Position numbers and translations under genes: made by a program
Shown: piece after piece, positions 1-64,000 of the stretch
Numbering within the stretch: the stretch's first letter is position 1
Layout: each line of letters opens with the position of its first letter
The notes under the pieces: model-generated
Told to the model about the DNA's origin: nothing
Database searches by the model: none
The model's input: only the letters and a program-made list of their open reading frames with translations
Source of the DNA: Parolsenella catena
Lineage (GTDB): Bacteria; Actinomycetota; Coriobacteriia; Coriobacteriales; Atopobiaceae
Assembly (NCBI RefSeq): GCF_003966955.1
Contig: NZ_AP019367.1
Span: 682,001-746,000 of the forward strand
Length of the DNA: 64,000 bases
Direction: 5' to 3'

Positions 1-79
1 CTACCCGCTCATGAGCGAGATCAAGGAGCTCTACCTCGACGCCTACTACGGTCGCGAGCCCAAGAGCTACGAGGACTAG
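1..79 (+). CDS. 3' end of an unidentified gene (possibly AdhE-like)
   Basis: Only the last 25 codons are present, ending in TAG at 77-79. The tail reads YPLMSEIKELYLDAYYGREP and then KSYED. A tail of the form PL..EI..LYL.AYYG is reminiscent of the C-terminus of iron-dependent alcohol dehydrogenases, including bifunctional AdhE, but this rests on recall of the family and the fragment is too short to be sure. A hairpin (92-123) follows the stop codon. The gene continues outside the window. Confidence 0.4.
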   Translation, partial: YPLMSEIKELYLDAYYGREPKSYED

Positions 80-91
80 TTTTTCGCTGAT

Positions 92-123
92 GCGCCGGGC
101 GCACGCGATGCCGCGCCCGGCGC
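92..123 (+). terminator. GC-rich hairpin after the first gene
   Basis: A perfect 10-bp inverted repeat (92-101 with 114-123, arm GCGCCGGGCG) lies 13 bases after the stop codon of the first gene. No T-run follows on either strand, so it is only a candidate terminator or an RNA-stabilising 3' hairpin. Confidence 0.35.
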
Positions 124-209
124 CGAAGCATAGGGGGGAGGGGAGTGACCGCCAGGGGCTGGCGGCCTCCCCACCATCACTCACCAAGACCCTTTAGGGA
201 GGGCTTAGC

Positions 210-971
210 ATGGAGCTTCCTCAGAACAAGGTGGAGCTTGTCCGTCGCGGCAACAAGGTGGTCTATGACACGGGCGACCGCATCGTCAAGGTCTTCAACG
301 TCTCCAAGGCCGAGAGCGACGTCTTCAACGAGGCGCTCAACCTCGCCCGCATCCAGGAGACCGGCATCCGCGTGCCCAAGATCCTCGAGGTGTCGAAGTC
401 CGAGGAGGGCTGGGCGCTTGCCACCGAGAAGGTGCAGGGCACCACGCTCGCCGAGCGCATGAAGGCCGACAAGAAGAACGTCGACGAGTACCTCGAGCAG
501 TTCGTTCGTCTGCAGCTCGAGGTCAACGGCCACACGGCGCCGCTGCTCAACCGTCAGCGCGACAAGTACGCCCGCATGATCAACGGCCTCACCGAGATCG
601 ACGCCACGACGCGCTACGAGCTGCTCATCCGCCTCGACGGCATGAAGGTCGAGAACCGCGTCTGCCACGGCGACTTCAACCCGTCCAACGTCATCGTGGG
701 CGATGACGGCCTGCTGTACGTCTGCGACTGGGCACACGCCACGCAGGGCTCTCCGGCCGCCGACGCCGCCATGACTTACCTGCTGTTTGCCCTTGAGGAC
801 CTGGCGCTTGCCGACAAGTACCTCATCATGTTCTGCAAGATGGCCGACATGCCCATGCAGGTCGTCCGTCGCTGGACGAGCATCGTGGCGGCGAGCGAGC
901 TTGCCCGTCACCGCGACGCCAAGGAGGAGGAGTTCCTCCGCGGGTGGATTGACGTGGCTGAGTACCAGTAG
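210..971 (+). CDS. Aminoglycoside/choline-kinase-like phosphotransferase
   Basis: The 253-residue protein has the protein-kinase-like fold of the APH/choline kinase superfamily. The catalytic loop HGDFNPSNVIV (about residues 152-162) supplies the H.D....N signature, and CDWAHA (about 172) holds the metal-binding aspartate that replaces the usual DFG/D.E. The N-terminal part has a plausible nucleotide-binding lobe (GNKVVYDTGDRIVKVF). The ATG follows a strong AGGGAGG ribosome site. The substrate cannot be read from sequence; choline, ethanolamine or a sugar are possible. It stands alone between two structured intergenic regions. Confidence 0.75.
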   Translation: MELPQNKVELVRRGNKVVYDTGDRIVKVFNVSKAESDVFNEALNLARIQETGIRVPKILEVSKSEEGWALATEKVQGTTLAERMKADKKNVDEYLEQFVRLQLEVNGHTAPLLNRQRDKYARMINGLTEIDATTRYELLIRLDGMKVENRVCHGDFNPSNVIVGDDGLLYVCDWAHATQGSPAADAAMTYLLFALEDLALADKYLIMFCKMADMPMQVVRRWTSIVAASELARHRDAKEEEFLRGWIDVAEYQ

Positions 972-993
972 GACCTGCTGACGGATACCCGTC

Positions 994-1095
994 GGGCCCG
1001 GGAGGTTCCTCGCGGACGTCCTCGCGGCCGGGGGTCTCGTGACAAACGAGGCGCCCGGCTGCTGCGGAATGTACGCTACGGAACCTCCCGGGCCC
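994..1095. ncRNA. Long fold-back, candidate structured RNA
   Basis: The gene-free gap 972-1314 contains a perfect 16-bp inverted repeat (994-1009, GGGCCCGGGAGGTTCC, with 1080-1095). The 70-base interior can itself fold: GCCGGG...CCCGGC encloses CTCGT-GACAA-ACGAG. This nested architecture is more elaborate than a terminator. It matches no RNA family I recognise (not tRNA, SRP RNA, tmRNA or 6S by eye). No T-run follows. Strand and function are unknown. Confidence 0.45.
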
Positions 1096-1119
1096 TTGCT
1101 GTCTCGCGGCTGGGGGGTG

Positions 1120-1236
1120 CCGTTCGGCCTGGCGGCCGGCATTCTTGCCATCCCCGGGCGGCGCGGGGGCCGGGCCCTGCTCTTCCCTGAGGCTGACGGA
1201 TCCGTCGCGGGGCGGCCGTTCGGCCTGACGGCCGGC
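1120..1236. repeat. Pair of 21-bp direct repeats
   Basis: CCGTTCGGCCTGGCGGCCGG (1120-1139, plus C) recurs at 1216-1236 with one G-to-A change. The copies lie between the 994-1095 fold-back and the nadK promoter. A short palindrome, TGACGGATCCGTC, sits between them at about 1194-1206. They could be protein-binding sites or old duplications. Confidence 0.6.
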
Positions 1237-1254
1237 GTGCTATCTGTCTCCTGG

Positions 1255-1263
1255 TGGTAGAAT
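1255..1263 (+). promoter_or_regulatory. Extended -10 promoter for nadK
   Basis: TGG followed by TAGAAT (1258-1263) makes an extended -10 element 52 bases before the nadK start. No good -35 box is visible at normal spacing, which is common with extended -10 promoters. It lies immediately downstream of the second 21-bp repeat. Confidence 0.45.
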
Positions 1264-1314
1264 CATCGAACGAATGTTTTCTCGGCCAGGCGGCCGCAGA
1301 AAGGGGAGTGCCGC

Positions 1315-2178
1315 GTGAAGGTCCTGCTCGTTCCCAACTACTCGCGCGCCGATGCCGTGCAGGCGGCGGCGACGCTCGAGGTGTGGCTTGCCCACGAGGG
1401 CGTCGAGGTCGTGTGGGCGCACGACAAGAAGCGCGAGCCCAACCGCGTCTGCGACCCGGTGGGCGCCTGTCTCGTGGTGTCGCTCGGCGGTGACGGCACG
1501 CTGCTGCGCGCGGCGAGCATCGTGGGCTATCGCGAGATTCCCATCCTCGGCCTGTCCTTCGGGCACCTCGGGTTTCTCACGGGTGCCGGCTCTAAGAACA
1601 TCGTGGAGTCCGTCTCGCGCGCGCTTGCAGGAGAGATGCACCAGAGCAGACGCGCCACGCTCGACGTGGACGTCACGTTTTGCTGCGGCGGCGGCCTCAT
1701 GAGGGACACCCACCACTTTGCGCTCAACGAGCTCGCGCTCACGCGCGGCGCGCTCGGTGACATGATCGAGTTCGACGTGAGCGTCTCGGGCAATCGCATC
1801 GACCGCCTGCGCGGCGACGGATTCGTCGTGGCCACGGCCACCGGCTCCACGGGCTACGCGCTCTCCTCGGGAGGCCCCATCGTGACGCCCGAGTTCAACG
1901 GCATGGTCTGCGTGCCCATAGCGCCCCACACGATCCTCGCCCGCGCGTTTCTCACGTCCTCGGCAGACATCGTGGAGCTCGAGCTGTCAGACGAGCGACC
2001 CGCCGAGAGCAGCGTGTTCGTGGACGGGCAGCTCGTCACCTGCCCGGAGGGCGGCCAGGTGGTCGCGTGCTCCGTTCGCCGCGGACCCGGTGACGTCATC
2101 CTGCTCGACTCGGACGCCGGCGGGTTCTATGACTCGGTGTCGCGCGTCTTCTACGGGCAGATGCGCAAGAAGCAGTAG
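1315..2178 (+). CDS. nadK: NAD kinase
   Basis: This ATP-dependent kinase phosphorylates NAD to NADP in the cytoplasm. The 287-residue sequence shows the family signatures in order: GGDGT (about 60-64, catalytic aspartate), the NE motif in ALNELALTRG (about 137), and the glycine-rich block GDGFVVATATGSTGYALSSG (about 169-188). The start is GTG at 1315, preceded by AAGGGGAG. recN follows 56 bp downstream, a nadK-recN pairing common in Gram-positive bacteria. Confidence 0.95.
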   Translation: MKVLLVPNYSRADAVQAAATLEVWLAHEGVEVVWAHDKKREPNRVCDPVGACLVVSLGGDGTLLRAASIVGYREIPILGLSFGHLGFLTGAGSKNIVESVSRALAGEMHQSRRATLDVDVTFCCGGGLMRDTHHFALNELALTRGALGDMIEFDVSVSGNRIDRLRGDGFVVATATGSTGYALSSGGPIVTPEFNGMVCVPIAPHTILARAFLTSSADIVELELSDERPAESSVFVDGQLVTCPEGGQVVACSVRRGPGDVILLDSDAGGFYDSVSRVFYGQMRKKQ

Positions 2179-2234
2179 GAGCAGTCGCGGCCGCCACGTG
2201 CGGCCGCTGCCATGTGCCAGGGAGGCAGCCAACC

Positions 2235-3863
2235 ATGATCGACGAGCTCCACGTCCAGAGCGTGGCCCTCATCCGTGACGCGACGATCCGTCCCGCCGCC
2301 GGTCTCACCGTGCTCACGGGCGAGACGGGTGCCGGCAAGACGGCGCTGCTTTCCGCCCTCAAGCTGCTCGTGGGCGAGCGGGCAGACGCGGGAGCGGTGC
2401 GCGAGGGCGATGACCACCTGCTCGTGGAGGGACACGTCTACCTGGGACCCGACGACGCGGACGGCCACGTCGTCAGGCGTCGCGTCGAGGCGGCGGGCCG
2501 CGGTCGCGTGAGCTTCGACGGCCACATGGCGAGCGTGGCCGAGCTCGCGGCCCAGGTCGGCTCCACGGTGGACCTGTGCGGCCAGCACGAGCACCAGCGC
2601 CTGCTGTCCGTGGCCACCCATGCCCAGATGCTCGACGCCTGGACAGGCGAGCCCGCCGCGAGGGCACTCGCCGAGTACCGAGACGCGCTCGCCGAGGCCG
2701 CGGACGCCGCCGCGGAACTCGAGCGCGTGCGCGAGCTCGCGCGCAGCGGAAACGAGCGCCTCGAGCAGGCCGAGTTCGAGCTGCGTCGCATCGACGAGGT
2801 GAACCCGCAGCCAGGCGAGCTCGAGGAGCTCGAGGACGCGCTGCCCCGCGCCGAGCATGCCGAGGCGCTGCTTCGTGCGAGCGAGTCTGCCCGCGAGGCC
2901 GTCTCGGGAGACGGCGGCGCCATGGACCGACTTTCGGGTGCCGTGGGCGAGCTTCGCGACGCCTCGCGCTATGACGACGCCCTGGCGACCTTGGCAGACT
3001 CGCTCGAGAGCGCGCTCATCGACGTGGAGGACTGCGCCTCGCAGCTGCGCGAGTATCGCGACTCCGTTGACCTTGACCCCGTCGAGCTCGAGCGCATGCA
3101 GCAGCGCATGGCGTCTCTGCAGGGTCTCATACGCACGTTCGGGCCGGGCATGGAGGACGTTCTCGCGCGTCGCGAGCGGGCCCGCGAGGTCGTGGAGACG
3201 GTCGGCGACTCGGGCGAGCGCGAGCGTGCGGCCGAGCGTGCCGTCGACAGGGCGGAGGGGCGCCTCGCGAGGGCGGCCGACGCGCTCGACGCCGTGCGCG
3301 CCGAGGCGGCCCCGCGCTTCTCGGCGGCCGTCACCGAGCAGATGTCTCGCCTCGAGATGGCCGGCGCGGAGCTTATGGTGGCCCTCGAGCGCAGCCCGCG
3401 CGAGCAGTGGGGCCAGGGCGGCCCCGGGCGTGTGGAGCTCATGTACCGACCCGGCGCGGGGCTCACGGCCCGTCCGCTTCGGCGCATAGCGTCGGGCGGC
3501 GAGGTGAGCCGCGTCATGCTCGCGTGCAAGGTCGTCCTCGGCAACGCGGACGGCGTGGACACGCTCGTGTTCGACGAGGTGGACGCCGGCGTGGGCGGCT
3601 CCACGGCCCGCTCGCTCGCCGCGGTGCTCGCCGACCTCGCCAAGACGCACCAGGTCATCGTCGTGACGCACCTCGCGCAGGTGGCGGTGGCGGGCCAGTG
3701 CCACTACCTCGTGTCGAAGTCGGTGGGCGAGGACGGCCGTCCCGTGACGACCCTGCGCGAGATATCGGGCGAGCAGCGCGTGGCAGAGATCGCGCGCATG
3801 CTCTCCGGTGACACGTCCGACATCTCGCTCGCACACGCCCGCGAGCTTCTCTCCGAGGCCTAG
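2235..3863 (+). CDS. recN: DNA repair protein RecN
   Basis: RecN is an SMC-like ATPase acting in double-strand break repair. The protein begins MIDELHVQSVALIRDA, with Walker A GETGAGKTALL close to the N-terminus. A coiled-coil-rich middle (roughly residues 140-350) follows, then the ABC signature RIASGGEVSRVMLA and Walker B TLVFDEVDAGVGG near the C-terminus. An in-frame GTG at 2214 is possible, but GGAGG at 2221-2225 sits correctly for the ATG at 2235, so the shorter 542-residue form was chosen. That is close to the usual RecN length of about 550. Confidence 0.95.
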   Translation: MIDELHVQSVALIRDATIRPAAGLTVLTGETGAGKTALLSALKLLVGERADAGAVREGDDHLLVEGHVYLGPDDADGHVVRRRVEAAGRGRVSFDGHMASVAELAAQVGSTVDLCGQHEHQRLLSVATHAQMLDAWTGEPAARALAEYRDALAEAADAAAELERVRELARSGNERLEQAEFELRRIDEVNPQPGELEELEDALPRAEHAEALLRASESAREAVSGDGGAMDRLSGAVGELRDASRYDDALATLADSLESALIDVEDCASQLREYRDSVDLDPVELERMQQRMASLQGLIRTFGPGMEDVLARRERAREVVETVGDSGERERAAERAVDRAEGRLARAADALDAVRAEAAPRFSAAVTEQMSRLEMAGAELMVALERSPREQWGQGGPGRVELMYRPGAGLTARPLRRIASGGEVSRVMLACKVVLGNADGVDTLVFDEVDAGVGGSTARSLAAVLADLAKTHQVIVVTHLAQVAVAGQCHYLVSKSVGEDGRPVTTLREISGEQRVAEIARMLSGDTSDISLAHARELLSEA

Positions 3864-3870
3864 CGCGTCC

Positions 3871-3978
3871 GGCGTTTGCACGCCGACGCCGTTCGTGTGG
3901 CGCTCTTGCACGTCGCCATCGTTCGTGTGGCGCTTCTGCACGTCGCCATCGTTCGTGTGGCGCTTCTGCACGCTGAAC
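3871..3978. repeat. 30-bp tandem repeat array, left half
   Basis: About 3.5 units of a 30-bp repeat start at 3871, 3899, 3929 and 3959. The shared core is GGCGCTTCTGCACGTCGCCA followed by TCGTTCGTGT, with a few substitutions in the first unit. There is no spacer between units, so this is not CRISPR. It fills the convergent gap between recN and tatD together with the opposed array at 3981-4100. Confidence 0.85.
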
Positions 3979-3980
3979 GG

Positions 3981-4100
3981 CGCTTGAGCGTGCAGAATCG
4001 CCACGGCAACGCGGCAAGCGTGACGAATCGCCACGGCAACGCGGCAAGCGTGCAGAATCGCCACGGCAACGCGGCAAGCGTGACGAATCGCCGCAGCAAC
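3981..4100. repeat. 30-bp tandem repeat array, right half
   Basis: Four exact-length 30-bp units start at 3981, 4011, 4041 and 4071. The core is AATCGCCACGGCAAC plus GCGGCAAGCG, with alternating centres CGTGCAG and CGTGACG. The CGTGCAGAATCGCC core is close to the reverse complement of the left array's GGCGCTTCTGCACG, so the two arrays face each other. The array ends 5 bp before the tatD stop codon. Confidence 0.85.
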
Positions 4101-4105
4101 GTTGC

Positions 4106-4897
4106 CTATTGCAGGCTGAGCAGGCGGCGGCTTGTGGCCGCGATGACGCCGCTCACGTCCTCGTCTCGCAGCTCGCAGAGCTCGCCGAGCGTCTCGCGAA
4201 GGCGCCCCGCAAGCCGGTCGGGTGGCCACTCGAGGGCGTGGGCGCCCTCGCCAGGCAGGTCTGTCTCGAGCAGCAGCTGGGCGGCCGGGATCTGCGTGGC
4301 GTAGGAGCGTCCCCGCCGCGTCCTTAGCCCAAACGCGTTCACCGAGAACAGGCAGCCCATCCGCCGCGCGCGCGTGAGCTGCTCTCCCGAGCCGGAGAAC
4401 CAGTGGACGATGACGTCGTTTCTCTCGCACGTTCCGTGGCGCTCGAGCAGGTCGAGCACGGCGCCGGCCGAGGCCACGGCATGCAGCGACAGCACGTGGC
4501 CGCCTCCCGCGCATGCGTCGAGCACGGCGTCAAGTGCCGAGACCTGCAGCGCGGCGCTCGCGTCTCTGCCGTGCGAGAAGTCCAGCCCGACCTCGGCCAC
4601 GTAGCGCATCGAGGCGGCGAGCTCGGCCGCGTGGCGCGCGTCCGCCTCGTCGCAGCGGCCGTCCGCGAGCCACCAGGGGTGCAGGCCCACGCCCACGCGC
4701 ACGTTGCCCGCGCCTGCGAGCTCGCGCTCGGCACGCTCGAACTCGCCGGGCGTCACCGTGGCGCACAGCGCGCCCACGCCTGCCGCCGCGAGCTTGCGCG
4801 CCGCGGCCGCGGGGTCGTCATAGAACGCGAGGTGCGCGTGCAGGTCAAAGACGCCCGTCTCGCGAGCGGTGTCGGATGGCGCCGGCCCCGCCGTCAC
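4106..4897 (-). CDS. tatD: TatD-family metal-dependent hydrolase
   Basis: The 263-residue amidohydrolase-fold protein belongs to the TatD DNase family, which has 3'-5' exonuclease and quality-control roles. Metal-site motifs are HAHL near the N-terminus, AEVGLDFS (about 105), SLHA (about 143), VHWFSGS (about 173) and ETDLP (about 212). The start is a GTG at 4897 that overlaps the tcdA stop codon by four bases (GTGA), so the two genes are probably translationally coupled. The same frame stays open upstream through tcdA, but that is the antisense-like reading of the tcdA gene. TatD usually has HCFSGS; here it is HWFSGS. Confidence 0.85.
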   Translation of the reverse strand: MTAGPAPSDTARETGVFDLHAHLAFYDDPAAAARKLAAAGVGALCATVTPGEFERAERELAGAGNVRVGVGLHPWWLADGRCDEADARHAAELAASMRYVAEVGLDFSHGRDASAALQVSALDAVLDACAGGGHVLSLHAVASAGAVLDLLERHGTCERNDVIVHWFSGSGEQLTRARRMGCLFSVNAFGLRTRRGRSYATQIPAAQLLLETDLPGEGAHALEWPPDRLAGRLRETLGELCELRDEDVSGVIAATSRRLLSLQ

Positions 4898-5748
4898 CGC
4901 TCGCCCCTGTCCCAGCGCCACGGCTCGTAGCCAATGAGCGCGCGGATGACGCGCCCGGCCACCATCTGGCCCATGATGGGCGGCATGTAGCTCGCCGTGC
5001 CCAGGTTGGACAGTCCGCCGTGAGAGCTTCCGGCCACGGGCCTGGGGCGCACGGGCTCCTCGGGCGAGTAGAGCACCTCGAGGTGGCGCACCCCGCGGCG
5101 CGAGCACTCCCTGCGGATCGTGCGCGCCATGCGGCAGCCGTGGGTCTTGGAGATGTCTGCGAGGGCGAACTTCTCGGGGTCGAGCTTGTTGGCGGCGCCC
5201 ATGCTGCTCACCTCGGGGATGTTCGCGCCCCACGTGAGGCGGGCGAGCTCGATCTTCTGCGTGATCGTGTCGATGGCGTCCACCACGTAGTCGAGCCTTC
5301 CTCGGCCCACCACCTGGCCCTGCCCGTCCACCTCGGCGCCGGCCCAGGCAAGCACCTCGGGCAGGCTCTCCTTCGTGACGTAGCTCTGCCGGCACTCCAC
5401 GCGGCAGCGCGGGTTGATCTCTCGGACCATCTCGCGCATGACGTCGGCCTTGACGCGCCCCACGGTGCTCTCGAACGCGAGCGCCTGGCGGTTGAGGTTG
5501 CTTGCGTCAACCGTGTCGCGGTCCACGAGGAACAGCTCGCCCACGCAGGCGCGCGCGAGCGCCTCCACGCAGCTCGAGCCCACGCCGCCCAGGCCTATCA
5601 CGAGCACGCGCGATCCCTGGATGCGCGCGAGGCCCTCCCCGGTGAAGATGGGGCGCAGGCGCGTCGTGATGTCATCGGCAGCCCCGGCTGCCTGGGTGGG
5701 CTCGCCCAGGGTCGCGCCCGTCTGCTTATTGGTGGTCGTCTCGCTCAC
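4894..5748 (-). CDS. tcdA: tRNA t6A37 dehydratase (TcdA, ThiF/E1-like)
   Basis: TcdA uses ATP to cyclise N6-threonylcarbamoyladenosine at position 37 of ANN-decoding tRNAs. The 284-residue protein has the E1-like Rossmann motif GLGGVGSSCVEALAR (about 52-66), the ATP-binding DRDTVDASNLNRQ (about 76-88) and DAIDTITQK (about 162). Family members are near 270 residues; the extra length is a low-complexity N-terminus. It is co-transcribed with tatD, whose start overlaps its stop. Confidence 0.88.
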   Translation of the reverse strand: MSETTTNKQTGATLGEPTQAAGAADDITTRLRPIFTGEGLARIQGSRVLVIGLGGVGSSCVEALARACVGELFLVDRDTVDASNLNRQALAFESTVGRVKADVMREMVREINPRCRVECRQSYVTKESLPEVLAWAGAEVDGQGQVVGRGRLDYVVDAIDTITQKIELARLTWGANIPEVSSMGAANKLDPEKFALADISKTHGCRMARTIRRECSRRGVRHLEVLYSPEEPVRPRPVAGSSHGGLSNLGTASYMPPIMGQMVAGRVIRALIGYEPWRWDRGER

Positions 5749-5849
5749 GTAGGGCCTCCAGTCAGGTAAAGTCAGAGTGTTGCAAAAGATGATAGCTGTG
5801 AACGGGCCGTCTGCGGGCCCATGCCGCGCGGCCAGGCGAGGGAGGGCGC

Positions 5850-7331
5850 ATGCGCCAGGGATTCGACAACGACAAGTACATCGAGCTGCAGGCCGAGCAC
5901 ATCCGCGAGCGCATCGCCCAGTTCGGCGGCAAGCTCTACCTCGAGTTCGGCGGCAAGCTGTTCGACGACTACCACGCGAGCCGCGTGCTGCCCGGGTTCG
6001 AGCCAGACTCCAAGTTCCGCATGCTCAAGAGCCTCGCCGACGACGTCGAGGTCATCATCGCCATCAACGCCAACCACATCGAGAAGAACAAGGCGCGCGG
6101 CGACCTCGGCATCACCTATGACGAGGACGTCCTGCGCCTCGTGGACCTGTTCCGCGGCCAGGGGTTCGCCGTGGCCGCCGTCGTGCTCACGCAGTACGCC
6201 AACCAGCCTGCCGCAAACGTCTTCCGCGCCCGCCTGGAGTCGCTTGGCATCGCCTGCAAGCTGCACTACCCAATCGAGGGATACCCTCATGACGTCGACC
6301 TCATCGTCTCGGAGAGGGGCTACGGCAGAAACGAGTTCGTGGAGACGACGCGCCCGCTCGTGGTCGTGACGGCGCCCGGCCCCGGCTCGGGCAAGCTCGC
6401 CACGTGCCTGTCGCAGATCTACCACGAGCACGAGCACGGCGTGGAGGCCGGATACGCCAAGTTCGAGACGTTCCCGGTGTGGAACCTGCCGCTCACGCAC
6501 CCGGTGAACATCGCCTACGAGGCCGCCACCGCAGACCTGGACGACGCCAACATCATCGACCCGTTCCACCTCGACGCCTACGGCAAGACCACGGTGAACT
6601 ACAACCGCGACGTCGAGGCCTTCCCCGTGGTGCGCGCGCTCATGGAGAGGATCCTGGGCGAGAGCCCCTACCAGAGCCCCACGGACATGGGCGTCAACAT
6701 GGTGGGCTTCGCCATCACAGACGACGAGGCGTGCCGCGACGCGAGCCGCATGGAGATCGTGCGCCGCTACTTCCAGGCTGCCGTGGGCGTCAAGCGCACG
6801 GGCATGGGCGCCGAGCAGGTCGACCGCCTCGAGCTCATCATGAAGAAGGCCGGCATCGACAAGAACTACTCGCCGGCGCGCTCCGCAGCCCTCACGAAGG
6901 AGCAGGTCACGGGCTCGCCGGTGGGCGCCATGGTCATGCCTGACGGCTCGGTCGTCACGGGCAAGACCTCGACGCGCCTGGGCGCGGCCAGCTCGCTGCT
7001 CATGAACGCGCTCAAGGTGGTCTCGGGCGTGGACATCGAGCTCGAGGTCATCTCGAACAGCGCCATCGAGCCCATCAGCTACCTCAAGACGCACTTCCTT
7101 GGGTCTTCCAACCCGCGCCTGCACACGGACGAGACGCTCATGGCGCTCTCCATCACCTCGGCCACCGACGAGGTGGCGGCCCGCGTGCTCGATGGCCTCG
7201 GGCAGCTGCGCGGCTGCGACGCGTTCTTCTCGGTCATCATCTCCGCGACCGACGAGCAGGTGCTGCGCCGCCTGGGCATCAACGTGTGCTGCGAGCCCAA
7301 GTACGAGCGCACGGGCATCTACCACAGGTAA
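5850..7331 (+). CDS. DUF1846 (UPF0371) family protein
   Basis: The 493-residue protein belongs to the DUF1846 family, found in many anaerobic Firmicutes and Actinobacteria. Recognisable stretches are the N-terminal GFDNDKYIELQAEHIRERI, the nucleotide-loop-like TAPGPGSGKLATCLSQIYHE (about 173-192) and NFEVTF-type glycine-rich blocks further on (GVNMVGFAITDDEACR). The molecular function is not settled. The P-loop-like GPGSGK suggests phosphate or nucleotide binding, which is inference. GAGGGAGG precedes the ATG. A perfect hairpin repeat follows the gene. Confidence 0.85.
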   Translation: MRQGFDNDKYIELQAEHIRERIAQFGGKLYLEFGGKLFDDYHASRVLPGFEPDSKFRMLKSLADDVEVIIAINANHIEKNKARGDLGITYDEDVLRLVDLFRGQGFAVAAVVLTQYANQPAANVFRARLESLGIACKLHYPIEGYPHDVDLIVSERGYGRNEFVETTRPLVVVTAPGPGSGKLATCLSQIYHEHEHGVEAGYAKFETFPVWNLPLTHPVNIAYEAATADLDDANIIDPFHLDAYGKTTVNYNRDVEAFPVVRALMERILGESPYQSPTDMGVNMVGFAITDDEACRDASRMEIVRRYFQAAVGVKRTGMGAEQVDRLELIMKKAGIDKNYSPARSAALTKEQVTGSPVGAMVMPDGSVVTGKTSTRLGAASSLLMNALKVVSGVDIELEVISNSAIEPISYLKTHFLGSSNPRLHTDETLMALSITSATDEVAARVLDGLGQLRGCDAFFSVIISATDEQVLRRLGINVCCEPKYERTGIYHR

Positions 7332-7339
7332 GCAACCGG

Positions 7340-7372
7340 AATGAGACAAGGGGACAGTCCCCTTGTCTCATT
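7340..7372. repeat. REP-like perfect palindrome
   Basis: Sixteen-base arms (7340-7355 and 7357-7372) around a single central base, starting AATGAGACAAGGGGAC. It lies between the DUF1846 gene and the HAD gene. It shares the GGGGAC/GTCCCC core with other intergenic palindromes in this window (8228-8279, 58055-58151) and looks like a repetitive extragenic palindrome. Confidence 0.85.
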
Positions 7373-7406
7373 ATTTCACGAACAATCGAGACTGAGGGGG
7401 ATTCGC

Positions 7407-8228
7407 ATGGCCTTTGAGATCATCGCGCTTGACATGGACGGCACGCTGCTTGACTCGCGCAAGCGTGTGCTGCCAAGCTCCGTCGCCGCCGTCGAGCGCG
7501 CGGCTGCGGCCGGCAAGACCGTCGCGATCTGCTCGGGCCGCTGCCCGGTCATGGTCACGAAGTACCGAGACGAACTGCCGGGCGTGCGCTACGCCATCTG
7601 CTGTGCCGGCGCCATGATCTATGACATGGAGCACGACCGCGTCGTGGACGAGACGAACCTCGATCCCGCGTTCATCTCTCACGCCCTGGACGTGGCGGAG
7701 GAGGAGGGGTTCTTCCTGCTCGAGGTCACGAGCGGCACGGGCATCTACATGCAGGCGGACGAGATGTCCCAGGCCGCGCGCTGCGGCGTGGGCATCTACG
7801 AGCAGCTCTACCACGAGACGTCCACGGTCATCGCCGACGCTCACGCGTTCGCGCGCAGGCCCGACGTGCTCCAGTCCAAGCTCAACTTCCACTTCGCGGA
7901 CGTCGCCGCGCGCGACCGCTGCCGCGCCCGGCTCGAGGGCTCGGGCGTGGTTATCACGAATTGCGAGCGCTCGAGCATGGAGTTCTCGGCCCCCGGCATC
8001 GACAAGGGCGTGGGCCTGGCCAGGCTCGCAGCGCTGCTCGGCGTGCCCGAGTCGTCCACCATCTCGGTGGGAGACGCCGAGAACGACCTGGCCATGCTGC
8101 GCTCGGCGGGCCTTGGCGTGGCCATGGGAAACGCGCTGCCCTGCGCCGTGGAGGCCGCCGACGTCCAGGTTGCCGACAACGACCACGACGGCGTGGCCGA
8201 GGCGATCGAGCGCTACCTGCTCGCATAG
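7407..8228 (+). CDS. HAD-IIB (Cof-type) phosphatase
   Basis: The 273-residue protein is a Cof-family haloacid-dehalogenase phosphatase, probably acting on sugar phosphates or similar small metabolites. Motif I is DMDGTLLDS (about 9-17). Motif II is ICSGR with T/S, motif III the lysine near SKLNF (about 150), and motif IV GDAENDLAML (about 225-234). The ATG at 7407 follows GAGGGGG. The same frame is open from 7341, but that part is the hairpin repeat and was excluded. The substrate is not predictable from sequence. Confidence 0.88.
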   Translation: MAFEIIALDMDGTLLDSRKRVLPSSVAAVERAAAAGKTVAICSGRCPVMVTKYRDELPGVRYAICCAGAMIYDMEHDRVVDETNLDPAFISHALDVAEEEGFFLLEVTSGTGIYMQADEMSQAARCGVGIYEQLYHETSTVIADAHAFARRPDVLQSKLNFHFADVAARDRCRARLEGSGVVITNCERSSMEFSAPGIDKGVGLARLAALLGVPESSTISVGDAENDLAMLRSAGLGVAMGNALPCAVEAADVQVADNDHDGVAEAIERYLLA

Positions 8229-8279
8229 GGACCAGAGGGGACGGGTCCCTCTGGTCCCGGACCAAACGAACCCGTCCCC
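8228..8279. repeat. REP-like compound palindrome
   Basis: GGGACCAGAGGG (8228-8239) pairs with 8247-8258. The inner GGGGACGGGT (8237-8246) can alternatively pair with ACCCGTCCCC (8270-8279). The two pairings are mutually exclusive. The left arm starts inside the HAD stop codon. No T-run follows, so it is better described as a repeat than a terminator. Confidence 0.75.
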
Positions 8280-8342
8280 TTTGGCGCCATCCTGGCGGCA
8301 TCATTAATTTGGCGTGAAGTGCGCGCGGAGCCGCCCGTGCGG

Positions 8343-8351
8343 TGCTAGGAT
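8343..8351 (+). promoter_or_regulatory. Extended -10 promoter for pyrG
   Basis: TGC followed by TAGGAT (8346-8351) forms an extended -10 element 53 bases before the pyrG ATG. No convincing -35 box is visible. It lies just after the REP-like element, in the only stretch of this gap that looks like a promoter. Confidence 0.4.
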
Positions 8352-8370
8352 AAAGACCCGTAGAAAGTAG

Positions 8371-10053
<1,683 letters not shown>

Positions 10054-10124
10054 CGCGCCCACAGCCGATGCGGCGCCGCGTGCGCAATGTCAGCGCATCA
10101 TCGTTTGAACTGACGTTACTATGG

Positions 10125-10157
10125 GGGTCGCCCCGGGTCGCATGCCCGGGGCGACCC
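10125..10157. repeat. 13-bp stem hairpin upstream of xerD
   Basis: GGGTCGCCCCGGG (10125-10137) pairs perfectly with 10145-10157 around a 7-base loop. It sits between pyrG and xerD, 57 bases before the xerD start. No T-run follows, so it may be a 3'-end stabiliser of pyrG mRNA or a leader hairpin of xerD. Confidence 0.6.
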
Positions 10158-10213
10158 GTCCGTAAGGGTGCCGGGGCCATCGCGGTGCCGGCAAGTCATG
10201 GGGGCACATCGTC

Positions 10214-11113
10214 GTGGAACTCTCGCGCGCACTCAAGGAGTACCTCAACTACGTGGCAGTCGAGCGCGGCTGCTCGCGCAACACGGTCCTGGCCTATGGC
10301 CGAGACCTGCGCAGCTACCTCGCCGGCCTCAGGCGCGAGGGCATCACGCGTCCCGACCAGGTCACGCGCGAGCGCATCGAGGAGCACATCCGTCGCCTGC
10401 GCGAGAGCGGCCTGGCCATCTCGAGCGTCGAGCGCGCCGTCTCGGCCATCAAGGGCTTCCACCGCTTCATGGTCGCCGAGCGCATCTCCATCACGCATCC
10501 GGCGGCGGACCTCCCGCTGCCCAAGAAGCCCGACCGCCTGCCCGACGTCATCAGCCGCGAGCAGGCCACCGCGCTGCTCGACCAGCCCTTCCCGGCCACG
10601 GCGTCCGGCCAGAGGGACCACGCCATCGTCGAGGTGCTCTACGGCTGCGGCCTGCGCGTCTCCGAGCTGTGCGGCCTGGATCTTCGCCAGGTCATGCTCG
10701 ACGAGCAGGTGCTGCGCGTCGTGGGCAAGGGCGACAAGGAGCGCATCGTCCCCATCGTGGGGACGGCGGCAAGCGTGCTGTCCGAGTACCTCGAGCAGTG
10801 GCGCCCTCAGCTCGTGAGCCCGCGCGTCTCGTCCTCGGCGGTGTTCCTCAACAACCGCGGCAGGCGCCTCTCGCGCCAGAGCGTGCACTCGCTCGTGGCC
10901 AAGGCCGGCGCCGTCGTGGGGATCGAGGGGCTTCACCCGCACACGCTGCGCCACAGCTTTGCCACCCACATGCTCGAGGGCGGCGCCGACCTGCGCATCG
11001 TCCAGGAGCTCCTGGGGCATGCCGACATCTCCACGACGCAGCTCTACACGCACCTCGATCGCTCCCACGTGCGCGAGGTCTACATGGGCGCCCATCCGCG
11101 CGCCAACGCGTAG
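10214..11113 (+). CDS. xerD: Tyrosine recombinase XerD
   Basis: This site-specific recombinase resolves chromosome dimers at dif, normally with XerC. The 299-residue protein has a SAM-like core-binding domain (about 1-90). The catalytic residues appear in order: Arg in CGLRVSELCGL (about 148), Lys in GKGDKERIVP (about 173), His/Arg in HTLRHSFATHML (about 242-253), His in LGHADISTTQ (about 268) and nucleophile Tyr in QLYTHL (about 277). The start is GTG. Its place just upstream of mraZ and the lack of integration-site features argue for a housekeeping Xer protein rather than a phage integrase. Confidence 0.9.
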   Translation: MELSRALKEYLNYVAVERGCSRNTVLAYGRDLRSYLAGLRREGITRPDQVTRERIEEHIRRLRESGLAISSVERAVSAIKGFHRFMVAERISITHPAADLPLPKKPDRLPDVISREQATALLDQPFPATASGQRDHAIVEVLYGCGLRVSELCGLDLRQVMLDEQVLRVVGKGDKERIVPIVGTAASVLSEYLEQWRPQLVSPRVSSSAVFLNNRGRRLSRQSVHSLVAKAGAVVGIEGLHPHTLRHSFATHMLEGGADLRIVQELLGHADISTTQLYTHLDRSHVREVYMGAHPRANA

Positions 11114-11200
11114 GCCCTGCTGGGGCGCCCGTTGGGGGCACCGTTCGCCGATTTTCGTACAAACAAGCCGTCTGCCTGCGGCTTCACAACTTTGTCACGT

Positions 11201-11238
11201 GACGCGCGTCCTTCTTGGGACGTGCGTCCTTTTCTTTT
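11201..11238 (+). terminator. Intrinsic terminator after xerD
   Basis: An 11-bp stem (11201-11211, GACGCGCGTCC, with 11218-11228, one G-U pair) and a 6-base loop are followed directly by CTTTTCTTTT. This is the clearest rho-independent terminator on the plus strand. It separates xerD from the division cluster. Confidence 0.8.
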
Positions 11239-11365
11239 CCGGGGCATCCCACAATTGCTCGTGGGCAAACGGGCGTTCGCCACAACCGATGGGGCGGGCC
11301 TGTCATGGATAGTCGTTCGTAGGGTGAGTTCAGTCATCGCTAGGGGGAAATAGTCGGATTTAGGG

Positions 11366-11394
11366 TTGCTCAGGTTGGTTCGGCGCTTTATATT
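11366..11394 (+). promoter_or_regulatory. Main promoter of the mraZ division cluster
   Basis: TTGCTC (11366-11371), a spacer of exactly 17 bp and TATATT (11389-11394) form a good sigma-70-type promoter 73 bases upstream of the mraZ ATG. The preceding 120 bases are AT-richer than the surrounding DNA. In other bacteria MraZ represses its own promoter through TGGG-type repeats; I see no clear repeat array here. The rest of gap 11114-11466 holds only the xerD terminator. Confidence 0.7.
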
Positions 11395-11466
11395 CTTAAC
11401 AGCGCGAACGAGCGCGGATGAGCATGACCGGGACGCCGGCCGCGATGCCTCGAGGGGAGTTGAGCG

Positions 11467-11910
11467 ATGTACCTGACTGGGTCCAAGACCGTTTCTGTGG
11501 ACGCCCAGGGGCGCATCACGCTTCCCGCCGACTATCGCGACGACTTCAAGGAGTCGGGCAACAAGGTCTGCCTCATCTACGTGAAGGGCGCGCTGTGGGG
11601 CTTCACCCCCGAGGGTCACAAGGAGTGGGTCGAGAGCTGCTTTCCCGAGGGCTTCAACCCGCGCTCCAAGAAGGACAAGGCGCTTCGCCTGGGCCTGAAC
11701 GCCAAGACGGTCACGGTCGAGATCGACAAGTCCGGCCGCGTCGCGCTTGGCAAGATCGCCCCGTCCGACCTGGAGAAGCTGTCCCTCGGCCGCGAGGCGG
11801 TCGTCGTTGGCGACGCGGACCACTTCGCCGTGTACAACACGGAGGCATGGGCCGCCAAGCAGGCTGAGCTCGACGTCGACATCGACGCCCTGCTCGATGA
11901 CGAGGACTAG
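11467..11910 (+). CDS. mraZ: Transcriptional regulator MraZ
   Basis: The 147-residue protein has two AbrB-like swapped-hairpin (SpoVT) repeats. The first begins MYLTGSKTVSVDAQGRITLPADYR, and the second contains VEIDKSGRVALGKIAPSDL (about 77-95). The D..GR(I/V).L.K/P signature is present in both halves. MraZ binds upstream of the division cluster and usually represses it. It is the first gene of the cluster, 11 bp before rsmH. Confidence 0.95.
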   Translation: MYLTGSKTVSVDAQGRITLPADYRDDFKESGNKVCLIYVKGALWGFTPEGHKEWVESCFPEGFNPRSKKDKALRLGLNAKTVTVEIDKSGRVALGKIAPSDLEKLSLGREAVVVGDADHFAVYNTEAWAAKQAELDVDIDALLDDED

Positions 11911-11921
11911 GGGTGGAGAGC

Positions 11922-12878
11922 ATGACAGATGAATACCGGCACGTACCCGTGATGCTGGGGGAGGTCCTGCGCGAGCTGGACCCCAAGCCCGGGGACATCG
12001 TCTGCGACTGCACGCTCGGAGGGGCCGGCCACACGGTCGAGCTCGCCCGCCGCGTGGCGCCTGACGGCCTGTCCATCGGCATCGACCAGGACGACATGGC
12101 GCTTGCCGCTGCCACCGAGCGCTTCGAGCGCGAGGTGCCGCAGGGCCGGCACCTGTTCCTCAAGGGCAACTTCGGGGACCTCGACGAGCTTCTCGTCAAG
12201 GCCGAGGTGCCCGGCGTGGACTGCTTCCTGTTCGACCTCGGCGTCTCATCCCCGCAGCTCGATATTCCCGAGAGGGGTTTCTCCTACAACGAGGACGCAC
12301 CCCTCGACATGCGAATGGATCCGGGAACACACACCCAAACCGCAGCCGAGGTCATCAACACCTATGACGAAGCCGACCTCGCCCGGATCCTTTCCGTCTA
12401 CGGAGACGAGAAGTTCGCCTCCCGCATCGCCCGCGAGATCGTGAGGCGAAGGGCCAAGGAGCCCATCAGAACGACGTTCGAGCTCGTCGACGCCATCAAG
12501 GCCGCGATTCCCGCGGCGGCGAGGCGCCACGGCGGACACCCGGCGCGCAAGACGTTCCAGGCCCTGCGCATCGAGGTGAACCACGAGCTCGAGGTGCTCG
12601 AGAGGGGGCTCGAGGCGGCCATCCGCTGGCTGAACCCGGGCGGTCGCGTCTGCGTCATCAGCTACCACTCGCTCGAGGACCGCATCGTCAAGCACCTGTT
12701 TGGCGAGATGAGCCAGGGGTGCACCTGCCCACCGGACCTTCCGGTGTGCGTGTGCGGCCACGTGCCGATCATCCGCGTCAAGACTCGCAAGCCACTCGTG
12801 GCGGGCGAGGAGGAGCTCGAGCGCAACCCACGCGCCCGCAGCGCCAAGACGCGCGTGGCGGTGAAGCTCGACTGCTAG
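11922..12878 (+). CDS. rsmH: 16S rRNA m4C1402 methyltransferase RsmH
   Basis: The 318-residue SAM-dependent methyltransferase modifies N4 of C1402 in 16S rRNA. It opens with HVPVMLGEVL, the SAM motif is DCTLGGAGHT, and LFDLGVSSPQLD and CVISYHSLEDRIVK are characteristic RsmH blocks. Near the C-terminus CTCPPDLPVCVCG is a cysteine cluster typical of the family. GTG at 11913 is also in frame; the ATG at 11922 preceded by GGGGTGGAG was preferred. A 203-bp gap with a strong hairpin separates it from ftsL. Confidence 0.95.
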   Translation: MTDEYRHVPVMLGEVLRELDPKPGDIVCDCTLGGAGHTVELARRVAPDGLSIGIDQDDMALAAATERFEREVPQGRHLFLKGNFGDLDELLVKAEVPGVDCFLFDLGVSSPQLDIPERGFSYNEDAPLDMRMDPGTHTQTAAEVINTYDEADLARILSVYGDEKFASRIAREIVRRRAKEPIRTTFELVDAIKAAIPAAARRHGGHPARKTFQALRIEVNHELEVLERGLEAAIRWLNPGGRVCVISYHSLEDRIVKHLFGEMSQGCTCPPDLPVCVCGHVPIIRVKTRKPLVAGEEELERNPRARSAKTRVAVKLDC

Positions 12879-12899
12879 CCCGCGCGCCCGCAAGGCACA

Positions 12900-13043
12900 G
12901 CCGGCCTCGGCCGACGGCATAGCACTTCGCACCATCCGCACCACGCACCACACACAGCAGCAACGCAGCACAAACGCAGCTCAAACGCACCACACACGAA
13001 CCACGGAGCCAGGGGGCCCGCAAGGGCCCCCGGCTGGCTCTTT
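12900..13043 (+). promoter_or_regulatory. C/A-rich leader plus hairpin inside the division cluster
   Basis: Between rsmH and ftsL the plus strand turns conspicuously C- and A-rich and G-poor (about 12915-13005), unlike any flanking sequence. A strong hairpin follows: GAGCCAGGGGGCCC (13006-13019), loop GCAA, partner 13024-13040 with a small bulge, then TTT. A C-rich, G-poor run resembles a Rho-utilisation site and the hairpin resembles an attenuator. This may set the level of ftsL and downstream genes relative to mraZ-rsmH. Confidence 0.55.
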
Positions 13044-13081
13044 GCTCAAAAAACACGCTAGGCAAGCAGGGATGACGACGA

Positions 13082-13684
13082 ATGATGTACCAGGGCTCTG
13101 AGGCCGTTCGCCTCGACTATCTTGGGGAGGCGACCCCCCGCCGCGAGCAGCGCACCTCCTTCGAGGTCGTTGAGGGCGCGGGCCTCGACCACCTCGAGCG
13201 CCGAGGGGTCTCGCCCCAGTTCATCGCCAACCTCAAGTTGGCCGCGGCCGTGTGCGTCGCCCTCGTCGTCCTGTGCGTCGCCCGCATCGGCGTCTACTCC
13301 ATGGCCGTGGGCACGCTTGCCAGCAACGAGAGCATGCGCAGCGAGCTCAAGCAGACGGTCGCCCTCGAGGACGACCTGCGCATCCAGCGCTCCGTGCTCT
13401 CGAGCACCCAGCGCATCGACCGCATCGCCACGCAGAGCTACGGCATGGTGGCCGCCAACGGGGCCGAGAAGCTCAGCGTCTCCGACTCCGCCGACACCGC
13501 CTCCGAGGGCACCGGCGCCGCCGACGAGGCCACCGACGCCCAGGCCACGGACGCCGCCCCCGACGCCACCCAGGCCCAGAAGAGCTCCGACGAGGTCGCC
13601 AGCGAGGTCGGCCAGGCCACCCAGACGCAGGGCGACGGCTCCACGGCCGGCGCGAATGCAGCTGACGTGGACTCGCTCTCCTAA
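13082..13684 (+). CDS. ftsL: FtsL-like septum protein
   Basis: The 200-residue protein has a short cytoplasmic N-terminus, one membrane segment (about residues 53-75, LAAAVCVALVVLCVARIGVY) and a short extracytoplasmic coiled region. The latter has heptad-like spacing (NESMRSELKQTVALEDDLRIQRSVLSS), as in FtsL/DivIC. A low-complexity Ala/Asp/Thr tail (about 130-200) is unusual. Position between rsmH and the class B PBP is diagnostic for ftsL even though sequence conservation in this family is poor. It probably forms the FtsQ-FtsL-FtsB-type complex. Two adjacent ATGs (13082, 13085) are possible starts. Confidence 0.8.
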   Translation: MMYQGSEAVRLDYLGEATPRREQRTSFEVVEGAGLDHLERRGVSPQFIANLKLAAAVCVALVVLCVARIGVYSMAVGTLASNESMRSELKQTVALEDDLRIQRSVLSSTQRIDRIATQSYGMVAANGAEKLSVSDSADTASEGTGAADEATDAQATDAAPDATQAQKSSDEVASEVGQATQTQGDGSTAGANAADVDSLS

Positions 13685-13722
13685 CGGCTCGGGCGCGGTC
13701 GAACTCGCCTACACTAGGTCGC

Positions 13723-15498
13723 ATGAATTCTCGAGACACAAGACGCGGCTCCTCCCGCCGCAACACATCCCAGCGCCGCCCCCGCCAGACGTCCTCGTAT
13801 GACGAGGAGCGCCGGCGGCGCAGCCGTGGGGGCGCCGGGGAGGTCGCCGGCGGCAGGCGCCTGCCCCTCGTCGTGATCGCCCTGCTCGCCGTGGTGGCTG
13901 CTCGCCTCGTGTGGCTGCAGGTCATAGACGCGCCGAGGCTCTCGGCCCGCGCCGACGCCATGTCGACGACGAACGTCGCCATACTCGCGAAGCGCGGCAC
14001 CATCTACGACCGCAACGGCAACGTGCTCGCCACGAGCGTCGAGTGCCGCACCCTCTACTGCAACCCGAGCGCCGTGGGCGACAAGAACGCCGCTGCGCAG
14101 GTCCTGGCCGACAAGCTCGGCGGCCAGGCGAGCGACTACCTGCCCACGCTGTCGCAGGACACGACGTTTGCCTACCTCAAGCGCCAGGTGGACACCGACG
14201 TGGCCACCGACGTCATCTCAACGCTCGCCTCGAAGGACATCGAGGGCGTCTACACGCTCGCCGACGTCAAGCGCGTCTACCCCTACGGTGCCACGGCCGG
14301 CCAGGTGCTTGGCTTCATCGGCACGGACGGCCACGGGCTGTCCGGCCTTGAGCTGCAGTACGACGACGTGCTCTCGGGCACGGATGGCGAGATGCTCGTG
14401 GAGCGCGGCCGCGACGGCTCGCCCGTGGCCGGCGGCGCGTCAGAGATCCATGAGGCCACGGACGGCACGGACATCATCGTCTCGCTCGACGTCAACGTCC
14501 AGCGCGTGGCCGAGGAGCAGCTCACGCAGGCCATGGACGACACGGAGGCCAAGAGCGGCAACGTCATCGTCACCCAGCCCGGCACCGGAGAGATCCTCGC
14601 CGCCTGCTCGTGGCCGCTGTTCGACCCAACGGACTCCTCGACCCTCACGAACGACGCCCTCAAGCTCATGAGCGTCTCGGACTCCTACGAGCCCGGCTCC
14701 ACGTTCAAGACGCTCACGATGGCCATCGGCTATGACACGGGCACGATCAACAAGAGCTCGACGTTCTCCGTGCCCGCCCAGGTCAAGGTCGGCGACGACA
14801 CGGTGACCGACGTCGACGGCCGCGACTACATGATGGACATGACCCCCACTGAGATCATGCGCCGCTCCTCCAACACCGGCGCCGCCCTCGTGGGGCAGGC
14901 CATCGGCGCGGACAAGTTCGCCGCGGGCATCGCCGCGCTCGGCATCGGCCAGAAGACGGGCATCGACTTCCCCGGCGAGTCGGCCGGCATCGTTCCCTCG
15001 CGTGACGAGTACACCGGCGCCACGACGGGAGCGGCTGCCTTTGGCCAGGGCATCGCCTTCCCCTCCATCCAGCTCGTGCGCGCCATCGGCGCCATCGCCA
15101 ACAAGGGCACGCTCGTGACGCCCCACTTCCTCGTCCAGAAGGGCTCGGAGAAGGCCGACTGGGGCCAGGGTCAGCAGGCCATCTCATCCGAGGCGTGCGA
15201 GAGCGTCATCGGCGACCTGCGCGAGGTCGTGCTCGAGGGCACGGGCCAGGAGGCCCAGGTGGCTGGCTATGACGTCGTGGGCAAGACAGGAACGGGCCAG
15301 CAGGCGCTCGACACGGGCGGCTACCTGGATGACTCCTACCTCAGCTCGTTCATCGGTTTCGCGAACGGCGATGACGCGCAGGTGCTGTGCTACGTGGGCC
15401 TGTACGGCACGGCGCAGCACGGCAGCGCGGCGTGCGCGCCCTTCTCGGCTATCATGAGTGAGGCCCTCACGGACCTGAGCGTGCCAACACAAAACTAG
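13723..15498 (+). CDS. ftsI: Division-specific class B penicillin-binding protein
   Basis: This septal D,D-transpeptidase cross-links peptidoglycan. The 591-residue protein has a basic cytoplasmic N-terminus, one membrane anchor (about 46-66), a dimerisation domain beginning KRGTIYDRNG, and the transpeptidase domain. The catalytic serine is in EPGSTFK (Ser326), the SxN motif is SSN at 382-384, and KTGT starts at Lys521. There are no C-terminal PASTA repeats, unlike many Gram-positive homologues. It lies 38 bp after ftsL and 30 bp before murF. Confidence 0.93.
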   Translation: MNSRDTRRGSSRRNTSQRRPRQTSSYDEERRRRSRGGAGEVAGGRRLPLVVIALLAVVAARLVWLQVIDAPRLSARADAMSTTNVAILAKRGTIYDRNGNVLATSVECRTLYCNPSAVGDKNAAAQVLADKLGGQASDYLPTLSQDTTFAYLKRQVDTDVATDVISTLASKDIEGVYTLADVKRVYPYGATAGQVLGFIGTDGHGLSGLELQYDDVLSGTDGEMLVERGRDGSPVAGGASEIHEATDGTDIIVSLDVNVQRVAEEQLTQAMDDTEAKSGNVIVTQPGTGEILAACSWPLFDPTDSSTLTNDALKLMSVSDSYEPGSTFKTLTMAIGYDTGTINKSSTFSVPAQVKVGDDTVTDVDGRDYMMDMTPTEIMRRSSNTGAALVGQAIGADKFAAGIAALGIGQKTGIDFPGESAGIVPSRDEYTGATTGAAAFGQGIAFPSIQLVRAIGAIANKGTLVTPHFLVQKGSEKADWGQGQQAISSEACESVIGDLREVVLEGTGQEAQVAGYDVVGKTGTGQQALDTGGYLDDSYLSSFIGFANGDDAQVLCYVGLYGTAQHGSAACAPFSAIMSEALTDLSVPTQN

Positions 15499-15528
15499 GG
15501 AGGGCGTGCCCTCCATCGGGAGATACGC

Positions 15529-17001
15529 ATGATTGAGTGCACTGCGTCTGACATATGCGCCGCCACGGGAGCAACACTTGTCTGGGGCACCGGGGAGGAG
15601 GTCGCGCGTGGCGTGGCCATCGACTCGCGCCGCGTGGGTGACCACGGCCTGTTCGTGGCGTTTCCTGGCGAGCGCGTTGACGGCAACGACTACGTGACGT
15701 CTGCCGTCGAGGCGGGCGCGGGCGTCGTGGCCGTCACGAGGGGGCTCGACGAGGCCTCGCTCGCCACGGCGCGCGAGCACGGGGTTGCCATCGTGCGTTG
15801 CGATCAAGACGACGCCACGGAGTTTTTGCTGCGCCTGGCCGGATGGTGGAGGCTTGCCCAGGACTGGTGCGTCGTGGGCGTCACGGGATCTGTGGGCAAG
15901 ACCACGACCAAGGACATGCTCGCCGCCGCGCTCGCGACCCGCTACCGGGTGCATGCCACGGCCGGCAACTTCAACAACCTCATCGGCGTGCCCCTCACGC
16001 TGCTCGAGGCTCCCATCGACGCCGAGGTGCTCGTCGTGGAGATGGGCATGAACCATGCCGGCGAGATAACGCGGCTCGCCGAGTGCGCGCGCCCGCGCGT
16101 GGCCGTCATCACCAACGTGGGCACGAGCCACATCGGCCTGCTCGGCTCGCGCGAGGGCATCGCTCGTGCGAAGGGGGAGATTGCCGCGTCGCTCGCGAAT
16201 CCGCCCGCCTCGACCGTAGCACCCGCGCCCATGCTCGTCATGTGCGCGGACAACGACTACACCTCCTTCATCGCCGAGACGTTTGCCAAGCCCGCCGGCG
16301 TCCCCGTCGTGCTCGTCGGCGCGGGCGAGGGCTCTGCCGTGAGCGCCTCCAACGTGACGCTCGACGACGAGGCGCACCCGAGCTTTGACGTCTCGGCGAC
16401 GCGCCCGCTTGGCGCCGTGGCCGCCGGCTGCGAGTTCCACGAGAGCCTCTCGCTCACCGGCGCCCAGGTCGTGCCGGACTTCCTGCTCGCGTTTGCGCTG
16501 TCCGTCTCCATGGGGGTCGGCTCGCAGGACGCGGCCAAGGCGCTCGCTAGCCTCGCGCCCACGCACATGCGTCAGGAGGTCGTGCGCGCCGCGTGCGGCT
16601 GCCGCGTCATCGATGACTCCTACAACGCCAGCCCCGACTCCACGGCGGCGGCGCTCAACGCCCTGTGCAGCATGCGCGTGGCGCCCGGCGGACGACGCAT
16701 CGCCATCCTCGGGGAGATCGGCGAGCTTGGCGACGAGCAGGACCGGCTCCACGAGCTCGTGGGCGCCTACGCGGCCGCCAAGCCGCTCGACATGCTTGTC
16801 ATCGTGGGCACGGACCGCGCCGACCACATGGAGCACGCGGCCAGGCTCATGGGATTTTCCGAGGACAGGCTCGTGCGCGTCTCGGACGTGGACGAGCTCA
16901 CGAGGATCGTCTCGCCGGTGCTTGCACCCGATGACCTCGTGCTCGTGAAGGCGTCCCGTGCGGCCTATCTCGATCGATTTGTGAAGGCGGTGATGGGCTA
17001 G
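15529..17001 (+). CDS. murF: UDP-MurNAc-tripeptide:D-Ala-D-Ala ligase MurF
   Basis: MurF adds D-Ala-D-Ala to the UDP-muramyl tripeptide, the last cytoplasmic step. The 490-residue protein has an N-terminal UDP-binding domain (GVAIDSRRVGDHGLFVAFPGERVDG, written here in part), the ATP loop GVTGSVGKTTTKDM (about 121-134), GNFNNLIGVPLTLL and the C-terminal DSYNASPDS block (about 363). TDSR-like SRR replaces the usual DSR environment. In most clusters murE precedes murF; here ftsI does, so murE must be elsewhere. Confidence 0.95.
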   Translation: MIECTASDICAATGATLVWGTGEEVARGVAIDSRRVGDHGLFVAFPGERVDGNDYVTSAVEAGAGVVAVTRGLDEASLATAREHGVAIVRCDQDDATEFLLRLAGWWRLAQDWCVVGVTGSVGKTTTKDMLAAALATRYRVHATAGNFNNLIGVPLTLLEAPIDAEVLVVEMGMNHAGEITRLAECARPRVAVITNVGTSHIGLLGSREGIARAKGEIAASLANPPASTVAPAPMLVMCADNDYTSFIAETFAKPAGVPVVLVGAGEGSAVSASNVTLDDEAHPSFDVSATRPLGAVAAGCEFHESLSLTGAQVVPDFLLAFALSVSMGVGSQDAAKALASLAPTHMRQEVVRAACGCRVIDDSYNASPDSTAAALNALCSMRVAPGGRRIAILGEIGELGDEQDRLHELVGAYAAAKPLDMLVIVGTDRADHMEHAARLMGFSEDRLVRVSDVDELTRIVSPVLAPDDLVLVKASRAAYLDRFVKAVMG

Positions 17002-17003
17002 CC

Positions 17004-18035
17004 ATGCTATCTGCCCTGTTTGCCGGGTCTCAGTACCCCACCTACCTCGTGTTCGTCGCGGTGTTCGTCGCAGGTCTTCTCACGGCTGTGCTCATGCCCG
17101 CGTTCATCCGCGTCATGCGCAAGGACGGCATCGGCCAGCAGGTGCGCGCGGACGGCCCGCAGACCCACCTCGTGAAGCAGGGGACGCCCACCATGGGCGG
17201 CGTCATCATGCTCGTGGGGCTTCTGCTCACCACCGTCCTGCTCGCCCGCTGGACGCCCGACCTCATCCTGTGCGTCTGCGCCACGGTGGGCACCGGCCTG
17301 CTCGGCCTTCTCGACGACATCGAGTCCGTGAGCCACGGTCGCTCGCTGGGCCTCACGCCCTCCCAGAAGATGGCCGGGCTCATCGTCATCTCCGTGGCCT
17401 TTTGCCTTTTGGCCGTCAACTGGGTTGGCATCGCGCCCACGATCACGTTCCCGGGCGGTCTCACGGTCGACCTTGGCGTGCTCGCGACGCAGATTGGCCC
17501 CGTGAGCGTGCCGTGGCTCTACGTATTCTTCGTGTTCCTCATGCTCGCCGGACTGTCGAATGCCGTGAACCTCACGGATGGCCTCGACGGCCTGGCCGGC
17601 GGCACCGTCATGGTGGTCATGCTCGCCATGGCGATGGTGGCCTTCAGCTACGACGAGATCAACCTCGCGGTCTTCGCGGGTGCGGCAGCCGGTGCCTGCG
17701 TGGGCTTTCTGTGGCACAACTGCTACCCGGCCTCCATCTTCATGGGCGACACCGGCTCGCTCGCGCTCGGCGCGGCCTTCGCGGCCCTCGCCATCCTCAC
17801 CAAGACCGAGGTGACGTCGCTTGTCATGGGCGGCCTGTTCATCTGCGAGGCGCTCTCGGTCATGATGCAGGTCATCAGCTTCAAGTCGACCGGCAAGCGC
17901 ATCTTCCTGATGGCGCCGCTCCACCACCACTTCGAGAAGAAGGGCTGGAGCGAGACGAAGGTCGTCATCCGCTTCTGGATCGTGAGCGCCATGTTCGCGG
18001 CCGTGGGCTTTGCGCTGTACTTCCAGCTTCGATAG
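17004..18035 (+). CDS. mraY: Phospho-MurNAc-pentapeptide translocase MraY
   Basis: MraY transfers phospho-MurNAc-pentapeptide to undecaprenyl phosphate, giving lipid I. The 343-residue membrane protein has about ten transmembrane segments. Family motifs are GTPTMGGVIML (about 55), FLDD-type LLDDIESV (about 106), NAVNLTDGLDGLAGG (about 184-198) and the histidine-rich loop APLHHHFEKKGWSE (about 306). Length is typical. It starts 2 bp after the murF stop. After it lies a 78-bp gap with two small stem-loops (about 18043-18090). Confidence 0.96.
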   Translation: MLSALFAGSQYPTYLVFVAVFVAGLLTAVLMPAFIRVMRKDGIGQQVRADGPQTHLVKQGTPTMGGVIMLVGLLLTTVLLARWTPDLILCVCATVGTGLLGLLDDIESVSHGRSLGLTPSQKMAGLIVISVAFCLLAVNWVGIAPTITFPGGLTVDLGVLATQIGPVSVPWLYVFFVFLMLAGLSNAVNLTDGLDGLAGGTVMVVMLAMAMVAFSYDEINLAVFAGAAAGACVGFLWHNCYPASIFMGDTGSLALGAAFAALAILTKTEVTSLVMGGLFICEALSVMMQVISFKSTGKRIFLMAPLHHHFEKKGWSETKVVIRFWIVSAMFAAVGFALYFQLR

Positions 18036-18113
18036 CACGTTGCGCCCGTATCGGGCGTTGGTACGTGGGCGCCGCCGTGCCATGGGCGGCGTCCGCTGTT
18101 TTGCAAGGGGGCA

Positions 18114-19547
18114 ATGGCCATGTGTGATGCAAGTGAGCTCAACCTCGGAGACGTCGCGGTCCTCGGCCTGGGCAAGACCGGCGAGGCCGTGGCGGACTGC
18201 CTGCTCGACAACGGGCATGGCGGCCGCGCGCGCTCCGTCACCGTCTATGGGGGTCTCAAGAGCGAGCCGGGAGAGTCCACGCGCGCCCTGGAGGCGGCGG
18301 GAGCCCGCGTGGTGTGCGGCACCGAGGACATCGAGGGCCACTATGACCTCGCCGTCGTGAGCCCGGGCATCTCCGAGTTCAGCGACTTCTTTGCCAGCGC
18401 CGCGGCGCATGCCGACGAGGTCATCGGCGAGCCTGAGCTCGCGTGGCGCGAGAGCCCCGAGCGCTGGGTGGGCATCACCGGCACGAACGGCAAGACCACG
18501 ACCACGACGCTCACGCGAGACCTCTTGCGCGCCGGCGGCCTGTCCGCCGAGGCCGTGGGCAACATCGGCACGATGGCCGTGGGCGAGGTCGAGCGCAGGG
18601 CGCCGGGCGAGTGGCTCGTCGCCGAGCTCTCGAGCTTCCAGCTCGCCACGACCAGCAGGCTCCACCCCCATGTGGCCGTGCTGCTCAACGTGACGCCCGA
18701 CCACCTCGCCTGGCACAAGACGATGGAGAACTACGCCGCCGCCAAGGAGAGGATCTTCGCCAACCTCGATGCGGCGGACCTTGCCGTGGTCTCTGACGGC
18801 GACGAGTGGTGCCGCGCCGTCATCTCCCGTCTCGAGGCGAGGGGCCTGCGCGTGTGCCACCTGCTCGCCGCCGGTGAGACGCCCGCCGACGAGCTTCCGT
18901 GCGCCGCGTGGGAGCGCCCGGACGGCACGCTCGTCGTGCGCGAGGACGGCCATGACACCGTGCTCGTCAACAAGGCAGAGCTCTCCATCCACGGCGAGCA
19001 CAACGTCGAGAACGCGCTGGCCGCGAGTGCCGCCGCGCTCGCCTGCGGCGTCGACGCCGACGACGTGCGCGCGGGGCTGCTCGCCTTCGCGCCGCTCGAG
19101 CATCGCATCGAGCCGTGCGGGCAGGCGAGGGGCATCCGCTTCGTGAACGACTCCAAGGCCACGAACACCGACGCCGTCTCCAAGGCGCTCACGGCGTTCG
19201 CGCCCGGCAGCGTCCTCATCCTGCTCGGCGGCCACGACAAGGGCACCGAGCTCGCCGACATGGCATCAGACGTCGCCGCCTCGGCACGCGTGGCCGTGTG
19301 CTTCGGCGAGGCGGGGGAGCGCATCGCGCAGGCGCTTGAGGCCCAGGGCTCGGCCCTCGAGGTCATCCGCGCCGAGCACATGGAGCAGGCGCTTGACGCA
19401 GCCATTGCCCAGGCGCGCCCCGGAGACGTTGTGCTGCTCTCGCCGGCCTGCTCCTCGTTCGACGAGTTCTCCGGCTACGAGGAGCGCGGCCGCGTGTTCA
19501 AGGGCCTCGTGGCGCAGCGCATCAAGGCCATGGAGGAGCGCCAGTGA
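18114..19547 (+). CDS. murD: UDP-MurNAc-L-Ala:D-Glu ligase MurD
   Basis: MurD adds D-glutamate to UDP-MurNAc-L-Ala. The 477-residue protein has an N-terminal Rossmann-like UDP domain (VAVLGLGKTGEA), the ATP loop GITGTNGKTTTTTL (about 118-131), NVTPDHLAWH (about 185) and the C-terminal domain beginning EHRIEPCG with NDSKATNTDA (about 345). Two in-frame ATGs (18114 and 18120) follow AAGGGG; spacing slightly favours the second. The stop overlaps the ftsW start by 4 bases. Confidence 0.95.
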   Translation: MAMCDASELNLGDVAVLGLGKTGEAVADCLLDNGHGGRARSVTVYGGLKSEPGESTRALEAAGARVVCGTEDIEGHYDLAVVSPGISEFSDFFASAAAHADEVIGEPELAWRESPERWVGITGTNGKTTTTTLTRDLLRAGGLSAEAVGNIGTMAVGEVERRAPGEWLVAELSSFQLATTSRLHPHVAVLLNVTPDHLAWHKTMENYAAAKERIFANLDAADLAVVSDGDEWCRAVISRLEARGLRVCHLLAAGETPADELPCAAWERPDGTLVVREDGHDTVLVNKAELSIHGEHNVENALAASAAALACGVDADDVRAGLLAFAPLEHRIEPCGQARGIRFVNDSKATNTDAVSKALTAFAPGSVLILLGGHDKGTELADMASDVAASARVAVCFGEAGERIAQALEAQGSALEVIRAEHMEQALDAAIAQARPGDVVLLSPACSSFDEFSGYEERGRVFKGLVAQRIKAMEERQ

Positions 19548-21100
19548 CGAGCCTTACCGCCCGCCCGGGCGCGCGTGCGCAGGTGCGCGGTCGCGCGTCG
19601 GGTGCCAACAACATCGAGAAGCAGATCATGGGGGTGCCGGCGCGCATCATGCGCCCGTGCCTTCTGCTCGTCGCCGCGGCGGTGGGCCTCACGCTGTTTG
19701 GCCTCGTCATGATCTACTCGGCCTCCTCGGTGGAGGCCATGAGCGAGCAGGGAGACGCCGCCTTCTACGTGAAGCGTCAGGCACTGTTCATCGTGGCTGG
19801 TCTCGTGTTGGCCGCCGGCGCCGCCAAGGCCGACTACCACAAGCTGTGCTCCAAGACCGGCCTGGCCGCCATGGGCCTCGTCATCGTTGGCATGCTCGTG
19901 GTCGTGCGCGTGGCGGGGTCTGGTGCGAACGGCGCCACGCGCTGGCTGGAGGTGGGCCCCTTAAGGCTGCAGCCCTCGGAGTTCGCGAAGGTGTTCGTGC
20001 TGCTTGCGGCCTCGGGCACGGCGGCCGAGTTCTTCGCTGAACGCACCATCGACCAGACGACGTTCGTCAAGCGTCTCGCCCTCTACGTGGCCCTGCCGGT
20101 CCTGCTCATCGTCGTCCAGCCCGACAAGGGCACGGCGGGCATCATCTGCCTGCTCGTGTTCGTCATCGCCTATGACGCGGGCTTCGATCGTGACATCCTC
20201 ATCAAGTTTGCCCTGCTCGTTGCGGTGGTTGGTCTCGTCTACTCGCTCAGGGACGATTACTCCCGCCAGCGCGTCCTCACGATGTTCAACCCCTGGAGCG
20301 ACGAGTGGGGCAACGGCTACCAGCTCACGCGCGGCTTCATGGCGTTTGGCTCGGGAGGGCTCACGGGCGTGGGGCTTGGCATGAGCCGCATGAAGTACTC
20401 GTATCTGCCCGAGGCCCATAACGACTTCGTGTTCGCCATCGTGGGCGAGGAGCTCGGCCTCGTGGGCACGCTGGCGGTTCTCGCGGCGTTCGCGTTTCTG
20501 GCCGTCCAGGCCCTCGACGTGGCCCGCAACGCTTCGGACCACGAGGGGCGGCTCATCGCCGTTGGCGGCGTGACGCTTCTGCTCGCGCAGCTGTTCCTCA
20601 ACGTGTTCGGCGTGCTCGGGCTGTTCCCGCTCTCAGGCAAGCCCCTGCCGTTCATCTCGTACGGCGGCTCGTCGATCATGAGCTGCCTGCTCATCGTGGG
20701 CGTCATCGTGAACGTCTCGCTGCACTCGACGCTTCCCGAGACGGTCCATGACCGCCGCCGCGCCTCCATGGCGCTCTCGGGCGACGACGAGGACACGGGA
20801 GTGAGCGAGCCCCGCGTCCACGCGGCCGGCGCGCGCCGGGCGGGCTCGGCCTCGCAGGTCTCCGCCGAGGCGGGGCGCACGGGTCGCGCAAGCGCCTCGA
20901 CCCCGCTCGCGGGCACGTCGGGCGCGAGGGGCAACCTGCGCGTCGTCGATGGCGGCGCCGGCAGGAAGAGGATAGATTTGGGTCCCGACCCGGCGGATCG
21001 CCTCCGCTCGAGCAGGGGGCCAGAGGTTAGGGTTGGCGGCACGTCTCGTGCCAACGCAGGCCGGCGCTCCCAGTCCGGGCGCCGCGGGAGAAGGGGATAG
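19544..21100 (+). CDS. ftsW: SEDS peptidoglycan polymerase FtsW
   Basis: FtsW is the septal glycosyltransferase partner of FtsI. The 518-residue protein has about ten membrane helices after a 30-residue cytoplasmic tail. SEDS motifs are LRLQPSEFAKVF, QPDKGTA and PFISYGGSSIMSC. The last ~125 residues (from about 390) are a basic, Gly/Arg/Ser-rich disordered tail not found in short SEDS proteins, likely cytoplasmic. It starts with GTG overlapping murD (GTGA) and ends 2 bp before murG. Confidence 0.93.
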   Translation: MTSLTARPGARAQVRGRASGANNIEKQIMGVPARIMRPCLLLVAAAVGLTLFGLVMIYSASSVEAMSEQGDAAFYVKRQALFIVAGLVLAAGAAKADYHKLCSKTGLAAMGLVIVGMLVVVRVAGSGANGATRWLEVGPLRLQPSEFAKVFVLLAASGTAAEFFAERTIDQTTFVKRLALYVALPVLLIVVQPDKGTAGIICLLVFVIAYDAGFDRDILIKFALLVAVVGLVYSLRDDYSRQRVLTMFNPWSDEWGNGYQLTRGFMAFGSGGLTGVGLGMSRMKYSYLPEAHNDFVFAIVGEELGLVGTLAVLAAFAFLAVQALDVARNASDHEGRLIAVGGVTLLLAQLFLNVFGVLGLFPLSGKPLPFISYGGSSIMSCLLIVGVIVNVSLHSTLPETVHDRRRASMALSGDDEDTGVSEPRVHAAGARRAGSASQVSAEAGRTGRASASTPLAGTSGARGNLRVVDGGAGRKRIDLGPDPADRLRSSRGPEVRVGGTSRANAGRRSQSGRRGRRG

Positions 21101-21102
21101 CC

Positions 21103-22221
21103 ATGGGCAGCTCTCTTGAGGTTGCGATCGCGGCAGGCGGCACGGCCGGCCACATCAATCCGGCGCTCGCGCTTGCCGAGGAGCTCAGGCGCCGCGGCCA
21201 CCACGTGACGTTCTACGGCCGCCCCTCCAAGCTCGAGGGCACGCTCGTGCCGGCCGCGGGCTTTGAGCTCGTGGACGTGGAGGTCACAGGCTTCGATCGC
21301 TCGCGTCCCTGGACGGCCGTCTCGAGCCTCTACCGCGTCTGGCAGGCAAAGCGCGCCTTGGGCCGGCGCTTCGGCGCGGGCACGGCGCCCGACGTCGCGA
21401 TCGGCTTTGGCGCCTATGTGGAGGTCCCGCTGCTGGGCTGGTGCCGCGACGCCCACGTGCCCTACCTGCTCCACGAGCAGAACTCCGTGCCGGGCCTCGC
21501 CAACAAGATGATGAGCGTCCACGCGAGCCGCGTGTGCATCTCCGTGCCGGCAGCGCGCCCGGTCTTCGAGCGCGAGGGAGACCCAAACCACGTGGTGCTC
21601 ACGGGCAACCCCGTGCGCGCGAGCGTCATCGCCGGCAGCAGGCAGGCGGGGCGCGCCGCGCTCGGCGTGCCCGAGGACGCCACGATGCTGCTCGTCTTTG
21701 GCGGCAGCCTTGGCGCGCGCACGCTCAACGAGGGCATGGCGGCGCTCAAGGACCGCCTGCTCGCGGTCGAGGGGCTGCACGTCGTCCAGTCCACGGGCAA
21801 GGCGGGCTACGAGGCGGCGTCCGAGGCCCTCGCGCTCACGCCCGAGGAGACCGGCCGCTGGCACCTCGAGAGCTACATCGACAACATGGGAGACGTCCTT
21901 GCCGCGGCAGACCTCGTGCTCTCGCGTGCCGGTGCCTCCTCCATCGCAGAAATCGCCGCGCTCGGCGTGCCGTCCGTCCTCGTTCCCTACCCGTTTGCCA
22001 CGGCTGACCACCAGACGACGAACGCCCGCTACCTCACTGACGCCGGCGCCGCCGTGCTCTTCACCGACGACGAGGTTGCCACGCCCGCCTTTGGCGAGAA
22101 GCTCCTCTCACTTCTCGAGCACCCCGACGAGCGCCAGGCCATGCGTGAGGCCGCCGCGGGGCTTGCCCAGGACCAGGCCGCGGCCAAGCTCGCCGACGAG
22201 CTCGAGCGCGTCGCCCGGTGA
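21103..22221 (+). CDS. murG: Lipid II synthase MurG
   Basis: MurG transfers GlcNAc from UDP-GlcNAc to lipid I on the inner face of the membrane. The 372-residue GT28 enzyme has AAGGTAGHINPALAL (about 10-24), the acceptor-site HEQNSVPGLANK (about 125), GGSLGARTLNE (about 202) and the UDP-GlcNAc-binding SRAGASSIAEIAALG (about 276-290). It follows ftsW directly. A copy of a dispersed GGGGACG-GGCCAAAC motif lies just after its stop codon. Confidence 0.95.
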   Translation: MGSSLEVAIAAGGTAGHINPALALAEELRRRGHHVTFYGRPSKLEGTLVPAAGFELVDVEVTGFDRSRPWTAVSSLYRVWQAKRALGRRFGAGTAPDVAIGFGAYVEVPLLGWCRDAHVPYLLHEQNSVPGLANKMMSVHASRVCISVPAARPVFEREGDPNHVVLTGNPVRASVIAGSRQAGRAALGVPEDATMLLVFGGSLGARTLNEGMAALKDRLLAVEGLHVVQSTGKAGYEAASEALALTPEETGRWHLESYIDNMGDVLAAADLVLSRAGASSIAEIAALGVPSVLVPYPFATADHQTTNARYLTDAGAAVLFTDDEVATPAFGEKLLSLLEHPDERQAMREAAAGLAQDQAAAKLADELERVAR

Positions 22222-22225
22222 TGGC

Positions 22226-22249
22226 GGGGACGGGGCCAAACCGTCTCCG
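22226..22249. repeat. Dispersed GGCCAAAC repeat, copy A
   Basis: GGGGACGGGGCCAAACCGTC followed by TCCG occurs 4 bp after murG. The same unit recurs at 36947-36970 and 40306-40328 with 2-3 differences, always in a gap next to a stop or start codon. Each copy carries a small imperfect stem around CCAAA. Confidence 0.75.
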
Positions 22250-22352
22250 ACCCGCTGTCTCTGCCCATTTGGTGGGGCGCGCCTCCCCCTCGCGTCCCAT
22301 GAGCTAAAGTAATGGGCTGTATGTACCTAGGCAACGAGGGGAGCCAGCCCAC

Positions 22353-23777
22353 ATGGCAACCACTTCAGAGAAGCTTCCGTTCAAGCGCGTCCACATCATC
22401 GGCATCGGTGGCGCGGGCATGAGCGGCATCGCGCTCGTCCTGCACGAGCGCGGCATCGTCGTGACGGGCAGCGACCTCAAGAGCTCGCGCTACGTCCGCG
22501 AGCTCGAGGCCGCTGGCATCGAGGTCCACGTTGGTCACGAGGCCGCCACCGTCGACGCCGTGAGGCCCGACGTCGTCGTGGTCTCCACGGCCATCCCCGA
22601 GACGAACCCCGAGGTCGTCCGCGCCCGCGAGCTGGGCATCGAGGTCTGGCCGCGCGCCAAGATGCTGCCGGCGCTGTCGCTGGGCCACACGACTGTGGCC
22701 GTCTCTGGCACCCACGGCAAGACCACGACGAGCTCCATGGTTACGACGATGCTCGACCGCATGGGCCTCGACCCGTCGTTCCTCATCGGTGGGTTCGTAG
22801 AGGGCTATGACACCAACGCGCACAGCGGCAGGTCGCAGTACTACGTCGCCGAGTCCGACGAGTCCGACGGCTCGTTCCTCTACTTCGACCCGACCGTGGC
22901 CGTCGTCACCAACATCGAGGCGGACCACCTCGACCACTACGGCACGATCGAGAACCTCGAGAAGACCTTTGGCCAGTTCATGGACTCCGTGGGCCCCGAG
23001 GGCCACGTCGTCGCCTGCGGCGAGTCCGAGCGCGTGCGCCGCGTTGCCGCAGCCTCGAGCGCCAACGTGGTGCTGTACGGCATGGCGGGCGAGGGCGAGT
23101 TCGACTACGTGTGCACGCCCGAGCCCAGCCACCACTCCATCGAGAGCCACCTCGTGGTCACGACGCCCTCCGGCGTCGCGGTGAGGGTCACCATCAAGGC
23201 CAACCCCGGCCGCCACAACATGCTCAACGCCACGGCCGCCATCGCCGTCGCCGACGTCCTCGGCCTGGACGTCGAGAAGGCCGCCAAGGCCCTGTCCACG
23301 TTCGCCGGCGTCAAGCGCCGCTTCACGCATGTGGCCGACATTGACGGCATCACGGTCGTCGACGACTACGGCCACCACCCCACGGAGGTGGCCGCGACCC
23401 TGTCCGCAGCCGCCGGCCTGGACTACGACCGCGTGGTTGTCGTGTTCCAGCCGCATCGCTACAGCCGCACGCAGGCCCTCTCCGAGCAGTTCGGCGGCGC
23501 GTTTGACAACGCCGACGTGCTCTACGTCATGGACATCTTCTCCGCCGGCGAGATGCCCATCCCCGGCATCTCTGGCAAGACGGTCGCCGCGGCCGTCGAG
23601 CGCCTCGGCCACGACGTCGAGGTCCGCTACGTCCCCAACCGCCGCGAGCTCACGGCTGCCCTCGTGCGCGACGTGCGTCCCGGCGACCTGCTCGTGACGA
23701 TGGGCGCCGGCGACGTCACGCTCGTGGGGCCCGCCTTCGTCGAGGCGAAGCGCGAGGCAGACTCGGAGCGCGCGTGA
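22353..23777 (+). CDS. murC: UDP-MurNAc:L-Ala ligase MurC
   Basis: MurC adds L-alanine to UDP-MurNAc. The 474-residue protein has the N-terminal HIIGIGGAGMSGIALVL, the ATP loop SGTHGKTTTSSMV (about 118-130), DESDGSFL (about 170), NIEADHLDHY and the C-terminal DDYGHHPTEVAATL (about 337-350). A 131-bp gap separates it from murG, with a possible -10 TAAAGT at about 22304, so a secondary promoter may start here. The stop overlaps the murB start. Confidence 0.96.
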   Translation: MATTSEKLPFKRVHIIGIGGAGMSGIALVLHERGIVVTGSDLKSSRYVRELEAAGIEVHVGHEAATVDAVRPDVVVVSTAIPETNPEVVRARELGIEVWPRAKMLPALSLGHTTVAVSGTHGKTTTSSMVTTMLDRMGLDPSFLIGGFVEGYDTNAHSGRSQYYVAESDESDGSFLYFDPTVAVVTNIEADHLDHYGTIENLEKTFGQFMDSVGPEGHVVACGESERVRRVAAASSANVVLYGMAGEGEFDYVCTPEPSHHSIESHLVVTTPSGVAVRVTIKANPGRHNMLNATAAIAVADVLGLDVEKAAKALSTFAGVKRRFTHVADIDGITVVDDYGHHPTEVAATLSAAAGLDYDRVVVVFQPHRYSRTQALSEQFGGAFDNADVLYVMDIFSAGEMPIPGISGKTVAAAVERLGHDVEVRYVPNRRELTAALVRDVRPGDLLVTMGAGDVTLVGPAFVEAKREADSERA

Positions 23778-24694
23778 GCCTGTACAACGCATACCTCGCC
23801 CTGTCCGGGGCCGTCGACGCCGACATCACCCGAGACGAGCGCATGAGCCATCGCACGAGCTATCGCATTGGCGGCCCCGCCGCCATGCTGGCCGTGTGCC
23901 ACACCATCTCCGCGCTCCAGCGCGTCATCGAGGTCCTGACGTCCCAGGACGTCGACTGGGTCGTCGTGGGCAAGGGCTCAAACCTGCTCGTGGCCGACGA
24001 GGGCTTCGACGGCTGCGTCATCGTGCTTGGCCGCGACTTCTCGCACGTCGAGGCGTCGAGCGAGGCCGCCACGGTGTGCGCCGGCGCCGCCGTGCCGCTC
24101 TCGAAGGTTGTCCAGACGGCGGCCAAGGCGTCGCTCACCGGCCTCGAGTTCGCCTGCGGCATCCCCGGCACGCTCGGTGGCGCCATCTCCATGGATGCGG
24201 GTACGAGGCGCGAGTGGATCGGCCACAGGGTCGAGAGCCTCGTCGTGCTTCGCCCGGGCACGGGCCTCATGCGGCGCCTGGGCTCCGAGGTCGAGTGGGG
24301 CTACCGCTGGTGCGGCCTTGGCCCGTCCGACATCGTCCTCGAGGCCACGCTTGCGCTCGCCCACGGCGAGCGCGCGGCCATCGACGCCCAGATGGAGGCC
24401 CTGTTCAGCCGCCGCAGGTCAACCCAGCCCATGGGCAAGCCCAGCTGCGGGTCTGTGTTTCGCAACCCGGCGGGCGCCAAGGGGGCGGCGCGCCTCGTGG
24501 AGGACTGCGGGCTCAAGGGCTATGCGGTCGGCGGCGCCCAGGTCTCCAAGGTGCACGCCAACTTCATCGTGAACAACGGCAGCGCTACGGCGGCAGACGT
24601 GCTCGCCGTGATGCGGACCATGCATGACAGAGTGAGGGAGGCCACGGGTGTCGACCTCCAACCGGAAGTCAAGTTTCTCGGATCTGCGTCCTAG
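23774..24694 (+). CDS. murB: UDP-N-acetylenolpyruvoylglucosamine reductase MurB
   Basis: MurB is a FAD- and NADPH-dependent enzyme making UDP-MurNAc. The 306-residue protein shows TSYRIGGPA (about 28-36), VVGKGSNLLVADEGF (about 65-79), the FAD site GIPGTLGGAISMDAG (about 128-142), PSCGSVFRNPAG (about 222, with the catalytic Ser) and the C-terminal HANFIVNNG. The start is GTG overlapping murC by 4 bases (GTGA). Its 3' end overlaps ftsQ by 47 bases. Confidence 0.95.
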   Translation: MSLYNAYLALSGAVDADITRDERMSHRTSYRIGGPAAMLAVCHTISALQRVIEVLTSQDVDWVVVGKGSNLLVADEGFDGCVIVLGRDFSHVEASSEAATVCAGAAVPLSKVVQTAAKASLTGLEFACGIPGTLGGAISMDAGTRREWIGHRVESLVVLRPGTGLMRRLGSEVEWGYRWCGLGPSDIVLEATLALAHGERAAIDAQMEALFSRRRSTQPMGKPSCGSVFRNPAGAKGAARLVEDCGLKGYAVGGAQVSKVHANFIVNNGSATAADVLAVMRTMHDRVREATGVDLQPEVKFLGSAS

Positions 24695-25970
24695 GGCCAC
24701 GGGCGGTCGCGGTGGCTCATCCCGCGGGCAGCGGCTCGGCACAGGTCGTCCCTCGACGGCCCACCGTGCCACCCCGCGCGGGGCGGCCCCAAGGCCGTCT
24801 GCGAGCACGTCAGCCGCTCGCAAGCCCTCCGGCCTTGCCCGGACGGTCTCCGGCTCGGGAAGGCTCCAGCCGCCCAAGGCGAGCGGGCCGTCGGCCCGTG
24901 CGGGCGCGACGCAGGTCCGCGGCACGCGTGCTGGGCAGGGGCGCCGCGGCAGCTCCGCGGGCTCGCGCGCCGACTCTGCCAGGGGAGGGTCCGGCTCTCC
25001 CGCGAGGCGCCGCGCCGTCATCGTGGCGGGCATCGTCGCAGCGCTCGCCGCCGTGGGGCTCGTGGCGCTGCTCGTCCTGTCGCACCTGCCGGTCTTCGTC
25101 ATCTCGGGCATCGACGCCACGGCCTCCGAGCACGTGAGCGCCGAGACGATCGCCAAGCTCGCCGCCGTGGACGAGGGCACGACGCTGCTGTCCGTCGACG
25201 TCTCCCAGATCCAGCAGAACGTGCGCAAGAACCCCTGGGTCAAGAACGTCAACGTCACGCGCGAGTTCCCCGACACGCTCGGCGTCACGGTCGAGGAGCG
25301 CACGGTCTCGGCCATCGTGGTCATGGGCTCTGGCACGAGCGTGTGGGCGCTCGGCGACGACGGCGTCTGGATCGAGCCCGTGCAGCTCGACACCTCCGCC
25401 ACCGACGACGTGACCTCCGCCGCTCTTGCCAAGGCGAGCGAGCTGGGGTGCCTTCTCATCGCCAACGCGCCGTCAACCGTGGACCCCTCGCAGGGGTCGG
25501 CCGCCACGGACGAGGTCATCCTCGACGTGCTCGAGTACCAGCGCGAGCTGCCCGAGTCCATCACCTCGCAGGCGCAGGTCTACTACGCGGCGAGCGCGGG
25601 CAGCATCTCGGTCGTGCTGCAGAGCGGCCTGGAGATCTCCCTGGGATCTGCCACGGACATCTCCGCGAAGGCCTCGGCGCTGCAGACGGTGCTCGACGCC
25701 TACGGAGACCAGCTCACCTACGTGAACGTTCGCGTCCCGAGCAAGCCCTCCTACCGCAAGGTGGCAGACGGGACGTCGCTCGGAGGGGCGGCCAAGGTCG
25801 TTGCCGACAACGCCGCGACCGCGGCCGCGGCGACCGCCCAGACGGCAGACGCCTCGACGGGCGAGAGCGAGGGGGACGACGAGGACGGCGGCGAGAGCGA
25901 CTCCTCGTCGCGCGGCGATGGCTCCGAGGGCGATGCCGAGGGGTCCGCGTACGCCGACGAGGGGGAGTAA
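24648..25970 (+). CDS. ftsQ: Cell division protein FtsQ (POTRA domain)
   Basis: The 440-residue protein has a very long disordered basic N-terminus (about 1-122, Ser/Arg/Gly/Ala rich), one membrane helix (about 124-146), and a POTRA domain beginning FVISGIDATASEHVSAETI. An FtsQ beta domain with NPWVKNVNVTREFPDTLGVTVEER follows. The C-terminal ~70 residues are an acidic, Glu/Asp/Ser-rich tail. The GTG start lies inside murB and is preceded by GAGGGAGG. FtsQ recruits FtsL and FtsB-type proteins to the septum. The charged tails at both ends are unusual. Confidence 0.88.
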   Translation: MSTSNRKSSFSDLRPRATGGRGGSSRGQRLGTGRPSTAHRATPRGAAPRPSASTSAARKPSGLARTVSGSGRLQPPKASGPSARAGATQVRGTRAGQGRRGSSAGSRADSARGGSGSPARRRAVIVAGIVAALAAVGLVALLVLSHLPVFVISGIDATASEHVSAETIAKLAAVDEGTTLLSVDVSQIQQNVRKNPWVKNVNVTREFPDTLGVTVEERTVSAIVVMGSGTSVWALGDDGVWIEPVQLDTSATDDVTSAALAKASELGCLLIANAPSTVDPSQGSAATDEVILDVLEYQRELPESITSQAQVYYAASAGSISVVLQSGLEISLGSATDISAKASALQTVLDAYGDQLTYVNVRVPSKPSYRKVADGTSLGGAAKVVADNAATAAAATAQTADASTGESEGDDEDGGESDSSSRGDGSEGDAEGSAYADEGE

Positions 25971-25981
25971 TCTGCAGTTCG

Positions 25982-26004
25982 CGTGAAACTCCGCACGTTT
26001 TTTA
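25982..26004 (+). terminator. Weak hairpin with T-run before ftsZ
   Basis: A short stem (CGTG 25982-25985 with CACG 25994-25997) is followed by TTTTTTATT. The stem is only 4 bp, so termination would be inefficient. It may trim read-through from ftsQ into ftsZ, which has its own 200-bp leader. Confidence 0.3.
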
Positions 26005-26171
26005 TTGACGAGCCCGCGGGGCATGTGCAACCATGTGCCGCTTTGGTTCTGACATATAGCTAAACCTGAGCTTGAGAGTTTGAGACTATGGCTAAACACA
26101 GCACGACACAGAAGGGCGCCGCAAGCACCGGCACCGCCCACGCACGCAAGACCCGCACGCAAGGAGGACCC

Positions 26172-27281
26172 ATGAGCACGAACGACACCCTCAGCAACTA
26201 CCTGGCCGTCATCAAGGTCGTGGGCGTTGGCGGCGGCGGCACGAACGCCGTGAACCGCATGATCGAGGAGGGCATCCGCGGCGTCGAGTTCGTCGCCATC
26301 AACACCGATGCCCAGGCGCTCGCCATGTCCGACGCCGACGTGAAGGTCCACATCGGCACCGACGTCACCAAGGGCCTCGGCGCGGGTGCCAACCCCGAGG
26401 TGGGCGCCGAGTCCGCCGAGGAGAGCCGCGACGAGATCAAGGCCGCGCTCGCCGGCGCCGACATGGTCTTCATCACGGCCGGCGAGGGTGGCGGTACCGG
26501 CACCGGCGCCGCGCCGATCGTGGCCGACATCGCCAAGAACGACGTGGGCGCCCTCACGATCGCCGTCGTGACCAAGCCCTTCACCTTCGAGGGCCGCAAG
26601 CGCACCCAGAGCGCCCTGTCCGGCGTGGAGAACCTCTCCGCCAACGTCGACACGCTCATCGTCATCCCGAACGACCGCCTGCTCGACATCGCCGAGAAGA
26701 AGACGACGATGCTCGAGGCCTTCCGCATGGCCGACGACGTGCTGTGCCAGGGCACGCAGGGCATCACGGACCTCATCACCGTCCCGGGCCTCATCAACCT
26801 CGACTTCGCCGACGTCTGCACCATCATGCGCGGCTCCGGCACGGCCATGATGGGCATTGGCGTCGCCTCCGGTGACAACCGTGCCACCGACGCCGCCCAG
26901 GAGGCCATCTCGAGCCGCCTGCTCGAGAGCTCCGTCGACGGCGCCACGCGCGTGCTGCTCTCCATCGCCGGCAACAAGGACCTCGGCATCACCGAGATCT
27001 CCGACGCCGCCGACCTCGTTGCCTCCAACGTCGACCCCGAGGCCAACATCATCTTCGGCACGACCGTCGACGAGAGCCTCGGCGACCAGGTGCGCATCAC
27101 CGTCATCGCCACGGGCTTCCAGGAGGCCAGCTCCCAGCAGCCGTCGCTGCTCGGCGACTTCCGCGCCCCGGCCGCCCAGGAGAGCGCCCCGACCGCGGCC
27201 CCCGCTCCCAAGCCGTCCGTGAGCGCCACGGGCAGCAAGGAGTTCGACATCCCCGACTTCCTGAAGCGTGGCCGCCTGTAA
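26172..27281 (+). CDS. ftsZ: Cell division protein FtsZ
   Basis: This tubulin-like GTPase forms the Z-ring. The 369-residue protein has the N-terminal [15 protein letters not shown], the tubulin signature [14 protein letters not shown] (about 105-118), and the T7-loop catalytic [11 protein letters not shown] (about 207). A variable linker and the conserved C-terminal peptide [13 protein letters not shown] follow, the docking site for SepF. An in-frame ATG at 26088 would add 28 residues, but AAGGAGG at 26161-26167 sits just before the ATG at 26172, which matches the usual FtsZ N-terminus. The stop overlaps pgeF by one base (TAATG). Confidence 0.97.
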
Positions 27282-28084
27282 TGGAGGCTCCCTCGCTCAG
27301 CAGATACGTTGAGAGCGGCGTGACCCTGCTCGGCGACACCCGTCGCCCGAACGGGGTCACGTTCGCGTTTACCGAGCGCACGGGCGGCGTCTCGAGCGCT
27401 CCCTACGCAAGCCTCAACCTTGGCTCGCGCTGCGGGGACGACCCTGCGCGCGTGGCCGAGAACCGCGCCCGCGCGCTCGCCGCCCTTGGCGCCTCCGCCA
27501 TCGCAGACCGTCTCGTCGAGCCGCGCCAGGTGCATGGCGACGAGGTCGTCGTGGTGGACTCTGCCAGCCCGGCCGCGCTCGAGCAGGCGCGAGGGCTCGC
27601 CCAGGCAGGTGCCGACGCCATCGTCTGCACGGCGCCCGGCGTGCCCATACTCCTGTGCTTCGCGGACTGCGTGCCCATCGTCCTCACGGCGCCAGGCGGC
27701 TTTGCCGTCGTCCACTCGGGCTGGCGCGGCACGCTCGCGCGCATCGGAGCCAAGGCGCTCTCCGTCCTGTGCGAGCGGGCCGGATGCGTCCCCGCCGACG
27801 TCACGGCCTACGTGGGCCCGCACGTCTCAGGCAACGACTACGAGGTCTCGCCCGAGCTGCTCGCTACGTTCGAGGGCGAGTTTGGTACGATGGTGCATGT
27901 TGCCGAAACGGTGTCGAACCTCGACCTGTCCGCGGCGATCCGGTGCGCGCTCGCGCAGGCAGGCGCTGATCCTGCCCGCATCGTGGACACGTGCCCCTCG
28001 ACGGTCTCCAACACGGACCGTTTCTACTCCTATCGAGCCGAAGGAGGCCTATGCGGTCGTCACGCTGCCATCGCCTACCTCTAG
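27281..28084 (+). CDS. pgeF: Peptidoglycan editing factor PgeF (YfiH/LACC1 family)
   Basis: This multicopper-oxidase-like-fold enzyme is annotated in other bacteria as a purine nucleoside phosphorylase/laccase-like protein and, in Escherichia coli, as a peptidoglycan editing factor. The 267-residue protein carries the metal-site motifs RQVHGDEV (about 82-89), LCFADCVPIVL (about 125) and VVHSGWRGT (about 143), and ends RHAAIAYL. TAATG coupling to ftsZ suggests co-translation. Its 3' end overlaps the pstS start by 34 bases. Confidence 0.9.
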   Translation: MEAPSLSRYVESGVTLLGDTRRPNGVTFAFTERTGGVSSAPYASLNLGSRCGDDPARVAENRARALAALGASAIADRLVEPRQVHGDEVVVVDSASPAALEQARGLAQAGADAIVCTAPGVPILLCFADCVPIVLTAPGGFAVVHSGWRGTLARIGAKALSVLCERAGCVPADVTAYVGPHVSGNDYEVSPELLATFEGEFGTMVHVAETVSNLDLSAAIRCALAQAGADPARIVDTCPSTVSNTDRFYSYRAEGGLCGRHAAIAYL

Positions 28085-28926
28085 TGGGCTGCATGCTGGC
28101 GCTTGCCTGCTCCCTGGTCTTGTCCGCCTGCTCGGGCTCTGGGTCTGCCCAGACCCTGACCGTCGCGGGCTCCACCACAGTCCTTCCCATAGCCGAGATG
28201 GCCGCGGAGGGCTATGAGCAGCAGACCGGCACGAAGGTGCTCGTCTCGGGCCTTGGCTCCTCTGCGGGCATCGAGGCCGCCTCGAACGGCACGGCAGACA
28301 TCGCCACATCGAGCCGCGAGCTCACGGAGGAGGAGGCGAGCCACGAGCTCGTCGCCACCGTCATTGCCCATGATGGCATCGCCGTCATCGTGAACCCCGA
28401 CAATCCCGTCAGCGGCCTCACGACCCAGCAGCTTCGCGACATCTACGCCGGCAAGATCACGAACTGGAGCGAGGTGGGCGGCCCCGACCTGGCCATCCAG
28501 GTCGTGAACAGGGACGAGGCCTCCGGCACGCGCGAGGCGTTCCGCACCATCGTCATGGGAGACGCTTCTTTTGACCGCTCGGCCGCCGTGCTTCCCGGCA
28601 CCGGCCAGGTCCGTGACGTCGTGAGCCGCACGCCTGGCGCCATCGGCTACATCTCCATCGGCTTCGTCGAGTCCGACTACGCCACGACCTCCGTGCGCTC
28701 GCTTCCCATCGACGGCGTCGAGGCCACCGAGGAGAACGTCGAGAGCGGGGCATACCCCATCTCGCGCGACCTGTACTTCTTCACGAACGGTGACCCCCAG
28801 GGCGAGGCTTACGGCTACATCTCCTACGTTTTGTCAGACGCCATGGACCAGACGATCCGAGACGCCGGCTACATTCCCGCCCACAAGCCCGCCTCGGACG
28901 ACGCAGAGGGGAGTGATGCGCGATGA
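28051..28926 (+). CDS. pstS: Phosphate-binding lipoprotein PstS
   Basis: This is the extracytoplasmic phosphate receptor of the Pst ABC transporter. The 291-residue protein has a lipoprotein signal peptide (MRSSRCHRLPLVGCMLALAC and onward) with lipobox LSAC. Phosphate-binding motifs are AGSTTVLPIAEMAAEGY, GSSAGIEA, RDEASGTREAF and PGAIGYISIGF. AAGGAGG at 28041-28047 fixes the ATG at 28051, inside the end of pgeF. It overlaps the permease gene by 4 bases (ATGA). Confidence 0.93.
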   Translation: MRSSRCHRLPLVGCMLALACSLVLSACSGSGSAQTLTVAGSTTVLPIAEMAAEGYEQQTGTKVLVSGLGSSAGIEAASNGTADIATSSRELTEEEASHELVATVIAHDGIAVIVNPDNPVSGLTTQQLRDIYAGKITNWSEVGGPDLAIQVVNRDEASGTREAFRTIVMGDASFDRSAAVLPGTGQVRDVVSRTPGAIGYISIGFVESDYATTSVRSLPIDGVEATEENVESGAYPISRDLYFFTNGDPQGEAYGYISYVLSDAMDQTIRDAGYIPAHKPASDDAEGSDAR

Positions 28927-30881
28927 GCGACAGCGCGCAGCAGGCGGCCGCCGCCTCTGACCTCAAGCAAGTCACCCGCGCGACGCGTCTCAAGGAGCTC
29001 GCGCTCAAGAACCTGTTCCTCACGTGCGCGTGCGTGGCCGTGCTCGCGGTCATCCTCATCTTCGTGTTCACGTTCTGGAAGGCCATCCCCGTCATCACAG
29101 ACATCGGCCTCGGCGAGTTCTTTGGCCTCACGTGGGCGCCCACGGAGGGCCGCTACGGCATCCTCGCGCTGCTCGCGGGCTCGGGCATCGTCACGGTGGG
29201 CTCGCTTGCCATCGGCGTGCCGCTTGCCGTCGGCTGTGCGGTCTTTCTCACCGAGATCGCCGGCAAGCGCCTCGCCGGCATCGTGAGCACCGCCGTCGAC
29301 CTGCTTGCGGGCGTGCCCTCGGTGGTCTACGGCTTCTTTGGCCTCGTAATCCTGCGCCCGCTCGTGGCCGGCCTCACCGGTGGCCTCGGCTTTGGAGCCC
29401 TCACGGTGTGGCTCGTGCTCGCCATCATGATCGTGCCCACGATCACCACGCTCACGATGGACGCGCTGCGCTCCATCCCCATGGGCATTCGCGAGGCGAG
29501 CTTTGCCATGGGCGCCACGCGCTGGCAGACGATCTACAAGGTGGTGCTGCCGGCCGCCAAGATGGGCATCGTGAACGCGGTGGTCCTCGGCATGGGCCGC
29601 GCCATCGGCGAGACGATGGCCGTCCTCATGGTCGTGGGCAACGCCCCGGTCATCCCCGGCGGCATCGCGAGCCCGCTGTCCACGATCACGAGCCAGATCG
29701 CCCTCGACATGGGCTACTCCTCGGGTCTGCACCGCAGCGCCCTGTTCGGCATGGGCGTCGTGCTGTTCATCATCTCCGCCTCGCTCGTGGGCATCGTGCG
29801 CGCCGTCTCGAGCGCGCGCGAGTCCGGTCGCGGCCGCTCGCGCCATCGCCGCGCCAAGGCCGCGGACCGCGCCGTCGTCGCCGGCGGCGTCAACTTCGAC
29901 CACGCCGAGGCGCCTGCCGAGCACGCGCCGGCCCAGATGCTCACCGCAGACGACGTCACGCCCGTCACCGGCGCCGTCACCGAGGCCCGCGAGGGGAGCC
30001 GTGCGCGCATCAAGCGCCTGCTCGCCGAGGGCGCCAAGGGCGGCGGCAACAAGAACCGCACGAATGACCTCATGCTCGGCGTGTTCCGCGCCGCCGGCAT
30101 CGTGACGACCGCCGTGCTCGTCGTCATCATCGCCTTCGTGGCCGTCAACGGCCTGCCGGTCATGTCGTTCGACTTCATCTTCGGCTGGCCCGAGGGCGTC
30201 AACGCCGAGGGCGGCATCTTCCCCACGATCGTCTCGACGCTCTACGTCACGGCGCTCGCGATGCTCATCTGCACGCCCATCGCCGTGCTCGCGGCGGTCT
30301 ACCTCGCCGAGTACGCCAAGCAGGGCCGCCTCGTGACGTTCATCCGCTACGCGGCCGACACCCTGTCGTCCGTCCCCTCCATCGTCATGGGCCTGTTTGG
30401 CTACGCCATGTTCGTTGAGGCCATGGGCTTTGGGCTCTCGATGCTCTCGGCGGCGCTGGCGCTCGCCCTCATGATGATGCCCATCGTCATGCGCACCACC
30501 GAGGAGGCCATCCGCGCGGTGCCCCGCTACATCCGCTGGGGCGCCTACGGCCTTGGCGCCACGAAGTGGCAGGTCGTCTCCAAGATCGTCCTGCCGAGCG
30601 CCTTCCCGCGCATCGCCACGGGCATCGTGCTCGCCATCGGTCGCGCCATCGGCGAGACGGCCGTCGTGCTCTACACGATGGGCCAGGCCATCAACCTGCC
30701 GCTCACGCCGCTGGACTCCGGCCGCCCCATGACGATCCACCTCTACCAGCTGGCAAACGAGGGCATCAACATGCAGGCCGCCTACGGCACGGCGCTGATG
30801 CTCATGCTCATGATCCTTGCGTTCAACCTGTTCGCGCGCTACATCTCGCGCAGGTCCGCTTCGAAGTCGAAGGGAAACTAG
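28923..30881 (+). CDS. Fused PstC-PstA phosphate permease
   Basis: A single 652-residue protein contains both Pst channel subunits. Residues about 1-300 are PstC-like, with [19 protein letters not shown] and the EAA loop [23 protein letters not shown]. Residues about 300-380 are a charged Arg/Ala/Glu linker. Residues about 385-652 are PstA-like, with a second EAA loop, [20 protein letters not shown], and [20 protein letters not shown]. In most bacteria these are separate genes. No stop or frameshift is visible between the halves. The linker would join the last PstC helix to the first PstA helix on the cytoplasmic side. Confidence 0.93.
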
Positions 30882-30883
30882 CC

Positions 30884-31687
30884 ATGACCGTCTATCGTCA
30901 CGCACCGCAGAACGGCGGCGCGGGCATCCACGTCGAGAACTTCGACTTCTGGTACGGCGACTTCCACGCGCTGTCCGGCGTCTCCATGGACGTGGCCCCC
31001 AACAAGATCACGGCGTTCATCGGCCCGTCGGGCTGCGGCAAGTCCACCTTCCTGCGCTGCATGAACCGCATGAACGACCTCATCGAGGGCACGCACACCT
31101 CCGGCCTCATGGCCTTCGACGGCAACGACATCTACGCCGACGGCGTCGACCCTGTCGACCTGCGCCGCCGCGTCGGCATGATCTTCCAGCAGCCCAACCC
31201 GTTCCCCAAGTCCATCTACGAGAACGTGGCGTTTGGCCCGCGCCTTCTGGGCGTCAACAGCAAAAGCGAGCTCGACGGCATCGTGGAGGAGTCGCTCAAG
31301 CGCTCCAACCTCTGGAAGGAGGTCGCCGACCAGCTCGACAAGAACGGCCTGGCGCTCTCCGGTGGCCAGCAACAGCGCCTGTGCATCGCCCGCACCCTCG
31401 CCGTGCAGCCCGACGTCCTGCTCATGGACGAGCCGTGCTCGGCCATCGACCCCACGAGCGTCCAGCGCGTCGAGGACCTTATGGCCGAGCTCTCGAGCGA
31501 GATGACGATCATCATCGTGACCCACTCCATGCAGCAGGCCGCCCGCGTGTCCGACTACATGGCCTTCTTCCTGCAGGAGCACGCCGGCGAGCCGGCCGGG
31601 CTCGTGGAGTACGGTGACACGACCGAGATCTTCAACTCGCCGAGCGACCAGCGCACCGAGGACTACATCACCGGCCGCTTCGGCTGA
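30884..31687 (+). CDS. pstB: Phosphate transport ATPase PstB
   Basis: This is the ATPase of the Pst transporter. The 267-residue protein has Walker [20 protein letters not shown] (about 46-64), Q-loop [20 protein letters not shown], signature [16 protein letters not shown] (about 158) and Walker [13 protein letters not shown] (about 180). The [11 protein letters not shown] stretch is specific to PstB. The frame is open much further upstream inside the permease, but the ATG at 30884 with AGGGAA upstream gives the normal length. It starts 2 bp after the permease stop. Confidence 0.96.
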
Positions 31688-31697
31688 GGCGTCCTTT

Positions 31698-31743
31698 CCG
31701 GTAGCCGCCCCCAAGGTGCCAAAGACTTTTGGGAGTCTGCCGG
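31698..31743. repeat. Intergenic hairpin repeat, copy 1 (after pstB)
   Basis: CCGG...GCCGG arms enclose CCCCCAAGGTGCCAAAGAC and TTTTGGGAGTC. The same arrangement, with CCCCCAGG, TCAAAGTC and TTTTGGGG, occurs at 35346-35386 after yggT. Both sit just downstream of a gene and both form an interrupted stem. It may stabilise the end of pstB mRNA and thereby separate pstB from phoU output. Confidence 0.6.
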
Positions 31744-31784
31744 AGCACGTCTAGGCCCGCGACCACCCATCGAAGGAGTTTGCC

Positions 31785-32579
31785 ATGCGAGAGACCTTCA
31801 ACCGCCAGCTCACCGAGATGCGCCAGGAGCTCGTCTACATCTACGCCAACATCGACTTGGCGCTCCACGACGCCCTCGACGCCCTGTCCGAGGGCGACAA
31901 GGACAAGGCCAAGGCCGTCAAGGCCAAGACGCGTGAGATGGACGAGCACTGCGCCGCGCTCGAGCAGAAGGCCTTCATGCTCATCGCCACGCAGCAGCCC
32001 GTCGCGAGCGACCTGCGCCTCATCCAGTTCGTGATCTATGCCAACTTCAACCTGGCGCGCATGTCTAACCACGTGCGCAACATCGCCAAGACCGCCAAGC
32101 GCTGCGCGGGCCGCGACGTGCCCGGCCAGCTCATCGACCTGCTCGCGAGCGAGGGGCACCTCGTCTACCGCGTGCTGTCGAGCTGCGTCACGGCCATCGT
32201 GGAGGACGACCTGCGCGCCGCCTCGTCGCTGCCTGTGCTCGACGAGCCGGTCGACGAGCTCTACAAGCAGTTCTTCCGCTCGCTTGCCACGCTTGGGCCC
32301 GACGACGACATGGACGCCGCGAGCCGCGTGATCATGGCCTCGCGCATGCTCGAGCGCATCTCCGACAACGCCGTCGAGATCGGCGAGAGGCTCGTGTTCC
32401 TGCTCACCGGCAAGCGCCGCAGCCTCGATGACCTGCGCGACCTCGACGATGACGACCTCCAGGAGATGTACGCCGCCCGCGGCGTTGGCCTCGTGACCGA
32501 CCGCGACACCGACGAGCAGCTCGCCCACCAGATTCCCGAGCTGCGTCACGAGGGCGGCGACGCGAGCGATGAGCAGTAG
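31785..32579 (+). CDS. phoU: Phosphate-signalling protein PhoU
   Basis: PhoU tunes Pst activity and the phosphate-sensing kinase. The 264-residue helical protein has two PhoU repeats; the metal-binding signatures are E..D..C (REMDEHCAALEQKAF, about 46) and ERISDNAVEIGERLVFLLTG (about 191-210). The C-terminal ~50 acidic residues exceed the usual ~220-residue length. AAGGAG precedes the ATG. Its end overlaps yggS by 11 bases. No phoR/phoB pair is in the window. Confidence 0.9.
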   Translation: MRETFNRQLTEMRQELVYIYANIDLALHDALDALSEGDKDKAKAVKAKTREMDEHCAALEQKAFMLIATQQPVASDLRLIQFVIYANFNLARMSNHVRNIAKTAKRCAGRDVPGQLIDLLASEGHLVYRVLSSCVTAIVEDDLRAASSLPVLDEPVDELYKQFFRSLATLGPDDDMDAASRVIMASRMLERISDNAVEIGERLVFLLTGKRRSLDDLRDLDDDDLQEMYAARGVGLVTDRDTDEQLAHQIPELRHEGGDASDEQ

Positions 32580-33318
32580 CAAGGACGCGCCCTCCCTCGA
32601 GCCCGATGGGCCTTACGTCTCGTTCGTGCGGCAGCGTCGCTCGGCCATCCTCGAGCGGCTCGGGGACGCCTGTGCCCGCGCCGGGCGCGACGTCGCCTCG
32701 GTGACGCTTGCCGCCGTCTCCAAGACGGTGGGACCGGTCGAGGCCGTTGCCGCCATGCGCGCCGGCTACGAGGTCTTTGCCGAGAACCGCCCCCAGGAGC
32801 TCGTCCGCAAGCTCGACGCCCTGGCCGCCGCCGGCATCGAGGCGCCACGCTTCGACATGATCGGCAACCTGCAGAAGAACAAGATCAACCAGGTGCTCGG
32901 GCGAGCCTCGCTCATCCAGTCCATCTCGAGCGCCACGCTCGCGCAGGCCGTCTCCAAGCGCGCCGAGCGCGAGGGCCTGCGCGTGCCGGTGCTGCTCGAG
33001 TGCAACGTCTCCGGGGAGCAGTCCAAGGTCGGGTTCTCGCCCGACGAGGTGCGCGAGGCCGCCGAGGGGCTTGCCGCCCTGCCCGGCATCCGCATCGAGG
33101 GCGTCATGTCGATGGCGCCGGCGCATGACCCCGCCGAGGCCCGCCGCACCTTCAGCGGCGCCCGCGAGCTGGCCGAGGAGCTGCGTGACCGCACCGGCCT
33201 CGCACTGCCCGTGCTTTCCTGCGGAATGAGCGATGATTTTGAAATCGCGGTCGAGGAGGGCTCCACCCTCGTTAGACTGGGACGCATAGTGTTTTCTGCC
33301 GACTACGACCTGTCTTAG
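32569..33318 (+). CDS. PLP homeostasis protein YggS (PLPBP)
   Basis: This alanine-racemase-like TIM-barrel protein binds pyridoxal phosphate and buffers PLP and amino-acid metabolism. The 249-residue protein has the PLP lysine in LAAVSKTVG (Lys about 46), ENRPQELVRKLDAL, FDMIGNLQKNKI (usually HFIGxLQxNK) and the C-terminal LSCGMSDDFEIAVEEGSTLVRLGRIVF. It is a usual member of the ftsZ-sepF region in Gram-positives. Here its start lies inside phoU. Confidence 0.9.
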   Translation: MSSSKDAPSLEPDGPYVSFVRQRRSAILERLGDACARAGRDVASVTLAAVSKTVGPVEAVAAMRAGYEVFAENRPQELVRKLDALAAAGIEAPRFDMIGNLQKNKINQVLGRASLIQSISSATLAQAVSKRAEREGLRVPVLLECNVSGEQSKVGFSPDEVREAAEGLAALPGIRIEGVMSMAPAHDPAEARRTFSGARELAEELRDRTGLALPVLSCGMSDDFEIAVEEGSTLVRLGRIVFSADYDLS

Positions 33319-33369
33319 GGTCGCTGGGACGGGCGCCCGCGTGGCGCCCATCAAGACATGGGGACCATC

Positions 33370-34149
33370 ATGGGATTTCTCGACAACCTCAAGGGCGCGG
33401 TCCAGGACAAGCTCCAGCCCCGCGACAACGACTACTACGACGACGGCTACGGCGACTACGACGAGCCGTATGACGACAACGGCTACTACGACGACCGCCA
33501 GCCCCAGCGCGAGGAGCCGCGCGGCACGGGCCTGCTCGGCAACCCGTCGCGTCCGGACGCGGACAGCGTGAACGTCTACACGCGATCGGGTCGTCACCTC
33601 TCTGGCGACGACCTGCCCTCCACGGCCACGGAGAGCTACGGCTCCGGCACCTATGGGGCGGATGGCACCTACGGTTCCTACAGCTCCGACTCCGCCTACC
33701 GCGCGGCCGACGACGACTGGCGCGCCAGCGCCGACGCCCCGCGCGACTTCGAGCCGCAGCATGCCGAGGGCACCGAGACCTACGTGCCGCCCATGACTCA
33801 GCCCGGCGTCTTTGGCGCCACGGGCAACACGCCCGCCGACAAGGGCCTCACGGCCGTCCCGCGCGTCACGAGCGGAAAGCTGCCCGCCTACGTGCTCAAG
33901 CCCACGAGCTACGACGACGTCCAGATGGTCGTCCGTCGCGTCCGCACGAACCAGCCCGTGGTGCTTTCGTTCAAGAACCTCAAGATCGAGGTCGCCAAGC
34001 GCATCCTCGACTTCAGCTTTGGCCTGGCCTGCGGCATCGACGGCGCGGTCGAGGAGCTCGGCGACCGTGTGTTCGTCGTGCTGCCGCAGGGCGTCGAGCT
34101 CGCCGAGGCCGACAAGCGCAAGCTGCGCGCCGACGGTCTCATCGACTAG
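33370..34149 (+). CDS. sepF: Cell division protein SepF
   Basis: SepF anchors FtsZ to the membrane and replaces FtsA in actinobacteria. The 259-residue protein has the N-terminal amphipathic membrane-binding helix MGFLDNLKGAVQDKL. A long Asp/Tyr/Pro-rich linker (about 20-170) and the globular SepF domain (about 176-259) with KPTSYDDVQMVVRRVRTNQP, VLSFKNL and RILDFSFGLACGIDG follow. ATG at 33358 is also in frame, but GGGGACC before 33370 and the typical MGF start favour the shorter form. A 7-bp stem hairpin (33331-33349) lies in the leader. Confidence 0.93.
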   Translation: MGFLDNLKGAVQDKLQPRDNDYYDDGYGDYDEPYDDNGYYDDRQPQREEPRGTGLLGNPSRPDADSVNVYTRSGRHLSGDDLPSTATESYGSGTYGADGTYGSYSSDSAYRAADDDWRASADAPRDFEPQHAEGTETYVPPMTQPGVFGATGNTPADKGLTAVPRVTSGKLPAYVLKPTSYDDVQMVVRRVRTNQPVVLSFKNLKIEVAKRILDFSFGLACGIDGAVEELGDRVFVVLPQGVELAEADKRKLRADGLID

Positions 34150-34179
34150 CTTTCGCATCAAACCATTCGCAACAACCTC

Positions 34180-34201
34180 GTGGCGGCCGCGCGGCCGCCA
34201 C
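34180..34201. repeat. Perfect 22-bp palindrome before proC
   Basis: GTGGCGGCCGC at 34180-34190 is mirrored exactly at 34191-34201 with no loop. It lies between sepF and proC, 20 bases before the proC start. It could be a protein-binding site or, as RNA, a hairpin with a forced loop. No T-run follows. Confidence 0.6.
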
Positions 34202-34220
34202 GTTGTCTGAAGGGGGACAC

Positions 34221-35051
34221 ATGTCCGATACCGAGAAGGACCTGCTCGGGGGCCAGACCGTTGCCATCATCGGCGCCGGGTCCATGGGCGGCTCCATCGC
34301 TCGTGGCCTCGTAGAGTCTGGCGCCCTGCCCGGCGAGCAGGTGCTCGTGTGCGACCACAACCCCGGCAAGCTCGCGGCGCTGGCGCAACAGGCCGGCGTG
34401 CGCACCTTCGCGACGTCCGCCGAGATGCTCGCCGAGAAGCCCGGCATCGTGGTGCTCGCCGTGAAGCCGCAGGTGCTCGCTGCCGTGCTCGAGCAGCACG
34501 CCGCAGACCTCGATGGCGCCCTCGTGGTCTCCATTGCTGCCGGCGTCACGCTCGCCACGCTCGAGGCCGCACTTCCCGGCGCGCGCGTCGTGCGCGTCAT
34601 GCCCAACCTGCCCGTCTCGGTGCGCTCGGGCGCCTCGGCCATCACGGGCGGTGCCTCCGCCGGTGAGGCGGACGTGGCCACCGTGCAGGCCCTCTTTGCC
34701 ACGCTGGGCTCCGCCAAGGTCATGCGCGAGGACCAGCTCGACGCCGAGGGTGCGGTCGTGGGCTGCGCGCCGGCCTACTTCGCCCTCATGGTCGACGCCC
34801 TCACGCGCGCCGGCATCCGCGCGGGCCTGCGCGCCACGGACGCCCGCGAGATGGTGAACGCCACGATGCTCGGCGTGGCCGAGTCGCTCGCGGCCAGCGG
34901 CGAGCACCCGCGCGCCTACATGGAGCGCGTGACGTCCCCGGGCGGCACCACCGCCGCCGCACTCTATGAGCTTGAGCCCGCGCTCGTCGACGGCTGCTAC
35001 GACGCCGTCGATGCCGCCCTTGCGCGCACGGCCGAGCTGGCGAGGGGCTAG
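34221..35051 (+). CDS. proC: Pyrroline-5-carboxylate reductase
   Basis: ProC catalyses the last step of proline synthesis, NAD(P)H-dependent reduction of pyrroline-5-carboxylate. The 276-residue protein has the dinucleotide motif IIGAGSMGGSIARGL (about 15-29), VVLAVKPQVL (about 76), VRVMPNLPVSVRSG (about 122) and the family signature MVNATMLGVAESL...RVTSPGGTTAAALYELE near the C-terminus. AGGGGGACAC precedes the ATG. proC is commonly found between sepF and yggT in Gram-positives. Confidence 0.95.
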   Translation: MSDTEKDLLGGQTVAIIGAGSMGGSIARGLVESGALPGEQVLVCDHNPGKLAALAQQAGVRTFATSAEMLAEKPGIVVLAVKPQVLAAVLEQHAADLDGALVVSIAAGVTLATLEAALPGARVVRVMPNLPVSVRSGASAITGGASAGEADVATVQALFATLGSAKVMREDQLDAEGAVVGCAPAYFALMVDALTRAGIRAGLRATDAREMVNATMLGVAESLAASGEHPRAYMERVTSPGGTTAAALYELEPALVDGCYDAVDAALARTAELARG

Positions 35052-35054
35052 CGT

Positions 35055-35333
35055 ATGGACGCATACCGCCTCATCAACCTCATCTCCGCGCTCGTGAACT
35101 TCTACGAGTGGCTCGTGATCATCTGGTGCTTCATGTCGTGGTTCCCGCTTCGCGAGGGCAGCCTCATGTATGACGTCGCCGTGGTCATCGACCGCATCGT
35201 GAGCCCGTACATGAACCTGTTCCGCCGCTTCATCCCGCCCCTGGGCGGCATGGACTTCTCACCGATCGTGGGGCTGTTCGTCCTCTCGTTTGGCGAGCGC
35301 CTCATTTTCCGCCTGCTGCTGGGCATGGCCTAG
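35055..35333 (+). CDS. YggT-family membrane protein
   Basis: The 92-residue protein has two membrane segments (about 8-28 and 68-90). It contains the family pattern FYEWLVIIWCFMSWFP...VVIDRIVSPYMNLFRRFIPPLGGMDFSPIVG (given in part). The exact role is unknown; the family accompanies sepF and divIVA and is thought to work in division or shape. It starts 3 bp after the proC stop, using a ribosome site (GAGGGG) inside proC. Confidence 0.85.
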   Translation: MDAYRLINLISALVNFYEWLVIIWCFMSWFPLREGSLMYDVAVVIDRIVSPYMNLFRRFIPPLGGMDFSPIVGLFVLSFGERLIFRLLLGMA

Positions 35334-35345
35334 CGACGTCCCGGT

Positions 35346-35386
35346 GGGCGGCCCCCAGGCGTCAAAGTCTTTTGGGGTGTCCGCCC
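35346..35386. repeat. Intergenic hairpin repeat, copy 2 (after yggT)
   Basis: Arms GGGCGG and CCGCCC enclose CCCCCAGGCGTCAAAGTC and TTTTGGGG. It is a diverged copy of the element at 31698-31743. It lies 13 bp after the yggT stop codon, upstream of the divIVA promoter. Confidence 0.6.
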
Positions 35387-35463
35387 GTTTGTGCGCTCGC
35401 CCTTGGCATCGCGGCTTTTGTCGCGCGTTTGTGACACGGTGCGCGCCCCCATCCCGGGCGGGT

Positions 35464-35469
35464 TATACT
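35464..35469 (+). promoter_or_regulatory. Probable divIVA promoter (-10)
   Basis: TATACT at 35464-35469 is a near-consensus -10 box 59 bases before the divIVA ATG. TTGTGA at 35429-35434 is too far upstream (29 bp) for a standard -35, so the -35 region is unclear. It separates divIVA transcription from the upstream operon. Confidence 0.5.
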
Positions 35470-35527
35470 GGTAAGAAGCTAATTGCGTGACCTGGGCGCA
35501 CGCCCATAGGAACGAAAGGGACTCAGA

Positions 35528-36205
35528 ATGGCTATCACACCCGCAGAAATCGACAACCTCTGCTTCTCTCCCTCCAAGAAGGGCTATGACACCGACGAGG
35601 TCGACGCCTTCCTCGAGCGCTGCTCGAGCGAGGTCGACGCCATGCTCCAGAAGATCGCCGACCTCAAGGGCCGCCTGACCGCCTCCGAGCAGCAGCTCGC
35701 CGCCGCCCAGGCCCAGATCGCCCAGCTCCAGAGCCAGCAGCCCGCCGAGGCCGCCGCGCCCGTCACCGCCCCGACCGGCCTCACCGCCTCGGAGACCCAG
35801 ATCTCCAAGGTCCTCATCGTGGCCCAGCAGAGCGCCGACAAGATCGTTGCCGAGGCCCGCGACAACGCAGAGAAGATCCGCAACGACGCAGACCAGAAGG
35901 CCCGCGAGGTCATCCGCCAGGCCCTGGCCGAGAAGCAGAGCGAGCTCGACGAGATGGACCGCCTCAAGGAGTCCCGCGAGCAGTTCCGCGACCAGTACAA
36001 GGCGCTGCTCCAGCACTTCATGGATGACGCTGACAACGCCTTCTCCGGCCAGCTCTCCACGAGCCTGCCCACCGGCTCGGCCGCTGCCGCCCAGGCCGCC
36101 GTTTCCGCGCCTGCCGCCGCGCCCGCGTTTGACGCGGACGCCACGCAGCTTGCGCAGCCCTCTCAGCTGCCGATGTCCGGCGTTGACGTGGATGACCTGG
36201 ACTAG
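35528..36205 (+). CDS. divIVA: DivIVA-family polar/septal protein
   Basis: DivIVA (Wag31) is a coiled-coil scaffold that recognises curved membrane at poles and septa. The 225-residue protein begins MAITPAEIDNLCFSPSKKGY DTDEVDAFLERC (split for length), the conserved lipid-binding domain. Two coiled-coil blocks follow (about 35-75 and 100-170) and an Ala-rich tail. Its place at the end of the sepF-proC-yggT run is typical of Gram-positives. A terminator follows. Confidence 0.93.
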   Translation: MAITPAEIDNLCFSPSKKGYDTDEVDAFLERCSSEVDAMLQKIADLKGRLTASEQQLAAAQAQIAQLQSQQPAEAAAPVTAPTGLTASETQISKVLIVAQQSADKIVAEARDNAEKIRNDADQKAREVIRQALAEKQSELDEMDRLKESREQFRDQYKALLQHFMDDADNAFSGQLSTSLPTGSAAAAQAAVSAPAAAPAFDADATQLAQPSQLPMSGVDVDDLD

Positions 36206-36233
36206 CGAACGACCCGCGTTCATCTGACTGTCT

Positions 36234-36273
36234 GGGGCGGGCTCGCCGTGCGCGGGCCCGCCCCTTCTCGTTT
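36234..36273 (+). terminator. Terminator after divIVA
   Basis: A 12-bp stem (36234-36245, GGGGCGGGCTCG, with 36253-36264, one G-U pair) is followed by TTCTCGTTT. It lies 28 bp after the divIVA stop and ends just before the cutC start region. Confidence 0.6.
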
Positions 36274-36284
36274 GGGGAGGGGCC

Positions 36285-36941
36285 ATGGGCCTTCTGAGGG
36301 AGTTCTGCGCCGAGAACATGGAACGCGTGCCCGCCGCCGTCGAGGCCGGCGCGGGACGCATCGAGCTGTGCGACAACCTGGCCGTGGGTGGCACGAGCCC
36401 CAGCGTGGGCGTCGTGCGCGCCGCGTGTGCCTTCTGCCGCGAGCACGGCGTGGACGTCATGGTCATGGTGCGGCCGCGCGGGGGAGACTTTGCCTACTCG
36501 GCCGCCGAGCTCGCCATGATGCGAGACGACATCGAGGTGGCGCTCTCGGCGGGTGCCACGGGCGTCGTGTTTGGCTGCGAGCGGGAGGGCCACCTCGACA
36601 CGCCCGCCACGCAGGTGCTTCTCGCGCGCGTGCGCGAGGTGCGCCCCGACGCGCAGGTAACGTTTCACATGGCGTTCGACAAGATCTGTGCGGCCGAGCA
36701 GCCTGCGGTCATCGACTGGCTGGCAGAGCATGGCGTGACGCGCATCCTCACGCACGGCGGGGGAGAGGGCACGAGAATCGCCGACAACGTCGGGCGCCTG
36801 CGCGCGTACGTCGCCCGTGCAGCCGGACGCATCGGCATCCTGCCCGGCGCCGGCATCACCTGGGAGAACGCCGAGGACATCGCGCAGGCGGTGGGCGTCC
36901 CCGAGGTCCACGGCACCCGCATCGTCCGCCTTTCGCGATGA
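36285..36941 (+). CDS. cutC: CutC-family protein
   Basis: The 218-residue TIM-barrel protein belongs to the CutC family. Members were linked to copper homeostasis, though the biochemical role is unsettled. Visible family blocks are EFCAENMERVPAAVEAGAGR with IELCDNLAVGGTSPS (about 13-38), VMVRPRGGDFAYS (about 63), VTFHMAFDKI (about 125) and RILTHGGG (about 156). GGGGAGGGG precedes the ATG. It is probably transcribed alone after the divIVA terminator. Confidence 0.87.
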   Translation: MGLLREFCAENMERVPAAVEAGAGRIELCDNLAVGGTSPSVGVVRAACAFCREHGVDVMVMVRPRGGDFAYSAAELAMMRDDIEVALSAGATGVVFGCEREGHLDTPATQVLLARVREVRPDAQVTFHMAFDKICAAEQPAVIDWLAEHGVTRILTHGGGEGTRIADNVGRLRAYVARAAGRIGILPGAGITWENAEDIAQAVGVPEVHGTRIVRLSR

Positions 36942-36946
36942 CACTT

Positions 36947-36970
36947 GGGGACGAGGCCAAACCGTCACCG
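36947..36970. repeat. Dispersed GGCCAAAC repeat, copy B
   Basis: GGGGACGAGGCCAAACCGTC plus ACCG follows the cutC stop codon. The shared upstream flank (GATGACACTT here, GGTGACACGT at copy C) extends the match with 40306-40328 by about 9 bases. Confidence 0.75.
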
Positions 36971-36995
36971 TCTTACGTGGGCCACAGCGCGCCAT

Positions 36996-37030
36996 GAAAA
37001 ACGCTCCCTCGGCCGAAGCCGGGGGAGCGT
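36996..37030 (-). terminator. Intrinsic terminator of rnpB
   Basis: Read on the minus strand, a 13-bp stem (37001-37030 on plus; arm ACGCTCCC plus CCGGC) with a TTCG tetraloop is followed by TTTTTC (36996-37000). It lies just beyond the 3' end of the RNase P RNA and is the clearest intrinsic terminator in the window. Confidence 0.85.
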
Positions 37031-37039
37031 TGCCATCTC

Positions 37040-37405
37040 GGTGCGAGGCGGGCCTGTGAGCCGGGTTCTGTCGCGGACGACCATTTATCTAGGACCAGCG
37101 TTGCCACTGGCCTCGAGCGCGCAACCCGAGCGCGGTGCGGGCCACACCATGGCGCTCCTATTTGCGTTTGCTCCGGATGGGGCTTGCCAAGCCGCCGTGT
37201 TGCCACGACGCTGGTGGTCTCTTGCACCACCGTTTCAGCTTTTCTCTCAACGCCTTGCGGCGCCAGCGGGAGTCTTCTTTTCTGCGGCGCTTTCCGTCGG
37301 GTTACCCCGCCTGGCCGTTAGCCAGCATCCTGCCCTGTGGAGCCCGGACTTTCCTCATGACGCGCGATTGCTCGCGCGTCCCGCGGTCGTCTGGCCCACC
37401 TCGCG
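37040..37405 (-). ncRNA. rnpB: RNase P RNA (class A)
   Basis: RNase P RNA cleaves the 5' leader of tRNA precursors. On the minus strand the conserved core is unmistakable: GAGGAAAGTCCGGGCTCCAC near the 5' side (about 37338-37357) and ACAGAACCCGGCTCACAG near the 3' end (about 37052-37069), which form helix P4 and flank the 3' end. The 5' and 3' limits are approximate and chosen from the promoter and terminator. The overall length, about 365 nt, fits class A RNA. Open frames across it are not genes. Confidence 0.93.
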
Positions 37406-37411
37406 TGGGCG

Positions 37412-37420
37412 ATTGTAGCA
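37412..37420 (-). promoter_or_regulatory. rnpB promoter (extended -10)
   Basis: On the minus strand TGC followed by TACAAT (plus-strand 37412-37417) gives an extended -10 element about 7 bases before the inferred 5' end of rnpB. It is back to back with the DAHP synthase promoter at 37437-37465. Confidence 0.6.
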
Positions 37421-37436
37421 CGCACGTAACGCGTGG

Positions 37437-37465
37437 TTCTCGCAGGTTCCCAAAGCTGCTATGAT
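37437..37465 (+). promoter_or_regulatory. Promoter of the DAHP synthase gene
   Basis: TTCTCG (37437-37442), a 17-bp spacer and TATGAT (37460-37465) preceded by TGC form an extended -10 promoter 75 bases before the ATG. The -35 is a poor match, as expected with an extended -10. No tryptophan or phenylalanine leader peptide is evident. Confidence 0.55.
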
Positions 37466-37540
37466 TTCGAACAATTCACCTGATTCGGCGAGCGGGCGCA
37501 GGGACTCGGCCGCCGCAAACCATATGCAGGAGGTCCCCGC

Positions 37541-38569
37541 ATGTCCATGAACTTCAAGCGCCGTCTGCCCATCCCGCAGGAGATCCGCGAGGGCATGCCG
37601 CTGTCGGCCGAGCTTGCCGCCAAGAAGGTCGAGTTCGACGCCCAGGTGGCGGCCATCATCCGCGGCGAGGACTCTCGCAAGCTGCTCGTCATCGGCCCGT
37701 GCTCGGCAGACCGCGAGGACTCCGTGCTGGACTACACCACGCGCCTGGCCAAGCTCGCCGAGGACGTCCGTGACCGCCTCGTCATCGTCCCGCGCGTCTA
37801 CACGGCCAAGCCCCGCACGAAGGGCACCGGCTACAAGGGCCTGCTCCACAACCCCGACCCGGACGCCGCCGGCGACGTCCTCGAGGGCGTCAAGGCCATC
37901 CGCCACATGCACCTCGCCGTGGCCGAGAACACCGGCTTCTTCACGGCCGACGAGATGCTCTATCCCTCCAACTTCCAGTACCTGTTTGACATCCTCTCCT
38001 ACGTGGCCGTTGGCGCCCGCTCCGTCGAGAACCAGGAGCACCGCCTCGTGGCCTCGGGCGTCTCGGTGCCCGTGGGCATGAAGAACCCCACGGCCGGCTC
38101 CACCACGGTCATGCTCAACTCCATCTACGCCGCCCAGGCGCCCCAGGAGTTCATCTACCGCAACTGGGAGGTCGAGACGCAGGGCAACCCGCTGGCCCAC
38201 GCCATCCTGCGCGGCTACATCGGCCTGGACGGCCGCAACTACCCCAACTACCACTACGAGCACCTCGAGCGCCTCGCCGAGCGCTATACGGCTGAGAACT
38301 ACGCCAATCCCGCCGTCATCGTGGACTGCAACCACGACAACTCGGGCAAGCGCCCGTTCGAGCAGTTCCGCATCTGCAAGGAGGTGCTCGACTCCTGCCG
38401 CCGCAACGAGAGCATCCGTGGCCTGGTGAAGGGCTTCATGGTGGAGTCCTACCTCGAGGACGGCAACCAGCCCGTGGACGGCGGCGTGTACGGCAAGTCC
38501 ATCACGGACGCCTGCATCGGCTGGGACAAGACGGAGTACCTCATCCGCGAGCTCGCCGAGCGCGCCTAG
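37541..38569 (+). CDS. 3-deoxy-7-phosphoheptulonate (DAHP) synthase, class I
   Basis: The enzyme condenses phosphoenolpyruvate and erythrose 4-phosphate, the first step of aromatic amino-acid synthesis. The 342-residue protein is the AroF/AroG/AroH type. Motifs are LLVIGPCSADRED (about 47), PRVYTAKPRTKGTGYKGLL (about 85-103), SVENQEHRLVASG (about 166), GMKNPTAGS (about 184) and VIVDCNHDNSGKR (about 263). AGGAGG precedes the ATG. Which amino acid inhibits it cannot be told from sequence. Confidence 0.93.
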   Translation: MSMNFKRRLPIPQEIREGMPLSAELAAKKVEFDAQVAAIIRGEDSRKLLVIGPCSADREDSVLDYTTRLAKLAEDVRDRLVIVPRVYTAKPRTKGTGYKGLLHNPDPDAAGDVLEGVKAIRHMHLAVAENTGFFTADEMLYPSNFQYLFDILSYVAVGARSVENQEHRLVASGVSVPVGMKNPTAGSTTVMLNSIYAAQAPQEFIYRNWEVETQGNPLAHAILRGYIGLDGRNYPNYHYEHLERLAERYTAENYANPAVIVDCNHDNSGKRPFEQFRICKEVLDSCRRNESIRGLVKGFMVESYLEDGNQPVDGGVYGKSITDACIGWDKTEYLIRELAERA

Positions 38570-38675
38570 CGCTCCCGTGGCGCTCGTTGGGCGGCGCGTC
38601 GCGCATCGCGCGCCCCATGAGCGCTAACATGGATAACACGTACGTTTGGTTCACGTTCTTATCGAGGCGGGCGGC

Positions 38676-38930
38676 ATGGTCGAGCTCACACACACCATCA
38701 AGGACACCCTGGGCTTCCACGCCCGTTCGGTGATGCTCGTCTCGAACGAGTGCGCCCGCTGGAAGAGCGACATGGTCGTTGCCCACGGCTCGCGCGAGGC
38801 CTCGGCGGATGACCCGATCGCCCTCATGGGCCTTGAGGCGCACAAGGGCGACACGATCAGCGTCAAGATCTCTGGCCCAGACGAGCAGGACGCCGCGGAC
38901 TTCGTGGCGCACCTGCTGCGGAGGCTGTAG
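38676..38930 (+). CDS. HPr-family phosphocarrier-like protein
   Basis: HPr passes phosphate from enzyme I to sugar-specific EII proteins. The 84-residue protein has the active-site stretch TLGFHARSVMLVSNECARW with His15 and Arg17 conserved. The usual Pro18 is Ser, and the region that normally carries regulatory Ser46 reads ADDPIALMGLEAHKGD with no serine at that position. This suggests a divergent HPr or a non-sugar (NPr-like) carrier without HPr-kinase control. The ATG at 38676 follows GAGGCGGGCGG. It is coupled to yigZ (TAGTG). Confidence 0.8.
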   Translation: MVELTHTIKDTLGFHARSVMLVSNECARWKSDMVVAHGSREASADDPIALMGLEAHKGDTISVKISGPDEQDAADFVAHLLRRL

Positions 38931-39631
38931 TGGCCAGGTCCAGGCAACCAAAGCAAGCTGCTCCTCATGGCGAGGCGGCCCCCGAGAGGTCGGGAGCCGC
39001 CTCGTATCTCACGCTGCGGGCGGGCGAGGTGGCGAGCGCGGAGTTCGTGGACCGCAAGAGCCGCTTCATCGCGCAGCTCACGCACGTGGAGAGCGAGGAC
39101 GAGGCGAGCGAGTTCATCGCCGCCGTGCGCGCACGCCACTATGACGCGCGGCACAACGTGCCGGCCTGGATCCTCGCGGACGGCCGCGAGCGCCAGAGCG
39201 ACGACGGCGAGCCGCAGCGCACGAGCGGCATGCCCACGCTGGAGTGCCTACGTGGCGCCGGCCTCATGAACGTGTGCTGCGTGGTCACACGCTACTTTGG
39301 CGGGACGCTGCTGGGCCCGGGAGGGCTCGTGCGCGCCTACACCACGGCAACCCAGCGGGCCATCGAGGCCGCGCGCGAGGCGGGTCTCGTGGTGGAGAAG
39401 ACGCTCGTGGTGGGCGTGGAGGTGGGCGTTCCCTACGCGATGTTCGACCGCGTACGAGACCTCGCCGAGCGCTCGGGCGCCCACGTGGCGTCTTGCGACT
39501 ACGCGGCCGACGTCACGCTCTCGCTCGTGTTCCGCGCGGGCGAGGAGACGCCGTTCGTGGATGCCATGCGCGAGCTCATGGCCGGCCGGGACGTGTGCCT
39601 CGTGGGCGAGCCGGAGTTCAGCGAGTTCTAG
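38930..39631 (+). CDS. YigZ/IMPACT-family protein
   Basis: The 233-residue protein has an N-terminal UPF0029/IMPACT domain (SRFIAQLTHVESEDEASEFI and YDARHNVPAWILADG, with SDDGEPQRTSGMPTLECLRG, then VVTRYFGGTLLGPGGLVRAY) and a C-terminal ferredoxin-like DUF1949 domain. Eukaryotic IMPACT regulates the Gcn2 kinase; the bacterial role is uncertain. The start is GTG overlapping the HPr-like stop by one base. About 30 low-complexity residues precede the domain. Confidence 0.85.
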   Translation: MARSRQPKQAAPHGEAAPERSGAASYLTLRAGEVASAEFVDRKSRFIAQLTHVESEDEASEFIAAVRARHYDARHNVPAWILADGRERQSDDGEPQRTSGMPTLECLRGAGLMNVCCVVTRYFGGTLLGPGGLVRAYTTATQRAIEAAREAGLVVEKTLVVGVEVGVPYAMFDRVRDLAERSGAHVASCDYAADVTLSLVFRAGEETPFVDAMRELMAGRDVCLVGEPEFSEF

Positions 39632-39635
39632 AGTT

Positions 39636-40253
39636 CTAGGCGCGGGCGTCCGCCTCGTCTGCGATGAAGTCCTCGAGGGCACTCACGTCGCCGGTGAAGT
39701 GGAACGGGCGCATGCCCGCGGCCGCGGCGCCGGCGCAGTTGTCCAGGTTGTCGTCCACAAAGATGCAGGTGGCAGGCTCAAGTCCGTAGCGCTCGCACAA
39801 CAGCGAGAAGATGGCCGGGTCCGGCTTCATGATGCGCTCGAGGGCAGACACCACCACGCCGTCCGCAAAGGCGGCGGCGGGCGCTTGGTCAAGCTGCTCG
39901 TGGATGCGCGTCGAGGCGTTCGAGAGCACGTAGACGCCCCAGCCTGCGGCCTTGAGGCGCCGCGCGAGCTCGTTGGTGCCCTCGATGACCTGCGAGTGCT
40001 CGGGCCAGTGGGCGAGGCACTCGTGGAGGTTGGGCAGCAGGCGCTCGGGCGTGTGGGCCTCGGCCACGCGCAGCATCGTCTCGTGGTCGATGGCGCCGGC
40101 ATCGAGCAGCGCCCACTCCGTGCGGCCGTACAGCCCGTCATAGAGCGCCTGGGCGTCTTCCTCGCTGTCCGTGAAGATGCGCGAGAAGTACATCCCGTCA
40201 AACGTCATGAGCACGTTTCCCATGTCGAGCACGATGTTGTGGGCTGCCGTCAT
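39636..40253 (-). CDS. HAD-IA family hydrolase (YihX-like)
   Basis: The 205-residue protein is a haloacid-dehalogenase-type hydrolase. Motif I is VLDMGNVLMTFDG (about 8-20, nucleophile Asp), motif II LSNAS (about 112), motif III Lys in RIMKPDPAIF (about 140) and motif IV FVDDNLDN (about 165). GN in DMGNV marks the YihX-like subgroup, some of which dephosphorylate glucose-1-phosphate. The ATG at 40253 is preceded by GGAGGGAGAC. It converges on yigZ with a 4-bp gap. Confidence 0.82.
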   Translation of the reverse strand: MTAAHNIVLDMGNVLMTFDGMYFSRIFTDSEEDAQALYDGLYGRTEWALLDAGAIDHETMLRVAEAHTPERLLPNLHECLAHWPEHSQVIEGTNELARRLKAAGWGVYVLSNASTRIHEQLDQAPAAAFADGVVVSALERIMKPDPAIFSLLCERYGLEPATCIFVDDNLDNCAGAAAAGMRPFHFTGDVSALEDFIADEADARA

Positions 40254-40305
40254 GCAAGTCTCCCTCCGATGCGCATATGCGCCCCTCATTCTAGCGGTGA
40301 CACGT

Positions 40306-40328
40306 GGGGACGGGCCAAACTGTCGCCG
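40306..40328. repeat. Dispersed GGCCAAAC repeat, copy C
   Basis: GGGGACGGGCCAAACTGTCG plus CCG lies in the divergent gap between the HAD gene and the phosphate permease. It is the third copy of the repeat at 22226 and 36947. Confidence 0.72.
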
Positions 40329-40481
40329 CGCGGTCGTGTTCGATGCTCTGCCCAGCACTGCGGCCATCCGCCATATCGCTGCCGCTCGTCCGCAAATCCG
40401 CACGCGCCCGCCGCATCGTCACCGTCTTCCGCCCGTCGAAGGCAACACTAGAACCCAGGGGACTCATTGGGAGGGAGCGTC

Positions 40482-41534
40482 ATGGACGTCTCGTTTGCGC
40501 ACTTCATGGCCCAGGTGGTGTCGAGCCCGCCGCTTGCGCTCACCACGCTGCTCACGCTCGGCGTCATCTTCGTGAACGGCTGGACTGACGCCCCCAACGC
40601 CATCGCCACCTGCGTCACGACGCGCTGCATGCCCGTGAAGCCCGCGATCATCATGAGCGCGGTGCTCAACTTTGCCGGCGTGCTCGTCATGACGCACTTC
40701 AACGCAAGCGTGGCCGCCACCATCTCCAACATGGTGGACTTTGGCACGGACACGCAGACCGCGCTCATTGCGCTGTGCGCCGCGCTGTTCTCCATCGTGG
40801 TCTACAGCGTGGCGGCCTCGGTGTTCGGCATCCCCACGAGCGAGAGCCACAGCCTCATCGCGGGCCTCACGGGTGCGGCCATCGCCATCCAGGGCGGCAT
40901 GGACGGCGTGAACGCCAGCGAGTGGGTGAAGGTCATATACGGGCTGGTCATGAGCCTGCTTCTGGGCTTTGCGATCGGCTGGCTCACGTGCAAGCTCGTG
41001 ACGCTGCTCTTTGCCGGCGCGGACCGCAGACGTTCGGACGGCTTCTTTCGCTACGCCCAGATCGCGGCTGCGGCGGCCATGAGCTTCATGCACGGCGCGC
41101 AGGATGGCCAGAAGTTCATCGGCGTGCTGTTCCTGGGCGTGGCGCTGTGCAATGGTCAGCCGGGCGTGGAGGGCGTCGTGATTCCCGTGTGGCTCATGCT
41201 GCTGTGCAGCCTCACGATGGGCGTGGGCACCAGCGTGGGCGGCGAGCCCATCATCAAGAGCGTGGGCATGGACATGGTGAAGCTCGAGAAGTACCAGGGC
41301 TTTGCCGCAGACCTCGCAAGCTCGCTGTGCCTGCTCGTGATGACCGAGCTGGGCATCCCCGTGTCCACGACGCACACCAAGACGAGCGCCATCATGGGCG
41401 TGGGCGCGGTGCGCAGGCTCTCCGCCATCAACTTTGGCGTGGTGAGGGACATGATGCTCACGTGGGTGTTCACGTTCCCGGGCTGCGGCCTCATCAGCTT
41501 TGCCATGGCAAAGCTCTTCATGTTCCTGTTCTAG
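40482..41534 (+). CDS. PiT-family inorganic phosphate transporter
   Basis: This is a single-component phosphate symporter. The 350-residue membrane protein has about ten helices. The duplicated PiT signatures are NGWTDAPNAIATCVTTRCM (about 27) and SFMHGAQDGQKFIGVLFLG (about 203), and VSTTHTKTSAIMGVGAVRR (about 294) is the second-half loop. It is the short form of the family, near 330-350 residues. GGGAGGGAG at 40470-40478 fixes the ATG at 40482; the frame is open from 40467. The DUF47 partner follows. Confidence 0.92.
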   Translation: MDVSFAHFMAQVVSSPPLALTTLLTLGVIFVNGWTDAPNAIATCVTTRCMPVKPAIIMSAVLNFAGVLVMTHFNASVAATISNMVDFGTDTQTALIALCAALFSIVVYSVAASVFGIPTSESHSLIAGLTGAAIAIQGGMDGVNASEWVKVIYGLVMSLLLGFAIGWLTCKLVTLLFAGADRRRSDGFFRYAQIAAAAAMSFMHGAQDGQKFIGVLFLGVALCNGQPGVEGVVIPVWLMLLCSLTMGVGTSVGGEPIIKSVGMDMVKLEKYQGFAADLASSLCLLVMTELGIPVSTTHTKTSAIMGVGAVRRLSAINFGVVRDMMLTWVFTFPGCGLISFAMAKLFMFLF

Positions 41535-41586
41535 CGGATGCGCGGCGGCCGGCGCTCCGGCGCGCCGTCTTCGAGAGGGGCCAGCG

Positions 41587-42210
41587 ATGGCGAGAAAGGC
41601 AGACAGCTTCTACTTCGACAACTTCAACGCCTGCGCCGAGAACAACTGCCGCGCGGCGCGGCTGCTTGAGCAGGTGATGCGCGAGTACGATCCTGACGGA
41701 CTGCAGGCGCGCATCGACGAGATGCACGAGCTCGAGCAGGCAGGCGACGAGCTGCGCCACGAGCTGCTGGACTGCGTGCTCACGGCCTTCATCACGCCCA
41801 TCGAGCGCGAGGGAATCGTGGCGCTCTCCGCCCGGCTCGATGACGTCACCGACTACATCGAGGGCGTGCTGCACCGGCTGTACTACAACAACGTTCGCGA
41901 GCTCACGGCGGGTGCGCTCGAGATGGTGACGCTTCTGGTGCGCGCGTGCGACGAGGTGCGAGACACCGTGGCCGAGCTGCCGAACTTTCGCAAGTCCAAG
42001 ACGATGCACGACCACATCGTGGCCGTGAACACGGTGGAGGGCCTGGCCGATGACGTGTTCGTGCGCATCATGCGCGAACTGCACACGAGCGAGACGGACG
42101 CCGTTCGCCTCATCGCCACGCGCGAGACCTATCAGTACCTCGAGTATTGCGTCGACGCCTGCGAGCACGTGGGCGACGAGGTCATGGGCATCGTGATGGA
42201 GAACAGCTAG
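41587..42210 (+). CDS. DUF47 (PhoU-like) accessory of the Pit transporter
   Basis: The 207-residue helical protein belongs to DUF47, relatives of PhoU encoded beside pit genes and thought to modulate the transporter. Visible features are the helical N-terminus FYFDNFNACAENNCRAARLL, E..GDELRHELLDCVLTAFITP with IEREGIVALSARLDDVTDYI (about 48-90), and a C-terminal EYCVDACEHVGDEVMGI. E/D residues in the DDVTD and EHVGDEV segments fit metal binding. GAGAGGGG precedes the ATG. Confidence 0.87.
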   Translation: MARKADSFYFDNFNACAENNCRAARLLEQVMREYDPDGLQARIDEMHELEQAGDELRHELLDCVLTAFITPIEREGIVALSARLDDVTDYIEGVLHRLYYNNVRELTAGALEMVTLLVRACDEVRDTVAELPNFRKSKTMHDHIVAVNTVEGLADDVFVRIMRELHTSETDAVRLIATRETYQYLEYCVDACEHVGDEVMGIVMENS

Positions 42211-42240
42211 GGCGGGAGTGGCGTTTGCGGTGGCAATACC

Positions 42241-42365
42241 GCTAAGTGAGCAGGCAAATCGCGGCTGGCCGAGTAGCCCTTTATTTAGCGTGCCTTCTAC
42301 CTGCGGTTTTGCCAGCGCCGTCAGGGCGTCTACTCGAGAGGGGCCGTTTTGCCTGCTCACTTAGC
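42241..42365. mobile_element. MITE-like element with 36-nt inverted ends
   Basis: GCTAAGTGAGCAGGCAAA (42241-42258) is repeated exactly in inverse at 42348-42365. Each arm continues inward through 11 unpaired bases to a second exact match, CGAGTAG (42270-42276 and 42330-42336), so the ends are two 36-nt arms with the same layout. The 53-base interior encodes nothing. No clear target-site duplication flanks it. It marks the left edge of the defence island. It might alternatively serve as a bidirectional terminator for the DUF47 gene. Confidence 0.65.
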
Positions 42366-42393
42366 AGGGCGGCTGCTCTGCTTTGAGCTCGCG

Positions 42394-42432
42394 TTCCAAA
42401 ATGTAAGCAACTCATGTACTAATCTATGTACA
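42394..42432 (+). promoter_or_regulatory. Promoter and operator-like palindrome of the TA operon
   Basis: TTCCAA (42394-42399), 17 bp and TACTAA (42417-42422) form a plausible promoter. TGTAC (42415-42419) and GTACA (42428-42432) form an inverted repeat overlapping the -10, suitable for repression by the antitoxin. The start codon is 26 bases further on. Confidence 0.45.
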
Positions 42433-42457
42433 GAACAGGCCACAGTGAGGAGCAACT

Positions 42458-42751
42458 ATGGATGCCATCTACTCGGCAACAATGCTCAGAGACAGACCTC
42501 GCGAGGTGAAGGAGGCCGCGAGGCACAATCTCGTGCGCATTACCGAGAACGGAAACGGCGCGTTCGTCTTTTGCTCCGAGGAGATTTATCGCGAGAAGAT
42601 CGCGGAGGCGGCCGAGCAAGCCGCCTATGAGACTCGCGTCTCGATGGGCATCGAAAGAGGCCGAGCCGATGTCGCTGCCGGTCGGGTCTTTGACGGCTCG
42701 CTTGACAACCTGTTTGCCGAAGCCGAGCGCAGGGCTGTTGCACATGGCTAG
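42458..42751 (+). CDS. Phd/YefM-like antitoxin
   Basis: The 97-residue acidic protein fits a type II antitoxin. Its N-terminal half (SATMLRDRPREVKEAARHNL, then VRITENGNGAFVF) resembles the Phd/YefM DNA-binding fold. The C-terminal half is a charged helix expected to wrap the toxin. GAGGAGC precedes the ATG. It overlaps the downstream gene by 8 bases, the usual arrangement. Identification rests on size, order, overlap and the toxin-like partner. Confidence 0.65.
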   Translation: MDAIYSATMLRDRPREVKEAARHNLVRITENGNGAFVFCSEEIYREKIAEAAEQAAYETRVSMGIERGRADVAAGRVFDGSLDNLFAEAERRAVAHG

Positions 42752-43013
42752 GCTCGTCATAACTGAAGGCTTCGTTGACGACCTCTCGCAAGTCTGGGCT
42801 GCGCGCGTCTCGAAGAGGATTCGCGAGTCTCTGGAAAACCTTGAGACATACTCTGAGCTTTGGTCAACACTTCTGCCTGTGAGGATGAGAAAGACATACG
42901 GTGAGTCGGTCAGAAGATTGACGGTCGCTCCGATTGATGCGATCTACGAATTTGATAGGGGCACGGACTGCGTGTATGTCTATGCACTGGTTTCCTGCAG
43001 GAGGATGCGCTAG
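42744..43013 (+). CDS. RelE/ParE-like toxin
   Basis: The 89-residue basic protein has the RelE/ParE superfamily layout: two N-terminal helices (VDDLSQVWAARVSKRIRESL), then a strand-rich C-terminal half (VRRLTVAPIDAIYEFDRGTD, then CVYVYALVSCRRMR). RelE-type toxins cut mRNA on the ribosome and ParE-type toxins poison gyrase; which one this is cannot be decided by eye. It is translationally coupled to the antitoxin. The operon faces the 21-residue repeat gene with a 15-bp gap. Confidence 0.65.
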   Translation: MARLVITEGFVDDLSQVWAARVSKRIRESLENLETYSELWSTLLPVRMRKTYGESVRRLTVAPIDAIYEFDRGTDCVYVYALVSCRRMR

Positions 43014-43028
43014 GAGGGCCGAGCGCCC

Positions 43029-43346
43029 CTAGTCCTCGTAGTGGTTCCAGCGATCGAACAGGCCGGGGTTGCTGTGGCCGGTCCTGCGACCATCCGCGTC
43101 GTAGTGGTTGACGGCCCCGAACAGGCCGGGGCGTGAGCTGCCCGTCTTGTGGCCGTGGTCGTCGTAGTGGTTGTAGGTGCCGAACAATCCAGGCCTGCTC
43201 GTGCCGGTGCGATGCCCCTGGGCATCGTAGTCCACCATTGAGCCAAACAGCCCCGGCCGGCTCACACCCACGCGATGGCCGTGCTCGTCATAGTGAACGA
43301 CGCTGCCGAACATGCCCTGCCTGCTATAGCCCTGCCGAGAGCCCAT
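43029..43346 (-). CDS. Small protein of 21-residue tandem repeats
   Basis: The 105-residue protein is almost entirely repeats of a 21-residue unit with core HYD..GHR.G.SRPGLFG: about five units in which aromatic, Gly and Arg positions are fixed and two or three others vary. The DNA shows the matching 63-bp periodicity. AAAGGAGG just before the ATG at 43346 shows that translation is intended. There is no signal peptide or membrane helix. I do not recognise a function; the pattern suggests a beta-hairpin repeat, perhaps a binding or structural protein. Confidence 0.7.
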   Translation of the reverse strand: MGSRQGYSRQGMFGSVVHYDEHGHRVGVSRPGLFGSMVDYDAQGHRTGTSRPGLFGTYNHYDDHGHKTGSSRPGLFGAVNHYDADGRRTGHSNPGLFDRWNHYED

Positions 43347-43429
43347 GCTGGCCTCCTTTGCGATGCGGACCGATGCCCGTTTGCGCAAGTGTAGGGGAGA
43401 TTGCGGACAATAACATTTGTCTGCAGCAC

Positions 43430-44104
43430 TCAGAAAAACGTGTGCTTCCGCTGCTTCTTAAGGAATCCCTTGTTGAAGTCTCGCCAAGATCCAAAGAAGA
43501 TTCTTTCGGCGCTCGCCTGCTCGTTGTTGTCGTATTTGAGTGCAGCAAGTTCGATTCCACAGACGAGGTCGGCAACTTGCTGGAGCTTGTAATCGCTGGG
43601 CTCGCCGTTACGATACGTGATGACCTGTTTGCCAAGCGCATACTCAAAACCCGAATGAAGAACGCGAGTTACGTTGCCCTGACCGTTGTCGTAGTAGATT
43701 TTTATCTGGTCATAAGACTGGAAGAAGGCGAGATTGTCGAACAAGAAGTTCACTAAGTCCTTCTTCATCCGAGCGAATAGCTTTTCGTCGTCGCCAAGCT
43801 GCCTCTTCTCGTAGGAGAAGGTTCGGTAGCTGTAGGGAGCTTTGTTCGCGAATGTGCTGAAGCTGGTCAGGAGCTTCTTGCGAGTATCTACTGACAGATT
43901 GGCGTAGGCCTCTCCACCACGCATAAGAGGGTTAAGGTGAAAGGGTATGTCGCTCAGTCCTCTATTGGCAAGCGTCTCTATATAGGTGGAGATAAGCGGC
44001 GCGAGCTTCCTGCTCTGGTCGTGGAACACGAGGGTAAGCAGGTAATACTTCGAGTCTGGCCCACTGTTTCCGGACTCATCTATAAAGACGGACAGCTCGG
44101 CCAC
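43430..44104 (-). CDS. DUF3800 domain protein
   Basis: The 224-residue protein starts LSVFIDESGNSGPDSKYYLL, the hallmark of DUF3800, a family with an RNase H-like fold. Asp in FIDESG and the later acidic positions (YYDNGQG about 148, DLVCGIELAALKYDN about 188) could form a metal site. DUF3800 proteins are frequent near restriction systems and mobile DNA, and a nuclease role is suspected but unproven. The start is GTG. The gene lies directly behind a terminator-like hairpin (44121-44148). Confidence 0.75.
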   Translation of the reverse strand: MAELSVFIDESGNSGPDSKYYLLTLVFHDQSRKLAPLISTYIETLANRGLSDIPFHLNPLMRGGEAYANLSVDTRKKLLTSFSTFANKAPYSYRTFSYEKRQLGDDEKLFARMKKDLVNFLFDNLAFFQSYDQIKIYYDNGQGNVTRVLHSGFEYALGKQVITYRNGEPSDYKLQQVADLVCGIELAALKYDNNEQASAERIFFGSWRDFNKGFLKKQRKHTFF

Positions 44105-44120
44105 GGGTCGCCCTCTCGAT

Positions 44121-44148
44121 ATAAAAAATGCCGGGGGGATCCCCCGGC
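44121..44148 (-). terminator. Terminator or attenuator in front of the DUF3800 gene
   Basis: On the minus strand an 8-bp stem (44130-44137 with 44141-44148, arm GCCGGGGG) is followed by ATTTTTTATAT. The T-run ends only about 17 bases before the DUF3800 start codon, leaving no room for another promoter. A minus-strand -10-like TATATA with AT-rich surroundings lies upstream at about 44186-44200. Transcripts must pass this hairpin to reach the gene. Confidence 0.7.
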
Positions 44149-44223
44149 CCTTGTTTGCCCCCTCTTGCGAGGCGACTGATATTTATATACCACAGAATGC
44201 AGGTTTTGATGCGTCCATGCGGC

Positions 44224-44529
44224 TTAATTCTGCTCACTGCAAGCATGGCGGGGCGTGGAAGCTACGCCGATGGACTGGTCGAGTGTATCCGACTGCTCCT
44301 TATTAGTAAGAGCGGGCAGGATATAGACGTTCTCACGGTCGACGGCGATTTGCGTGGGTTCGTTGTGAAGGGCGTTTACGGTGCCCAGACACTTCGAGAA
44401 GGGCGTCAGGTCGGGGACCTTGGCTTCTGCGAGCTTTGCCGTGAGACGCTCGGAGAGATCGTTGTTGAGTCGGTCGAGCCCCTTTCCCGCACCCTCGAGC
44501 GCCTCATCGATGAGCGTCTTGTCTCCCAC
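44224..44529 (-). pseudogene. Unrecognised short or partial coding sequence
   Basis: The frame has protein-like composition (KTLIDEALEGAGKGLDRLNN, then DLSERLTAKLAEAKVPDLTP) with balanced charge and a helical look, but no ribosome site precedes any start. The GTG at 44529 is the best of poor choices, and the frame stays open to 44667 with unlikely sequence. This suggests the 3' remnant of a gene whose 5' part was lost. No family is recognised. It lies between the GIY-YIG gene and the DUF3800 attenuator on the same strand. Confidence 0.35.
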
Positions 44530-44683
44530 GGGTGTGGCGGCAACTTGTGGCCGGCTTCGGGCGATGGAGCGAGGTACATATGGGACGCTGGCACGGTGAG
44601 AACGTGGCGCGGAAGGGTGCCAAACCGGTAGTGCCAACCGCGGCTGGCCATGCGGGAAGGGGTCCAAGGAGTGGTCTTTTCGG

Positions 44684-45364
44684 CTATTTCTCGCCCTTCT
44701 GACGGTACTTGTCGATGAAGGAGCCGTCTTCGGCTCTCCATGTCTTCCAACCGTTGTTGGCGCGGCCGAGCACGACCCAGGAGGCCGTGGACGGGGCCCT
44801 GCACGTGACGTCCTCCTGGAGAATGTTGCCGGAGATCCTCGCGGTCTTCCTCGGCTCGGGAAGCCACACCCCCTCCTTCGAGGGGAGGCACTCGGCCCCC
44901 GCCTTCACGGTGAAGTCCCCGCCCCTGGCGACCATCGTCGCCCTGGCGGTCCCCTCCTTGGTCTTCTTCTCCATGTGATAGGTGCCGTCGGGGATGCGCG
45001 ACCAGTCGTCCTTCACGCGGCGCTCCTCGGTGGCCTGGTCGAACGAGTCCTCCTTGGACTCCTGCTCGGGGTAGACCTGCCTGCCCTCGAGCGAGGAGAG
45101 CAGCTGGATCACGAGGTCAACGTCGAGGGCGAAGAGCTCGGAGTTGGGCACGCACGACTTGGAGAAAATCTCGTCGAGCAGGGCCTCCTTCTCGTCGTAG
45201 TCCTCTACCTCGATGGCGAAGCGCCTCTTGAGGCCGACTACGTTGAAGTAGCCGTTCCTCTCAAGGTTGTACATGCGCTGCTCGAAGTTCGAGCTGCCCG
45301 TCTTGCCGATTTTCACGAGCCCCGGCACGACCGTCGTCATGACGTAGATGATTCCCCTGGGCAC
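44684..45364 (-). CDS. GIY-YIG (T5orf172-like) nuclease with DUF4357 domain
   Basis: The 226-residue protein has an N-terminal GIY-YIG fold of the T5orf172/MUG113 type: GIIYVMTTVVPGLVKIGKTG (about 4-23), then Arg in FEQRMYNLER and Glu in the KEALLDEIF helix. The C-terminal ~85 residues (from SRIPDGTYHM) match DUF4357: variable core, then WVVLGRANNGWKTWRAEDG. DUF4357 domains occur on many defence nucleases. The start is GTG at 45364 with GGAGG correctly placed. Target and trigger are unknown. Confidence 0.75.
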   Translation of the reverse strand: MPRGIIYVMTTVVPGLVKIGKTGSSNFEQRMYNLERNGYFNVVGLKRRFAIEVEDYDEKEALLDEIFSKSCVPNSELFALDVDLVIQLLSSLEGRQVYPEQESKEDSFDQATEERRVKDDWSRIPDGTYHMEKKTKEGTARATMVARGGDFTVKAGAECLPSKEGVWLPEPRKTARISGNILQEDVTCRAPSTASWVVLGRANNGWKTWRAEDGSFIDKYRQKGEK

Positions 45365-45437
45365 ATCGTCCTCCTCGCGCTTACTGTTCTTGGGATCCGA
45401 TTATCGCACCGTGGGGCCTGGATCATTTGCTTCTCCT

Positions 45438-46424
45438 CTACGCCGGCCACCAGATGCGGGTGAGCGGCAGGATCGAGCGGGTGTCGTCGTCTGCCCTGTC
45501 GTAGACCTCGACGTAGTGGCGCACGAACGCGTCCAGGTCGAGCAGACGCACTGGGACGTTGGCGCGGTCGGCCTCGTAGCGGGCCTCCTTGGTGAAGCCT
45601 CCCGTGGAGACGTAGAGCCCGCGGTCGCCCGCGCGCAGCCCGCCTATGAACGAGCGGACCGCCGGCGCGCCCATGGCGCCCTTGCGGTGCTTGACCTCGG
45701 CCACGATGCGCGGGCTCTCCAGTCCCAGCGCGTCGGGCGACGCCACGACGTCGCGGCCTCCGTCGGGGCCCTTGGGCATGACGCGGGCGCAGTACCCCAT
45801 GGCTCTGAGGAGCCCCGCCACCAGGCGCTCCATGTCCTCCCAGTCGAGCTGGCCCACGCGGTCCTTTATGAGCTCGATGCCGTTGTCGTAGGTGGCCGCG
45901 AGCGACTCCTCGTCGCTGGCGGCGCCGTCCTCTGGCGTCGCCGCCTCGTACGCGGGCCGCCCGCCCGAGGCGGACTCTAGGTCGGCCATGACCGCGTCGG
46001 ACACGGAGAAGATGGTCTGGATGCCCCCGAGGGAGTTCCTCGACTCGGGCGCGAGCGCGTCGCGAGGGGCGGTCCTGCCCCACCTGACGTGGCGGGTGTA
46101 GGTGACGGCATCCGGCTCGTCGGCGGCGACGCATGGCCCCGAGACCTCGCCCATGTGGTAGAGGCGCTCGGCCGGGTCGTACATGACGACCGTGGAGCCC
46201 TGCGCCATGGAGTGGGCGAAGCGGTAGACCTGGCCGACGTTGGCCGCGACCCTCTGCTTGCTCTCCGAGGGGTGGGCCGACGCGTAGGCCTCCCGGATCT
46301 GCTCGCGGCCCATGGCGGCGATGTCGGCGCCGCCGAAGTCCCAGCCTATGCCTATGACGCCGCGGGCGAGCCAGTCTGCCGCGTACGCCCCGCCGCGCCC
46401 TGCGCGGATCATCCATGCGCCCAT
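45438..46424 (-). CDS. Mrr-type restriction endonuclease
   Basis: The 328-residue protein has a C-terminal Mrr_cat PD-(D/E)xK domain. LDWEDMERLVAGLLRAMGYC is followed by the catalytic GPDGGRDVVASPDALGLESP, IVAEVKHR (E.K) and GLYVSTGGFTKEA. Mrr-like enzymes cut modified DNA. The N-terminal ~130 residues (MIRAGRGGAYAADWLARGVI, GIGWDFGG, YDPAERLYHMGEVSG) look like a PUA/EVE-type domain that would read a modified base; that part is inference. The ATG at 46424 follows AAGGCAGG. It is divergent from the type I operon. Confidence 0.8.
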   Translation of the reverse strand: MGAWMIRAGRGGAYAADWLARGVIGIGWDFGGADIAAMGREQIREAYASAHPSESKQRVAANVGQVYRFAHSMAQGSTVVMYDPAERLYHMGEVSGPCVAADEPDAVTYTRHVRWGRTAPRDALAPESRNSLGGIQTIFSVSDAVMADLESASGGRPAYEAATPEDGAASDEESLAATYDNGIELIKDRVGQLDWEDMERLVAGLLRAMGYCARVMPKGPDGGRDVVASPDALGLESPRIVAEVKHRKGAMGAPAVRSFIGGLRAGDRGLYVSTGGFTKEARYEADRANVPVRLLDLDAFVRHYVEVYDRADDDTRSILPLTRIWWPA

Positions 46425-46608
46425 GGGATACCTGCCTTCCATGCTGTGTACGCTCGCATTATCGGCTGTGGGCTTGAAAAACGGGCGGCTCAAACGGAAT
46501 CTCAAGCCTCCGCTCATGTCACGCCATCCGAATTCCAAGCCCTGATTGTGCGTTTAGGGCACATGATAGACTGCTAAACAGTGAAGGAAACCAATGATCG
46601 CCTTCGGA

Positions 46609-46633
46609 ACAGCAACGATTACAGCGTTGCTGT
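46609..46633 (+). promoter_or_regulatory. Leader hairpin of the type I RM operon
   Basis: ACAGCAACG (46609-46617) pairs with CGTTGCTGT (46625-46633) around a 7-base loop, followed by CTTCGTCTTTCT and then the AAGGAG ribosome site of hsdM. The pyrimidine-rich tail makes an attenuator possible. The gap 46425-46657 between the divergent mrr and hsdM genes should also hold both promoters; TAGACT at about 46567 is a candidate -10. Confidence 0.35.
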
Positions 46634-46657
46634 CTTCGTCTTTCTAAGGAGCGTCCT

Positions 46658-48271
46658 ATGGCTCGCAAAGCCGTCAAAAAGGACAAAGAATTATCTCTCG
46701 AACAAGCTCTGTGGAACTGCCGTGTCGCGCTTCGTGGCGTGGGCAGCATGGAGAAGAACAGGGACGCCGTAATCAGCCTCGTGTTTCTCAAGTTCGCTGG
46801 CGACAAGTTCGAGACCAGACGCCAGGAGCTCCTCGAGCAGTATGGGGACATCCCAGTGTTTCTCGAGAAGCCGTCATTCTACAATGCCGCAAATGTCTTC
46901 TACCTTCCGGAGGAGGCTCGCTGGTCCTACATCCTTGACCACGCCGCTTCAAATGGCATTGCCGTCATAATCGACACTGCGATGAGTGAGGCCGAGAGGG
47001 CAAACCCCTCGCTGAAGGGCGCCTTGCCCCTCGGCCTCTTCTCTACGCTGGGTGCCTCTGCGACGTCTATCAAAACTTTGATAGACGCTATCGCGCAAAT
47101 CAGTGAGAAGCGTTTCCACGAGCAAGATCTTATCGGAAGGGTCTACGAGTACTTTCTCCAGACGTTCGCCGTTGGCAGTTCAAAGGAAGACGGTGAGTTC
47201 TACACGCCGGCCTGCGTGGTTGAGCTTATCGCTGAACTCATCGAGCCTTATGAGGGCGTAGTCTACGACCCGTGTTGTGGATCTGGCGGCATGTTCGTGC
47301 AATCGCACAAGTTCGTGGAGCGTCACCATGGCAACAGCAGTGCAATTTCGGTTGTTGGACAGGAGTCCAATCCCGATACATGGCGGCTGTGCAAGATGAA
47401 CCTCGCGATTCGCGGTATATCGAACAACCTTGGGGAGAGGGCAGTCTCGACTTTTACGATGGACCAACATCCTGACAAGAAAGTCGACTTCATCATGGCA
47501 AACCCGCCGTTCAACCTCAAGAACTGGCGCGGGGAGGACGAACTCACTAAGGATCCACGCTGGACTGGCTATCCAGTGCCTCCTGTGTCCAATGCGAACT
47601 ACGCATGGATATTGCACATGCTCTCGAAACTCGACGTAAACCATGGTGTCGCCGGATTTCTCCTCGCCAACGGAGCGCTCAACGCGGATGGCGACGAAGG
47701 AGAGATTAGGCAGAGAATCCTGGAGAACGACAAAGTCGAGGCCATCATCGTTCTACCGCGCGACATGTTCTACACGACTGATATCTCCGTGACCTTGTGG
47801 ATTCTGAATATGAACAAGGGCGCTTGCGAGCAGGGTGGCCGTCATCTGCGCGACCGCCGTGGCGAGGTGTTGTTCGTTGATCTGCGCACGTGGGATGAGA
47901 ACATCGAGAAGTATACGTACGATAAGGGCAAGAACAAAAAGAAGACGGTATTGACCACGGAGCAGATCTCCCGCGTCAAGTCCATTTTTGAAGACTGGCG
48001 CTGCGTCGACGGTGGCTATGAGGACGTTCCCGAGTTGTGCAAGTCCGTTCGCGTCAAAAGCGACGACCCCGAGGAACTCACCATCGAGAGTCGCGGGTAC
48101 TCACTTGCGCCGAGCAAGTACATCGAATTTGTGGACCACGACTTGGACATCAATTACGAGAAGGAAATGGGACGTATCCAGGATGAGATGAAGCAATTGC
48201 TAACAACCGAGAAGAAGTCCCAGGCCATGCTTGCAGCTGCGTTTGAGGGTATCGGCTATGGGATTGAATAA
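46658..48271 (+). CDS. hsdM: Type I restriction-modification methyltransferase subunit
   Basis: HsdM methylates adenine at N6 as part of the type I complex. The 537-residue protein has an N-terminal helical domain (ALWNCRVALRGVGSMEKNRD). SAM motif I is VVYDPCCGSGGMFVQ (about 206-220), and the catalytic motif IV is MANPPFNLKNW (Asn about 282). EFYTPACVVELIAELI (about 186) is the conserved block before motif I. Its stop overlaps hsdS by 14 bases. Codon use is more AT-tolerant than in the flanking core genes, in keeping with acquisition. Confidence 0.95.
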   Translation: MARKAVKKDKELSLEQALWNCRVALRGVGSMEKNRDAVISLVFLKFAGDKFETRRQELLEQYGDIPVFLEKPSFYNAANVFYLPEEARWSYILDHAASNGIAVIIDTAMSEAERANPSLKGALPLGLFSTLGASATSIKTLIDAIAQISEKRFHEQDLIGRVYEYFLQTFAVGSSKEDGEFYTPACVVELIAELIEPYEGVVYDPCCGSGGMFVQSHKFVERHHGNSSAISVVGQESNPDTWRLCKMNLAIRGISNNLGERAVSTFTMDQHPDKKVDFIMANPPFNLKNWRGEDELTKDPRWTGYPVPPVSNANYAWILHMLSKLDVNHGVAGFLLANGALNADGDEGEIRQRILENDKVEAIIVLPRDMFYTTDISVTLWILNMNKGACEQGGRHLRDRRGEVLFVDLRTWDENIEKYTYDKGKNKKKTVLTTEQISRVKSIFEDWRCVDGGYEDVPELCKSVRVKSDDPEELTIESRGYSLAPSKYIEFVDHDLDINYEKEMGRIQDEMKQLLTTEKKSQAMLAAAFEGIGYGIE

Positions 48272-49385
48272 AGTAAAACTTGGGGAGCTTATTGCTCGCT
48301 CTGATAAAAGAAACGTCGAGAACAGATATAGCGTTGGCTCTGTCCGTGGCCTTTCTGTTGAAAAGGTATTTATTCCGACGAAGGCGGACATGAGAGGTGT
48401 CTCGCTGAAACCCTACAAATTGGTTGAGCCCGATTGGTTCGCATACGTAACGATTACCTCGCGTAATAGCGACAAGCTTACGATTGCTCACAATACGTCG
48501 GGAAGCAGCTATATTGTCTCCTCTTCTTATGAGGTGTTCTACGTCCAGGATTCCAGTCGTTTGGATTCAGCCTACCTATTCATGTTGTTCAATCGTGCCG
48601 AATTCGATAGATATGCTCGTTTTAATTCTTGGGGGAGTGCGCGCGAGGCATTTTCATGGAAGGATCTTTGCGACACCGAAATCGAATTGCCGCCAATCGA
48701 GATTCAGCGAAAATACGTTGCCGTCTATGAGGCGATGCTGGCCAACCAGCGGGCTTACGAGAAGGGACTCGACGACCTAAAGCTGGCGTGTGATGCGTTT
48801 ATCGAAAGGCTAATGAGCGAGCTTCCTCATGAAGCTATCGCTCCTTATATAAGCCGCAAAGCAGACAGGAATAGGGACCGAGAGCAAGAGCTTGATAGGG
48901 TTCTGGGGCTTAGTACTAAAAAAGAATTCAGGGTTCCTCAGAGTCGTGTCAACAAGAAAGAACTTGGGAATTATAAGGTGGTCGAACCTGGGGATATAGC
49001 TTATGTTCCAACGACGGACACTTGGAAGGTTCTGGCTTTTGCAGTAAACAACCAAAATACCGCCATTGTCGTCTCTCCGATATACGAGGTCTTTTCAGTC
49101 GACAAGATGAAGCTACTCCCCGAATATCTAGGGGCTTTCTTGCGCAGGAGCGAATTCGATCGGTATGCGCGTTTCTCGTCATGGGGGAGTGCCCGAGAAA
49201 ATTTTACTTTTGAGGAGATGAGAGACATCCGAATTCCAATACCAGAAATTGGGATTCAAGAGGTTGTGGTCAATCTGTCAAATGCAGTCCGTGAAAGAAG
49301 GATGATTTGTACTTGGCTCAAAAACCAGCTCAAATTAATCTGTCCAATTCTCGTTAGAGGTGCAATGCAGGAGGCTATGAACTAG
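48258..49385 (+). CDS. hsdS: Type I restriction-modification specificity subunit
   Basis: HsdS recognises the bipartite DNA target. The 375-residue protein has two target-recognition domains, each ending in a conserved helical stretch. The ends repeat: EFDRYARFNSWGSAREAFSW (about 115-134) and EFDRYARFSSWGSARENFTF (about 305-324), each followed by E/D-I-P-E-I-Q helices. The start (ATG 48258) is inside the hsdM end. This half is distinctly AT-rich, as usual for hsdS. The stop overlaps the next gene by one base (TAGTG). Confidence 0.9.
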   Translation: MGLNKVKLGELIARSDKRNVENRYSVGSVRGLSVEKVFIPTKADMRGVSLKPYKLVEPDWFAYVTITSRNSDKLTIAHNTSGSSYIVSSSYEVFYVQDSSRLDSAYLFMLFNRAEFDRYARFNSWGSAREAFSWKDLCDTEIELPPIEIQRKYVAVYEAMLANQRAYEKGLDDLKLACDAFIERLMSELPHEAIAPYISRKADRNRDREQELDRVLGLSTKKEFRVPQSRVNKKELGNYKVVEPGDIAYVPTTDTWKVLAFAVNNQNTAIVVSPIYEVFSVDKMKLLPEYLGAFLRRSEFDRYARFSSWGSARENFTFEEMRDIRIPIPEIGIQEVVVNLSNAVRERRMICTWLKNQLKLICPILVRGAMQEAMN

Positions 49386-50296
49386 TGAAGAGGCGTCTCT
49401 TTTCTCAACGTTACGATGCCTTGGACCGCATCAGTGAAACTGACCTTGGCGATGGACTTACCGATAATGTAACGCTCGAAGTCAAAAGGCGCCTTGCTGA
49501 TGTGATGCTTGACTTTTGCGAACCTCTCCGTGTCAAGTCAAGTCGATATGACAATACCACTTACGAGACCGATGCGCTGTCCCTTGCAATCGAAGACTTG
49601 AATGACACTATTGGCTATAACTTATTCAGCCTCGGTTATATGACATATAGTTATGACGAAGCAGCTGTCCTAACAAACGTTTTTACACCCCACCTCTTCG
49701 ATATCATTGAGCTTCAATACGATGAGCTTTCCGATGACGTAGAAAACGGAAAAGAAGGATTCCGCAAGGAAATCAATCGTGTTTTCCAGGAGCATGATTG
49801 CCCTTGGTTATTTACTGATGGACGTCTGGTCAAGGTCGATGCCAAGCAATTCGAACTGGACTTGAAACTCAAGGCAATCGAAAGAATGCAGGAGCTTAGA
49901 GACGCGAATCCCCTCTACCAGGGGGCCTACGACGAGCTGAGGAAGGCCGTCGACTTCCTGGGACGAGGAGACTATGCTGAAGCTGTGATTAATGCTGGGA
50001 AAAGCTACGAGAGCGTCCTCAAGGTTATCTGCGGACCAGGAGCTGAGACGGAGTCGGCCAACGGCCTTATAAAACGGCTGCTTGAGTCCGACAAGTTATC
50101 CCTTCCAGAGAGCCTCAAGCCCGAGGCTTTTCAGAATAGCGTTCTTCTGTCTTTCCCTATCATTCGTAACAAGGTGGCGGCACACGGTTCCGGTGCGACT
50201 GAATGCGAGATCAGCGCCCCGATGGCCAACCTTGCCGTCAACCTGGCGTGCGCTCTCGATACCTATCTCATCCAAGAAGCGACTGACATAGAGTAG
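49385..50296 (+). CDS. HEPN/Abi-C-like protein embedded in the RM operon
   Basis: The 303-residue protein has a helical N-terminal domain of unknown type (about 1-170) and a C-terminal helical domain resembling the abortive-infection C-terminus. YAEAVINAGKSYESVLKVIC (about 198-217) is followed at about 261-267 by RNKVAAH, an R-x5-H motif of the HEPN kind. HEPN domains with R-x4-6-H are often RNases in toxin and abortive-infection systems. It resembles proteins annotated as STM4504/CBY_0614 family. Its place between hsdS and hsdR, with one-base overlap, means it is made together with the RM system. Confidence 0.65.
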   Translation: MKRRLFSQRYDALDRISETDLGDGLTDNVTLEVKRRLADVMLDFCEPLRVKSSRYDNTTYETDALSLAIEDLNDTIGYNLFSLGYMTYSYDEAAVLTNVFTPHLFDIIELQYDELSDDVENGKEGFRKEINRVFQEHDCPWLFTDGRLVKVDAKQFELDLKLKAIERMQELRDANPLYQGAYDELRKAVDFLGRGDYAEAVINAGKSYESVLKVICGPGAETESANGLIKRLLESDKLSLPESLKPEAFQNSVLLSFPIIRNKVAAHGSGATECEISAPMANLAVNLACALDTYLIQEATDIE

Positions 50297-50302
50297 GCAA
50301 GA

Positions 50303-53300
50303 ATGAAATCGTCGGACAGCAAATTCGAAAACAGCAAATTCACTGAAGGTGAGCTTGAGCAGGCAATCATCAAGCTGTTCCAGCAGCAGGACGCCAATGG
50401 CGTGCGTTGGAGCTATGCTAACGGCGAGTTGCTGCACCGTCGCTTCGATGAGCCACTCATGGAGGACCGGTTGAAGTCGAGCCTTCGACGCCGCTATGCC
50501 AATATCGACCTGACCGAGGGCGAGCTCCAGACGCTCGTGGGCGAGCTCAAGCGTGTCCCCTCGACCCCGCTCTACGACGGGTGCCGACGAGTGTTCTGGC
50601 TCATCAACGAGGGGTACACACTTTCTCGAGAGGACACAAACAAGTCTGCCGTTCATATCGAGTACATCGACTTCGACGACATCGCCAACAACGACTTCCT
50701 CATCGTGAACCAATACACGGTCGAGGACGTGCGCACCCGCCGCCCCGACCTTTTGTGCTTCGTGAACGGCATACCGCTCGCCATCCTCGAATTCAAGACC
50801 GCCATAGAGGAGGATAAGACCATCCACGACGCGTGGAAGCAAATCGCCATTCGCTACGCGCGTGACATCCCAAGTCTGCTCAAGTACTGCTGCATCGCCG
50901 CGGTCAGCGACGGCGCCAACAGCAAGATTGGCACCGTGTTCACTCCGTACTCGTATTTTTCGCCTGGAACAAGGCCAATGACCTCGACAAGGTGTCGAAC
51001 GGCATCAATTCCCTTTACACCATGGTCGAGGGCGCGTTCGCGCCCGCCCGCTTCCTGGCAATCGTTCGCGACTTCGTCTTCTTCCCAGACGACAGCAAGA
51101 ACTCCACTGAGATAGTCTGCCGCTACCCGCAGTACTTCGCAGCGACGAAGATGCTCGACAACATCTGCGAGCACCTGCGTCCCGAGGGCGACGGCAAGGG
51201 CGGTACGTACTTTGGCGCCACTGGCTGCGGCAAGACATACACCATGCTCTTCCTCTCGCGTCTGATGATGCTTCGACGCAGCGAGGAGCTGGGCAATCCT
51301 ACCATCGTGCTTATTGTTGACCGCGAGGACCTGGATAACCAGACAAGCGAGTTGTTTGTGACCGCGAAGCGGTTCCTGCACGACGAGAATGTGCGCAGCA
51401 TCGAGACGCGCGGCGACTTGGCGGAGACGCTGCGTGGGCGCGAATCGGGTGGCGTTTACATCACCACTATCCAGAAGTTCAGCGAGCAGATGGGTCTTCT
51501 TTCCAACCGCTGCAACATCATTTGCATTTCCGACGAGGCGCACCGCACTCAGACGGGCGCGGGCTCTAAGCTTATGATCACCGAAGAGGGTGCCTTCACC
51601 CGCTTCGGCTTCGCTAAATACCTGCGCGACGGATTCCCGAACGCGACGTACGTCGGATTCACGGGTACGCCCATCGACGAGACGATTGCCGTGTTCGGCC
51701 CAGTTGTGGACCGCTACACCATGAAAGAGTCGAGCGACGACGGGATTACCGTGCGTATCGCTTATGAGCCTAGGTTGGCGCGAGTGCTCCTTTCCGATGA
51801 CGAAGCGAAGAAGATCAAGGAGTACTACGACCGCTGCGCCGAAGAGGGCTCAACCGAGGATGCCATCAAGGAGAGCCAACGCGCCATGAGCTCGATGGAG
51901 GTGCTGCTACGCGATCCCGACCGCCTGAAGAAGCTCGCAGCCGACATGGTCGAGCACTACGAACGCCTCTGTGGGGAGAAACCAGGCGTGGTACAGAAGG
52001 CCATGATAGTGTGCTCGAATCGCCCCCATGCCTTCGACCTGCTCAACGCCATCCTGGCCATACGACCCGAATGGGGCGTTGCGAAGAAGGCCGAGAACGA
52101 GAGCAGGCTATTGCCTGAGCGACTGGAGGAGCTTGAGTCGCTGCCCAAGATTAACATCGTGGCCACGCGTGGCAAGGACGATCCGAGGGACCTCTTTGAC
52201 GCCTGCGGCAACAAGGAATGGCGCAAGAAGCTCGACAAGCAGTTTAAGAACAACGATTCAAACTTCAAGATCGCCGTCGTCTGCGACATGTGGATTACCG
52301 GCTTCGACGTTCCCTCGCTTGCCGTCATGTATATCGACAAGCCGTTGCAACGCCACACGTTGGTGCAGACCATCAGCCGCGTAAACCGCGTGTTCGAAGG
52401 CAAAGACCAGGGCCTAGTGGTCGATTACTTCGGCATCAAAGAGAACATGATGAAGGCGCTCAAGACCTACGGCGGTGACGATTCCGGTGCTATCGACGAT
52501 TTGACCGTTGCCCTGGGCATCTTCCGTAACCATCTGGCCATGATTGACGACCTCATGACTAATTTCGATTCGAGTGCCTTCCATATGGGTAAACCGCTCG
52601 AGCGCCTTGGATGCCTGAATAGGGCCGCCGAGTACGTTCAGCTCTCGAAGGAATTTCAGACGCGATTCATGGGGCTTACGCGCATTCTGAAGTCTGCATA
52701 CCAAATCTGCTTTCCCTCGGGAGAACTATCCGACCACGAGACCGCGATGTCTCAGTTCTACATGGCGATTCGTTCCATCGTCTATAAGCAGACCAAGGGC
52801 GATGCGCCCGACGCCGAGATGATGAACGAGGTTGTGGAGGACATGGTGCGGCGGGCAATCAGCTGCACGGGCGTTGAGAGCGTGATTGACGTTGACGGAC
52901 CCGAGGATCTCTTCGGCGAAGATGCAATCGCTGAGCTTAATGCCATGAAAATGCCTATTACCAAGTTCAATGCCCTCATGAAGCTGGTCAAGAGGGCCAT
53001 TAGAGATTACGGACGTACCAACAGGGTTAAGGCCCTCGATTTTGATGAGCGCCTGAGAAGGGTCGTCACTGAGTACAACTCTCGCGACAACCTGACCTTC
53101 GCCAGCGAGGTCGTGTCTGACTTTGTTGACAGCCTGTCTGACCAGCTCGTTGACATTCTCCGGGATCTAAAAGACGACGAACGATCCTTCGAGAAGATAG
53201 GGATCACCTACGAGGAAAAGGCATTCTACGACATCTTGGTTAAGGTTCGCGATGACCATGGATTTGTCTTTGAGGATGAGAAGTGTGTGGCGCTCGCCAA

Positions 53301-53496
53301 GGAAATCTCAAAGCTTGTGAGTGACAAAGCACAATACGCTGACTGGTCGACACGCGATGACATCAAAAGCCAGCTGAACATGGATCTTACCGTGATGCTC
53401 TACAAGAATGGATACCCACCCGAGTGGGATGAGGAGGTCTTCGAGAAGGTTATGGACCAGGCGGAGAACTTCAAGAAGAACGATACGTTTAAATGA
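50303..53496 (+). pseudogene. hsdR: Type I restriction endonuclease subunit, frameshifted
   Basis: HsdR is the translocase-nuclease of type I systems. The first frame (from ATG 50303) holds the PD-(D/E)xK nuclease: RRPDLLCFVNGIPLAILEFK with Asp about 149 and E.K about 166-168. It leaves the correct frame at the five-T run 50956-50960 and stops at 51115. The continuing frame picks up FAWNKANDLDKVS and runs to 53496 with Walker A GATGCGKTYTM and DEAH-box SDEAHR. One extra T would restore TAT TTT TTC GCC (Tyr-Phe-Phe-Ala) and a full protein of about 1063 residues. It may be a recent loss, a phase-variable site or a sequence error. Confidence 0.9.
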
Positions 53497-53606
53497 ACGA
53501 CTCAGACGCTGTGTGGCTTCGTATTATTCCAAGGCAAAAATTGTCGGAGCAGCAGTTCAATAGGCTTGAACTTCTTGAATATGCTTCGAAACAATCACTT
53601 TTTTAG
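53493..53606 (+). CDS. Small 37-codon ORF coupled to hsdR
   Basis: An ATG at 53493 overlaps the hsdR stop (ATGA) and opens a 37-codon frame ending TAG at 53604-53606. The product reads MNDSDAVWLRIIPRQKLSEQ and then QFNRLELLEYASKQSLF, an amphipathic helix-like peptide without signal sequence. Its stop is 11 bases before the next gene's ATG. The overlap at one end and tight spacing at the other suggest a real coupled gene, but no homologue is recognised. Confidence 0.45.
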   Translation: MNDSDAVWLRIIPRQKLSEQQFNRLELLEYASKQSLF

Positions 53607-53617
53607 TGAGGCTGCTG

Positions 53618-55165
53618 ATGATCGTAGTAGATGGTCGAACCGATAAGGAGAAGTTGTTCGAACTCTTGAACTCTGGCGGCGAGTGCTCCGAGCTCGATTT
53701 CAAGGAGACACTCGACTTCTCGAAGAAGATTGACGAGCTCCACTTTGTCAAGGATGCCGTCTCGATGTGTAACCGCTATCCGGGTGGCTATATCGTCATC
53801 GGCGCCGACGATGATGGTAAGCCGTCTGAGATTAGCGAGCAAACGAATTGGTCGCAGTTCGACGGTGCGGTGCTGACGGACAAGATAAGGAAGTATGTTG
53901 ACGCTCCACTTGCTGCCATCTCCCAATTGCATGACGTGGACGGGCATACATATTGCCTCATTTGCCTTCTCAGCCCGGAGGATGGCCTTCCCGTCCCCTT
54001 CGCAAAGCTTGGTCAAACGGCCGATGGAAAGGGGCGACAGTCCGTTGTTTTCCGGGAAGGAGAGTTCAGCCGACGCGACGGGGCGCAAAACCGGTGCATT
54101 GAGTATGCGCAGTGGGCTGAGATGCTAGGCCAGCACGATGGCCGCGTGAGGAAAGACGAGAGTAAGCGCATGGACTTGCTCGTCGATAAGATTATCGCGG
54201 TCTTGGGCGAAAGGGGCAAAACTCCCCCTCTTGTCTACGGAATGGACGAGCACGCTCTCGTCGAGGCCCTCGCAATCTGCTTTGAGCAGAAAGAGGACGA
54301 GAAGCTCGCTCGCTTCATCGGGCAAGTCGCCTCTCAGTTCCAAAGCGAATCCGATGCCCTCAACGAGCTCGTGGGAATCGGGGCATACGCCGTCGCCTAC
54401 TACAACGATGCGATTTTCATCAAAGTCGTCGATGCCCTCTATGACTGTTATGCCTCCATTGATGAATCAAAAGCGGATCGTTCAACAAGGCATCTGAAGG
54501 TGGCCGTCGCCTGCTACGAACTGGGGGCGCAGCTTGTTCGCCTAAAGAGGTGGGACTTGATCGCCCCGTTCGTCAACAGGCAGTCTCCGGCGAATCCGTA
54601 CTCGCTTTACGCCTCCTGGATAAGGGACTGCCAGGTTGAGTCCGTCAGGGCAGGCCTATTTAAAGACGCCGACTCCGGAATGATGATATCTGTCGCGCTG
54701 GAGAACGCTACCAAGCATCCCATCGTCGCCCCCGACTGCGGGCTGGATTCGGAGAATGGGGATCTAGGGCGGGACCGTTACCTTGACCTGCTGTGCTCGT
54801 TCGACTTCCTCTACTGCCTCTGCGTCTTTGTCTCGGGCGTGGGAACCGGGCTTGCCTACCCCGCCTGCTGTGCCTATTCGGAGAATCGCATCGCCGGCGT
54901 GGTATCCCGTTTCTTTGGCAATGACCAGGGACCGCGCAGGGAACTGCTTCCCGATGCCGATGACGATAAGGTCGCCTTGGGTCTACGGGCTCTCTATAAA
55001 CTGGCGGGCGAGGAGGCCCTGAGGAATGACGGCCGGTTCTACTGGGGCTTTGACCCGACGCGTGCCCTAAGTCATTTCCTGAACGAGCACCCTGAAAAGC
55101 CTGGCGAGCAACAGCCTGACATATTCGCATACAACAACGCCGAGAAGCGCGAGGGACATAGCTAG
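53618..55165 (+). CDS. AlbA_2 (Schlafen-like) domain protein with unknown C-terminus
   Basis: The 515-residue protein has an N-terminal AlbA_2/Schlafen domain (about 5-140): ECSELDFKETLDFSKKIDEL, VKDAVSMCNRYPGGYIVIGA DDDG (split for length). This is the nucleic-acid-binding fold found in Schlafen RNases and many defence proteins. The remaining ~370 residues are mostly helical and unrecognised. The frame is open from GTG 53606, but GTGAGG before the ATG at 53618 makes the shorter form likelier. It is the last gene of the type I operon, probably an accessory effector. Confidence 0.7.
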   Translation: MIVVDGRTDKEKLFELLNSGGECSELDFKETLDFSKKIDELHFVKDAVSMCNRYPGGYIVIGADDDGKPSEISEQTNWSQFDGAVLTDKIRKYVDAPLAAISQLHDVDGHTYCLICLLSPEDGLPVPFAKLGQTADGKGRQSVVFREGEFSRRDGAQNRCIEYAQWAEMLGQHDGRVRKDESKRMDLLVDKIIAVLGERGKTPPLVYGMDEHALVEALAICFEQKEDEKLARFIGQVASQFQSESDALNELVGIGAYAVAYYNDAIFIKVVDALYDCYASIDESKADRSTRHLKVAVACYELGAQLVRLKRWDLIAPFVNRQSPANPYSLYASWIRDCQVESVRAGLFKDADSGMMISVALENATKHPIVAPDCGLDSENGDLGRDRYLDLLCSFDFLYCLCVFVSGVGTGLAYPACCAYSENRIAGVVSRFFGNDQGPRRELLPDADDDKVALGLRALYKLAGEEALRNDGRFYWGFDPTRALSHFLNEHPEKPGEQQPDIFAYNNAEKREGHS

Positions 55166-55201
55166 CTGTTCGGTTCACCGCCCAATCCATACTGACCGAT
55201 G

Positions 55202-55207
55202 TATAAT
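55202..55207 (+). promoter_or_regulatory. Probable promoter (-10) of the PNPOx-like gene
   Basis: TATAAT at 55202-55207 is a perfect -10 hexamer about 119 bases before the ATG. No good -35 is visible at 16-18 bp. The 120-base leader (55208-55325) has no recognised riboswitch. It marks the right border of the island. Confidence 0.45.
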
Positions 55208-55325
55208 GCGCGGGCTCGCATAGCGAACTCTTTCGCCGGCAGCATTCGACGGGATAACTGTCTGCGTTATTTGAGCGCACATCTGAGGCAATGACGTGCG
55301 CAGTGCGACTTAGAGGGAAACCGGC

Positions 55326-55835
55326 ATGACCAACGGCGATTACGACAAGGTCGCGACGCATTGGACCAGCAAGGAGACCGATGTGGTCCGGATGCCCGAG
55401 GCCGAGCTGCGCGCCGAGGTCGACGCCTTTCTTTCCTCGCACAACACGTGCACGCTTGTCTGCGGGGCGGGCGACTTCGTGCGCTGCACCCCGCTGGAGT
55501 ACGTCTGGCGCGACGGCTCGTTCTGGATCTTCTCGGAGGGTGGCCTGAAGTTCTGCGCGCTCAAGTGGAACAAGAACGTGAGCCTTGCCGTGTTCGAGCC
55601 CTACGGTGGCTTTGGCAAGCTTGCGAGCGCCCAGGTCACGGGAACAGCCGAGCTCATTGATCCCGAGAGTGACGAGTTCGCAGAGGCGGTTGCGGCCAAG
55701 GGACTTCCTGTCTCGGCCCTGCCTAAGCTTCGGGGCATGCTCCATCTCATCCGCGTGACGCCTTCACGCATTGACTATCTCTGCAGCGAGTTCAAGTCCC
55801 GCGGCTTCGACTCTCGTCAGTGGATTGAACTGTAG
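55326..55835 (+). CDS. Pyridoxamine-5'-phosphate-oxidase-like flavin-binding protein
   Basis: The 169-residue protein has the split-barrel FMN-binding fold of the PNPOx-like superfamily: FLSSHNTCTLVCGAGDFVRC (about 35), PLEYVWRDGSFWIFSEGG with KFCALKWNKNVSLAVFEP (about 56-95) and ASAQVTGTAELIDP (about 101). The size is that of small oxidoreductases reducing nitro or quinone-like substrates with F420 or FMN, rather than vitamin B6 synthesis. The substrate is unknown. It converges on the truncated AIM24 gene. Confidence 0.75.
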   Translation: MTNGDYDKVATHWTSKETDVVRMPEAELRAEVDAFLSSHNTCTLVCGAGDFVRCTPLEYVWRDGSFWIFSEGGLKFCALKWNKNVSLAVFEPYGGFGKLASAQVTGTAELIDPESDEFAEAVAAKGLPVSALPKLRGMLHLIRVTPSRIDYLCSEFKSRGFDSRQWIEL

Positions 55836-55850
55836 GAGATCCACTCTTGT

Positions 55851-55922
55851 CGCAAACTCCGCCCACCGGGATGGTTTCGGGTCCGCACGGCCCTGATTCC
55901 ATCCCAGGAGGCGGAGTTTGCG
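55851..55922. repeat. 72-bp nested fold-back element
   Basis: CGCAAACTCCGCC (55851-55863) pairs with 55910-55922. Inside it GGGATGG (55868-55874) pairs with 55899-55905, and GGGTCC with GGCCC closes the tip. It lies between the converging PNPOx-like and truncated AIM24 genes and may be a bidirectional terminator or a small non-autonomous element. Confidence 0.6.
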
Positions 55923-55932
55923 CGTGTCTGCC

Positions 55933-56265
55933 TTAGCTCGCGTCCGCAACCTGCCCTTGCGCAGCCGGCGTGAACATGAACCTGCCGGTGTCGCCGACGC
56001 CGCGGATGCCGGTGAGGGGCTGTACATCTCCGGCCGTCCACTGCATGGCATCGGCCTGCATTGTGACGCTGTGACTCGCGAAGCGGTCAAGGTCGCATAC
56101 GAGCTGCCTGCGCCTGACGTTCATCTTGGATGCAAAGTAGGAGAGCTGAGCCTCCTGCGGGCTCACGCTGAGGTCGCGCTCGTACTCGAGGACGGAGTAG
56201 CCCCCGAACTGCGCCGTTATCTTGGCGTTCTGTCCCTCGGGGAAGTTCCTCATCTGGATGCTCAT
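55933..56265 (-). pseudogene. Truncated AIM24-family gene
   Basis: The product is 110 residues: AKITAQFGGYSVLEYERDLS, SPQEAQLSYFASKMNVRRRQ and ADAMQWTAGDVQPLTGIRGV match the first third of AIM24-family proteins, which are usually 250-300 residues. Homology stops after GVGD; the last residues (TGRFMFTPAAQGQ) are unrelated. The missing part is not found in other frames, so it was lost by deletion or by arrival of the fold-back element at 55851-55922. AAAGGA precedes the ATG. The family's role in bacteria is unclear. Confidence 0.7.
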
Positions 56266-56426
56266 GAGGGTCCTTTCGCCTGGCGTTCTATGATGCCGCT
56301 GGCTTAGCGTGGCGAGTGCGGTCCCAGGGGGCGTGTCCTTTGGGACGATGACGGTGGAGGTATTTCGTGGGCGCGAGTGGTGCTGCTCCTCCCGCACATT
56401 AGAAATTAGGCGTCCGTTAAACTCAG

Positions 56427-56561
56427 CTGTCGCTTTGTTGACGGCTAGGGCGGAACATACCAGGTATAGAGCGTTCAAGCGTCGCTAAAGTCGCAGGTAG
56501 ACGGTTTGTGCACGTTCGGTCTACTCGATGGCTTTCAAGCTAGCCGTCAACAAGGCGACAG
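56427..56561. mobile_element. Fold-back element with 22-bp inverted ends
   Basis: CTGTCGCTTTGTTGACGGCT then AG (56427-56448) is repeated inversely at 56540-56561 with one change (a G-U pair in RNA). A weaker match continues about 20 bases outward on each side (TTAGGCG / CGTCTAA). The interior holds a second hairpin, GTAGAC...GTCTAC, and no ORF. This is the main content of the gene-free gap 56266-56689. It resembles a MITE but no target duplication is clear. Confidence 0.6.
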
Positions 56562-56689
56562 TTGGGCGATTCCGCGCGTCTAATCGCCAAATCAACGCTC
56601 GCAGCTAAGGTTTTGCGACCCCGGCGTCCTATCATTTTGCGGAGAAGCAAACGGGGTCCAAGAGGGACGCTGCCGTAAACTCCGCTACG

Positions 56690-58006
56690 CTACTCGGCCT
56701 CACGGCGGGCAACCTCGTCGATGAGGATGGCGTCGCCGTGCTTGGCGGCCGCCACACTTGCGAGCATGAGCACGCCCATCGCGGCAATGTAGGCAAACAG
56801 CATCGTTGGCGCCACGTCCATCACGAGGCCCGAGAGAATGGGCGTCACTACCTGCGCGGCCATGCTCACGGTGTAGTAGTAGCCCGAGTAACGGCCCACG
56901 CTGCGCGAGCTGCAGCACTCCAGGATCATCGTGTACACGCACAGGTCAACGCCGCCCAGCGCCACGCCCATGAGAAGAAACACCAGGTAGAGCGCCGGCG
57001 TAAAGCCCGGTGCCAGCCAGATGAGGGCGGGACACGCCGCCATGATCACGGCCGTGCCAAGCGCCACCTTCTTGCGGCCAATCTTGAGCGAGAGGTTCGC
57101 CAACGGCACGTAGCTCGCGAGCGCGCCCACGATGGTCACGATGTTGATGACGGCGTACGAGCCGCCGGCCATGCCAAAGAACAGGTCCGCGTAACGGCTG
57201 ATGTTCGTGGTCATAGCGTTGTAGCTCATGTAGTAGAAGAACGTCGCGGCCAGAAGGCACGCGATGGAGCGGCGCATGCCGGCGTCTGCCACGCGCTCCT
57301 TGCCGCCGGCCTCGGGGGAGTCGTCGAGGTCGATCTGCTCCTCGTCAATGCCCATGGCAAGCGACTTCTCGCGCATCTTGGCGACAAGCGCCGGCTCGCG
57401 CACGAACGCGGCATAGGCCACGGCCGCCACGAGGATGAAGAGCGCCTGCAGCACAAAGAGCGGCAGGTAGTCGGGCCGCTCCACGTTGGGCACCATCACC
57501 GAGATGGCCACGAGCATGAGACCCGTGCCAGCGTATCCCACGATCTTCTCGATGGAGTCGGCCTTGGTGCGTAGCGGGCGCGGCGTGATGTCTGCCACTA
57601 CGGCTACCGTCATGGTTCGATAGGCGCAGATGGCGAGCAGCGTGAGGATGATGGCGCAGATGAGCACGGGAAGGCTCCCCATGTTGTTGGCGATGGCGAT
57701 GAGCGGCACGGAGAGCACGGCCACGGCGGAGCCGCCCAGGATGAACGGCGTGCGACGGCCGAGCCTGCTCGTGCAGCGGTCCGAGAGGATGCCGAACAGC
57801 GGCAGCAGAAACAGGCCAAACACGTTGTCGATGGCCATGATGGCGCCGGTGAGCGAGTTGGAGAGGCCAAACGTGTTCGTGAGCATCTTGGGAACGATGC
57901 CGTCGTAGACCTGCCAGAAGCTGATCATGCCCATGAAGGGCAGCGAGGCCAGCGCCACGGCTCGGCTGTCGAGCTTGGCGGCGCGCTTGAGGTCGGGCTT
58001 TGCCAT
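56690..58006 (-). CDS. MFS/GPH-type transporter
   Basis: The 438-residue protein has 12 predicted membrane helices in two six-helix halves. DRCTSRLGRRTPFILGGS (about 84) is the loop 2-3 signature shared by GPH and SLC45-like sugar transporters, and RPLRTKADSIEKIVG lies in the following loop. A charged central loop (MGIDEEQIDLDDSPEAGGKE) joins the halves. AAGGAG precedes the ATG at 58006. It is the last gene of the reverse catabolic cluster and is the likely importer of that pathway's substrate. Confidence 0.8.
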   Translation of the reverse strand: MAKPDLKRAAKLDSRAVALASLPFMGMISFWQVYDGIVPKMLTNTFGLSNSLTGAIMAIDNVFGLFLLPLFGILSDRCTSRLGRRTPFILGGSAVAVLSVPLIAIANNMGSLPVLICAIILTLLAICAYRTMTVAVVADITPRPLRTKADSIEKIVGYAGTGLMLVAISVMVPNVERPDYLPLFVLQALFILVAAVAYAAFVREPALVAKMREKSLAMGIDEEQIDLDDSPEAGGKERVADAGMRRSIACLLAATFFYYMSYNAMTTNISRYADLFFGMAGGSYAVINIVTIVGALASYVPLANLSLKIGRKKVALGTAVIMAACPALIWLAPGFTPALYLVFLLMGVALGGVDLCVYTMILECCSSRSVGRYSGYYYTVSMAAQVVTPILSGLVMDVAPTMLFAYIAAMGVLMLASVAAAKHGDAILIDEVARREAE

Positions 58007-58054
58007 GGGTATCTCCTTGGGTTGGGGCGTGCGAGCGGGGGATGAGGCGTGAGG

Positions 58055-58151
58055 GGGGGTACGTCCCCTGTTCACGCCCCATGCGTCAGACACCGAGCGT
58101 CTGGCCGAACGGGGGTACGTCCACTGTTCATGCGTCAGGCACCGAGCGTCT
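58055..58151. repeat. Tandem duplication of the M20 gene end with REP-like core
   Basis: Two copies of GGGGGTACGTCC..CTGTTCA followed by TGCGTCAGRCACCGAGCGTCT occur at 58055-58102 and 58111-58151. The second holds the real stop codon of the M20 peptidase (58135-58137). The first is a downstream copy of the gene's last codons. GGGGTACGTCCCC in copy 1 is near-palindromic and close to the other GGGGAC/GTCCCC repeats. Confidence 0.7.
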
Positions 58152-59571
58152 CGACGTGTTCGAGGTTGGCGAGAAACGCCACGTAGAACTCGACGCCGTG
58201 CTTGTAGACGTCCACGCCGATGCGCTCGTTGGCCGCGTGCAGCAGCGTGCGCGCCTCGCCCGAGTAGACAAAGCCGCAGAAGCGGTAGACGCGGTCGCAG
58301 ATGGCGTTGAACTCGCGCGAGTCGGTGCAGGAGTTCTGCACGTAGGGCGCAAAGCCCGCCTCGGGGTAGACGCCTGCCACGCAGCGGTGCAGGTAGTCAA
58401 AGGCTGCGTCGTTCTCGTAGGGAGAGATGGGTGCGGGCTCGGTGTAGGGAATGGCCTCGTTGACCTCGACGGTCACGAGGCTGGGGTCCACGCCGCTCGC
58501 GCGGCACTGCTGGGCGGCGAGCCTGCGGGCGCGCTCGACGGCGTCGTCGATGGTCTCGAACGGGGCGATGCGCACATTGAAGTTGGCGCGCGCCACGGGT
58601 GGCAGCACGTTGTGGGCGTTGGAGCCCTCGAGCTGGGTGAGGGCGTAGGTGGTGCGAAGCATCGCGGCCGTCTCGGGGCTTGCGGCCATGATCTTGGTCA
58701 CGGCCGGGCGCGTGAGCCACAGGTTGCCAAAGACGGCCTGGTAGAGCTCGGAGCTGCGAGCGCCAAGCTCGGCAAGCGTGGCCTCGACGGCAGGGGTGAG
58801 CTGCGGCTTTCCGGGGTTGGCCGAGATGGTCTCGCACACGCGGCAGAGAAGCCGGCATGCGTCGTTGGCCGCGGGCGTGGAGGCATGGCCGCCGTTCGCG
58901 CGTGCCGTGACCGTGAGGTCGACGTGGCCCTTCTCGGACACGCCCACCATGGCCACGGGCTCGGTGACGCCCAGGGGCGCGTCGGTTGCCACGGCGCCGC
59001 CTTCATCGAGCACCAGGTAGGGGTGGACGTCGTGCTCGCGCAGCCACTCGACGGCGTGGGCGGCCGTGGGCGAGGCGATCTCCTCGCCGTCGCTCGAGAA
59101 ATACCAGACGTCACGCGGGGGCACGTAGCCCTGGCCCACGAGGTGCTCGGCCGCCTCGAAGAAGGCCGCGACGATGTTCTTGGTGTCGAGCGTGCCGCGG
59201 GCCCAGATCTGGCCGTCTGCGATGTCGGCAGCGAACGGGTCGTGCTGCCAGTCCTGGCCCTCGACGGGGACGACGTCCTGGTGAGCCATCATGACGACGG
59301 GGTCGAGACCCGCGTCCGCGCCCGGCCAGCGCAGCAGGATGCCGAAGTCATCGATGCGCGTGAGCTCGGCCACGGCAAAGAAGCGCGGGTAGAGGCGCCG
59401 AAGTGTGGGGATCCACAGGGCAAAGACGGCATTATCTCGCTGAGAGACGTCCTCGCGCGAGACGGTGGCAATGCGCAGCAGCTCGCGGAAGCGCTCGACG
59501 GCGTCGTCTCCCGCCTTGTAGCCGCCTGCGGTGAGCGGCGTTCCCTGTGCGGCTGATGGCTTGGCTCCCAT
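58135..59571 (-). CDS. M20-family metallopeptidase
   Basis: The 478-residue zinc peptidase is of the M20 dipeptidase/carboxypeptidase type. Motifs are MMAHQDVVPVEGQDWQHDPF (about 92, first Zn His), ARGTLDTKN (about 121, bridging Asp), SSDGEEI (about 153, catalytic and ligand Glu), LVLDEGG (about 182) and a C-terminal LLHAANERIG (last His). The set fits hydrolysis of a dipeptide or N-acyl amino acid. GGAAAGGA precedes the ATG at 59571. It is in the same operon as aconitase X and the reductase. Confidence 0.85.
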   Translation of the reverse strand: MGAKPSAAQGTPLTAGGYKAGDDAVERFRELLRIATVSREDVSQRDNAVFALWIPTLRRLYPRFFAVAELTRIDDFGILLRWPGADAGLDPVVMMAHQDVVPVEGQDWQHDPFAADIADGQIWARGTLDTKNIVAAFFEAAEHLVGQGYVPPRDVWYFSSDGEEIASPTAAHAVEWLREHDVHPYLVLDEGGAVATDAPLGVTEPVAMVGVSEKGHVDLTVTARANGGHASTPAANDACRLLCRVCETISANPGKPQLTPAVEATLAELGARSSELYQAVFGNLWLTRPAVTKIMAASPETAAMLRTTYALTQLEGSNAHNVLPPVARANFNVRIAPFETIDDAVERARRLAAQQCRASGVDPSLVTVEVNEAIPYTEPAPISPYENDAAFDYLHRCVAGVYPEAGFAPYVQNSCTDSREFNAICDRVYRFCGFVYSGEARTLLHAANERIGVDVYKHGVEFYVAFLANLEHVETLGA

Positions 59572-59665
59572 GATGGTCCTTTCCTTGCATTTTCGCTGTT
59601 GCGAGACAGGATATGCCCCCTGGCAGCGTGCCGGGCAAAACGTTGCGAGCTGTTCATCTTGCGCG

Positions 59666-59696
59666 GCGTGAACAGGGGATAGGCACCTGTTCACGC
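59666..59696. repeat. Hairpin repeat between M20 and aconitase X genes
   Basis: GCGTGAACAGG (59666-59676) pairs perfectly with 59686-59696 around a 9-base loop. The GAACAGG/CCTGTTC core matches CCTGTTCA in the duplicated unit at 58055-58151, so it belongs to the same dispersed family. It may dampen read-through between the two halves of the operon. Confidence 0.65.
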
Positions 59697-59709
59697 TTGC
59701 GCACGGCGC

Positions 59710-60153
59710 CTACGACACGGTGACGGTGCCGTCCTCCTCGACCGTCACGGTGTCTCCGGTGGCAACGGCCTCGAGGAACTCGTCGCCCAGGTTATCTACG
59801 GTGGGCATGGGCGTGTCCGTCCACACGCCGGACAGGATGGCGCCGGCGGCGGCCAGGCTGTCGATGGGCTTGGAGAACAGCAGACACGCCGGCTGGCGCC
59901 CCATCTTCGTGGCGCAGAAGAGCACCATTCCGCCCGTCGTGGAGCCAATCGTCTGTGGCAGACACAGGGCGCGGCCGGCCATGGGTTTGCCGTAGAGGTC
60001 GGGGTTGTTCTGGTCAGAGCAGGTGGCGCGCTTGTCGCCGAACATGAGCGCCTTCTGGAACGACGCGAGCGTGTTGAGCCCGCCGTGGCTCACGAGCGCC
60101 TCCGCCCGTACGCTTCCGGGCACCACGACGCGGCCGTGGAAGACCTTCACCAT
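59710..60153 (-). CDS. Aconitase X small (swivel) subunit
   Basis: The 147-residue protein matches the DUF126/aconitase X swivel domain: GRVVVPGSVRAEALVSHGGL (about 7-26), CSDQNNPDLYGKPMAGRALC (about 44-63), PQTIGSTTGG and the DSLAAAGAI helix. The serine in the S-T-T-G region corresponds to the conserved active-site segment. Its ATG overlaps the large-subunit stop by one base (TAATG). Two-gene aconitase X enzymes in bacteria dehydrate hydroxyproline-type substrates; the actual substrate here is inferred only. Confidence 0.85.
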   Translation of the reverse strand: MVKVFHGRVVVPGSVRAEALVSHGGLNTLASFQKALMFGDKRATCSDQNNPDLYGKPMAGRALCLPQTIGSTTGGMVLFCATKMGRQPACLLFSKPIDSLAAAGAILSGVWTDTPMPTVDNLGDEFLEAVATGDTVTVEEDGTVTVS

Positions 60154-61445
60154 TATCGGTCGCCTCCCTTCCATGCCAGTGCGCCGGTCGTGACGCACTC
60201 CAGCACTTCGCGGTCCGTGCAGTAGCGCGCCGTTGAGTAGGTGCGCAGCTTGTTCGAGTTGGTGACGATGGGCATGCCGCCACACAGCGGGTTGTTCGTG
60301 TACATGAGCGGGCAGATGCTCGAGACGACCGCCCCCGTGGTCGCGAAGCGCGCGTAGGCGTCCGTCTTGCGGAAGGCCTTGGCGACGGCGGGCGCCGCGG
60401 TGAGCACGGTGGGCACCTGCACGCGGCGATGCCCCGCGGCGGCGAGGCCCTCGCAGATGTCGCCCGCCCAACGCTCGAGCTGCGTTGCCGAGAGGTGCGG
60501 ACATCCAATAAAGGCCAGCTTGGGGCGTGCGCCCGGCTTCTTCCACATGACGGGGTAGCTCGCGCGCACCCGCTCGAGCTCGGCGTCGTCGATGCGGTAG
60601 ACCCGGGCGTCCGGCGCGATGAGGTCGCGGCCCTTCTCGCGCGCCTCGGGCGTGAGGCCCTCCACGTGGTAGAGGCCCACGGCACCGTTGGATGCGCTCG
60701 CGGCGCCCATGTCCTTGAGGTAGTCCTCGACCTCGGCGGTGAGCTCGTGGCCCAGCCAGTGGTCGAGGCCCCTGATGTAGGGGACCTCCTCCATGACCTT
60801 CATGCCGATGGCGCTGCCGAGCACCTGAGCCTCGGGCTTGCGCTCGCAGCTGACCTCGATGACCCGCGTGGCCTGGCGGCCCCCGTCCGTGAGCAGGCCA
60901 AACTCGGGCACAAAGCCCGCGATGGAGCCGAACAGCTCGATGATGCCGGAGTTGCGGTTGCAGCGCGCGCCCAGCACCGAGTTGGCAAAGACCACGGCAC
61001 TGCTCTCCGCCCAGCTGAGGACGTCTCCGGGCGCGGGGCGGTTGCCAACCTCGGGCTGATAGCACGTGCAGGTGAACGAATCGCTTCTCAGAAGCCCCAT
61101 CTTGCGCAGTTGTGCCTCGTAGTCATCTTGCTTTGAGTACATGACCTTGAAGACGAGCCGCTGCAGGGGGTTGGCGGGCACTGCCGGGTCGAGCGGGCGC
61201 GGGTCGGCGGAGAACGCCTGGCCGCTGAGCGCGCCCTGCTCGATGAGCTCGTCCATGAGGTCATAGACAGGGCCGAGCATGGACAGGCCAAAGCTCGTGA
61301 CGATGTGGCCATTCCTGCTGGTGACGGGCACCATGCGCGTGGCGCCGAAGCACTCACCGTACATCACGAGGGTCTTCACCACCTTGGCCATGGCCGGGCC
61401 CTTGGCGCCGTCGAGCAGCGCCTGTTGTTCTGGCGTGAGGTTCAT
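60153..61445 (-). CDS. Aconitase X catalytic (large) subunit
   Basis: The 430-residue protein belongs to the aconitase X catalytic family (DUF521). It starts LTPEQQALLDGAKGPAMAKV, has TCTCYQPEVGNRP (about 110), SAVVFANSVLGARCNRNSGI (about 133) and FIGCPHLSATQLERWA (about 308), and a cysteine at CTDREV near the C-terminus. The three cysteines are placed to hold an Fe-S cluster. The family includes phosphomevalonate dehydratase and cis-3-hydroxy-L-proline dehydratase; in bacteria the latter is commoner. AAGGAG precedes the ATG. Confidence 0.87.
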   Translation of the reverse strand: MNLTPEQQALLDGAKGPAMAKVVKTLVMYGECFGATRMVPVTSRNGHIVTSFGLSMLGPVYDLMDELIEQGALSGQAFSADPRPLDPAVPANPLQRLVFKVMYSKQDDYEAQLRKMGLLRSDSFTCTCYQPEVGNRPAPGDVLSWAESSAVVFANSVLGARCNRNSGIIELFGSIAGFVPEFGLLTDGGRQATRVIEVSCERKPEAQVLGSAIGMKVMEEVPYIRGLDHWLGHELTAEVEDYLKDMGAASASNGAVGLYHVEGLTPEAREKGRDLIAPDARVYRIDDAELERVRASYPVMWKKPGARPKLAFIGCPHLSATQLERWAGDICEGLAAAGHRRVQVPTVLTAAPAVAKAFRKTDAYARFATTGAVVSSICPLMYTNNPLCGGMPIVTNSNKLRTYSTARYCTDREVLECVTTGALAWKGGDR

Positions 61446-61466
61446 GTTACGAGAACTCCTTCCGGT

Positions 61467-63782
61467 CTAGATCGTGGTGCCAAGGCGGTATGCCGCCCGC
61501 ACTGCCTCCAGGACGCGCCCGGGGGCAAAGCCGTCGCCGATGTTTCGGAGCTCGGGCGCGGCGTGCGTCTGCTGCAGCTCGTAGAACAGAGAGTCGTCCG
61601 CTTGCCCGCCGCAGGCAATAACCACGAGGTCAGAGGCTATGACCTCCTCGTGCCAGTCGTCGCCGACCTTGGGCGCGAGCGGGTTCACGACGTTCTCGGG
61701 CAGAATGGGCGTCCAGGAGACGTACGGGTCTGGCACGTTCTTGTGGCGGTTGCGCGAGACGTGCAGGAGCGTGCCGCCCAGCGTCTGCTCGGCGCGCTCT
61801 ACGCGGGTCATGTTGAGCAGGCGCACGCCGTGGCCAGCAAGCGCGTGGAGCAGGTGCCCACGGTTTGCCGTGCAAGCGCCCTGCATCATGTGCGGGAGCA
61901 TCTCGACTACGCTGACCTCGGAGACATTGCGTTCCACGGCGAGCCACTGAGCCACCTCGCAGCCCACCGCCCCGCCGCCTATCACGGTGACGCTGCGCGC
62001 CTGGCCGAGAAGCTCCGGCTCACGGAGCAGACGCGTGGCGGGTACGGCCAGGCCGGCATCGACGAGCTCGGAGAGACCGGGGATGGGCGGCGTGGCCTCT
62101 TGGGCGCCAGCCGCGCAGACGATCGCGTCATAGCGCGCGGCTGCGAGTGCATCCTTTGTGGCAGCATGGCCCAGCTTGAGTGTGAGATTGCCCTCATCGG
62201 CCTGCTTACGAACCTGTCGCTCGAGGTAGACGCGGTAGTTCTCGACGTCGAACTTGATGCGGGCGGCGCCGGCGGCCACAAGCTTGCCGCCGAGCTTATC
62301 GGACGCGTCGATGAGCGTCACGGCGTGTCCCCGCCTAGACGCCGCGAGTGCGCAGACCATGCCCGCCGGTCCGGCGCCCACCACGGCCACGCGCTTGGGC
62401 CTCTTTGCGGGAGCGGGGCTTTCTGGCATGAGGTGCTCGAAGCTGCAGCGCGGGTTCACGGCGCACTGCGGGTGGCCACCCTCCACGAACTCGTTGAGGC
62501 AGCCCTCCTGGCAGCCGATGCACGGGCGGATGTCTGCGACGCGCCCGGCGAAGGCCTTGTTGGGCCACTCCGGGTCTGCGAGCAGAGGTCGGCCGAGCAT
62601 GACCATGTCGCAGCTGCCCTCGCGCAGCGCGCGCTCGGCCGCGTCTGGGTAGCCGAGCTTGCCCACGGCCACGACGGGGACGGGAAGGCCGGCGTTGGAG
62701 CGCACGCCGTCTGCCGCAAAGCGCTCGCGCACGGCTCGCGCCACCGGCACGAAGCAGCCCGCCGGCATGCTCGCGGGCGGGTGTGGCATCCACCAGTTGT
62801 CATAACAGCCCAGGTCAACGTCGAAGACGTCCACTCCGGCCGCCACGAGCTCCTCCATATAGGAGAGCGTTTGCTCGACGGTGCGCCCTCCTCGCATGCG
62901 TCCGAGGTAGGTGGAGCCGAGCGTCTCCTCGTCGTAGGTCTCCTCGAGGGCAAGCGACAGGTCGATGCGGTACATGATGGGGTAGTCGGGCCCCACGCGG
63001 CGGCGAATCTCGGCGACCATGTCGAGGCCAAAGCGGCGCCAGTCCGCGTATCGTCCCAGCTTGCGGTGGTTGAAGGCGGGGTTTGAGAGCTGCTCGATGA
63101 GGTAGCCCTCATGGCCGTGCAGGTAGACGCCGTCGATGCCCATTGCGTGCGCATCCGCCGCGGCCTGGCCGATGTTCGTCACGATGCGGCGCAGCTTGCG
63201 GTCCGAGAGACGCATGCAGGGGATCGCCGGGATGTAGTAGTTGGGCAGGAAGCTCGCAGATACCGGGAGCTTCTTCTGCGTGAGGAGGCACTGCGGGTTG
63301 CCGACGCGCCCAAGACCGGCCGTGAGCTGCACGAATATGCGCGAGCCATGGGCGTGGACGCCCTGGGCGAGGTCTCGCCAGCCGGGCATGACGGTGCGGC
63401 TGCGGTCGATGCGCGGGAAGTAGGTGAGGCCGTCGAGCTCCGTGACCGTGGAGTCTATGCCGTGGCTTACGGGGACGAGGCCCGTGGTGAGCAGGCCGCA
63501 GCCGCCCTTGGCGCGCGCGAAGAAGTACTGCAGCATCATGTCGTTGGGGCGGCCGGTCTCCTCGCACATGTCAATGTTGCCCATGGGCGCCATGACGATG
63601 CGGTTCTTGATGGTGAGCTTGTTGATCTTGATGGGCGAGAAGAGACGGTCATAGGGGTAGAGCTCTTGCGTCATGCGCGCGGAGCTGCCGCAGAGGCCGG
63701 GCTTCTCGCTTGCGTTTTCCCTGCTTGCGGGCCAGTTGTCGTATGAGCCGACCAGCTGCTGGACCAGTGCGTCTTTTCCCAT
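61467..63782 (-). CDS. OYE-type flavin/Fe-S ene-reductase
   Basis: The 771-residue protein has the domain order of 2,4-dienoyl-CoA reductase, 2-enoate reductase and BaiC/D. An old-yellow-enzyme barrel (about 40-420) has the substrate-site segment LHGHEGYLIEQLSNP (about 219). The 4Fe-4S cysteines are in IGCQEGCLNEFVEGGHPQCA (about 417-436) and a little beyond. A FAD/NAD(P) domain carries GAGPAGMVCALAASRRGHAV (about 464) and a second Rossmann GGGAVGCEVAQWL (about 610). An N-terminal ~35-residue extension is unusual. The enone substrate is unknown. GAGAGGAAG precedes the ATG. It leads the catabolic operon. Confidence 0.87.
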   Translation of the reverse strand: MGKDALVQQLVGSYDNWPASRENASEKPGLCGSSARMTQELYPYDRLFSPIKINKLTIKNRIVMAPMGNIDMCEETGRPNDMMLQYFFARAKGGCGLLTTGLVPVSHGIDSTVTELDGLTYFPRIDRSRTVMPGWRDLAQGVHAHGSRIFVQLTAGLGRVGNPQCLLTQKKLPVSASFLPNYYIPAIPCMRLSDRKLRRIVTNIGQAAADAHAMGIDGVYLHGHEGYLIEQLSNPAFNHRKLGRYADWRRFGLDMVAEIRRRVGPDYPIMYRIDLSLALEETYDEETLGSTYLGRMRGGRTVEQTLSYMEELVAAGVDVFDVDLGCYDNWWMPHPPASMPAGCFVPVARAVRERFAADGVRSNAGLPVPVVAVGKLGYPDAAERALREGSCDMVMLGRPLLADPEWPNKAFAGRVADIRPCIGCQEGCLNEFVEGGHPQCAVNPRCSFEHLMPESPAPAKRPKRVAVVGAGPAGMVCALAASRRGHAVTLIDASDKLGGKLVAAGAARIKFDVENYRVYLERQVRKQADEGNLTLKLGHAATKDALAAARYDAIVCAAGAQEATPPIPGLSELVDAGLAVPATRLLREPELLGQARSVTVIGGGAVGCEVAQWLAVERNVSEVSVVEMLPHMMQGACTANRGHLLHALAGHGVRLLNMTRVERAEQTLGGTLLHVSRNRHKNVPDPYVSWTPILPENVVNPLAPKVGDDWHEEVIASDLVVIACGGQADDSLFYELQQTHAAPELRNIGDGFAPGRVLEAVRAAYRLGTTI

Positions 63783-63797
63783 GGCTTCCTCTCAGAT

Positions 63798-63845
63798 GTT
63801 GACTAGGCAACAAGCTAGTGTAGTCGTATATGTTAAGTAGTCAAC
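63798..63845 (-). promoter_or_regulatory. Promoter and operator-like repeat of the reductase operon
   Basis: On the minus strand TTGACT (plus 63838-63844 region) and TACACT 16 bp further on form a good promoter for the reductase gene. GTTGACTA at 63798-63805 and its inverse TAGTCAAC at 63838-63845 flank it, a 40-bp-spaced pair of half-sites that includes the -35 box. A repressor or activator binding both would control the operon. Confidence 0.55.
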
Positions 63846-63964
63846 GACTGTTTGTGGGGCGCGGGCTTTTTTGTGGGCACCAAATCAATGCTGGCAGCTA
63901 ATGTTTTCCATCCTTCTCCTCCCTACGATTGGCCATACGGATAACCACAGGGAAGGAAATTCAA

Positions 63965-64000
63965 TGTTCAAGAATAACAAGGTCACAGACGGCAAGAAGA
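63965..64000 (+). CDS. 5' end of a gene leaving the window
   Basis: An ATG at 63965 with GGAAGGAA placed 5-6 bases before it opens a frame reading MFKNNKVTDGKK to the window end. It is divergent from the reductase operon and could be its regulator or another pathway gene, but twelve residues do not identify it. Confidence 0.5.

Follow-up and report, generated by a model that had tools for sequence, protein, structure and literature searches.

The chromosome of Parolsenella catena carries, beside a set of type I restriction-modification (R-M) genes, two genes for putative nucleases, and their position raises the question of whether they belong functionally to that system and what kind of DNA they would attack. 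The locus was examined within a window, by which we mean the whole 64,000-nt stretch of DNA analysed (assembly GCF_003966955.1, contig NZ_AP019367.1, positions 682,001 to 746,000). We consider it probable that both genes encode add-on nucleases of a restriction island, and that the Mrr-type protein is a modification-dependent (type IV-like) enzyme that would cleave the DNA of modified phages.

Layout of the island

The first-pass annotation had described a pair of nucleases, unlike in fold and divergent from the type I genes, and both halves of that description hold. The two nuclease genes lie on the minus strand, with the GIY-YIG/DUF4357 gene 73 nt downstream of the Mrr gene, whereas hsdM, on the plus strand, begins at 46658 (Table 1); the predicted folds are PD-(D/E)XK for the Mrr protein and, with weaker support, GIY-YIG for its DUF4357-bearing neighbour. 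The gene starts at 46424 (Mrr) and 45364 (GIY-YIG) coincide with the onset of similarity to relatives, and a longer Mrr reading frame with a TTG start (46538) was rejected as unsupported by those relatives. The next gene after hsdR, also on the plus strand, is of the Schlafen/AlbA type.

Table 1. Coordinates of the island features in the window; domain and fold assignments are predictions.
Feature	Coordinates	Strand	Remarks
GIY-YIG (T5orf172/MUG113-like) + DUF4357 protein	44684..45364	-	226 aa; PADLOC PDC-S57
DUF4357 match, residues 181-214	44723..44824	-	overlapping RAMA model below cut-off
EVE-Mrr: Mrr-type restriction endonuclease, EVE/YTH-like N-terminal domain	45438..46424	-	328 aa; PADLOC PDC-S02
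Mrr PD-(D/E)XK catalytic domain, residues about 178-321	45462..45893	-	
Mrr N-terminal reader domain, residues 1-157, predicted EVE/YTH (PUA-superfamily) fold	45954..46424	-	
hsdM, type I methylase subunit (HsdM_N + N6_Mtase)	46658..48271	+	ORF intact
hsdS, specificity subunit	48258..49385	+	probable start; ORF listed from 48231
AbiJ_NTD4-type protein, nested between hsdS and hsdR	49385..50296	+	
hsdR first part (HSDR_N)	50303..51115	+	
hsdR second part (SWI2/SNF2 motor + C-terminus)	50992..53496	+	other frame

The G+C content is 0.72 for the Mrr gene, 0.63 for the GIY-YIG gene, 0.47-0.57 for the hsd, AbiJ and Schlafen genes and 0.66-0.67 for the flanks, a contrast that suggests separate origins for the genes of the island. 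A sister species (G001) has the same chromosomal flanks, its counterparts of the genes at 40467-41534, 41500-42210 and 55326-55835 being 93%, 99% and 90% identical (the last with one internal stop), and holds a different type I system inside them (HsdM 40% and HsdR 30% identical). Neither nuclease was found in G001 between those shared flanks, and a broken Mrr copy lies elsewhere in that genome, adjoining another type I system. The island looks like a hotspot with exchanged content.

Several further features of the island deserve mention in their own right. The hsdR gene (50303-53496) is split into two overlapping frames, and because another type I hsdR in this genome (locus L136, 9951 onward) also spans two frames, the cause may be either an assembly error or genuine decay; given the split, the system for which the nucleases would serve as a back-up may be inactive. 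The AbiJ_NTD4 gene gave sub-threshold DUF7014 and Abi_C matches, and its place inside the hsd locus is reminiscent of guard genes such as prrC. At 43029-43388, on the minus strand, an ORF of 119 aa consists of repeats around YDxxGHRxGxSRPGLFG, and the left end of the island is formed by a short gene pair (42458-43013), the second member of which is a sub-threshold ParE match kept at 93% identity in G001.

The two predicted nucleases

The Mrr reading frame matches the Pfam model Mrr_cat with an E-value of 5.1e-26 (91.5 bits, cut-off 21) and the PADLOC family PDC-S02 with 249 bits over nearly its full length. Thirty-three relatives, 31 of them from bacterial and archaeal genomes and two from viral contigs, align with it from end to end at 38-80% identity, and relatives of the GIY-YIG/DUF4357 protein share 47-71% identity with the window protein, which together exclude chance. 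Throughout the alignment of 34 sequences the catalytic residues D225, E243 and K245 are invariant (34/34), and the catalytic part is classed from its sequence as a PD-ExK site with membership of Mrr_cat. Searches of PDB sequences with both proteins and both family profiles returned nothing usable; in an AlphaFold model built from the 34 sequences (mean pLDDT 87.8, pTM 0.52), the catalytic half (residues about 178-321) aligned with AF1548, MspJI and AspBHI at Z-scores of 11.3-12.5 by VIA-align, and the best Foldseek matches of the whole model were MspJI and AspBHI.

That the Mrr protein might carry a reader domain for modified bases had been proposed in the first-pass annotation together with a call for structure prediction, and the prediction bears the proposal out, as the modelled N-terminus resembles base-reading folds. 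Residues 1-157 aligned with the EVE protein PH1033 (Z 11.9, rmsd 2.6, 115 aligned residues), the EVE domain of VcaM4I (6yex; Z 10.9, rmsd 3.2, 122 aligned) and the YTH domain of YTHDC2 with m6A DNA (Z 10.4, rmsd 2.9, 120 aligned), and with EVE and YTH structures overall at Z 9-12. VIA-align rows within about 1 Z count as tied, so EVE and YTH are indistinguishable for this domain, which is predicted to adopt the EVE/YTH beta-barrel fold of the PUA superfamily.

At the sequence level the link to EVE appears weak. The Pfam EVE model found no match in the N-terminal domain of the window protein, and at E-values up to 10 it matched 4 of 31 family members, the best at 0.033 and below the cut-off; the domain is filed here as EVE/YTH-like, outside Pfam EVE membership. 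A profile comparison with 14 EVE domains gave a probability of 84% over 38 columns, against 0.5-2% for controls made of the Mrr catalytic part and the GIY-YIG family. Among the aromatic residues, W28 is present in 33/34 and W115 in 34/34 sequences, and Y82 and Y89 are also conserved; in VcaM4I, the pocket residues are given as P24, W82 and Y130 (PMC7897488).

Our own HMM of the reader domain found the same module within six proteins of related genomes (whole-sequence E 3.7e-15 to 4.4e-21; domain E 7e-15 to 2.8e-20) that we read as McrB-like. Pfam identified AAA_5 in all five of those scanned, two of which also carry Mrr_N and one a Pfam EVE domain. All six retain W28 and W115 but lack Y82 and Y89. 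Adding these copies to the reader-domain profile raised the probability of its match to the EVE domains to 91% over 58 columns, and a profile of the six alone scored 4% against EVE. One module shared by Mrr and McrB-like enzymes would fit a specificity domain of type IV restriction.

Relatives of the EVE-Mrr protein occur in bacteria and in at least one archaeon (Methanobrevibacter, L062). Twenty-nine plasmid records held an Mrr match, ten of them over at least 80% of Mrr, and two of the 29 were examined in detail; two plasmid records held a partial GIY-YIG match. In three distinct coriobacterial loci (L045, L004 and L070, the last on the same contig as L006), Mrr is followed on its own strand by a gene of 306 aa.

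The second protein exceeds the Pfam cut-off for DUF4357 (42.3 bits against 38.4), as do all six relatives scanned (40-58 bits), and matches PADLOC PDC-S57 at 331 bits over nearly its full length. For the other half, the MUG113 score of 18.7 lies under the cut-off of 22.3; T5orf172 exceeds its cut-off of 20 in two of the six relatives (L033, 41.2; L152, 32.9), and at the Pfam limits used the remaining four gave no GIY-YIG model. Tyr7, Arg30 and Glu76 are invariant in two alignments of five and three sequences. In a model from only three sequences (pLDDT 77), the best nine VIA rows were Slx1, HIGLE and EF2693 (Z 4.8-6.2), which we take to be GIY-YIG structures; Foldseek alone returned no match to this model with E up to 0.001. 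Together these results lend the GIY-YIG assignment weak support. The RAMA model overlaps DUF4357 below its cut-off of 35.2 (the window protein scores 22.8 and the six scanned relatives 18-27), which makes this region a sub-threshold candidate for a second reader; the absence of RAMA among the fold matches listed for the protein excludes nothing. The DUF4357 half also gave weak Spindlin-like matches, at Z about 3, which are not believed.

Neighbourhoods of relatives and rival explanations

Thirteen loci with a GIY-YIG/DUF4357 gene, the window included, were compared, leaving aside G115 (fragments with stops), L085 (32% identity over 60 residues) and L036-L041 (weak DUF4357-side matches). A type I, type III, ISP-like or similar R-M system was found near the gene in 11/13 loci: type I in four (the window, L102, L148 and L149), type III in three (L084, L147 and L152, the last with Res alone found), single-chain ISP-like in three (L103, L104 and L091, of which L103 and L104 share one genus and are not fully independent), and an Eco57I methylase with a ResIII helicase in L146. 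ISP is our label for single-chain methylase-helicase proteins; in PADLOC that of L103 is named as a restriction enzyme-methyltransferase of IIG or type I. No R-M system was found at L150 and L151, and at L151 a GmrSD_N-HNH gene adjoins the GIY-YIG/DUF4357 gene. Some of the reference proteins came from these same loci; Pfam and PADLOC checks cover L084, L091, L102, L103, L146-L149 and L152, while L104 rests on similarity to L103, and for L150 the search used these references alone.

The arrangement is in places that of an operon. L148 carries on one strand hsdM and, after about 1.1 kb of unassigned sequence, hsdS, the GIY-YIG gene, a Schlafen gene and hsdR, with 4-nt overlaps on both sides of the GIY-YIG gene if leftmost start codons are taken. 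In L149, which has two hsdS genes, the gene is placed after the second of them and before hsdR, which it touches, and in L084 it follows res by 36 nt; in L147 it is on the opposite strand. L152 (genome G412) holds Res, a diverged Mrr and the GIY-YIG/DUF4357 gene on one strand.

Some side observations belong to these loci. A degraded GIY-YIG fragment, recognised by eye, lies between the two hsdS genes of L149 near the intact gene (6635-6877 and 8109-8807), as if an hsdS-GIY unit had been duplicated. Between Mrr and the GIY-YIG/DUF4357 gene of L152 lies a gene of 358 aa (1172-2248) whose start looks GIY-YIG-like by eye and which had no Pfam match at E up to 1e-4. The short loci L036, L037 and L038, with weak DUF4357-side matches, each also hold an HsdM-like gene.

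For Mrr, 41 loci were counted (L043-L083, including partial and broken copies, several with shortened flanks). An HsdM- or HsdR-like gene occurs in the flanks of 22, and none was found in the other 19 within their flanks, some of them shortened. The HMMs used for HsdM, HsdR and HsdS were our own iterative models, which also catch IIG methylases and SNF2 helicases; seven large proteins were checked with PADLOC, which called six IIG-like and one (L045) HmaA, and those of L137 were checked with Pfam. The 22 loci thus include IIG-type methylases and two helicases (one tested, HmaA) and are not all type I. An R-M gene lies on the same strand within 150 nt of Mrr in six of the 41 (L046, L052, L053, L056, L062 and L064). 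The genome of the window has three PF02384 matches at two places in 1.8 Mb, from which we estimate, without a control, that a random 17-kb stretch would touch PF02384 in roughly 3% of cases. A Proteus plasmid (L137, 3976-10999) carries an MmeI-like methylase, a DEAD helicase, a T5orf172 GIY-YIG protein and an EVE-Mrr protein, and the same four-gene cluster recurs in two Rhizobium genomes (L052 and L053) with Mrr at varying positions in the order. We considered the GIY-YIG protein of this cluster as a partner of the window type and rejected it, as no significant BLAST similarity was found (best E 0.029 for the L137 protein).

That relatives of both proteins often adjoin restriction systems suggests a back-up against phages with modified DNA. 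The chief alternative, which we take seriously and on balance doubt, is that each nuclease is a defence gene acting on its own, linked in function neither to the type I system beside which it landed nor to the other nuclease. A conserved Mrr/GIY-YIG pair was sought and not seen among 120 relatives, where close matches to both proteins occur in the window's own genome only; the non-orthologous type I system of G001 sits between the same flanks with neither nuclease; and the systems that adjoin Mrr relatives differ (type I, IIG-like, Hma-like), with none found in 19 of 41 loci. Against independence stand the GIY-YIG/DUF4357 genes within the hsdS-hsdR stretch of L148 and L149 and directly after res in L084, the six Mrr genes closely following or preceding an R-M gene on their own strand, and the one-strand group of L152. 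Much less probable, in our judgement, is that mobile DNA carries the GIY-YIG/DUF4357 protein as a homing-type or DNA-binding factor and that it is no defence nuclease. The T5orf172 model takes its name from a phage DNA-binding domain, DUF4357 has been reported with T5orf172 and with GIY-YIG (PMC4619093), two of the 13 loci are viral contigs, and both sequence and fold give the GIY-YIG half weak support; against this, R-M genes are near in 11 of the 13 loci, both viral contigs included.

We retain as probable the reading in which both proteins are accessory nucleases of the restriction island. The EVE/YTH-like domain of the Mrr protein would flip out and bind a modified base, the PD-ExK domain would cut the DNA nearby, and the enzyme would thereby act on phages whose modified DNA lets them evade the adjacent type I system. 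For the GIY-YIG/DUF4357 protein, the likeliest role is that of a further accessory nuclease of R-M systems with a helicase motor, and DUF4357 may be its DNA- or mark-binding part. More broadly, and only tentatively, PDC-S57 and PDC-S02 could be interchangeable accessory nucleases of R-M operons rather than free-standing defence genes. On that view, type I, type III and ISP-like systems, each with a helicase motor, would take up GIY-YIG/DUF4357, twice between hsdS and hsdR; R would kill unmodified DNA and the accessory nuclease wrongly modified DNA, so that a single operon would bar the escape of phages with modified genomes.

Base specificity and known systems

The first-pass annotation had reasoned that a modification-dependent Mrr enzyme beside an active methylase must avoid the host's own mark, and this fares unevenly. 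A search of this genome for PF02384, PF02086, PF01555 and cytosine-5 methylases gave three PF02384 (type I-like) enzymes and a C-terminal fragment of a cytosine-5 methylase; PF02086 and PF01555 had no match. The PF02384 enzymes are presumably adenine methylases that make 6mA, so that a reader of cytosine marks would be compatible with this genome and a general 6mA reader would conflict with it. To that extent the reasoning stands, there being no full cytosine-5 methylase found here. Among seven genomes with a near full-length Mrr (at least 28% identity: G000, G044, G021, G056, G035, G054 and G028, leaving out as broken G029, G001 and a second G044 copy), however, three (G021, G056 and G035) keep a cytosine-5 methylase, or four if the fragment of this genome is counted, against 64/120 overall with fragments included. 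Avoidance of cytosine-5 methylases by Mrr carriers is thus not visible, seven carriers being few, and a broad 5mC specificity is weakened. An alternative to specificity is also on record, in which a methyl-dependent nuclease is silenced by a resident methylase (PMC8989522).

Such silencing, or recognition in a particular sequence context, would let the Mrr enzyme coexist with its host even if its reader recognised 6mA in the manner of a YTH domain, a reading that we think unlikely. YTH domains do rank near EVE domains (Z 9-10.4), and the YTH-type domain of Thermococcus gammatolerans McrB reads 6mA in DNA (PMC7641849, PMC12707154). EVE nevertheless stands slightly above YTH by Z, within the range that counts as tied, and the relatives adjoin several kinds of N6-methylases, with which a general 6mA reader would conflict. 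For this last reason a modified cytosine is slightly favoured over general 6mA as the base that the Mrr protein would read.

If the proposed roles are right, R-M operons of several types carry built-in nucleases against modified DNA. This would explain why two uncharacterised candidate defence families recur beside R-M operons, both of them open to simple phage assays, and the Mrr branch of the type IV enzymes would then include EVE/YTH-like reader domains, in bacteria generally and in at least one archaeon. We found no report in the literature of an activity for members of the EVE-Mrr or GIY-YIG/DUF4357 families. Among the matches listed from the open-access literature, none mentioned PDC-S57, none dealt with T5orf172 together with restriction-modification, and no title or abstract presented GIY-YIG/DUF4357 as a gene of R-M operons.

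The nearest described enzymes share parts of this architecture. The putative type IV endonucleases termed EVE-PD(D/E)XK (PMC7641849) likewise join an EVE-like PUA domain to a PD-(D/E)XK nuclease in a restriction context, whereas the window domain lies below the Pfam EVE cut-off and its nuclease is of the Mrr_cat subtype; the word Mrr was not found in the main text of that article. Besides these fusions, the article describes EVE proteins that stand alone next to type I systems, and it argues that marks made by HsdM go unrecognised by EVE. VcaM4I, an EVE-HNH modification-dependent endonuclease (PMC7897488), also places an N-terminal EVE fold before its nuclease, which is HNH rather than Mrr. 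MspJI and AspBHI (PMC12707154) have the same order, with an SRA-like reader at the N-terminus and an Mrr-like catalytic domain at the C-terminus, and their catalytic halves align with that of the window protein at Z 11.3-11.7; their active site is QxK and that of the window protein ExK, and the best listed matches of the window N-terminus are EVE and YTH, SRA being still possible. GIY-YIG-RAMA fusions, possibly 6mA-dependent (PMC11037411), resemble the second protein in joining a GIY-YIG-like part to a C-terminal domain with a weak RAMA match, but in the window protein RAMA is below cut-off and DUF4357 is the significant match. A parallel in gene content is the immigration control region of Escherichia coli (hsd, mrr, mcrBC; PMC12707154), also a variable island with conserved flanks that combines a type I system with an Mrr-type enzyme, although the reader of EcoKMrr is a winged helix and that of the window Mrr is predicted to be EVE/YTH-like. 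Both enzymes of the window are thus assigned to known kinds, and PADLOC already lists both families as candidates, with PDC-S02 and PDC-S57 as near full-length matches entered without a functional description; the part worth following is that their relatives recur beside, and sometimes inside, R-M operons.

Follow-up and report, generated by a model that had tools for sequence, protein, structure and literature searches.

Cutting by type I restriction-modification enzymes requires the R subunit, and the M2S complex suffices for methylation. The same division of tasks is stated for the closest described cases (PMC9465063, PMC12554148). In Mycoplasma agalactiae PG2, hsdR is truncated and type I methylation is retained (PMC9465063). 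Two further cases are given by Staphylococcus aureus RN4220 with HsdR W197* and JSNZ with the HsdR deletion 705-876 (PMC12554148). A candidate locus of this restriction-deficient, modification-proficient type, with hsdR disrupted and hsdM and hsdS open, is found in Parolsenella catena, where hsdM encodes N6-methylase and HsdM_N domains and hsdS target-recognition domains. It is situated in a stretch of 64,000 nt (contig NZ_AP019367.1, positions 682,001 to 746,000), which was analysed as a whole and is referred to as the window; coordinates apply to the window unless given as genome positions.

Frame break of hsdR and its homologues

In the assembled sequence, translation places a switch of the hsdR reading frame at a T5 run (Table 1). 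The nuclease domain is encoded in frame 2, with HSDR_N covering residues 13-215 of ORF 1 (Pfam, E 2.4e-34) and a stop codon at 51113-51115, while SWI2_SNF2, T1R_D3-like, and T1RH-like_C domains (Pfam) follow in frame 1. Both ORFs are called type I HsdR by PADLOC and NCBIfam, and with its nuclease and helicase domains in two frames the gene represents a broken type I member. In all 44 homologous loci that extend over this point, a single open frame runs through the junction. The earlier note had described a lone lesion in hsdR, with otherwise intact halves and open HsdM and HsdS, and this description holds: no further inactivating change was found in the window hsdR, and its relatives are intact.

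Table 1. Features of the type I locus and its downstream genes in the window
Feature	Position	Strand	Basis and remarks
hsdM, 537 aa, open	46658..48271	+	Pfam N6_Mtase (E 1.5e-87), HsdM_N; PADLOC MTase_I
hsdS, 375 aa, open, overlaps hsdM end	48258..49385	+	PADLOC Specificity_I (E 1.3e-140); Pfam Methylase_S
AbiJ_NTD4 accessory protein, 303 aa	49385..50296	+	Pfam AbiJ_NTD4 (E 2.5e-9)
hsdR ORF 1, nuclease domain	50303..51115	+	Translation, Pfam; genuine to ~50955, then ~53 out-of-frame residues
T5 run at frame switch	50956..50960	+	Translation, homologue comparison, coding-potential scan
hsdR second part, helicase and C-terminal domains	50961..53496	+	Pfam; frame open from 50866
37-codon ORF overlapping hsdR stop	53493..53606	+	Sequence
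AlbA_2 (Schlafen-type) protein, 519 aa, open	53606..55165	+	Pfam SLFN_AlbA_2 (E 6.5e-8)

The closest relative, locus L006 of Senegalimassilia anaerobia JC110, shows 86% nucleotide identity over 3.8 kb and encodes an HsdR of 1061 aa in an open frame. Like the window, it has the gene order hsdM-hsdS-AbiJ_NTD4 type gene-hsdR, with HsdR ~94% identical in the C-half; unlike in the window, hsdR is open and another protein is encoded after it; the two loci also diverge in HsdS and in the N-terminal portion of the AbiJ-type protein. At the switch point, Senegalimassilia (HsdR ~94% aa identity) has TATTTCTACGCC. In codons, L006 reads TCG TAT TTC TAC GCC TGG and the window TCG TAT TTT TCG CCT GG, i.e., one substitution and one base fewer. 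The closest relatives have TTC TAC (Tyr-Phe-Tyr-Ala-Trp) and not TTT TTC, and a T5 or T6 run was observed at this position in none of the homologues seen. For this reason, the sixth T proposed in the earlier note stands as the smallest edit joining the frames, but not as the ancestral state. Judged from this alignment, the T run seems to have arisen through the lesion and not to have provoked it. Before the lesion, the site may have passed through a T6 stage (Tyr to Phe); Phe occurs at that residue in homologue L040. Searches of plasmid and viral collections yielded just more distant homologues. In Olsenella uli An733, which exact matches place with Thermophilibacter provencensis in the family of P. 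catena, a reverse-transcriptase-like ORF with a YVDD motif was observed close to the homologous type I locus (L007:11689-13047, minus strand).

By common experience a T5 run is too short to be hypermutable. This, together with the lack of a repeat tract in the homologues seen, stands against a phase-variable switch, by which slippage in the T run would toggle restriction, as had been suggested for this site. A short T run is indeed located at the frame switch, and on/off switching of hsdR via homopolymer slippage was proposed for M. agalactiae (PMC9465063), but a phase-variable T tract is not supported by relatives that lack the run, and we consider it very improbable. Programmed -1 ribosomal frameshifting at TAT TTT TCG, producing full-length HsdR next to a nuclease-only form, could draw on a P-site tRNA-Phe slipping one base back on the T run and on the downstream 100 nt, which fold better than shuffles (z -2.8). 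Due to the absence of a standard X XXY YYZ heptamer, the location of the strong GC hairpin ~70 nt downstream, too distant for a usual stimulator, and the occurrence of HsdR in one frame in every relative, this mechanism is rejected as barely credible. A split enzyme, whose two fragments cooperate and keep restriction, would be in line with the position of the two breaks, as each type I locus of the genome is interrupted close to the border of nuclease and helicase (see below). However, the nuclease fragment bears an unrelated tail of ~53 residues, no homologue seen is encoded as such a pair at this point, and the broken relatives are interrupted at other sites, so that we attach next to no weight to it.

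Constraint, the second type I locus, and assembly quality

In the C-half of hsdR, nonsynonymous to synonymous changes amount to 40:108 in the window lineage and 24:70 in the L006 lineage. Pairwise dN/dS between the window hsdR and L006 is 0.054 in the C-half and 0.117 in the N-half. These values indicate that the window hsdR was constrained until recently, with constraint in its lineage not relaxed, and we infer a recent lesion.

Besides the window locus, only one further complete type I locus was found in P. catena. It is located outside the window (genome 1,624,878-1,631,083) and comprises HsdM2 (600 aa) and HsdS2 (420 aa), both open, and HsdR2. HsdR2 is split as well, although it is open in close relatives: HSDR_N is encoded at 1,627,950-1,628,846, and SWI2_SNF2 and T1R_D3-like domains follow in a different frame as far as 1,631,083 (L237:1880-2776 and L002:238-2574; G000:C1:1627950-1631083). 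Compared to L240 (94% aa identity, open) and L241, HsdR2 is one base shorter at its break, with G4 in P. catena where L240, its closest relative, has G5; constraint in HsdR2 is likewise not relaxed. Hence both R subunits found in the genome are broken, each a single time and shortly after the nuclease domain. Directly upstream of this second locus, a gene encoding an N6_Mtase and Methylase_S fusion is situated (L235:895-2886; G000:C1:1622317-1624308), and no nuclease domain was detected in the fusion protein.

Short homopolymers are the usual place for length miscalls, and both the window hsdR and HsdR2 are one base short at a short homopolymer. Both breaks would thus also fit an assembly or base-calling error, i.e., a truly open hsdR with an under-called run. 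In addition, a true T6 would be reachable from the L006 sequence by only two ordinary substitutions, and L040 has Phe at this residue. Against an error stands a frameshift census, in which 1.6 Mb of the P. catena genome was compared to 0.8 Mb of the sister species of its genus, covering 504 conserved genes (~555 kb, 185,167 aligned aa, median identity 90%). Apparent frame changes were observed in 8 of these genes in P. catena and were placed in over-extended starts or intergenic DNA on the basis of codon-position patterns, two being inspected; a convincing frameshift was found in none of the 504 genes relative to the sister species. Since a single clear frameshift as well as one or more nonsense changes were detected in the sister genome by the same census, it is able to see such lesions. 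The ~597 in-frame homopolymers of at least 5 nt in 493 conserved genes likewise argue against an error. With an error rate of 3 per 555 kb or less, at most 0.017 errors are expected per hsdR and ~3e-4 for both, which serves as a guide and not as an artefact probability, because hsdR was picked for being broken. An error-rich assembly is rejected by the census, and an assembly error as source of this particular break appears unlikely.

The 1.6 Mb were also scanned for coding potential without recourse to homology. A switch was called at genome position 732,956, corresponding to window position 50,956, and it ranks first among the 15 calls when each is judged by its weaker flanking score. Among the 14 other calls, six were inspected, of which five resemble ordinary gene pairs or noncoding frames and the sixth, at 492,898, gave an ambiguous picture. 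The same ab initio method called the frame switch of HsdR2 at 1,628,708. A naive ORF census was discarded due to shadow ORFs at 66% GC.

Surroundings of the locus and hsdR breaks in the order

The type I locus is part of an island (~43,065-55,324). The flanking DNA is 88-93% identical between P. catena and the sister species, and at this site the latter harbours a different insert encoding another type I system, whose HsdR is 32% identical and open. The region 43065-55324 is a site of exchanged defence genes. Divergently oriented beside hsdM, a gene for an Mrr_cat nuclease and a second gene with a match to the PADLOC candidate defence family PDC-S57 are located on the minus strand (44684-46538). 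The AbiJ_NTD4 gene between hsdS and hsdR overlaps the hsdS stop with its start and has a counterpart at the equivalent place in L006. At the DNA level it aligns with the Senegalimassilia copy only from ~49666 onwards, its N-terminal part diverging along with HsdS as if an exchanged block spanned both.

An AlbA_2-like gene is situated at the matching place in L007 of O. uli An733. The gap between hsdR and the AlbA_2 gene measures 109 nt in the window compared to 72 nt in L006 and 68 nt in L007; because it is much shorter in these relatives, the 37-codon ORF is probably not conserved. Given the overlapping stop and start codons, a loss of translational coupling for this ORF and the AlbA_2 gene is possible, as is a polar effect of the hsdR break on AlbA_2, a gene that has its own start codon.

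Among 397 genomes of the order, two HsdR searches list ~60 and ~45 loci. An internal stop or frame change in hsdR was observed in five other genomes (G045, G179, G071, G064, and G262), and R-subunit loss is therefore familiar, at several percent of loci. In L209 (G071), L250 (G262), L232 (G045), and L253 (G064), frame changes occur near residues 165-186 and 401 and stops near 351 and 424. The nuclease/helicase border as a general hot spot was rejected, as these HsdRs break elsewhere. The loss of two out of two R subunits in one genome is unusual, not extraordinary.

Predicted methylation without restriction, and known systems

In our estimation it is quite likely that a recent small lesion in hsdR and the independent loss of the second R subunit, with M and S open, left a strain that methylates without type I restriction. 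The lesion at 50956-50960 would separate the nuclease from the helicase domain of HsdR, making a one-piece R subunit impossible, so that M2S would methylate its target and unmodified DNA would stay uncut. At the second locus, HsdR2 (genome 1.628 Mb) would have been lost independently through a one-base frame change. Since R is needed for cutting and M2S is enough for methylation, modification on and restriction off are predicted at both specificities. With both R subunits broken, the strain is probably type I restriction-deficient but modification-proficient. The modify-but-not-restrict state put forward in the earlier note is in fact the natural prediction from a lone hsdR lesion next to open HsdM and HsdS, and as a reading of gene sequences it is well supported. 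A free helicase fragment or low levels of frameshifted full-length HsdR may nevertheless be present.

Decay is expected to begin in R, because losing M or S while R is active does harm, whereas R itself can be lost without harm. One hsdR frameshift on its own is ordinary and well known; the noteworthy part, mildly unusual, is the double loss in a genome with hardly any other detected frameshift. Selection to keep both type I systems methylation-only, or to open the strain to foreign DNA, would account for two parallel R-subunit losses in a genome that is poor in frameshifts elsewhere, and we offer it as a tentative and rather doubtful possibility. Provided that neither R subunit is active, the strain would be open to DNA and phages at the two specificities. 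Such a strain might be handy for genetic work in a bacterial family for which few tools exist, and might serve as a natural experiment on whether type I methylation is retained in its own right.

The locus resembles the hsd locus of M. agalactiae PG2, in which a small homopolymer indel has cut hsdR short and hsdM and hsdS are kept (PMC9465063). In PG2, type I methylation was observed without functional hsdR, whereas in P. catena it is predicted from sequence; furthermore, the former case comprises a long poly(A) run in an AT-rich genome, several compared strains, and a measured methylome (PMC9465063), the latter a short run in a GC-rich genome. S. aureus RN4220 and JSNZ are restriction-deficient, modification-proficient, and easily transformed, a reported phenotype (PMC12554148), while the corresponding state of P. 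catena is predicted from its genes. Their lesions are a nonsense mutation and an in-frame deletion, respectively (PMC12554148), in contrast to the frameshift in P. catena.
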